From: an uncultured Acidobacteriia bacterium
Lineage (GTDB): Bacteria; Acidobacteriota; Terriglobia; Bryobacterales; Bryobacteraceae
NCBI GenBank assembly: GCA_903882645.1
Contig: CAIRXZ010000093.1
Span: forward strand, 1-32,525
Reading direction: 5' to 3'
DNA length: 32,525 nucleotides
Shown: one piece after another, positions 1 through 32,525 of the stretch
Numbering within the stretch: position 1 is the stretch's first letter
How the letters are laid out: each line of letters begins with the position of its first letter
Program-made: the position numbers and the translations under genes
The notes under the pieces: generated by a model
Databases searched by the model: none
What the model saw: only the letters and a program-made list of their open reading frames with translations
What the model was told of the DNA's origin: nothing

Positions 1-47
1 ACCTTCGCCTTGAACTTCGGCGTGTACTGCTTTCGCGTCGTCGTCAT
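1..47 (-). CDS. IS3-family transposase OrfA, N-terminal 15 residues
   Basis: Read leftward from the ATG at 47, the frame gives MTTTRKQYTPKFKAK before the window ends. The QYTPKFKAK pattern is the typical beginning of IS3-family OrfA proteins, whose N-terminal helix-turn-helix binds the element's terminal repeats. Only this stub is visible, so the catalytic OrfB with its DDE residues cannot be assessed. The small size makes the family call moderately secure rather than certain, but the neighbouring IS-like terminus supports it. Confidence 0.55.
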   Translation of the reverse strand, partial: MTTTRKQYTPKFKAK

Positions 48-113
48 CGCCGTCTTCCTCGCGACCGCCGACTCCGAAATTAACTTAATGCGTGGTCTGA
101 ATTCTGGGGTCCA
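1..113 (-). mobile_element. IS3-family insertion sequence, left end only (continues beyond the window)
   Basis: The first 113 bases look like the left end of an IS3-family element read on the minus strand. The start of an OrfA-like transposase lies at 47-1, and the outer end reads TGGACCCCAGAATTCAGACC from position 113 inward. IS3 elements usually begin with TG and carry imperfect terminal repeats; the other end and any target duplication lie outside the window. The element abuts an HNH gene that is open from about base 101 but lacks its front, so it probably inserted into that gene. The exact boundary at 113 is inferred from the TG end and the change in coding sense. Confidence 0.6.
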
Positions 114-400
114 CTATAAGGCTCAGGAAGCTCTATCCGGAGGTGATCCCCTGGAGTGCCAAGAGCAATAAGCTACAGCACGCGGCGTTCCAGGCTATGT
201 GGGCGCAATACGATCACATACTGCCTCGCGCCCGCGGAGGGAATAACGAGCTCAGCAATATCGTGGTCACTTGTGCGCCCTGTAATTACGGTCGCGGGAA
301 CTACACTCTGGAGGAGGTCGGGTTGGTCGATCCGAGGACTCGGGAACCCAACCAATCCACATGGGACGGGCTTGAACGCCTCCTGCATCACCCGAAATGA
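114..400 (+). pseudogene. HNH endonuclease, 5'-truncated by the IS element
   Basis: The frame is open from just after a stop at 98-100 to the stop near 400. A GTG at 143 is available, but coding similarity appears to begin earlier (RKLYPEVIPWS at about 125-157), so the natural start is missing. The protein contains a recognisable HNH core: YDHILPRARGG, with the D-H pair as the metal/catalytic segment, then NNELSNIVVTCAPCNYGRG, with the Asn-containing loop and a CxxC. HNH proteins of this kind are nucleases; the specific target is unknown. The front is replaced by the IS3-type end at 113, so this is most likely a dead gene, although a short product from GTG 143 is formally possible. Confidence 0.6.
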
Positions 401-503
401 CGCCAGCCCGGGGCGGATCGTACAGAGGGAAGTCGCCCTTGCGGAGAAGCGGTCGGACCCAGTCGAAGACACCAATCGTGAGTGGGGAAAATCGAGCAGG
501 CCT

Positions 504-531
504 GCGGCGGGCGGCATAACACGCCCGCCGC
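504..531 (-). terminator. Hairpin terminator downstream of rho
   Basis: Bases 504-513 (GCGGCGGGCG) and 522-531 (CGCCCGCCGC) form a perfect 10-base-pair stem around an 8-base loop, about 50 bases beyond the rho stop codon. In the leftward direction the stem is followed by mixed sequence with a short T run (GATTTTCCCC), so the U-tract is weak. It is the obvious end point for the tig-clpX-lon-engB-rho transcript. Confidence 0.6.
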
Positions 532-581
532 TCTTGCGCGAAGCCGTGAAAGCTGATGGCTGAAGGCTGATGGCTACTTCC

Positions 582-2237
<1,656 letters not shown>

Positions 2238-2825
2238 ATTTCCCTCGCTCCCCGGCCGGTCAAGGCCGAGAACGGCAGCGGCTCCACGCCTTCCTTGCGG
2301 ATGGCGCGCAGACCGCGCTCTTGTTCGGATCGATTCAGTTTGTCGAACTTCGTGGCGATTACCAGGTACTGTCTGCCGAGCGACTCGAGCCGATGCTTCA
2401 GATCCAGGTCCTTTTCCATCCATCCACGACGGCTATCGAGCGTCAGGAACGAAAGCTTTAGGGCCTCTCTCTCCCGCAGATAGAACTCGGACAGGTTATT
2501 CCATGCCAGCGCGAGCCGCCGCGGGGCCCGGGCATATCCGTATCCCGGGAGATCGACGAAATAGAACGCCGCGTCGATCCGGTAAAAATTGATCGTTTGC
2601 GTGCGCCCCGGCGTGCCGCTGGTGAAAGCCAGCCCGTCCCGGCCGGTCAAGGCATTGATCAGGCTGGACTTCCCTACGTTGCTCCTACCTAAGAACGCGA
2701 TCTCGGGCAATTGGCCGGAAGGAAACATCTCCGGCCGAGCCGAGCTGACTACAAATTCCGCTTGCAATCGGCGATCCCGGCGAGGCAGGCCTCGCTATTG
2801 CAGACTGCGCGCGCCGGCTTCCGCC

Positions 2826-5240
<2,415 letters not shown>

Positions 5241-5306
5241 TATTCCTTCCAGGGAAAATGAGCGCGCCCCCGTTCCCCGGAATGCCCGGCCGCGGGGAGT
5301 CCCGCG

Positions 5307-6572
<1,266 letters not shown>

Positions 6573-6701
6573 GCAGTTTTCTCCTCTGCCGCGGCTGGCC
6601 GCAAGGCGGGATAGCGCCCGATCCGCCGGGGCCGGAAACTTCGGGGCGTTTCGTTTCTATTATCACCTGAATGAAATCCCTTGGCAACGTACCCGCGCGG
6701 A

Positions 6702-7967
6702 TCAATCCGCGGTCTTCCTCGCGTGTTCGAAGAGGAAGTTGAGCGTCTTCTCGGTCCGGATGTGACTGGCGATGGCGCCTAGCGTGCCGTCCTTTTCAAA
6801 ACGCAACTGGAGCGCCGCCACAGGCTCCCGTTGCTGGCGCGCAACGCGTTCGACCTCGCGGTCGACTTCATCGCGGGTGGCGCCGATCGCCTCCCGCTCC
6901 GCGATTCGGGTGAGCAGCAGAGACGCCTTGACCTCGCGCACCGCCTTGTCACGCTGGGAGGCCTTGGCCTTCTCCCAGTCTATCTTGATGGAGCGCGGAT
7001 CCAGGCCGCGGTCCGCCATGGCGCGCACGCCCTGCTCCACGCGACTGCGCACCTGCCGCTCGACGAACGCCTCGGGTACGGCGAAATCGTGCCAGTCCAC
7101 CAACTTGTCCACGATCTGGTCCTTGGCCGCCTGCTGCGACTCCAGTTGGCGCTGGGCGAAGATGCTCTTGCGGACGGCCTCGCGCAACTCGTCCACGTTG
7201 CGGTAATCCCCGAGGTCCTGCGCGAACTCATCGTTCAATTCCGGCAGGTCCTTGCGGCGTATGCCCTTCAGCATCGCGTGGAACCGCACCGTCCTGCCGG
7301 CCAGGCGGCCGGAGTCGTAATCGGCCGGATAGGCGACCTCGAATTCCTTTTCATCGCCCGGCGTAAGCCCGCGCACATTCTCGGTGAACGCCGGGAGGGA
7401 GCCGGCGCCGCCGATTTCCAGTACCATCTCGTCCTGCCTGACAGGCTCGCCCTCCACCCCGCCGATGCTCTCGATCGTCAGGACGGCGAAGTCGCCATCC
7501 TGAATGGGCCTGGGGTCCACGTTGACGAACTGCGCCTTCTGATCGCGAATCTCCTCCACCCGCTTCTCGATGTCCTTATCGGTCACTTCGGGATCGTGGT
7601 ACGGAATCTCGACGTCCTTGTAGTCCTTCAGCTCGATGTCCGGCACGACCTCGAACTCGGCCGTGAAGCGCAACGGCTCGCCCTCGTGAAAATGCACATC
7701 CTTGATATCGGGCGATCCCACGACGTTCAGGTTCTCGGCTTCGAACCGCTTCGTAAGGTGCTTGGGGATCAGGCTTTCCAACACCTTGCGGCGGACTTCG
7801 CCGGCGAACTCCTTGCGGATGATGGAAACCGGCGCTTTCCCCGGACGGAACCCCCGGAGCTTGGCGCGTTTCTGGAGATCTTCGATCACCTGGCCGGTTT
7901 CGCGCTCTACCTCTTGAACGGGAATAGAGACTTCCAGCGAATGCCGGCAACCTTCAACTAAAGGCAA
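6702..7967 (-). CDS. tig: Trigger factor (ribosome-associated chaperone and peptidyl-prolyl isomerase)
   Basis: Trigger factor binds the ribosome exit tunnel and shields nascent chains. The 421-residue product shows the ribosome-docking signature GFRPGKAP at 39-46, an FKBP-type isomerase section around 160-240 (IQDGDFAVLTIESIGG onward), and a long helical C-terminal arm. Length fits the family. The start is a TTG at 7967 with GAGG about ten bases upstream; the next residues (PLVEGCRHSLEVSIP) are a normal tig beginning. It is the first gene of the leftward quality-control block and is divergent from the kinase gene at 8124. Confidence 0.95.
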   Translation of the reverse strand: MPLVEGCRHSLEVSIPVQEVERETGQVIEDLQKRAKLRGFRPGKAPVSIIRKEFAGEVRRKVLESLIPKHLTKRFEAENLNVVGSPDIKDVHFHEGEPLRFTAEFEVVPDIELKDYKDVEIPYHDPEVTDKDIEKRVEEIRDQKAQFVNVDPRPIQDGDFAVLTIESIGGVEGEPVRQDEMVLEIGGAGSLPAFTENVRGLTPGDEKEFEVAYPADYDSGRLAGRTVRFHAMLKGIRRKDLPELNDEFAQDLGDYRNVDELREAVRKSIFAQRQLESQQAAKDQIVDKLVDWHDFAVPEAFVERQVRSRVEQGVRAMADRGLDPRSIKIDWEKAKASQRDKAVREVKASLLLTRIAEREAIGATRDEVDREVERVARQQREPVAALQLRFEKDGTLGAIASHIRTEKTLNFLFEHARKTAD

Positions 7968-8101
7968 GTGGATTCAACCTCGGGAAAGAAGAGATGGCGT
8001 AAGTCCTATGGTAGCACGAGGGTCAAAGGCAAGCCGCCGGCCTTCATCATTTGGCCGGCACGAATCCGGCAGCGTCGACAGTCGCGCCCGACGCGGTAGG
8101 T

Positions 8102-8107
8102 TAGAAT
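8102..8107 (+). promoter_or_regulatory. Possible -10 element for the kinase gene
   Basis: TAGAAT at 8102-8107 is a good -10 match 16 bases before the kinase ATG. No convincing -35 sits at the right distance (TCGACA at 8075 is 21 bases away), so this is a weak call. The 156-base gap 7968-8123 must also hold the divergent tig promoter, which I could not pick out. Confidence 0.25.
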
Positions 8108-8123
8108 ACGGCAGAGCACCGGC

Positions 8124-10544
8124 ATGAGCGGTTCGAGCGGCGGTTATTGTCCCATCTGCGAGAAGAATTACGGTTCCGACGCCGACCGCTGCCCCGTACA
8201 CGGGTTCCGCTTTCAGAGCCGCGACGCGCTCCGGCCCGGCGTCGTCATCGACGGCAAGTTCGAGATCCTGCAACGCCTCGGCGCCGGAGGCATGGGCGAA
8301 ACCCACCTCGTCCGCCATGCCTACCTCGGCGAGGAGTTGGTTCTCAAGCGCATCCGCCCCGAGCTGGCCGAGGACCCGCTGTATCAAAAGTCCTTCCTGC
8401 GCGAGGCCCACTCCCTGGCCGCGTTGCGCAAAGTGGCCGCGGTGGTGGAGATCCGCGACGCCTGGCAGACGAGCGAGGGGTACCTCGCACTGCTGCTCGA
8501 ATACGTCGAAGGCGGCAACCTGCTTCAGTGGCTGGACACCGCGCGGGGCGGCGGCCCGCTGGAAGTCACCGAAGCGGTGGCCATCGCGGCCGATCTGGCC
8601 AAGGCGCTGGCGGCGGCCCACGCCATTGGCATCCTGCACCGCGACGTAAAGCCGCAGAACATCCTGATGCGCCCGCTCGAGGGCGGCGCGTTCCAACTGA
8701 AGCTGTGCGACTTCGGGCTGGCGGTGCAGCGCGTGGAGGAGATGACGCGCCAAGGGACGGCGACTGCGGCCATGGGGACGCCCGGTTACGCGGCGCCGGA
8801 GCAGTTCGCGCTGCCGAGCCGGGAGCAGGACGCGCGAGTGGACGTATTCGGGTTGGGGATGACGCTCTACCGCCTGGTGGCCGGGCGGCTGCCGTGGGAC
8901 ACGAGCGCCGCGACCTGGCCGCTGGTTTGCAGGGAGCAACTGCGGAAGAGTCTGAAGGATCTGCGGCCGGCGCTGGCGGGAGAGCGCTGGCTGGAGAACC
9001 TGCTCGTGCGGCTGACGGCGGTCGAGCGCGACGACCGCATCGCGACCGCCGCGGAAGCTCTGGAGTTGATGCAGGAGGCGCTGGCTGAGACCAGGCCGGC
9101 GCTGGCGACGGTGGTTGTGCCGCAACCGAGCGTCCCGCCGCCGGTCGAGTTGCAGCAGTCCTCGCCACCTCCTCCGCGGGCGACCGACGTTGCAGTGACT
9201 CTGCCCGAGATGCCCGGCGGAACCGGTGAGGAGCGGCATGCGGAGTCAAGTGCCAGCGCGACGATGCCGGCTACCGTGCCGGCCCCCGCGGACGGCGAGA
9301 GCGCCGCGGGCCCGACGCTGCCGCCCGAGCCGACTCTCCCGCCGCCGGTGGGATTGGGGCCGAAGAGCCATTCGAAACGCACAATGGCGCTGGCCGTTTC
9401 CGGTTTCGCGGCAATCGCACTACTGATGTTCGTCTGGTGGGCGCTGCAAGGGCCGAAAGAGGTCCCCGACAATCCGCCCGCGCCGGTCGAGGAGGGCAAT
9501 CAGACGCCCGCGCCGCGTTCGGCGGCTCCTCACGTGGACGATGGATTCGTGCCTGATGCGCCGAGCAAACAGGCGCCGGCGCCGCGTCCCGTGCCTCCGT
9601 CTCAGGCTCCCGAGGAGCCAAACGGATCGTATTGGCAGGTCGGCGCCTTCAGGACCGCCGCGGAAGCGGAGCCGATGCTCCGGGCGCTTAGGGGCGGCGG
9701 CATGCCCGCGACCCTGAAATCGGACCCGAACGGATCGGCGCGCGTGCTGGTTGGGCCATATTCCGATGCGCAATCCCTGGGCCGCGCCAAGAACGAATTG
9801 GAAACCCACTTCGGGATCCGCAACCCCCGCGCTGTCCCAGCATCCACGAGCGCTTCCACCGCGGCGGCTGCCGTCGCGGCGGGTAGAGCGGGCGCAACAA
9901 AGGTTAACCCGAAGGATGGGCTCAGCTATGTCTGGATTCCGCCGGGAACGTTCATGATGGGCTGTTCGCCGGGGGACACGCAGTGCAGCTCAGATGAAAA
10001 GCCCGCACATCAGGTGACCATCACCAGGGGCTTTTGGTTCGGTCAGACGCCCGTGACCCAGCAGGCCTATCAGCGCGTCACAGGACAGAACCCGAGCCGT
10101 TTCAAGGGCGCTGATCTTCCCGTCGAGACCGTGAATTGGGACGAAGCGAAGGCTTACTGTGCAGCGGTCGGAGGGCGGCTGCCGACGGAAGCGGAGTGGG
10201 AGTACGCGGCGCGGGCCGGTTCCACGGGCGCCCGCTACGGCAATCTGGATAAGATTGCGTGGTACTCGGAGAACAGCGGCGGGAAGACTCACGAAGTAGG
10301 GCAAAAGCTGGCGAACGCCTTCGGGCTGTACGATATGTTGGGGAACGTGTGGCAGTGGGTCGCGGATTGGTCTGGGGAATACCAGCCCGGAGCGCAGGCC
10401 GATCCATCCGGGGCAGAGAGCGGCCCAGCGCCGCGCGGCGGTTCGTGGGACAGCTGGGAAGAAGAAATGCGCGTGTCGTACCGTCTCAGGGTCGACCCAG
10501 ACGTCCGCAACAACGGCATCGGCCTTCGGTGCGTCGGGGAATGA
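8124..10544 (+). CDS. Membrane Ser/Thr protein kinase with SPOR and FGE-sulfatase domains
   Basis: The 806-residue protein combines four modules. Residues 1-30 form a small zinc-ribbon-like motif (CPICEKNY, then CPVHGF). Residues about 43-320 are a Hanks-type kinase: glycine loop GAGGMGE, Lys75 in VLKRI, catalytic HRDVKPQN (His172-Asp174), DFG, and GTPGYAAPE. A Pro/Ala-rich linker leads to one membrane helix at about 420-441. Outside the membrane lie a SPOR domain (about 501-568, SYWQVGAFRTAAEAEPMLRAL) and an FGE-sulfatase/SUMF1 domain from about 595 (YVWIPPGTFMMG, VTQQAYQRVTG, RLPTEAEWEYAARAG, GLYDMLGNVWQW, RGGSWD). SPOR domains are known to bind denuded septal glycan; FGE-like domains oxidise Cys to formylglycine or act as ligand-binding folds. 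All kinase catalytic residues are present. It stands alone between divergent tig and convergent PIN genes. Confidence 0.93.
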   Translation: MSGSSGGYCPICEKNYGSDADRCPVHGFRFQSRDALRPGVVIDGKFEILQRLGAGGMGETHLVRHAYLGEELVLKRIRPELAEDPLYQKSFLREAHSLAALRKVAAVVEIRDAWQTSEGYLALLLEYVEGGNLLQWLDTARGGGPLEVTEAVAIAADLAKALAAAHAIGILHRDVKPQNILMRPLEGGAFQLKLCDFGLAVQRVEEMTRQGTATAAMGTPGYAAPEQFALPSREQDARVDVFGLGMTLYRLVAGRLPWDTSAATWPLVCREQLRKSLKDLRPALAGERWLENLLVRLTAVERDDRIATAAEALELMQEALAETRPALATVVVPQPSVPPPVELQQSSPPPPRATDVAVTLPEMPGGTGEERHAESSASATMPATVPAPADGESAAGPTLPPEPTLPPPVGLGPKSHSKRTMALAVSGFAAIALLMFVWWALQGPKEVPDNPPAPVEEGNQTPAPRSAAPHVDDGFVPDAPSKQAPAPRPVPPSQAPEEPNGSYWQVGAFRTAAEAEPMLRALRGGGMPATLKSDPNGSARVLVGPYSDAQSLGRAKNELETHFGIRNPRAVPASTSASTAAAAVAAGRAGATKVNPKDGLSYVWIPPGTFMMGCSPGDTQCSSDEKPAHQVTITRGFWFGQTPVTQQAYQRVTGQNPSRFKGADLPVETVNWDEAKAYCAAVGGRLPTEAEWEYAARAGSTGARYGNLDKIAWYSENSGGKTHEVGQKLANAFGLYDMLGNVWQWVADWSGEYQPGAQADPSGAESGPAPRGGSWDSWEEEMRVSYRLRVDPDVRNNGIGLRCVGE

Positions 10545-10551
10545 CTTCCCC
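10536..10551 (+). terminator. Short hairpin over the kinase stop codon
   Basis: GGGGAA and TTCCCC pair perfectly around TGAC, overlapping the kinase stop codon and lying between two convergent genes only 14 bases apart. There is no U-tract. It could serve as a bidirectional pause or terminator, but the stem is only six base pairs. Confidence 0.3.
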
Positions 10552-10558
10552 ATATACG

Positions 10559-11011
10559 TTACGCTTGCTCCTGAGGATCGACTACGGCCAAACCGGCATT
10601 GAGCGCCGCGGCCTTCAGCTCACGATCCGAGGTGACCAGTGCGAACTCCCGGGAGTCGGGCTCAAGCTGCTCTTTCAGCACCAGGGCTGAGGCCAAATGC
10701 AGGCTATCGGCGCCGCGGAGACCATATGCGCCGGTGGCATCAAACGCACGAAGCACCACCGATGGGGTTACGTCTATTCGCAGAAAACGCTGCCAGTCCT
10801 TGAGTAGCGAAGCCCGCTTCGGCTCAAACTCCTCGTGGGTCATCTCTCCGGCGTTCCGCTTACGCGCCATCGTGGCGCCGACCTCGATAAACCCCAGCGG
10901 AGAACAGGCCATTACCGAGAGTTGATCGAACAACGCGTCCACTGCTTCGCTGCCAGTCTCTTGGAAATACCGCTTCGCCCAAGCGCTGGAATCCAGATAA
11001 TAGAGCATCAT
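10559..11011 (-). CDS. PIN-domain ribonuclease toxin (VapC-like)
   Basis: The 150-residue protein has the PIN fold acidic residues: Asp7 in YYLDSSA, Glu43 in FIEVG, Asp102 in GADSLHLASA and Asp129 in TSDREL. PIN toxins are Mg-dependent RNases that are held inactive by a co-expressed antitoxin. The gene starts with two ATG codons, and its start overlaps the antitoxin stop by four bases (ATGA), indicating translational coupling. It converges with the kinase gene. A degraded second copy of the same pair lies about 1.1 kb to the right. The fold call is secure; the RNA target is unknown. Confidence 0.85.
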   Translation of the reverse strand: MMLYYLDSSAWAKRYFQETGSEAVDALFDQLSVMACSPLGFIEVGATMARKRNAGEMTHEEFEPKRASLLKDWQRFLRIDVTPSVVLRAFDATGAYGLRGADSLHLASALVLKEQLEPDSREFALVTSDRELKAAALNAGLAVVDPQEQA

Positions 11012-11223
11012 CGACGGTCGGCGATCAGCAGCTCCGAGGCCGGAATGCCACGGGTCGCGATGCGCTCCAGTTTCTCGAATGGCGGCGCTCCCGGATCCGG
11101 AACATGGATTCCCGGGCGGCCCGCCAACCGTTCGATCAGATCCTCCCGTGTCAGTTTCGGCATCTGCAACCCGATTCCCGTAGCCTGCTTTCTCTTGAGC
11201 AGATCGAGGACTTCACGGGCATC
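10968..11223 (-). repeat. Toxin-antitoxin duplication, copy 1 (256 bp)
   Basis: Bases 10968-11223 and 12104-12359 align without gaps and differ at about eight positions by eye. They cover most of the antitoxin gene and the first codons of the PIN toxin in direct orientation, about 1.14 kb apart. Beyond the left edge the similarity continues at a lower level into the toxin; beyond the right edge it stops abruptly. Confidence 0.85.
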
Positions 11224-11277
11224 TTCTTCGGAAAGCCGCTCGACTTCCCGTACGAGGAGCTCCCTTACCGAGGTCAT
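11008..11277 (-). CDS. Antitoxin of the PIN toxin pair (unassigned family)
   Basis: This 89-residue acidic/basic mixed protein lies directly upstream of the PIN toxin gene and overlaps it by four bases. Its first half (VRELLVREVERLSEEDAREVLDLLKRKQ) is predicted helical, resembling short antitoxins with a helical N-terminus. The second half (GRPGIHVPDPGAPPFEKLERI) is Pro-rich and likely the toxin-wrapping tail. I do not recognise a specific VapB, Phd or CopG DNA-binding motif, so the antitoxin role is inferred from the operon. The second copy at 12144-12361 preserves the tail but not the first 20 residues. Confidence 0.65.
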   Translation of the reverse strand: MTSVRELLVREVERLSEEDAREVLDLLKRKQATGIGLQMPKLTREDLIERLAGRPGIHVPDPGAPPFEKLERIATRGIPASELLIADRR

Positions 11278-11441
11278 AATCTCCGCCTTCTTTGGCGCGT
11301 CGAACCCTTGGCCCGACGATGCCTGTCTTCAGTTTGCCACACCTGCGCCGGGGGAAACGGGGCAGTCCGCCTCTTCGAAGTTCACACGGGCGCTCTACCC
11401 GTCCCCCTTCCCGCCCCCCTGCTATCATCTTCAGTATCCGA

Positions 11442-11608
11442 ATGAACCCCGATTTTCTGGTGATCGGAGCCGGTGTCGCCGGGTTGCGCGCGGCTATCGA
11501 GCTGGCTGACGCGGGCAGGGTGCTGGTGGTCGCCAAGGACAGCCTCATGGAACCCTCCTCCGAATATGCGCAGGGCGGCATCGCCGTCGCGCTGAGCGAC
11601 GACGAGGT
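11442..11608 (+). pseudogene. nadB: L-aspartate oxidase (NadB), N-terminal stub
   Basis: From the ATG at 11442 the frame reads MNPDFLVIGAGVAGLRAA, an FAD-binding Rossmann start. It continues with the flavoprotein segment EPSSEYAQGGIAVALSDDEV, which closely resembles the start of L-aspartate oxidase, the first enzyme of NAD synthesis. Similarity ends at about 11608, where the frame becomes FLGKSSHLQ and then stops at 11705. The remaining 450 or so residues are not found downstream. The stub retains the dinucleotide motif but no catalytic domain, so it should be non-functional. A second, complete nadB elsewhere would be expected if the organism makes NAD from aspartate. Confidence 0.7.
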
Positions 11609-11659
11609 CCGTTTTTTGGGGAAAAGTTCCCATTTGCAGCTTCTTGCAGCCCGGCCCTT

Positions 11660-11989
11660 CTACTGCGCGGGGCGTTGGCGCTTGAGCTCGGCGATTTGGG
11701 CGTAAAGATCGTCGATGGCGCGTTGTTGGGCGGCCTGGGCGGCGGCGAAGGCGGTGTCGATGCGCTCGGCGTCGGTTAGCGACTTGCTCGTGCCGATGGT
11801 GTGCTACTCGACGCGTTCGAGGCGGCGCTCGACCGTGTCGAAGCGCTGGCCGACGTGGGCGAAGCGGGCGTTCATCTCCTGCCGGAAATCGGAGATGTTG
11901 CCGATGATGGCTTCAGCGAAGCGGTCCAGGCGGGCGGTGAGTTCGGCGGAGACGATGGAACGGATCTGGTTCAAGTCTTCTTCGGTCAT
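11660..11989 (-). pseudogene. Small coiled-coil protein gene interrupted by an in-frame TAG
   Basis: From the ATG at 11989 the frame encodes MTEEDLNQIRSIVSAEL and a heptad-rich helix (FRQEMNARFAHVGQRFDTVERRLERVE), then stops at a TAG at 11804-11806. In the same frame the coding pattern resumes at once with HTIGTSKSLTDAERIDTAF and a second helical segment, ending in KRQRPAQ and a TAG at 11660. Without the internal TAG the product would be 109 residues, a fully helical protein of unknown function. A single change from TAC or another sense codon would explain the break. It sits between the nadB stub and the degraded toxin copy, in a region of general decay. Confidence 0.6.
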
Positions 11990-12071
11990 GGCGTCCCTTG
12001 GCGGGGCTGGCAACCCCGTCTTGTTCATGATATCCGAGTGGGCTACAAAATGTCCGCCAGGCCTGGAATAG

Positions 12072-12142
12072 GCCAGTACCGGGACTTGTTCGAACAAGAC
12101 CTCTACCGCTTCGCCCAAGCGCTGGAATCCGGATAATAGAGC
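12072..12142 (-). pseudogene. PIN toxin relic with a 28-base deletion
   Basis: Read leftward from the ATG at 12142, the relic begins MMLYYPDSSAWAKR and then meets TAG. Shifted by one frame it continues EAVEVLFEQVPVLAYS, matching EAVDALFDQLSVMACS of the intact toxin at 10559-11011. The missing 28 bases lie between GCGAAGCGGT and GCGAAGCAGT in the intact copy, so the deletion probably arose by recombination or slippage between these short repeats. Similarity ends near 12072. The product would lack almost all of the PIN domain. Confidence 0.75.
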
Positions 12143-12359
12143 ATCATCGACGGCCGGCGATCGGCAGCTCCGAGGCGGGAATGCCACGGGTCGCGATGCG
12201 CTCCAGTTTCTCGAATGGCGGCGCTCCCGGGTCCGGAACATGGATTCCCGGGCGGCCCGCCAACCGTTCGATCAGATCCTCCCGTGTCCGTTTCGGCGCC
12301 TGCAACCCGATTCCCGTAGCCTGCTTTCTCTTGAGCAGATCGAGGACTTCACGGGCATC
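12104..12359 (-). repeat. Toxin-antitoxin duplication, copy 2 (256 bp)
   Basis: This is the partner of 10968-11223: the same length, the same orientation and about 97% identical by eye. It carries the antitoxin body and the toxin start codons. Similarity to copy 1 ends at GGGCATC, position 12359. Confidence 0.85.
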
Positions 12360-12361
12360 CT
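12144..12361 (-). pseudogene. Antitoxin relic, 5'-truncated duplicate
   Basis: The last 70 or so residues (AREVLDLLKRKQ onward) are almost identical to the antitoxin at 11008-11277. The first 20 residues, with the original start and promoter, are absent, replaced by unrelated sequence upstream of 12360. Open reading continues upstream to possible starts, giving a chimeric N-terminus (MPGMRGPGGKDAREV), so a hybrid protein is possible. If translated, it could still bind the toxin encoded 1.1 kb away, since the Pro-rich tail is intact. Confidence 0.65.
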
Positions 12362-12728
12362 TTCCACCCGGACCCCGCATTCCGGGCATCGCAAGCGATG
12401 CGCCTCCCCAACCACGGTCGCACGATACACGCTCCACGGAGCTCTCAGCGGTTCCTCACGCGCAACGCCGGTCTCGGAAACTGGCGCTGCCGGTCAGTTC
12501 ACGTCCGTCGATCGCTTCACGCGCCAGAAGGCCTTCCGGAGACTACTCCCGTGAGGTCCTGTCACACGCCGGTCACAACAATTTGAATATTTCCTTCGCC
12601 GTGAATCGACTGCTCCGGCACGGCGTTCAGCGTCTTCGACTTACACGGAATTGGGACGCCCTTCCCGGCAATCGAAAGGCGCCCCACAGGCCCGTCCCCA
12701 GTCCGCCCGGCTGCTAAACTGAAACCGG
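12362..12728. other. Gene-free stretch before hldE
   Basis: About 370 bases between the antitoxin relic and hldE. I see no protein family in any frame. TAAACT at 12714-12719 could be a -10 for the hldE-mfd transcript, close to the GTG start at 12729. A minus-strand frame ending at 12562 is open but short and unrecognised. Confidence 0.4.
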
Positions 12729-13202
12729 GTGGGTAGCCTATTCAGCCGCGCGGAGATCGTCGACCAGCGGCGGCGCTGGAAGCTCGAGGGCAAGACCGTG
12801 GTCTTCACCAACGGCTGCTACGACCTGCTTCACCCGGGCCATATCCGCCTCCTCGAACAGTGCCGCTCGATGGGCGACGTCCTGATACTGGCTTTGAATT
12901 CGGATGACAGCGTGCGGCGCATGAAGGGACCATCCCGACCGTTATTGGACCAGCAAGAGCGCGCGGAAGTGGCCTTGGCTCTGGAAGCGGTGGACGCCGT
13001 CACGCTGTTCGATGAGGAAACCCCGCGCGAATTGATCGCCGAGGTTCTGCCCGACGTACTCGTCAAGGGCGCGGATTGGTCCCACTTCATCGCGGGCCGG
13101 GAGGAAGTTGAGGCTGCCGGCGGGAAAGTAGTCGCCGCGCCGCTCGAACCCGGGTATTCTACTACTAATATAGTTCAAGATATCCTTGGTCGCCTGCCTT
13201 GA
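12729..13202 (+). CDS. hldE: D-glycero-beta-D-manno-heptose 1-phosphate adenylyltransferase (HldE C-terminal type)
   Basis: This 157-residue protein matches the nucleotidyltransferase half of HldE/RfaE. It would add AMP to heptose 1-phosphate to give ADP-heptose for lipopolysaccharide inner core. The HxGH nucleotide-binding motif is present (NGCYDLLHPGHIRLLEQ, His35 and His38), as are VKGADW and the YSTTNIV segment near the end that closes the active site. The kinase half is absent; single-domain forms are common, and a separate kinase gene would be needed. The start is a GTG at 12729. The stop overlaps the mfd TTG start by four bases, so the two are coupled. A related cytidylyltransferase role cannot be excluded on motifs alone. 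Confidence 0.85.
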   Translation: MGSLFSRAEIVDQRRRWKLEGKTVVFTNGCYDLLHPGHIRLLEQCRSMGDVLILALNSDDSVRRMKGPSRPLLDQQERAEVALALEAVDAVTLFDEETPRELIAEVLPDVLVKGADWSHFIAGREEVEAAGGKVVAAPLEPGYSTTNIVQDILGRLP

Positions 13203-16200
13203 TCCATCCTGCCGTCAAAGACCTATTTCTGGACTTGGGGAAGGACCCCGGCTTCCAGGAGGCCCTCCGCCGCCTCGCCGCTGGAGGAGAGGCCGCCGTT
13301 TCCGGCCTCACCACCACCGCCAAAGCAGTCTACTCGGTCTTGCTGTGGCAGTTGCTGAATCGTTCTTTGATTATTGTAGTAGATGGCAATAAGCAGGCCG
13401 AAGCGCTCACCGAGGCGATCGAGACATTCTTCGCCTTGCTGGTGGCCGGCGACCGGCCCGGCCCCCAACTTCTCCCGGCCCTCGACGTGCTTCCGCTCCA
13501 GAACCTCTCCCCCCACGCCGAGATCTGCGAACAGCGCGCCATCGGCCTGTGGCGTCTGGCGACTCAGCGCGCGCCGATAACAGTTCTGCCGGTGGCCTCG
13601 GCCCTGCTGCGCATCCAGCCGGGCGATTTCTACCGCCAGCTTGCGATAAAGCTGAAGACCGGCGACGAAGTCCCCCTGGAGGACCTCGTGGCGCACCTCG
13701 AGAGCGTCGGCTACACGCACCGCGAACCCGTTGAAATGGTTGGGGAATACTCCGTGCGCGGCGGCATCCTGGACGTCTTCTCCCCGGAGTCTCCCAAACC
13801 GATCCGCATGGACCTGTTTGGCGACCAAGTGGACTCCATCCGCCGCTTCGAGGTCGAATCGCAGCGTTCGGTTTCGAAGGTGGAGGACTGCACGCTCCTC
13901 CCGCTGACCGAGTACCAGAAGTCGCGCCGGCTGCTCGTCGATCTCGGGGAGTTGGTGCGCGAGGCCGGCATTCCGGGGCGAGATCTGCCTCCTCCGGGCG
14001 AGCCTTTTCCGGGCTGGGAGCTGGTGGCCGCCATGGTCCAACCGCGTACCGTCTCGGCGATTTCCCTGCCCGAGCGGCCGGTGGTGGTGTGGGATGAGCC
14101 AGAGCAGGTATCCGCCGCCGCGGACCGATTATGGAAGCGCCTGGAACAGATCGAGTGTTCGCCGGCGTACGATCCCGGCAAGGTTTTCTTCCGCTGGGAG
14201 GAGTTGCGGCAGCAGGCCGGCGCCTTCCCCCAGATGTCATTGAAAGAACTGGAGATAGGCTGGGATCCGGATCGCGAATTGGGTTCGTTTCGCACAAACG
14301 CGCACCTCCACATACCCACGCGTCCCGCCATGGCCTTTCACGGCAACATGCAGGTGGCCATCGCTGAGGCGCGCAACCTGGTCGAAGCCGGCAACCGCGT
14401 GGCGTTCTTCGGCTCTTCCACTGGTGAGGTGGAGCGTGTTGCCGACATCCTCAATGAGTACGGCCTTTCCTACCAACTCGGTCTCCAGAAGCTCGATTCC
14501 ACGCCCGCCTACCTCGCCGAACGCTCCTATCTTGCCGGAGACGTGGCCAGCATTTTCCTGGTCAAAGGGATGGTGCGGCACGGCGCCGCGTTTCAAAATT
14601 CTAAACTTGTCGTTTTTGGGTCGGAGGACCTTTTCGAGAGCTCCGACATGGTGGCGCGCGCGCCGGCCTCGAAATCCGCGCTGGCCACTTTCTCCGCCGA
14701 CCTGATCGACCTCAAGCCCGGAGACTACGCGGTCCACGCCGAGCACGGCGTTGGCCAGTATCTCGGAGTGCGGGAGATCGCCCAAGGCGAAGCCAAGGGC
14801 GACTACATGCTGCTCGAATACGCCGGCGGCGCGCGTCTCTATGTCCCGTTGACGCGCATGGACTTGGTGCAGCGCTTCCGCGGCGCCGGGGAGGCCGCGC
14901 CCACGCTCGACCGCATGGGCGGCGTCACCTGGACCCGCACCAAGACGCGCATCAAGGCCAGGATGCGGGACATGGCGGACGAGTTGCTCAAGCTCTACGC
15001 CTCCCGCAAGATGGCCGAAGGCTTCCGCTTTTCCCCGGACAGCAACTGGCAGCGTGAGTTTGAGGACGCCTTCGAGTTCACGGAGACGCGCGACCAACTC
15101 ACGGCAATCCAGGACATCAAGCGCGACATGGAGAGCCCACACCCCATGGACCGCCTGGTTTGCGGCGACGTCGGTTTCGGCAAGACCGAGGTGGTCATGC
15201 GCGCCGCCTTCAAGGCTCTGGGGGACGGTAGACAAGTGGCTGTCCTAGCGCCTACTACTGTTTTAGTATTTCAACATTTCGAGACTTTTAAGAGCCGCTT
15301 CCAGCCGTTTCCCGTCCGTGTGGAAATGTTCAGCCGCTTCCGCGCGCCCAAGGATCTCAAGGCAGCGCTGACAGATCTCGCCGAAGGTAAGGTCGATGTT
15401 GCGATCGGCACGCATCGTCTTCTGTCGAAGGACGTGGAGTTTCGCGACCTGGGCTTGGTCATCGTGGACGAAGAGCAGCGTTTCGGCGTAAGACACAAGG
15501 AACGTCTCAAACAGCTCAAGCAAACCGTGGATGTGATTACGACGAGCGCCACGCCTATTCCCAGAACACTACATATGTCGTTATTGGGATTGCGAGACAT
15601 GTCCGTCATCGAGACTCCACCCAAGGACCGCCTCGCCATTCACACCGTGGTGGCCCCATTTCAGCCGGCGCTGATCCGTTCCGCCGTTGAACTGGAGCTA
15701 GGCCGCGGAGGGCAGGTCTACTTTCTCCACAACCGCGTCGATTCGATCTGGGCGCGCGCCGCCATGATCCAGGAGCTGGCCCCGAACGCCCGGATCGGCG
15801 TCGGCCACGGACAGATGGGAGAGGCCGATCTGGAGAGAACCATGCTGCGATTCATGCGGCATGAGTTCGACATTCTAGTTTGTACTACGATTATAGAGAA
15901 TGGCCTCGATATCCCGTTGGCCAACACGATGGTGGTCGAAAACGCCGAGCGCTACGGCCTTTCGGAGCTATACCAGTTGCGCGGACGGGTGGGCCGGTCC
16001 AACCGACGGGCCTACGCCTACCTGCTGGTCCCCCCGGATACCGAGTTGACCGAGGTGGCGCGGAAACGTCTGGCCGCCCTGAAGGAGTTCAGCGATCTGG
16101 GCGCCGGATTCAAGATCGCGGCGCTCGATCTGGAGCTGCGGGGGGCCGGGAACCTGTTGGGCGGCGAACAGCACGGCCAGATCAATTGCGTCGGCTTCGA

Positions 16201-16702
16201 CACCTACGTCCGCCTTCTGGAAGAGACCGTCCGGGAACTGAAGGGCGAGGAAACCGTCCCCGAGATCCATTCCGCGCTCAACCTGGGCCTCGACATTCGC
16301 ATCCCGCCCGACTACATCGCCGACGAGAACCAGCGCCTGCGGGCCTACCGCCAGGCCGCCAACGCCGCCGATGCAGCCGCGCGCGAGCGCCTCGAGAAGG
16401 AACTCGAGGACCGCTACGGTCCCGTCCCCGAAGCGGTACGCAATCTGCTCAGGTATTCCGCGTTGAAGACCCTAGCCGAAGAGCTTGGCGTGGAGGCCAT
16501 CGACCGCCGCCACAACCTCGTGAACATCAAATTCCATGCGGAGACGCGCGTGGACCCGGGCCGCCTCATGGGCATCGTCGGCAAGACCCGGGGAGCGCAG
16601 TTCACTCCCGCGGGCGTGCTGCTCCTGCCGCTCAACGGGCCGGCCGGGGCAGGCGAAGTCCTGGGCTACGTATCGGAGAAGCTGGAGCAGTTGCGTGCGT
16701 AG
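13199..16702 (+). CDS. mfd: Transcription-repair coupling factor Mfd
   Basis: Mfd removes RNA polymerase stalled at DNA damage and recruits UvrA. The 1167-residue product has the UvrB-like N-terminal region (EYSVRGGILDVFSP near 180), the RNA-polymerase-interacting domain (PGDYAVHAEHGVGQYLG near 510), and the RecG-like translocase with Walker A GDVGFGKTE near 656, DEEQRFG near 757, TSATPIPRTLHMS and QLRGRVGRSNRRAYAYL. It ends with the TRCF C-terminal domain. Length is normal. The start TTG at 13199 overlaps the hldE stop (TTGA), and no better start lies nearby. Confidence 0.98.
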   Translation: MIHPAVKDLFLDLGKDPGFQEALRRLAAGGEAAVSGLTTTAKAVYSVLLWQLLNRSLIIVVDGNKQAEALTEAIETFFALLVAGDRPGPQLLPALDVLPLQNLSPHAEICEQRAIGLWRLATQRAPITVLPVASALLRIQPGDFYRQLAIKLKTGDEVPLEDLVAHLESVGYTHREPVEMVGEYSVRGGILDVFSPESPKPIRMDLFGDQVDSIRRFEVESQRSVSKVEDCTLLPLTEYQKSRRLLVDLGELVREAGIPGRDLPPPGEPFPGWELVAAMVQPRTVSAISLPERPVVVWDEPEQVSAAADRLWKRLEQIECSPAYDPGKVFFRWEELRQQAGAFPQMSLKELEIGWDPDRELGSFRTNAHLHIPTRPAMAFHGNMQVAIAEARNLVEAGNRVAFFGSSTGEVERVADILNEYGLSYQLGLQKLDSTPAYLAERSYLAGDVASIFLVKGMVRHGAAFQNSKLVVFGSEDLFESSDMVARAPASKSALATFSADLIDLKPGDYAVHAEHGVGQYLGVREIAQGEAKGDYMLLEYAGGARLYVPLTRMDLVQRFRGAGEAAPTLDRMGGVTWTRTKTRIKARMRDMADELLKLYASRKMAEGFRFSPDSNWQREFEDAFEFTETRDQLTAIQDIKRDMESPHPMDRLVCGDVGFGKTEVVMRAAFKALGDGRQVAVLAPTTVLVFQHFETFKSRFQPFPVRVEMFSRFRAPKDLKAALTDLAEGKVDVAIGTHRLLSKDVEFRDLGLVIVDEEQRFGVRHKERLKQLKQTVDVITTSATPIPRTLHMSLLGLRDMSVIETPPKDRLAIHTVVAPFQPALIRSAVELELGRGGQVYFLHNRVDSIWARAAMIQELAPNARIGVGHGQMGEADLERTMLRFMRHEFDILVCTTIIENGLDIPLANTMVVENAERYGLSELYQLRGRVGRSNRRAYAYLLVPPDTELTEVARKRLAALKEFSDLGAGFKIAALDLELRGAGNLLGGEQHGQINCVGFDTYVRLLEETVRELKGEETVPEIHSALNLGLDIRIPPDYIADENQRLRAYRQAANAADAAARERLEKELEDRYGPVPEAVRNLLRYSALKTLAEELGVEAIDRRHNLVNIKFHAETRVDPGRLMGIVGKTRGAQFTPAGVLLLPLNGPAGAGEVLGYVSEKLEQLRA

Positions 16703-16723
16703 GCGAGTCCCGCGACCGTTTGA

Positions 16724-16762
16724 TTTGTTCCTCAACGCTCGGGCCGGGCATGCCCGGCCTCT
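16724..16762. repeat. Dispersed palindromic repeat, copy A
   Basis: TTTGTTCCTCAACGCT followed by the perfect 18-base palindrome GGCCGGGCATGCCCGGCC (16742-16759). A near-identical unit occurs at 22303-22342. Both copies are in intergenic sequence. Confidence 0.8.
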
Positions 16763-16820
16763 ACACAGCGCCGTGGCAGGCCTCGCCCCCGCGGTCTTGG
16801 CGTTTGGGGAAAAGGCCGTT

Positions 16821-16840
16821 GGCCGGCGAAAGCGCCGGCC
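16821..16840 (+). terminator. Hairpin downstream of mfd
   Basis: GGCCGGCG and CGCCGGCC form a perfect 8-base-pair stem around an AAAG loop, 120 bases after the mfd stop and before the surA-like gene. There is no clear U-tract, so it may be a terminator or part of a repetitive element. Confidence 0.4.
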
Positions 16841-16927
16841 CCACCTTGACTGTCCCCGCGCCGCACACCCGTTGCTCCACGGCACGCGCCAGCCGGGGCG
16901 GGTCTTGTTAAACTGGAGGTTCAGCCT

Positions 16928-18139
16928 ATGTTTCTCAGGTTTGTAGTACTCATCGCGGCGGCGCTGTCGTTCGCCGCCGCCGCGGACGTCCGGGTGGTCG
17001 AGGAAATCGCCGCCAAAGTCAACGGCGAAATCGTCACTCGTGGAGAGCTCGACGCACTCCGCGCGGAAATGGAGAACGAGGCGCGTCAGCAGGGCATCCC
17101 CGCCGCTCAGATCGCCCAGAAGGTGAACGAGACGATGCGTAATGCCTTGCGCGACAAGATCGACGTGCTTCTGCTCGTCCAAAAGGGCAAGGACGACAAC
17201 ATCAGCGTGGATGCCGACGTGACCAAAGATCTCGCCCGGATGCAGGTGCGGGAGAAGATCAGCGACCCGGACAAGTTTGCGCAGTGGATCCGCGAGCAGT
17301 ACGGCGTCTCGATCGAGGAGTTCAAACAGCGCGAGAAGGACCAGGCGATGGCTCAGCGCGTGATTTCCGAGGAGGTCGGGGCGCGCATTTTCGTCCCCGA
17401 AGAGGACAGAAAGAAGTACTACGAGGATCACCCCGACCAGTTTGTTCGCAAGGAGCAGGTGTTTCTCAGCCAGATTCTGCTCTCGACCGATTCCAAGACC
17501 GAGGAGCAGGCGGCCGCCGCCGAAGCGAAGGCCAAGGATCTGGTCAAACGCGCGCGCGGCGGCGAGAAGTTCGGCGACCTGGCAGGCGCCAACTCCGACG
17601 ACGCCGCGACCGCCAGAAACTCGGGCAACGCGGGATCCTTCACGCGCGAAGTCCTGCGCAAGGAAGTCGCGGACATCGTGTTCACCCAAAAAAAAGGCTA
17701 TGTCACGGACCCCATCAAGATCGACTCGCCTCCGGGGTTTCTCATCTTGAGAGTGGACGACCGCTATGAAGCCGGCCAGGCGAGCTACGACGAAGTGAAG
17801 GACCAGATTCAGAGCATTCTGGCCGAGCCGAAGATGGGACCCAAGGTCCGCGAGTTTCTCACCAAGCTGCGCCAGAACGCGTTTCTGCAGATTCGCGAAG
17901 GTTATACGGACAGCGGGGCCGCCCCGGGCAAGGACACCACCTGGCGTGAAGCGGCGCAGATCAAGCCGCAGACCACCACCAAGGCGGAAGTCGCCGCGCT
18001 CCAGAAGAAGAAGTTCCTCGGCCTCATCCCATACGGCCGGGTAGGCCCGACCAAGCCCGCTCCCGGAGTCTACCAGCCGGCCGCGGCGGATCAGCCTTCC
18101 CCGCCCGCGGCGCCGCCGGCGGCCCCGGTCCAGAAATGA
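16928..18139 (+). CDS. SurA-like periplasmic peptidyl-prolyl isomerase/chaperone
   Basis: The 403-residue protein starts with a signal peptide (about residues 1-19, FLRFVVLIAAALSFAAAA). A SurA N-terminal helical domain follows (VVEEIAAKVNGEIVTRGEL through about 150), then one parvulin-type rotamase domain at about 175-281 (KEQVFLSQILLSTDS to GFLILRVDDRYEA). The tail is Pro/Ala-rich and low in complexity. Such proteins help outer-membrane proteins fold in the periplasm, consistent with a Gram-negative envelope. GGAGG lies about nine bases before the ATG. The stop overlaps the next gene by four bases (ATGA). Confidence 0.88.
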   Translation: MFLRFVVLIAAALSFAAAADVRVVEEIAAKVNGEIVTRGELDALRAEMENEARQQGIPAAQIAQKVNETMRNALRDKIDVLLLVQKGKDDNISVDADVTKDLARMQVREKISDPDKFAQWIREQYGVSIEEFKQREKDQAMAQRVISEEVGARIFVPEEDRKKYYEDHPDQFVRKEQVFLSQILLSTDSKTEEQAAAAEAKAKDLVKRARGGEKFGDLAGANSDDAATARNSGNAGSFTREVLRKEVADIVFTQKKGYVTDPIKIDSPPGFLILRVDDRYEAGQASYDEVKDQIQSILAEPKMGPKVREFLTKLRQNAFLQIREGYTDSGAAPGKDTTWREAAQIKPQTTTKAEVAALQKKKFLGLIPYGRVGPTKPAPGVYQPAAADQPSPPAAPPAAPVQK

Positions 18140-19257
18140 AATCTCCCTATGTGAACGAGCTGGAGCCGAACCATCTCGTCACCACCAGCTTCCTGGTTCA
18201 CTCCAAAGAGGTCCGCCAGAAGAAGACGGGCGAGTTGTATCTTTCGCTGCAGCTCGGCGACCGCACCGGCGAGCTCGACGCCAAAATGTGGGACAACGTG
18301 GCCGAGGCGATGGACGCGTTCGAGCGCGACGATTTCGTCAAGGTCAAGGGCCTGGTCCAGATCTTCCACAACCGGCCCCAGTTGACGGTCCACAAAGTGC
18401 GGCGCATGGACGAAAGCGAAATCGACTTCGCCGACTACTTTCCGGCCTCGCGCCGCGACCCCGCCGAGATGTGGGAGGAGCTGCGCGCGAACGTCGCGGC
18501 CTGCTCGAATCCCCACTTGAAGGCGCTGCTGGAGGCGATGCTGGACGACGAAGACATCGCCGGGCGCTTCCGCCGCGCGCCCGCGGCGAAGCAAATCCAC
18601 CACGCCTACCTGGGCGGGCTGATCGAACACGTGCTTTCGGTTTGCGCGCTGGCCCGCATGGCGGCCAGCCACTACCCGAACCTCGACGGCGACCTGCTGC
18701 TGGCCGGAGTGGTGCTGCACGATATCGGCAAGATCCACGAGCTGAACTACGAGCGCGGGTTTTCCTACTCGAGCGACGGGCAACTGCTCGGCCACATCTC
18801 GATCGCCGTGCGCATGGTGGCCGAGAAGCTGCGCGCCATCCCCGATTTTCCGCCGCAACTGCGGTCGCTGGTCGAGCACATGATCCTGAGCCACCACGGG
18901 CATCTCGAGTTCGGCTCGCCCAAGCTGCCTCTGTTCCCGGAGGCGCTGGCGCTGCACTACCTCGACGATCTGGACTCCAAGATGGAGTGCATGCGGGCGC
19001 TCATCGAAAACGACCGGCAACTGGAAGGCTGCTTTACGGCTTACAGCGGCCCGCTCGAGCGCAGCGCTTTGAAGAAGGACCGCTATCTGGCCGGAGAAGG
19101 CGGGCCGCCGGGCGCGCCCGCCGTTGAGAGAGCCGAGGAGCGCGGGGCGTCCGCCGCCCAGCCGGAGGCCGCCGGCGGTCCGCAGGCGGCGCCGGATCCC
19201 GATTCGCCATTCGCAGGCAAGCTGAAACAGGCGCTCCGGACCAAACAGGAAAACTGA
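18136..19257 (+). CDS. YhaM-like 3'-5' exoribonuclease (OB fold plus HD domain)
   Basis: Residues about 12-95 form an OB nucleic-acid-binding fold (FLVHSKEVRQKKTGELYLSLQL, then KVKGLVQIFHNRPQLTVHKV). An HD metal-dependent phosphohydrolase domain follows, with His155-His156 in IHHAYLGGLIEHV and His195-Asp196 in LHDIGKIHEL. This pairing is the layout of YhaM exoribonucleases, which trim RNA or single-stranded DNA from the 3' end. The last 60 residues are a Pro/Ala-rich extension. The start ATG overlaps the surA-like stop, and the stop shares one base with the next start, so three genes are translationally linked. Confidence 0.85.
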   Translation: MKSPYVNELEPNHLVTTSFLVHSKEVRQKKTGELYLSLQLGDRTGELDAKMWDNVAEAMDAFERDDFVKVKGLVQIFHNRPQLTVHKVRRMDESEIDFADYFPASRRDPAEMWEELRANVAACSNPHLKALLEAMLDDEDIAGRFRRAPAAKQIHHAYLGGLIEHVLSVCALARMAASHYPNLDGDLLLAGVVLHDIGKIHELNYERGFSYSSDGQLLGHISIAVRMVAEKLRAIPDFPPQLRSLVEHMILSHHGHLEFGSPKLPLFPEALALHYLDDLDSKMECMRALIENDRQLEGCFTAYSGPLERSALKKDRYLAGEGGPPGAPAVERAEERGASAAQPEAAGGPQAAPDPDSPFAGKLKQALRTKQEN

Positions 19258-19652
19258 TGCCCAAAGCCGTTCGCGATGTCCCCCCGCCGCTGGAATTGCT
19301 GTGCTTGCGGGCCCTCTGGTCGCTTCGGGAAGGGAACGTCGGCGAAGTCCGGCAGGTGGTCGGCCAGTCGCGCCCGCTGGCTTACACGACCATCATGACG
19401 GTGCTCGAGCGCCTGGTGCGCAAGGGCAAGATCGCGCGCCGCAAAGCCGGCCGGGCGTTCCTCTATTCGCCCGTAGAGTCGCGCGACGCTCTCCGCCGCA
19501 CGGCCATCCGCGAGTTGGTGGAAAGCTTCTTCGACGGATCGGAAGAGGAGCTGATCCGCTTTCTCCGGCAGAGGGAAGTTCACGAACCGGCCGCCGCCGC
19601 ATCCGCGGGCCAAGGCGCGGAGAACGAACGCATCGATACGGTGCTGCTGTAA
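19257..19652 (+). CDS. BlaI/MecI-type transcriptional repressor
   Basis: The 131-residue protein has the winged-helix core of the penicillinase-repressor family (PPPLELLCLRALWSL, TTIMTVLERLVRKGKI, AGRAFLYSPV) and the usual C-terminal dimer helix (LVESFFDGSEEELIRFL). In the classical system BlaI is inactivated by the membrane protease BlaR1. No blaR1-like gene is present here; instead it overlaps the exoribonuclease stop by one base. BlaI-type repressors without BlaR1 are frequent in Acidobacteriota and probably control other envelope or copper-type targets. Its own target is unknown. Confidence 0.85.
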   Translation: MPKAVRDVPPPLELLCLRALWSLREGNVGEVRQVVGQSRPLAYTTIMTVLERLVRKGKIARRKAGRAFLYSPVESRDALRRTAIRELVESFFDGSEEELIRFLRQREVHEPAAAASAGQGAENERIDTVLL

Positions 19653-19724
19653 GGCCTGAGCCGGGCCAAGCTAACCAGGTTGATCGATCACTGCGCGGTC
19701 CCTCGCCAAGAATCTCTTAATCTC

Positions 19725-19754
19725 ATATACTGATAGAGGGCTATCTGCTTATAT
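19725..19754 (+). promoter_or_regulatory. Promoter with operator-like inverted repeat before the RHH/PIN pair
   Basis: TATACT at 19726-19731 is a good -10. It overlaps an imperfect inverted repeat: ATATA-CTGATAG on the left and CTATCTGCTTATAT on the right, with the perfect core GATAG-AGGG-CTATC. The ATG of the antitoxin follows directly. Ribbon-helix-helix antitoxins usually repress their own operon through such sites. Confidence 0.45.
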
Positions 19755-20040
19755 GACTACCAATGCCGCCTCCCAGCCAGAAACCACCCGTCTGACCATC
19801 ACCTGGTCCAAGGAAGCCGATTTTGCCCTGCGTTCTTTCCTGGGCGCCCAGGGCATGAGGAAGGGCGATATTTCGAAATTCATCGAGGAAGCTGTCCGCT
19901 GGCGTATCTTTAACCAGACCGTCCGCGAAGCCCGTGAGGCTTTCGCCGACGTTCCCCCGGACGATCTCCAGAAGACGATCGACGAGGCCGTCGAAGAGGT
20001 CCGCGCAAGACGCTACCGGGAGCGCGCCGAACGGTCCTGA
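19753..20040 (+). CDS. Ribbon-helix-helix antitoxin
   Basis: The 95-residue protein shows a ribbon-helix-helix pattern: a short strand TRLTITWSKEADFALRSFL, then a helix turn with GMRKGDISKFIEEAVRW. It matches antitoxins paired with COG1569-type PIN toxins. The C-terminal half (VPPDDLQKTIDEAVEEVRARR) is helical and probably binds the toxin. Its stop shares one base with the toxin ATG (TGATG). A palindrome over the promoter suggests self-repression. Confidence 0.8.
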   Translation: MTTNAASQPETTRLTITWSKEADFALRSFLGAQGMRKGDISKFIEEAVRWRIFNQTVREAREAFADVPPDDLQKTIDEAVEEVRARRYRERAERS

Positions 20041-20465
20041 TGCGCGTCATCCTCGACACCAACATCCTGCTCTCCGCGCTTCTGTCTCCTCTGGGCGCCC
20101 CGGCCAAGCTTCTTCACGCCTGGGAGCGGAAGATGTTCACGCTCGTGGCCTCCGATGCGCTCATCGGGGAACTCCGCGATGTCGCCGGCCGGCCGTTCTT
20201 TCGGGCGAGACTTCGCGCCAGCGCGGCCGAACTGCTCGCGGCCGGCCTTCGGGACTTCTCTTTCTACTGTCGCGATCTGCCCTCCGGCCCGATCGCGCCG
20301 GACCCCAAGGACAATTACCTGCTCGCGATGGCTGAGGCCAGCCAGGCCGAGTTCCTCGTGACCGGCGACAAGGAACTCCTCTCCCTCCAACGTCACAAAT
20401 CCACCCGGATCGTCACTCCCGCCGCCATGGTCGAAGTTCTGCAGGAGGCTGAGAGCGGCAAATAA
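20040..20465 (+). CDS. PIN-domain toxin, COG1569 type
   Basis: The 141-residue protein begins MRVILDTNILLSALLSP, the hallmark of the COG1569 PIN toxins, with Asp6 and Asn8 in the metal site. Further acidic positions are in SDALIGELRDV, PDPKDNYLLAMAEAS and VTGDKELLSL. It would act as an Mg-dependent RNase restrained by the upstream ribbon-helix-helix protein. The one-base overlap with the antitoxin and the lack of any other partner support a complete toxin-antitoxin pair. Confidence 0.87.
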   Translation: MRVILDTNILLSALLSPLGAPAKLLHAWERKMFTLVASDALIGELRDVAGRPFFRARLRASAAELLAAGLRDFSFYCRDLPSGPIAPDPKDNYLLAMAEASQAEFLVTGDKELLSLQRHKSTRIVTPAAMVEVLQEAESGK

Positions 20466-20641
20466 CGGAGGGCCACAACGGTGGGCGCCGCAAGCATCCT
20501 CTCCGCGGCTCCCGAGCTGCAGTGAGCGCAACCCGCCGCGTCGCCATCCGCGAACAACAGCCATGGACGGCGGCATGACAGGCCGAAGGCCCACTCCGCG
20601 GGTGCGAGTACGCGCCCGGAGCCGAGTGAACAGTATCAGGC

Positions 20642-22087
20642 TCACCCCGGCGGCCGGCGCCTGTGCCAGTCGGTGCGCGACTGGTACTCCTTCCCGATTG
20701 CCAGCAGCAGGTTTTCCGAAAATGCGGCGCCCACAATTTGCAGCGCCACCGGGAGGTTGCCCGCGAAGCCGCACGGCAGCGCCAGGGCGGGAAGACCAGC
20801 CAGGTTGCCGGCCGGAATCAGGCCGCCGAAACCCGGATCGCGCGGCGGCGTGGCGGCGCCCGCAGCGGGGGCCGCCGGCGCAGGTCCACTCAGAGGCTGT
20901 TCGATTGGCGTGGCCGGTCCGGTTCGCGCGGGCGCAACCAAGGCGTCCACGTCCGCAAACAACTTCGCAAACGCGCGTTGGATCAGCCGCCGGATGCGCA
21001 TGGCCCGCAGATAGTCCCTGGCGGAGACCTCCAGGCTGGCCCTCAACCCGGCGATCTGGGCCTTGTCCGCCAACTCGTCCACCTTCCCGCTGGCGATGAG
21101 CGGCTCGAAGATCGAGCCTTGTTCGGCGGCCAGAATCGTCGAAAGCGTCTCGCCGTATGGGAAGTCCGGCAGCCTGGTTTCGACCAGTTGCGCGCCCGCC
21201 TGCCTCAACACGGCGAGCGCCGCGTCGAATGCGGGACGGGCGGCCGGTTCGGCGCGCGCGGAAAAGTCCACCGGAGCGTAGCCGACGCGCAGTCCCTTCA
21301 CCGGCCGGGCGTATTGAGGGACGTAGTAGAAGCTCTTGCCCGCCGATCCCGGGTCCTTGGAGTCCCTGCCGGCGATGGCGTGCAGGATCAAGCCGCAATC
21401 CTCGGCGGTGCGCGCGAACGGCCCCAGCTTGTCGAGGGTCCAGGAGAGCGCCATCGCTCCGTAGCGGCTCACCAGACCGTAGGTGGGGCGCAAGGCGGTG
21501 ACGCCGCAGTACGCCGCGGGGGTGAGGATCGATCCGGACGTCTCCGAGCCGATGGCGAACGGGACGAGCCCCGCCGCGACGGCCGCGGCCGGCCCGCTGG
21601 ACGACCCGCCCGACCACCGCGCGCGGTCCCACGGGTTCAGCCCGGGGCCGGTCAGGGACGCCGAGGCGTACCGATACCCGCCGCCTCCCGCCAGCTCCAC
21701 CATGGCGAGCTTGCCGGCGAGCACGGCGCCGGCGGCGGCCAGCTTCTCGATCACCGTAGCGGTGTAATCGAATACCTGCGCGGCATACGGCTTGGCGCCC
21801 CACGTGGTGGGCTTGCCGGCCAGGCTCAGCAGGTCCTTAGCCCCGTATGGAATGCCTTGCAGCGGGCCGCGCGCGCGGCCGCGCTCGAGATCCTGGCCGG
21901 CCGCCCTGGCCTGGCGTATGGCCGGCTCCCGCAAGGCCAGCGCCAGAGCGTTGTATCGCGGACCGAGCCGCTCCAGCCGCAAAGCGAAAGCGCGCGCCAG
22001 CTCCTCCGCGGAGATCTCCCTGGAGGCGATTCGCGCGTGCAATTCCGGAATCGCCGCGAAGAAAACGTCATCGCCGATGGCCGCCAT
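20642..22087 (-). CDS. Amidase-signature family amidase
   Basis: The 481-residue protein carries the amidase signature: Lys84 in IPYGAKDLL, the cis-Ser region GGSSSGPAAAVAAGL (Ser162), and the nucleophile Ser186 in GSETSGSIL. These form the Ser-cisSer-Lys triad. It resembles GatA but has no GatB or GatC nearby, and a general amide hydrolase is more likely than a tRNA amidotransferase. I use the ATG at 22087 rather than the longer frame from 22162, because AGAGGGG lies eight bases before it and a separate small gene ends at 22101. Gly and Ala content near residues 420-440 is high (PAPAAPAAGAA). Confidence 0.88.
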   Translation of the reverse strand: MAAIGDDVFFAAIPELHARIASREISAEELARAFALRLERLGPRYNALALALREPAIRQARAAGQDLERGRARGPLQGIPYGAKDLLSLAGKPTTWGAKPYAAQVFDYTATVIEKLAAAGAVLAGKLAMVELAGGGGYRYASASLTGPGLNPWDRARWSGGSSSGPAAAVAAGLVPFAIGSETSGSILTPAAYCGVTALRPTYGLVSRYGAMALSWTLDKLGPFARTAEDCGLILHAIAGRDSKDPGSAGKSFYYVPQYARPVKGLRVGYAPVDFSARAEPAARPAFDAALAVLRQAGAQLVETRLPDFPYGETLSTILAAEQGSIFEPLIASGKVDELADKAQIAGLRASLEVSARDYLRAMRIRRLIQRAFAKLFADVDALVAPARTGPATPIEQPLSGPAPAAPAAGAATPPRDPGFGGLIPAGNLAGLPALALPCGFAGNLPVALQIVGAAFSENLLLAIGKEYQSRTDWHRRRPPG

Positions 22088-22100
22088 GCGGACGCCCCTC

Positions 22101-22298
22101 TCAAGCCTCGAAGCGGAAGGCCGGCTCGGCGGCCATGGGGACTTCCCGCCGCGCCAGCGCATCGCTCGCGGCCTTCAGCCGGTCCCGCGCGGCTCTCAGA
22201 TCTTCGTCCGCGGCCGCGGCGGACGGCGATTGCGGTTGCGCCATCGCCACCGCGGAAGCGGCGAGCGATGCGGCCAGCTTGCGTCGCGTGATCTTCAT
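22101..22298 (-). CDS. Small Tat-signal protein upstream of the amidase
   Basis: The 65-residue product starts MKITRRKLAASLAASAVAMA, a short twin-arginine-like export signal. About 35 mature residues follow (DEDLRAARDRLKAASDALARREVPM, ending EPAFRFEA). It ends 13 bases before the amidase ATG, and its 3' end holds the amidase ribosome-binding site. I recall similar small leaders with an EPAF ending beside amidases and other enzymes in Solibacter-type genomes, so it may be an export-linked partner, but no function is known. The frame is real by start context and signal; conservation was not tested. Confidence 0.6.
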   Translation of the reverse strand: MKITRRKLAASLAASAVAMAQPQSPSAAAADEDLRAARDRLKAASDALARREVPMAAEPAFRFEA

Positions 22299-22302
22299 GG
22301 TC

Positions 22303-22342
22303 TTTGTTCCTCAGCGCTTCGGGCCGGGCATGCCCGGCCCCT
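22303..22342. repeat. Dispersed palindromic repeat, copy B
   Basis: TTTGTTCCTCAGCGCTTC followed by GGCCGGGCATGCCCGGCC (22322-22339). It matches copy A at 16724-16762 except for two or three substitutions and one inserted base. Confidence 0.8.
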
Positions 22343-22381
22343 GCGAGGTCTCCGGCCCGGCGATGGCGCGCTTCTGGTGGA

Positions 22382-22437
22382 AACCGCTCCCTTACGGTCG
22401 CGGCTCTGAACGGAGCCGCGAGCGCCGGCGAGCGGTT
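22382..22437. repeat. Nested inverted repeat (REP-like cruciform)
   Basis: The outer arms AACCGCTC (22382-22389) and GAGCGGTT (22430-22437) pair perfectly. Inside, CGCGGCTC (22399-22406) and GAGCCGCG (22413-22420) pair around TGAACG. The phrase CGCTCCCTTACGGTCGCGGC is one I associate with dispersed repeats in Solibacter-like genomes. It lies between the small Tat-signal gene, which starts at 22298, and the end of aroDE at 22470; both are read leftward. Confidence 0.7.
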
Positions 22438-22469
22438 GTCCAATAGCACGCCATATTGCAGTCATGGCA

Positions 22470-23978
22470 CTAGCACTTATGTTCCAGGGCTTCTTGCGCG
22501 GCTTTCAGCATGGCGGCGCGCGGAGCCGTCTGGCCGGTCCAGATTTCGAACTGGCGCACGGCCTGCTCGATGAACATGTCCAGCCCCGGAATCACAGCCT
22601 TGCCTTGTTCCCTGGCCCTGCGGAGCAGTTCCGTCTCGGCTGGATTGTACACCAAATCGAAGACCACGTCCGCGGGAATTTCTCCCTCGAAGAAGCAGCC
22701 GTTCACGTGCGGGAACATTCCCAGCGGCGTGGCGTGGACCACCGCGTCGAAATGGCGCGTATGAAGCTGCTCGCGCGGCAGCGCATCGGCGCCGCAGACT
22801 TTGGCCAGCGAGCGCACGCGGTCGCCATTGCGGCCCACCAGCGTGACCTTGGCGCCCGCGTCGCCCAGCGCAAAGGCCGCGCCGCGCGCCGCGCCGCCAT
22901 TCCCGGCCACCAGGACCGACGCGTTCCGAAGGCTCAAATGGCGGGAAAGCGGGCCGGTAACGCCCGCCACGTCGGTGTTCGCGCCGCGCCATTTTCCGGC
23001 CTTGCGCCAGACCGTGTTGACCGCGCCGATGCGCCGCGCCAGAGGGTCCACCGCGTCCAGATAGCGAAGGACCTTCTGCTTGTGCGGAATGGTGACGCTG
23101 AATCCCGCCAGCGGGAGCCGTTCGGCGGTCGAGAAGAAATCGCGCAATTGCGGCGGCGACACCAGGAACGGCAGGTACACCGCGTCCGCCCGGCGCGATT
23201 GAAAGGCGCGGTTGTGGACCGCCGGCGAGATGGAGTGCCGGATGGGATCGGCGATGACGCCGTAGATCTTCGTCGCTTTCCGGAGCTTCTCGACGTGAAA
23301 GATACGCCGCAGGTGGCGCGCGCTGACCTGGCCGGCGGCGGTGCCCTCCGAGCACATCGGCGCGGCGTAGGTGTACACGCCGCCGTACACCGGCGAAAGC
23401 ACGCGCGTGGGAAAACCCATCTCGCCCATGGCGAGCACCACGAGGCAATGCCGGGGAAGCGCCCTGGCGGCCGCGAGCACGCGCAGATTGTCGGAAGGCT
23501 TGCGCGCCGTCGTTACGACCTTGTAGGCGTCGGCCGGAACCCGGGTCACGCGGCTGAGCACCGTATCCATGGGAGGCGTGGATTCGTAATTGTGGTAGGA
23601 GACTACCACCTTGGCGCGCCGGTGGAACTGGCTCAGCCGCTCGGCCGCCGCCTCCGCGGTCTCGATTTCGATATCGACCGCCTGCGCCCCGGCCGCGACC
23701 GCTCCCTCCAGCAGGTCCAGTTGTTCCTCGATGCTGCCGTTGAACTTGCCGCGGTTCTGATGGCGCCGGCAGGTCGCCAGCACGATGCAACCCGGGAACT
23801 CCTTCTGAAAGCTCAGGATCGCCCCGGGGCCTTCGCTGGGGCGCTCCAGGTAATCCAGGCGGAATTCCAAAAACGTCTCGCCCGCCTCAGCTTCCCGACG
23901 GGCGTGGTCCAGCAGCGTTGCAACGTCCGGCAGACCCAACGCGACGCAAATGCGTGGGAACGGCCTGTTCTGGGGCAT
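22470..23978 (-). CDS. Bifunctional 3-dehydroquinate dehydratase / shikimate dehydrogenase (AroD-AroE fusion)
   Basis: The enzyme performs two successive shikimate-pathway steps: dehydration of 3-dehydroquinate, then NADPH reduction of 3-dehydroshikimate. Residues 1 to about 230 are type I AroD, with His129 in SYHN and Schiff-base Lys153 in AYKVVTTA. Residues about 236-502 are AroE, with SISPAVHN (249-256), Lys300 in TIPHK, Asn321, Asp336 in NTD, and the nucleotide loop GNGGAARG (359-366). The ATG at 23978 gives 502 residues; the frame is open to 24074, but those 32 residues do not resemble AroD. Fused AroDE is known from plants and several bacterial groups. Confidence 0.93.
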   Translation of the reverse strand: MPQNRPFPRICVALGLPDVATLLDHARREAEAGETFLEFRLDYLERPSEGPGAILSFQKEFPGCIVLATCRRHQNRGKFNGSIEEQLDLLEGAVAAGAQAVDIEIETAEAAAERLSQFHRRAKVVVSYHNYESTPPMDTVLSRVTRVPADAYKVVTTARKPSDNLRVLAAARALPRHCLVVLAMGEMGFPTRVLSPVYGGVYTYAAPMCSEGTAAGQVSARHLRRIFHVEKLRKATKIYGVIADPIRHSISPAVHNRAFQSRRADAVYLPFLVSPPQLRDFFSTAERLPLAGFSVTIPHKQKVLRYLDAVDPLARRIGAVNTVWRKAGKWRGANTDVAGVTGPLSRHLSLRNASVLVAGNGGAARGAAFALGDAGAKVTLVGRNGDRVRSLAKVCGADALPREQLHTRHFDAVVHATPLGMFPHVNGCFFEGEIPADVVFDLVYNPAETELLRRAREQGKAVIPGLDMFIEQAVRQFEIWTGQTAPRAAMLKAAQEALEHKC

Positions 23979-24115
23979 CTGAATACGGAAACCATCAGAA
24001 TACCACAGGGGTCGCGGGGGGCTTTCGCCGAACCCGCGCGGAGCGTATGATATGTGGACGCGGGCATTACGCAATCGCGAAGCAACAGTAGCTCCCCGAT
24101 GAAAGGCAATCGAAC

Positions 24116-24550
24116 ATGCTCAAAGATTTCAAAGCGTTTGTCATGAGAGGCAATGTGCTGGATCTCGCGGTTGCGGTGATTCTCGGCGCGGCCTTTGGAG
24201 CCATAGTGAATTCGCTGGTCAACGACATCGTGATGCCGCCGATCGGGAAGATTCTGGGCCACGTAGATTTCAAGGATCTGTTCATCAGCTTGAACGGTCA
24301 ATCTTACGCGACCCTGGCGGCCGCCAAGACCGCGGCGGCTCCGGTAATAGCCTACGGGCAGTTTCTGAACACGGCAATCAATTTTCTGATCGTCGCGCTG
24401 GTCATATTCATCGCGGTGCGATCGGCGAGCAAGCTGCGGCGCGCGCCGGCCCCAGCCGCCCCGGCGACCAAGGACTGCGCCTTCTGTTTTACGCCCATTC
24501 CGATTCCGGCGACGCGTTGCCCTCACTGCACGTCCCAGTTGACGGCCTGA
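24116..24550 (+). CDS. mscL: Large-conductance mechanosensitive channel MscL with a C-terminal zinc ribbon
   Basis: MscL opens under membrane tension to release solutes during hypo-osmotic shock. The 144-residue product has the N-terminal amphipathic helix and TM1 (MLKDFKAFVMRGNVLDLAVAV to about 36), the periplasmic loop with VMPPIGK, and TM2 (about 83-101). Instead of the usual charged helical bundle at the C-terminus there is a Pro/Ala linker and a CxxC...CPHC module (Cys121, Cys124, Cys135, Cys138) that should bind zinc. The channel part is complete. The gene is alone and divergent from aroDE. Confidence 0.93.
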   Translation: MLKDFKAFVMRGNVLDLAVAVILGAAFGAIVNSLVNDIVMPPIGKILGHVDFKDLFISLNGQSYATLAAAKTAAAPVIAYGQFLNTAINFLIVALVIFIAVRSASKLRRAPAPAAPATKDCAFCFTPIPIPATRCPHCTSQLTA

Positions 24551-24659
24551 CGGGAGCGATCGCACGAAAAGACACGACACTCATGTCACCTCTCAAACGA
24601 AGCACAGGGGATGCCGCTTGCCAATCCCGCCGCCGGATGGGGATAATCTATTCTGCGCC

Positions 24660-24908
24660 ATGGCATCCGCAATACGCCAAGCCGAGCCGCCCGCCGCCAA
24701 TGAGGGGATCCGCGATCTTCGCATCGGGCTTTTTGCCATCGGGCTCGACGCTTACTGGAGTCAGTTCGAAGGTCTCGAGCAACGGCTGACCGATGAGTGG
24801 AGCGCCCAAGGGCCCGCGCACCACTGCGCGGTCGGAGTGGGCCATATCGCGGGCAAGATCGAAAAACTGGGCGCGTTGCTGGGGATCGAGACCGTGCGAA
24901 TCCGCTGA
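24660..24908 (+). pseudogene. Sugar-isomerase relic (L-fucose/L-arabinose isomerase-like) with internal deletion
   Basis: From the ATG at 24660 the 82-residue frame contains IRDLRIGLFAIGLDAYWSQF and EGLEQRL. This resembles the N-terminus of the L-arabinose/L-fucose isomerase-like family. It then jumps to GPAHHCAVGVGHIAGKIEKL and LLGIETVRI, which resembles the end of the same family. Those enzymes are about 450-500 residues, so roughly 400 central residues with the metal site would be missing in frame. The family call is from memory of motifs and needs a search. The next gene is a rhamnosidase-like hydrolase, so an ancestral deoxysugar-use locus is plausible. Confidence 0.45.
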
Positions 24909-24962
24909 GATCGCCAAGGCGAATCAGCGCCTTCCTTCCAGGCATGCGAAAGAGAGGCTTCG

Positions 24963-27944
24963 ATGAGAAAGACTCCGATTGCGGCGCTGATGTTTCTGTG
25001 CGCCGCTTCAGCCGCGCCCGTGGATTCCCTCGCGCGCCTCAAGACGCTGTTTCCAAAACCTCCCGCGGAGTTCAGCACGCTCCCGTTCTTCGTTTGGAAC
25101 GGCGAGGTGACCGAAACGGTAATCGACCGCGAGCTGAAGGATTTCTCCGAACAGGGCATCCACGGCTTTATCGTCCACCCCAGGCCGGGCTTGATCACGC
25201 CGTACCTGTCCAGCCGGTGGTTCCAGTTGATACGCTACACCGTCGATCGCGCGAAGAAGTTCGGCATGGAGGTGTGGCTGTACGACGAGAACTCGTATCC
25301 GAGCGGCTTCGCCGGCGGCCATGTGCCGGCGGAAATGCCGGAATCCTACAACCAGGGCCAGGGGCTCGCGTTGCAGGAAAAAGGTCCCTGCAAGATCCTT
25401 CTTCAACGCGCCGGCGATCGCTTTGAAGACGTCACGGGGAAGACAGAACCTTCCGGCGCCGGTTTCTATTGCTTCGGCCTCACGCAGTATCCGGCGCGGT
25501 CCTGGAACGGCGGGTACTCGTACGTCGATCTCCTGCTTCCCGGAGTGACGCAGAAGTTCATCGGCGTTACGATGACCGGCTACGAGAAAACCCTCGGCCG
25601 GGACCTTGGGCGGACCGTTCCGGGAGTCTTTTCGGACGAGCCGAATATCAACCCTCCCGGCCGCGGCGACGTGAGATATACGCCGGACCTCTTCGTCCAG
25701 TTTCAGAAACGCTGGGGCTACGATCTCAAGACAAGTCTTCCATCCCTGGTGGAGGAGGTCGGCGACTGGCGGCGGGTCCGTCACAACTACTACTCCGTGC
25801 TCCTGGACTTGTTCATCGAACGGTGGTCGAAACCGTACCACGATTACGCCGAGAGCAAGCGCATCGCGTGGACGGGGCACTACTGGGAGCATGCGTGGCC
25901 CAATCCCGGGGAGGGGCCCGACAACATGGCGATGTACGCATGGCCTCAGATTCCCGGCATCGACATGCTGTTTAACGAGTTCAGCGAAGGCGTGAACGCG
26001 CAATTCGGGAACGTTCGGAGCGTGAAAGAACTCGCCAGCGCGGCGAACCAGATTGGACAGCGGCGGACGCTCAGCGAAACCTACGGCGGCTTCGGCTGGG
26101 ACTTGCGGTTCGAGGATATGAAGAGGCTCGGCGACTGGGAGTACGCGTTGGGCGTCAACACCATGAACCAGCACCTCTCCTTCGGAACCATGACGGGCGT
26201 CCGCAAGTACGACTACCCGCAGTCGTTCAGCTATCACGAGCCGTGGTGGAAGCACTATGGCGTGCTGGGGGATTATTTCGCCCGTCTCTCTCTGGCGCTG
26301 TCTGCCGGCTACGAGGTGAACCGCATCCTCGTGCTGGAACCGACGACGTCGGCTTGGATGTACGCCGGCGCAAGGCCGAATGCCCGAATGATGCAAATCG
26401 GGACCGCGTTTCAGGAGTTCATCACCAAGCTGGCGCACGGCCAGGTGGAGTTCGACCTCGGCAGCGAGAACATCATCAAAGACCACGGCAAAGTGGAAGG
26501 CAAGCAGTTCGTCGTGGGCAAGCGCTCCTATGACCTTGTCATACTGCCGCCCGGCACGGAGAACCTCGACGCGCCCACCGCGCGTTTGATCGGGCAGTAC
26601 ATCCAGGCCGGCGGGGAGCTGACTTCTTACGCCGCCGGAGACCTGTTGGTGGATGGGGCGCCGGGCGGGCTGTCGCTGCCGCACTCCACGGAGGAGCCGG
26701 CGAACGCCGACATCACGCGGCGAGAAGGGTTTCTGTTTCACCAGCGCCGCCGGCTCGACGACGGCGAGTTGTGGTTCTTCGTGAACTCCAGCCTGGAGAC
26801 CGCCGCCAGCGCGACGGTGAAGGCTCACGGCCAATCCATCGAGAAACTGGACCCGCTCACCGGCCGCGCGACGCCATATCCAGCCAAGGCGGCGGACGGC
26901 GCCCTGGAGTTCCAGGTAGCGCTTCCTCCGGCCGGCAGCCTGCTGGTGGTGGCCAAGAACGCGCCCGGTCCAACGCCGGCGACCCCGCCGGCCGCAACCG
27001 TCCAAGCGGTGAGCCCGCTCTCGTCGCTCACGGTTCGGCGCATCGCCCCGAATGCCCTCCGCATCGACTACTGCGATCTGACGTTGAATGCAACCACCTC
27101 GAAGGACGTCAACTTCTTCAAAGCGGCGGGCGACGTGTTCAAGGCCTACGGCTTCGCGGAAGGCGACCCCTGGAACACGGCGGTACAATTCAAAACCTCA
27201 ATTCTCGACCGCAACAAGTTCGCGCCGGATTCCGGTTTCGAGGCGACCTTCTGGTTCGACGTGGCGGAGGGTGTGAACACCGCCTCCATTCGCGCGGTGG
27301 TGGAGCGGTCGCCGCTCTGGAAGGTCTCGGTGAACGGGAACCCGGTGGAAGCCGAGGCGGGGCAGTGGTGGCTGGACGTCGATTTCGGCGTGTACCAGAT
27401 CGGGCGGAACGTGAAACCGGGGCGAAACAGTATTACGGTTGCGGCGCGGCCCATGTCCGTTCACAACGAGTTGGAGCCTGTGCATTTGATCGGCGATTTT
27501 GGAGTCGCGGCACAGGACAAGGGCTTCAAGATCGTTCCGGCGTCCACGCTGCAACTGGGTTCCTGGAAGGACCAGAACCTGCCTTTTTACGCCGATTCCG
27601 TGTCGTACACGCAACGCTTTGCGCTGGAGCGCGGCGGGAAGTACAAGGTCGTACTCGGCAAGTGGGCGGGCACGGTGGCGGAGGTTCGCGTAAATGGGAA
27701 GCCGGCCGGAATCATCGGATGGCAGCCCTATGAATTACCCATTGATGGCCTGGTAACCGGCGGCGAGAATACCGTCGAAGTCTTGGTGACCGGGTCGCTT
27801 AAGAACCTGCTCGGTCCTCACCACGGCGGGAGCGCTTCGCCGGCCATGCTACGCAATGCGCCGGCCACGATGCCGCCCGGCGCCAAGTACGACCAGCTCC
27901 CCTACGGGTTGATGGAGGATTTCCAAGTCGTCCGGGTCAAGTGA
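24963..27944 (+). CDS. Secreted GH106-like glycoside hydrolase (probable alpha-L-rhamnosidase)
   Basis: The 993-residue protein begins with a signal peptide (about 1-18). The catalytic part follows: TLPFFVWNGEVTETVI, then GIHGFIVHPRPGL, the barrel strand GMEVWLYDENSYPSGFAGG near 100, and VPGVFSDEP near 225. GHYWEHAWPNPGEGP and TLSETYGGFGWD follow near 310 and 375, with further acidic candidates. The C-terminal third is beta-rich, with a galactose-binding-like fold (WNTAVQFKTSI to the end). The layout fits GH106, whose members cleave terminal alpha-L-rhamnose from plant polysaccharides. Related uncharacterised families cannot be excluded, and the substrate is inferred. No transporter or regulator accompanies it. 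Confidence 0.72.
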   Translation: MRKTPIAALMFLCAASAAPVDSLARLKTLFPKPPAEFSTLPFFVWNGEVTETVIDRELKDFSEQGIHGFIVHPRPGLITPYLSSRWFQLIRYTVDRAKKFGMEVWLYDENSYPSGFAGGHVPAEMPESYNQGQGLALQEKGPCKILLQRAGDRFEDVTGKTEPSGAGFYCFGLTQYPARSWNGGYSYVDLLLPGVTQKFIGVTMTGYEKTLGRDLGRTVPGVFSDEPNINPPGRGDVRYTPDLFVQFQKRWGYDLKTSLPSLVEEVGDWRRVRHNYYSVLLDLFIERWSKPYHDYAESKRIAWTGHYWEHAWPNPGEGPDNMAMYAWPQIPGIDMLFNEFSEGVNAQFGNVRSVKELASAANQIGQRRTLSETYGGFGWDLRFEDMKRLGDWEYALGVNTMNQHLSFGTMTGVRKYDYPQSFSYHEPWWKHYGVLGDYFARLSLALSAGYEVNRILVLEPTTSAWMYAGARPNARMMQIGTAFQEFITKLAHGQVEFDLGSENIIKDHGKVEGKQFVVGKRSYDLVILPPGTENLDAPTARLIGQYIQAGGELTSYAAGDLLVDGAPGGLSLPHSTEEPANADITRREGFLFHQRRRLDDGELWFFVNSSLETAASATVKAHGQSIEKLDPLTGRATPYPAKAADGALEFQVALPPAGSLLVVAKNAPGPTPATPPAATVQAVSPLSSLTVRRIAPNALRIDYCDLTLNATTSKDVNFFKAAGDVFKAYGFAEGDPWNTAVQFKTSILDRNKFAPDSGFEATFWFDVAEGVNTASIRAVVERSPLWKVSVNGNPVEAEAGQWWLDVDFGVYQIGRNVKPGRNSITVAARPMSVHNELEPVHLIGDFGVAAQDKGFKIVPASTLQLGSWKDQNLPFYADSVSYTQRFALERGGKYKVVLGKWAGTVAEVRVNGKPAGIIGWQPYELPIDGLVTGGENTVEVLVTGSLKNLLGPHHGGSASPAMLRNAPATMPPGAKYDQLPYGLMEDFQVVRVK

Positions 27945-27955
27945 GGCCGCGGCGC

Positions 27956-28248
27956 TCAGAGGTTCCCAAGCACCTGCGCCGCGTGGCCCTGCGCCTTGAC
28001 TTTGGAATAGACCTTTTCGATCTTGCCGTCCGGTCCGATGACGAAGGTGCTGCGCTCGATGCCCATCGCCTTCCTGCCGTACATGTTCTTCTCTTTCCAC
28101 ACGCCGAACGCCTCGGCGGCGGCTTTCTCTTCATCGGCCAGCAGGGTGAACGGCAGATCGTATTTCTGTTTGAACTTCGCCTGGGCCGCGGGCTTGTCCG
28201 GAGAAATGCCCACCACCACCGCTCCCTTCTTCGCGAAGGCCTTAATGC
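27956..28248 (-). pseudogene. bcp: Bcp-type peroxiredoxin, 3' fragment A
   Basis: The last 97 or so residues of a thioredoxin-dependent peroxiredoxin are clear: VVVGISPDKPAAQAKFKQKY, LPFTLLADEEKAAAEAFGVW, MGIERSTFVIGPDGKIEKVY. Upstream of about 28248 the frame changes to unrelated sequence, so the N-terminal part with the catalytic PGCT cysteine is absent. The protein cannot act as a peroxidase. A second, shorter copy of the same 3' end is at 32266-32412 in the same orientation. Confidence 0.85.
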
Positions 28249-28355
28249 CGTGACGAGAGGGGCGGGAGTTGGAACCGGCGATTCGTAGCAACGTTTCGAA
28301 TTGGCGCAAAACAACGCCATAGGCTGCGATAAGCTGATAGACAGGAGTGGTCGCG

Positions 28356-28452
28356 ATGAACTTGGAGATCTCCGAGGAAACGAAAATGGCCGGGCAGAGC
28401 TTAACCGACGTTGTCCAATCGCTCACGCCGCAGGAGCAAGATGCTGTGCTAG
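28356..28452 (+). pseudogene. Leader of an antitoxin-like gene, truncated
   Basis: An AGGAG box precedes the ATG at 28356. The frame reads MNLEISEETKMAGQSLTDVV, then QSLTPQEQDAVL, before running into an integrase tail in another frame and stopping at 28508. The helical start with TPQEQ resembles short antitoxins, but the match is from pattern only. Its body appears to have been lost at the junction near 28452. Confidence 0.4.
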
Positions 28453-28455
28453 GGT

Positions 28456-28488
28456 GCGGTGGTCGCCCAATCGGCGGTGGTCCAGTAA
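28456..28488 (+). pseudogene. Tyrosine integrase C-terminal tail, fragment 1
   Basis: The frame reads AVVAQSAVVQ and then TAA. It aligns with the last residues of the larger integrase fragment at 30213-30545 (AVASQATVVQ). The fragment is very short, so the call rests on this similarity and on the same ending at 28988. Confidence 0.45.
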
Positions 28489-28605
28489 TCGCTGGCGGCG
28501 CCCGGTAGCCGAAATCGACCACCTTCCGCGAATGGTTCAGTGCCGATTTTGCGTCGGGGACCTGGTCCTGTGAGCCTCGCAGCCGGCGGGGTCGCATGCG
28601 AGCGG

Positions 28606-28842
28606 CTAACTAAGTTCGCGCCAGTCTTGCTCATTCAACTCTACTTTGTGTTTCTTCGCAGCGGATTTGATGCGCTTCCAGGCGGCGTCGCGCTCAGAGT
28701 CGGTCACCCCTTGCACCTGCTTGAAGCGGGCGATTGCGTTGCGCACGTGAGCGGCGTCATGGATGGGTTCTTTACGTTCCTTGGGGAAAGCGAAGTTTTC
28801 ATCGGCGATATGATCGCGGCCAGCCTCAGTGATCTTGGACAT
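28606..28842 (-). CDS. DUF6582-like small protein
   Basis: From the ATG at 28842 the 78-residue product reads MSKITEAGRDHIADENFAF, then PKERKEPIHDAAHVRNAIAR and VTDSERDAAWKRIKSAAKKH. The FPKERKEP...HVRNAIARF pattern matches small proteins of the DUF6582 family, which are often near phage or stress genes; function is unknown. The AAGGAG lies only one base before the ATG, unusually close, so the start is uncertain; the frame is open further upstream. The gene is complete at the C-terminus. Confidence 0.65.
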   Translation of the reverse strand: MSKITEAGRDHIADENFAFPKERKEPIHDAAHVRNAIARFKQVQGVTDSERDAAWKRIKSAAKKHKVELNEQDWRELS

Positions 28843-28889
28843 GCTCCTTGCTACGCAATCCAATTGCCAATTCACCCGCGTCATCGCCC

Positions 28890-28988
28890 GGACGCGCCTA
28901 CACCGCCGACGAGAAGGCGCGCATGCTCGCGGAGGCGGCAAAACTGCGGAGCAAGAACATGTACCCCGCCCTGGTGGTGGTCCAGTAA
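28890..28988 (+). pseudogene. Tyrosine integrase internal segment joined to a tail, fragment 2
   Basis: The frame reads GRAYTADEKARMLAEAAKLR, then SKNMYPALVVVQ and TAA. The first part resembles the segment before the catalytic Arg in phage-type integrases (EKARMLAEA...YPAL). It should continue into the catalytic region but instead ends VVVQ, like the integrase C-terminus at 30545. An internal deletion that joins the two ends would explain this. No catalytic residue is present. Confidence 0.55.
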
Positions 28989-29029
28989 CCGCATGCCGCA
29001 GACACCGGCTGTTCCGCTACGGCGTCCGC

Positions 29030-29353
29030 TCAAGCTGCTCGACTAGAAACTCCGACGCATGGAGTGTCCCTGATCCAGCGGGCGCCGCCCCATTCACTTC
29101 CCCATACCTCCCAATGTCCATCCCAGCCGAACTCGACCAGCATTTCGGACTCGGTGCGAGTATCGCAATTTGGGATCGATGGAGGTCTTTGCAGCTCTTC
29201 GCACTTCGCGACGAACGCGTTCTTGAGCATCGCTTCTGCCCGGAACCAGTCTTCCTGACCCGATCCAACGGGGCAGCCGTTTTCTAGCCATAATTGATAC
29301 GCAACGGCGGCGATTTCGCTTTCGGTCGAGCTAATGGACGCGGCGGTTCTCAC
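29030..29353 (-). CDS. DUF2934-like small protein
   Basis: The 107-residue product has a DUF2934 pattern at about residues 12-45: ESEIAAVAYQLWLENGCPVG, then SGQEDWFRAEAML. These small proteins are common in soil Acidobacteriota and Proteobacteria and have no known function. The start is a GTG at 29353 with AAGGGA about six bases upstream. The gene follows the two-helix membrane protein gene by eight bases on the same strand, suggesting an operon. The C-terminus is Trp-rich (GWDGHWEVWGSEWGGARW). Confidence 0.7.
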   Translation of the reverse strand: MRTAASISSTESEIAAVAYQLWLENGCPVGSGQEDWFRAEAMLKNAFVAKCEELQRPPSIPNCDTRTESEMLVEFGWDGHWEVWGSEWGGARWIRDTPCVGVSSRAA

Positions 29354-29361
29354 AAATTCCC

Positions 29362-29592
29362 TTACCCGCCGAGCAGAGGGCCTTGCTTCCTGCCTGCTAC
29401 CAGCAACACAATGCCGCCAACGAGCGCCAATGCACCTGCAATCGGAGGCAGCAGTACCGTATGTGTCTGGTCGCGAGTAGCATGAATCGGTCCGATGTCA
29501 ACGACCTTTTCCCTGGTCGTATACGTAAAACCTCCCCACGCAAGACCGACCAGTCCAAGTACAATCAGGATCACCCCGACTATCCTAATCAC
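29362..29592 (-). CDS. Small membrane protein with two transmembrane helices
   Basis: The 76-residue product has helices at about residues 4-22 (IVGVILIVLGLVGLAWGGF) and 48-66 (LPPIAGALALVGGIVLLVAG), separated by YTTREKVVDIGPIHATRDQ. This REKVVDIGPI loop is shared by a family of short conserved inner-membrane proteins of unknown role. The start is a GTG at 29592 with AAGGAGG seven bases upstream, a strong site. It is followed at once by the DUF2934-like gene. Confidence 0.75.
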   Translation of the reverse strand: MIRIVGVILIVLGLVGLAWGGFTYTTREKVVDIGPIHATRDQTHTVLLPPIAGALALVGGIVLLVAGRKQGPLLGG

Positions 29593-29683
29593 GGCGCCTC
29601 CTTCGGTAGCGGCAGTGACGGAGCAATCTGACCAGTGTCCTCAAGTCAAGCGAGCTACGTCACTGCGCAGAGAACCGGTTCAT

Positions 29684-29863
29684 CTACTTCTCGAGTACCT
29701 CTTCAATCTGGCCGACTTTCTTTTGGACTTTGCCGGCGAGTTTTTCGCTTTGGCCCTTGGTTTCCAGGTTGGGGTCGTTTGTGAGCTGTCCGGCTTTCTG
29801 TTTAACGTCGCCTTTCAGTTCATGACATTTGCCTTCGATCTGATCTTTCGTGCTCGTTTTCAT
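29684..29863 (-). CDS. CsbD-family stress protein
   Basis: From the ATG at 29863, preceded by GGAG, the 59-residue product reads MKTSTKDQIEGKCHELKGDV, then KQKAGQLTNDPNLETKGQ and KLAGKVQKKVGQIEEVLEK. The KDQIEGKxxELKGxxKQKAG and LExxGxxxKLxGKxQxKxGxxE repeats define CsbD, a small hydrophilic helical protein induced by general stress in several bacteria; its mechanism is not known. An ATG-less open frame extends upstream but is not CsbD-like. Confidence 0.9.
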   Translation of the reverse strand: MKTSTKDQIEGKCHELKGDVKQKAGQLTNDPNLETKGQSEKLAGKVQKKVGQIEEVLEK

Positions 29864-30002
29864 TTCGTCTCTCCTCTTCTCTTTCGAGAACTTTTCACTA
29901 AAGCTGTTTCCGGTATTCACCCCTTCGTGGATCGAGATCGCCCTTCTGGCGCAACCAGCATCCGTATTGGGGTCTCGGGCCAGGTCAACTTGCCACCCAG
30001 CG

Positions 30003-30083
30003 CTACCCGCGCCAACGAGAATATCCCCACCCCCCACCACCGAGCAGAAACAACACCAGAAGAACAATCACTAGGGTCGTCAT
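30003..30083 (-). CDS. 26-residue membrane peptide
   Basis: From the ATG at 30083 the frame reads MTTLVIVLLVLFLLGGGGWG, then YSRWRG and stop. AGAGG lies seven bases before the start. It is a single hydrophobic helix followed by a Gly/Arg end, like short DUF3309-type or GGGWGYSRWRG peptides found near CsbD genes. A longer DUF3309 ancestor cut by a stop is possible. It lies 139 bases upstream of csbD on the same strand. Confidence 0.5.
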   Translation of the reverse strand: MTTLVIVLLVLFLLGGGGWGYSRWRG

Positions 30084-30212
30084 GTCATACCTCTTCCGGG
30101 TCCAGTGCCTTGCAGATTGGGGGCCAAAGCCGAATGTATGCGAAAACAAGGTAGAAACCTTGGGCTCCCGCAAGTTGTGGGGTGCAGGTTTTGCCTGTTC
30201 ATCAGGCAAGAA

Positions 30213-30545
30213 GTGCTGAAGGTCACCCGCCCCGTTACGACGTTGAGAACCGCGTCGACGAAGTTGCGCAAGAACGCGAAAGTTGTTGAACGGTGGCACG
30301 ATAACCGCCACACCCTCGTCACGGAACTCGCCGAGTCTGGCGCCGGAGACGAGGTGAGCATGAGCATCGCCGGGCACGTCTCTCGCGCCATGCTCTCCCG
30401 GTACTCCCACGTGCGGATGGAGGCTAAACGTCGCGCCCTGGACGAGATCGCCGCGCGCCAAAAGGCGGCCGACGAGAAGCGCCAGGAGGAAGCCGAGCGG
30501 CGGCAGCAGGCCGCGGTGGCCTCTCAAGCCACAGTCGTACAGTAG
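30213..30545 (+). pseudogene. Tyrosine integrase C-terminal catalytic part, fragment 3
   Basis: The frame holds the second half of a phage-type tyrosine recombinase: the HxxR box in WHDNRHTLVTELAESG, then IAGHVSRAMLSRYSHVRMEA, with the GH and the Tyr nucleophile, and a charged Gln/Glu/Ala-rich tail ending TVVQ. The N-terminal DNA-binding domain and the first catalytic Arg are absent; the upstream sequence to 30105 is not integrase-like. It cannot recombine DNA alone. It shares its ending with fragments 1 and 2. Confidence 0.85.
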
Positions 30546-30567
30546 TCGTCAGCGCATCGTCGTCGCT

Positions 30568-31071
30568 TTACGGCCGCCGGATGATTTCGCGGTAGCGCTC
30601 CAGCCTGATCGTTATTTCCCGGCGTGGCAATCGGCAGCGTGGATGGCCAGCGAGGACTTCCAGTCCATCGTGTAGAAGGCGGATGCCTGGAATTCCCGCT
30701 TCTTCCATAAGGTCCAGAAGCCACAATACGCCGTGGCATTCGACGTTTTCGCCGTCGGCGAGTTCCCGCAACTGGCTGTCACCTGTCAGTAGAAGCCACT
30801 CCCGCTGCTTGGCAAGCGCAAGCGCAAAACTGTCCGCCAGTGAGAGGGCCTGTCGTTCCGAGCGGTAACGAAGGGCCTGCTTGACGCCTTCGCTCGATAT
30901 CTCCTCAACGCGCAGGCCCAGTCCGACCAGGCGCTCTCCCCATTCGCCTTTCAGCTCGCGGTGGTAAAGAACATCGGGCACGGCAAATTCGTGGGGCAGG
31001 GCAAAGATCGTCTCCAGGAAGCCGCAGCGCTCCAGATCGATGAGCACGGAAGTGTCGGAGACGAGGATCAT
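30568..31071 (-). CDS. PIN-domain protein, toxin partner of the HTH-ImmA gene
   Basis: From the ATG at 31071 the 167-residue product starts MILVSDTSVLIDLERCGFLE, a PIN beginning with Asp6 and Asp12. Further acidic positions are in VLYHRELKGEW, SLADSFALALA and LTGDSQLRELA. It is likely an RNase. The ATG overlaps the stop of the upstream HTH-ImmA gene by four bases, so the two are made together. The open frame extends upstream to 31188 inside the neighbouring gene, which I reject for this overlap-coupled start. The C-terminal arm (RREITIRLERYREIIRRP) is basic. Confidence 0.85.
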   Translation of the reverse strand: MILVSDTSVLIDLERCGFLETIFALPHEFAVPDVLYHRELKGEWGERLVGLGLRVEEISSEGVKQALRYRSERQALSLADSFALALAKQREWLLLTGDSQLRELADGENVECHGVLWLLDLMEEAGIPGIRLLHDGLEVLAGHPRCRLPRREITIRLERYREIIRRP

Positions 31072-32144
31072 TCCACCGTGCCTGCTATAGGTTCCTCCAT
31101 GCGGCGGTTGAGTTCGCGTAGCGTGATGTTGAGCAACTCCGCGCCCTTTGGTTCTGAGATCGCTCCTTCCGCTAGGGCGCGGTAGCACAGGCGGTCGAAC
31201 CGTCCGGGCTTTTCTTCAAGTAAATGTTCCGGTTCGTAGTTCGGTGCGGTCCGATAGCCCAGGCGCGAGAAGTCGCGAAAGAGCCTCTCCGAAAGAGAGG
31301 CCGGGAATATGCCGAGATCGCGGCAGCGGTACGTGATGGCCTGGATGCTGACGCCAAACAACTTCTTGAGAGCGAACAACTCGCTCCAGCCGATGGAGTT
31401 GCGATGCGTGCCGACATTAAACCACAGCGCTTCCGCCGGCATGAGTAGAGCCCCGGCGAAACGGTGGGCGGCTTTCTCGGCGAATTTCTCGTCACCCTCG
31501 ATATCCATAACCATGTGGCCGAGCTCATGCGCCAGACTGAAGCGCTGCCGCTCGCCATGGACACCCTTGCGGATAACGATGACACGCACCGGCTCGCCGC
31601 GCGAGCGGCGGACCTGGGCTGCGAGGCCGTCGATATTCTCTGCCGAGTCAAGGACCAGAACCTTGATGCCACGTTCTTCCAGCAACTCGATCAGGTTTGG
31701 GATTGGATCGATTCCCAGATTCCAGTGCTCGCGGAGCGAGGCTGCAGCCCGGTCGACGTCGCCCAGTTCGCGCACGGGATATGGAGATCCTCTGGGCTTG
31801 TCCCATTCGGCGCTGGGCAGAGTGAGGATTTCTTCCACCATCAGATAGCGTTCGATAAGGTGAAGCGCCTGCGCCTCAACCTGGGCCTGTTGCTTCTTGC
31901 TCGTGATCTGTTTCTTGCGGAACTCGACGCCTTCCAGGACCATACTCTGGTCGCCGGCGAGGTAGTCGAGGGACACGCCGAGGCCATCGCTCAGGGCAAT
32001 AAGCACGCTGGAGCTTGGCACGTCTTCGTTGCGCTCGTACTTGCCGATCGCCTGAGCGGTGACCCGGTCTCCAATTCTGGCTTGCAGATCCCGCAAGGAG
32101 AGACCGGCAGCGGACCTTGCGAGCTTAAGCCGTTGACCGATCAT
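31068..32144 (-). CDS. HTH regulator fused to an ImmA/IrrE-type zinc metallopeptidase
   Basis: The 358-residue protein has an XRE-type helix-turn-helix at about 1-65 (GQRLKLARSAAGLSLRDLQ, AIGKYERNEDVPSSSVLIAL) and a COG2856/DUF955 peptidase with HELGH at 206-210 and Glu223 downstream, the likely zinc ligands. ImmA cleaves a phage repressor and IrrE/PprI cleaves DdrO. In fused forms the same chain can bind the operator and sense or cut a partner. It is first in a two-gene operon with a PIN protein, so it probably represses the operon and acts as antitoxin or regulator. GGAG lies nine bases before the ATG. The promoter is near-consensus inside an inverted repeat. Confidence 0.92.
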   Translation of the reverse strand: MIGQRLKLARSAAGLSLRDLQARIGDRVTAQAIGKYERNEDVPSSSVLIALSDGLGVSLDYLAGDQSMVLEGVEFRKKQITSKKQQAQVEAQALHLIERYLMVEEILTLPSAEWDKPRGSPYPVRELGDVDRAAASLREHWNLGIDPIPNLIELLEERGIKVLVLDSAENIDGLAAQVRRSRGEPVRVIVIRKGVHGERQRFSLAHELGHMVMDIEGDEKFAEKAAHRFAGALLMPAEALWFNVGTHRNSIGWSELFALKKLFGVSIQAITYRCRDLGIFPASLSERLFRDFSRLGYRTAPNYEPEHLLEEKPGRFDRLCYRALAEGAISEPKGAELLNITLRELNRRMEEPIAGTVE

Positions 32145-32165
32145 GAGTTGTTCTCCTTTCCTTCA

Positions 32166-32202
32166 GTTTACAATTATAGTATCATATACTTATTTTGTAA
32201 AC
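32166..32202 (-). promoter_or_regulatory. Near-consensus promoter inside an inverted-repeat operator
   Basis: On the minus strand TTTACA (32196-32201) and TATAAT (32173-32178) are separated by exactly 17 bases. Perfect arms GTTTACAA (32166-32173) and TTGTAAAC (32195-32202) flank them, so one arm covers the -35 and the other touches the -10. A second short repeat, AGTAT-ATG-ATACT, lies between. The arrangement predicts strong expression when free and full blockage when the HTH protein binds. The region is AT-rich, in contrast to its surroundings. Confidence 0.85.
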
Positions 32203-32265
32203 CGTTAATTTGTGCTGGATCGAAATGACGCCGGTTCTAGACTCTGTAATCGGCTCGGCGGCTCC

Positions 32266-32412
32266 TCATTGGATGTCTCTGAGGTCCCCCAGCACCTGCG
32301 CCGCGTGGCCCTGCGCTTTCACTTTGGAGTAGACCTTCTCGATCCTGCCGTCCGGTCCAATGACGAAGGTGCTGCGCTCGATGCCCATCACCTTCTTGCC
32401 GTACATGTTCTT
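32266..32412 (-). pseudogene. bcp: Bcp-type peroxiredoxin, 3' fragment B
   Basis: The frame reads KNMYGKKVMGIERSTFVIGP, then DGRIEKVYSKVKAQGHAAQV and a slightly longer end LGDLRDIQ. About 135 bases are roughly 92% identical to fragment A at 27960-28097, in the same orientation. Similarity ends at about 32412, where the sequence turns non-coding. This copy keeps only the last third or less of the peroxiredoxin. Confidence 0.85.
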
Positions 32413-32525
32413 CTGGCTCTATAGCAGAATCTATGGGTAGGATTGGTGGCTCTTGGGGGAATTCGTGGCTGAATCGGTGGGAGTGAACCCTCCTGCACCC
32501 GACGGGGGGCGCACCCTCTGAGAAC

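Follow-up and report, generated by a model that had tools for sequence, protein, structure and literature searches.

A candidate receptor Ser/Thr kinase combining a SPOR domain with an FGE domain probably shaped by a diversity-generating retroelement

The window, a stretch of 32,525 nucleotides from one draft assembly (366 contigs, 5.3 Mb), carries a gene in which we observed kinase, SPOR and FGE-sulfatase domains, a topology signal, a SPOR fold, an adenine-biased match to the template repeat (TR) of a diversity-generating retroelement (DGR), and paralogues of all three modules in the same genome. We consider it rather probable that the product is a bitopic receptor Ser/Thr kinase assembled from three modules, possibly tethered by its SPOR domain and sensing through a DGR-shaped FGE pocket. 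Tethering to septal glycan, activation by a ligand and past rewriting of the gene by a DGR are what we infer for it. The features of the gene are listed in Table 1.

Table 1. Features of the kinase–SPOR–FGE gene and their positions in the window
Feature	Position	Strand	Basis or remark
Whole gene: zinc-ribbon-like motif, Ser/Thr kinase, transmembrane helix (TM), SPOR, FGE	8124..10544	+	806 aa
Kinase cassette: ~30 bp upstream plus first ~330 codons (approximate ends)	8092..9120	+	DNA comparison of four loci
CPIC...CPVH zinc-ribbon-like motif, aa 9–26	8148..8201	+	By reading the sequence
Hanks-type kinase domain, aa 46–310	8259..9053	+	Pfam and PknB alignment
Transmembrane helix, about aa 420–441	9381..9446	+	Hydropathy; limits by eye
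SPOR fold, about aa 502–572 (Pfam match 9636–9803)	9627..9840	+	Pfam, AF2, structure comparison
FGE-sulfatase (C-type-lectin-like) domain, aa 602–804	9927..10535	+	Pfam, AF2, PDB comparison
Variable-region-like segment, ~114 bases, matching TR G000:C358:1907–2020	10427..10540	+	DNA search, TR alignment
Inverted repeat GGGGAA-TGAC-TTCCCC across the stop codon	10536..10551	+	Near the usual DGR target hairpin site

Domain architecture, topology and the SPOR domain

The gene starts with ATG, and a single open frame of 814 codons spans all modules. The first-pass annotation had described an intact cytoplasmic kinase with an N-terminal zinc-ribbon motif, one membrane helix, and SPOR and FGE-sulfatase domains outside the membrane, and this description held. 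The Pfam Pkinase model matched over its cut-off (E 1.2e-38), and in the alignment to PknB, the nearest PDB match of the kinase domain, the VLK lysine, HRDVKPQN, DFG and APE were all present. The zinc-ribbon-like motif was read from the letters, and no Pfam model matched it in the scan of the 806-aa protein. Hydropathy revealed one hydrophobic helix, centred near aa 428 and preceded by HSKR; by the positive-inside rule, the kinase would be cytoplasmic and the Pfam-matched SPOR and FGE domains would lie outside the membrane. No PASTA domain was matched by Pfam in the protein, and the model NF033483 (PASTA kinase PknB/StkP) scored 176 bits, below its cut-off of 450.

The annotation had let its reading stand or fall with a true SPOR fold, and such a fold was found. 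The Pfam SPOR model matched aa 505–560 with 29.9 bits (cut-off 21). The AF2 model of the SPOR domain alone had the order beta-alpha-beta-beta-alpha-beta, with a mean pLDDT of 79 and ten-residue blocks of 76–89 over the domain. In VIA-align, this model was superposed on the RlpA SPOR–glycan complex 6i09 over 73 residues with Z 10.4 and rmsd 1.8, followed by RlpA apo (Z 10.3), 6ozd, an exported protein of 523 aa (9.8), CwlC (9.5) and DedD (8.1). The SPOR domains of DamX (5.8) and FtsN (5.7) lay amid unrelated folds, which start at 6.2. Foldseek gave a best E of just 2.2e-3, and ranks 1–4 were SPOR chains (1x60, DedD, RlpA). When the residues that PMC6895207 presents as important for glycan binding in FtsN and RlpA were taken as the basis of a site comparison, two of three were kept: Q and R are present, and Ser stands at the W283/L307 position.

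The window SPOR is a paralogue of a standalone bitopic SPOR protein of the same genome (C264:8009–8599). The G001 standalone protein (TM, Pro/Ala linker, SPOR) is 64% identical to this C264 counterpart and 50% identical to the linker plus SPOR of the window protein. Identities of the window SPOR to four standalone proteins of the genus ranged from 34/70 to 41/69, the highest being that to G001, slightly above the own-genome C264 copy (36/66). By its sequence, the SPOR part appears to derive from an FtsN-like protein of the genus. In the genomes of loci L265 (3007–3615) and L254 (2718–3338), the standalone FtsN-like SPOR gene stands 3' of an NfeD-like gene and 5' of a lipoyl-synthase-like gene, and in L254 an SPFH-like gene also lies upstream (neighbour names by eye in both).

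The SPOR domain could itself do the sensing and signal to the kinase how much denuded septal glycan is present, with the FGE domain as an accessory. The SPOR fold, the two retained glycan-site residues (Q and R) and the FtsN-like origin speak for this explanation, but we regard it as doubtful, as the variability footprint sits in the FGE domain and the kinase–FGE relatives lack SPOR. Among the loci sampled, there were 12 distinct ORFs with kinase and FGE besides the window; SPOR was found by Pfam in none of the 10 scanned, and the other two were checked with our own SPOR profile. Kinase plus FGE therefore exists without SPOR. Of the proposal in the first-pass annotation, a receptor kinase that reads septal peptidoglycan, the topology and the genuine SPOR fold stood, whereas the FGE domain with its DGR footprint is the likelier sensor. 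More likely, SPOR serves as the anchor, and FGE senses another ligand, which is variable.

Adenine-biased variation at the 3' end and the retroelements of the genome

RVT_1 had 13 matches in the genome of the window. Five of these RTs adjoin FGE genes as well as a template repeat, in which the FGE 3' end is duplicated over a short length, giving five DGRs at G000:C277, C293, C184, C313 and C358 (L051, L054, L052, L053 and L040, respectively). Between TR and variable region (VR) at C358, mismatches occurred at 20/32 adenines and 0/82 other bases, comprising 19 substitutions and one gap. The corresponding values were 20/31 and 0/87, and 25/31 and 0/88, for the two VRs of C277; 18/32 and 1/97, and 24/32 and 6/97, for the two of C293; 15/29 and 0/78 for C184; and 7/11 and 0/44 for C313. 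A separate ungapped scan revealed the same five places with 1–2 non-adenine mismatches per pair (C313, 19/30 adenines and 1 other). The C358 element consists of an RT with LGNQTSQ, which is a form of the DGR RT motif (PMC3521204), bAvd (E 8.6e-17), the TR and the target. Its VR (L040 2153–2250) differs from the TR in length by one base, at an adenine, so the C358 protein ends in another frame than its paralogues. NACHT-FGE proteins are the targets at C277 (two), C184 and C313, and the DGR targets include SIR2-NACHT-FGE, NNH2-NACHT-FGE, DUF4062-NACHT-FGE and metallophosphatase-NACHT-FGE.

The 3' end of the window gene matched the C358 TR at 78/105 positions of a gapless alignment of 105 nt, with mismatches at 17/30 adenines and 10/75 other bases (p=1.3e-5). 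At codon positions 1 and 2, 16/28 TR adenines were changed and 4/42 other bases. In the FGE body, used as a control with C358 as a pseudo-template and the same codon positions, changes were found at 15/96 adenines and 22/256 other bases (p=0.046), and the same control in three remote paralogues showed a mild adenine excess (p 0.007–0.065). These paralogues, C313:30428, C190 and C136, are located away from the RVT_1 matches of the genome, and each differed from the TR at 23/30 adenines and at 13, 9 and 15 of 75 other bases, respectively. The variable segment of the window gene differed from the VR of C358 at 22/31 adenine sites and 12/78 others, and between the two gene bodies third positions diverged by 24%. 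Between paralogues, 18–24 of 31–33 adenine sites, 12–22 of 78–82 others and 20–29% of FGE-body third positions differed. As the adenine sites diverged more than third positions, they changed after the paralogues split and faster than near-neutral sites.

Could the adenine pattern reflect ordinary positive or relaxed selection on FGE loop codons, with likeness to the TR due to shared ancestry only? The non-adenine part of the variable segment diverges on par with the gene body, the body control has its mild adenine excess, and the window has no adjacent TR or RT, all of which agree with this explanation. Against it, the 16/28 changes at TR adenines versus 4/42 elsewhere exceed the 24% third-position divergence, and the same genome has DGRs with FGE targets; we judge ordinary selection unlikely.

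Past DGR diversification is the reading we prefer for the window gene, which now may be silent or served by a lost or unassembled TR. The criterion given in PMC7517822 for a remote variable protein is at least 50% nucleotide identity to a DGR of the same genome; the 3' segment of the window is above this value (78/105), with a C-terminal CLec/FGE domain and differences concentrated at adenines. By sequence, "remote DGR variable protein" is the most fitting name for the product of the window gene, and its sensor is probably a resting DGR target. Recent rewriting by the C358 TR was rejected: the window differs from this TR at 10/75 non-adenine positions, close to the rate seen in the gene body, against 0/82 in the C358 target, so the present TR is no recent rewriter of the window. 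The scan of the window found no TR, RVT_1 had no match on its contig, and DNA searches of the assembly and of 150 relatives yielded no closer TR. A paralogue with remnant TR–VR homology and no RT nearby is described for Nostoc in PMC7517822.

The hairpin across the stop codon has a 6-bp stem and a TGAC loop and was equalled in 3% of shuffles; the consensus with which we compared it, a 7–10 bp stem with a GRNA loop 3' of the VR, is that of phage (PMC3240598). Such hairpins occurred at 8/67 FGE ends and 0/67 upstream controls (shuffles, 2.8%), and with 8/67 the idea that FGE genes generally carry this hairpin is unsupported. In C358, C313, C136 and G069, the hairpin is followed by a T/C-rich tract, which the window lacks.

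When the 213 FGE columns of 36 family members were ranked by variability, the top 30 included 11 of the 12 columns that correspond to AAN codons in the TR, and the mean entropy was 3.29 over all 12 versus 1.43 in the FGE body. The other 19 of these 30 columns lie elsewhere than at TR AAN codons. As the 36 members were picked by similarity to the window and many are possibly DGR targets, these values describe family-wide variability and are no proof of DGR action at the window.

Module paralogues, locus and occurrence of the architecture

Each module of the window gene, kinase, SPOR and FGE, has paralogues in the same genome. The kinase cassette is common to the window and three other loci, with DNA identities of 80–98% per 60-column block that fall to 30–55% per block outside it, more gradually on the 3' side in C8. 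The four kinases are 87–89% identical over aa 1–322 to 1–331. Their tails are different: SPOR-FGE in the window; a weak TPR match in C287; a TPR-like tail by eye in C313, where a distinct FGE gene comes next and has a signal-like N-terminus; and Sel1 repeats that run off the contig end in C8.

The gene order tig-clpX-lon-rho is kept in G001, G003 and G005 (rho is cut by the locus end in G003 and G005), and the 12 kb of G006 contain tig alone of these four. The window gene was absent next to tig in all four genomes, and different genes stand upstream of tig in G001 and G003. In G001, another FGE gene lies ~7 kb from tig and is 42% identical in the FGE domain. Downstream of the window gene, positions 10968–11223 and 12104–12359 form a 256-nt direct repeat (97% identical) flanking a short FAD-binding fragment at 11292–11705, seemingly a nadB-type gene (name given by eye) in truncated form. 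A PIN-domain gene at 10559–11011 adjoins the repeat and the FAD fragment.

A second Pkinase-SPOR-FGE protein was found in none of 273 loci, many of them overlapping, which were sampled around FGE, kinase and SPOR matches rather than from whole genomes. Frames shorter than 390 aa are too short to contain all three domains, and in the 46 genomes with SPOR matches listed, all 8 non-window regions with SPOR frames of at least 390 aa were without kinase or FGE. Five apparent SPOR+FGE profile rows were rejected as a standalone SPOR protein plus an artefact, since profile A1 contains those proteins, and G060:C229, which aligned to nearly the entire SPOR-FGE query, had no SPOR in Pfam. The architecture was seen once, in a variable stretch with the truncated FAD-protein fragment and the 256-nt duplication, and the genes upstream of tig differ in G001 and G003, as would suit an accidental, functionless fusion or a contig artefact. 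We consider this quite unlikely, given the open frame across all modules and the intact catalytic motifs; moreover, the modules differ from their paralogues at the DNA level, which argues against repeat collapse.

Six of the 12 kinase–FGE ORFs have a TM by hydropathy. A TR lay beside one of the 11 scanned (L036 was left out), in loci of a few kb each, from which a distant TR would escape. This one, G069:C317 (L274 6150–9431), is a kinase-TM-FGE protein of 1016 aa whose TR lies 117 bases past the VR and differs from it at 23 adenines and 2 other bases. A bAvd-like ORF was noted there by eye, and the 16.8-kb contig has no RT with an SQ motif.

In the open-access literature, we found no described kinase-SPOR-FGE protein and no paper treating a SPOR domain together with a Hanks-type kinase, and the main text of PMC8144416 has no mention of kinase, FGE, formylglycine or Acidobacteri. 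This agrees with the annotators, who knew of no described case. The kinase-SPOR-FGE combination looks new, and proteins joining a kinase with a variable sensor were already known.

The FGE sensor, a proposed mechanism and known systems

The FGE-sulfatase model of Pfam matched with E 2.1e-44. In the AF2 ectodomain model (mean pLDDT 81), the ten-residue blocks of FGE were mostly 90–99, with two at 85 and 70. A PDB sequence search placed TvpA (2y3c) best (3.1e-31), ahead of true FGEs; by Foldseek, PvdO 5hha was top, TvpA ranked 3 and human FGE came after TvpA. FGE had 18 matches genome-wide, relatives were found in 125/151 genomes (the window's own counted in), and the nearest named relatives are Acidobacteriota. 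In true formylglycine-generating enzymes, a Cys pair forms the copper site. These cysteines, whose presence the first-pass annotation had left to be checked, are absent from the window in the alignment to true FGEs: the segment is shortened and cysteine-free, RGGSW---DSWEEEMRV versus RGGSYLCHDSYCNRYRV of 6muj. No C-x4-C pair was present in the last 40 aa of 66 family segments, some of which end before the C-terminus.

That the FGE domain catalyses formylglycine formation or a PvdO/EgtB-like reaction, and controls the kinase or is controlled by it, is highly improbable: despite the PvdO top hit and the high FGE profile score, the domain lacks the C-x4-C segment that true FGEs have, and few parts of the family vary as much as the corresponding loop. 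With no copper-site cysteines, TvpA as the best match and the adenine-biased TR match, the window FGE looks like a ligand-binding domain of the variable-protein type rather than a formylglycine-type enzyme.

We propose that an upstream-plus-kinase cassette, occurring in four loci with different tails, would have supplied the first module; the linker and SPOR of an FtsN-like protein the second, which may anchor the ectodomain on amidase-stripped septal glycan; and a family of DGR variable proteins the third, its ligand-binding FGE/C-type-lectin domain. The model for PknB-type receptors is that a ligand alters dimerisation and thereby activates the kinase. Likewise, ligand bound by the variable FGE pocket could shift dimerisation and turn on the cytoplasmic kinase. 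More tentatively, the window protein might be a septum-tethered receptor kinase with a DGR-generated extracellular pocket, in which tails swapped on the common cassette yield a receptor repertoire; in this case, the bacterium would combine kinase signalling from the division site with the random diversity of sensors that its NACHT-FGE proteins also have.

The protein joins three usually separate topics: sensors diversified by DGRs, signalling through transmembrane Ser/Thr kinases, and the recognition of septal glycan. If our reading is true, the use of DGR-type sensors extends beyond cytoplasmic conflict systems to kinases that carry them on the outer side of the membrane. One kinase cassette with four tails shows a route by which such receptors originate through module swapping, and G069:C317, a kinase-TM-FGE gene whose neighbouring TR is almost exact, opens the DGR–kinase idea to test.

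Like FtsN-like SPOR proteins, the window protein is bitopic with a Pro/Ala linker and SPOR, whereas in the standalone forms the cytoplasmic part is a short tail, and kinase and FGE are both absent. The PASTA receptor kinases PknB and StkP have a wall-binding ectodomain; they share with the window protein a kinase, one TM and an ectodomain, which in the window is SPOR-FGE instead of PASTA. TvpA, a Treponema denticola variable protein, is the best PDB sequence match and a close fold of the window FGE, but its 294-residue PDB chain has no kinase or SPOR parts. The NACHT/STAND-FGE antigen sensors of Thiohalocapsa, as presented in PMC10907252, also use an FGE-type CLec as the variable C-terminal sensor, and the genome of the window, like Thiohalocapsa, has NACHT-FGE targets with TRs; the effector is a NACHT ATPase there and a membrane kinase in the window. 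A kinase with CLec as a DGR target has already been published for cyanobacteria (PMC7517822). As described there, these proteins share with the window a Hanks-type kinase, a C-terminal FGE/CLec, a 3' end matching a same-genome TR, and dispersed paralogues with remnant TR–VR homology. However, they are mostly predicted to be cytosolic, whereas the window protein would be a single-pass receptor with its sensor outside, probably from Acidobacteriota, with SPOR inserted and its kinase common to four loci.
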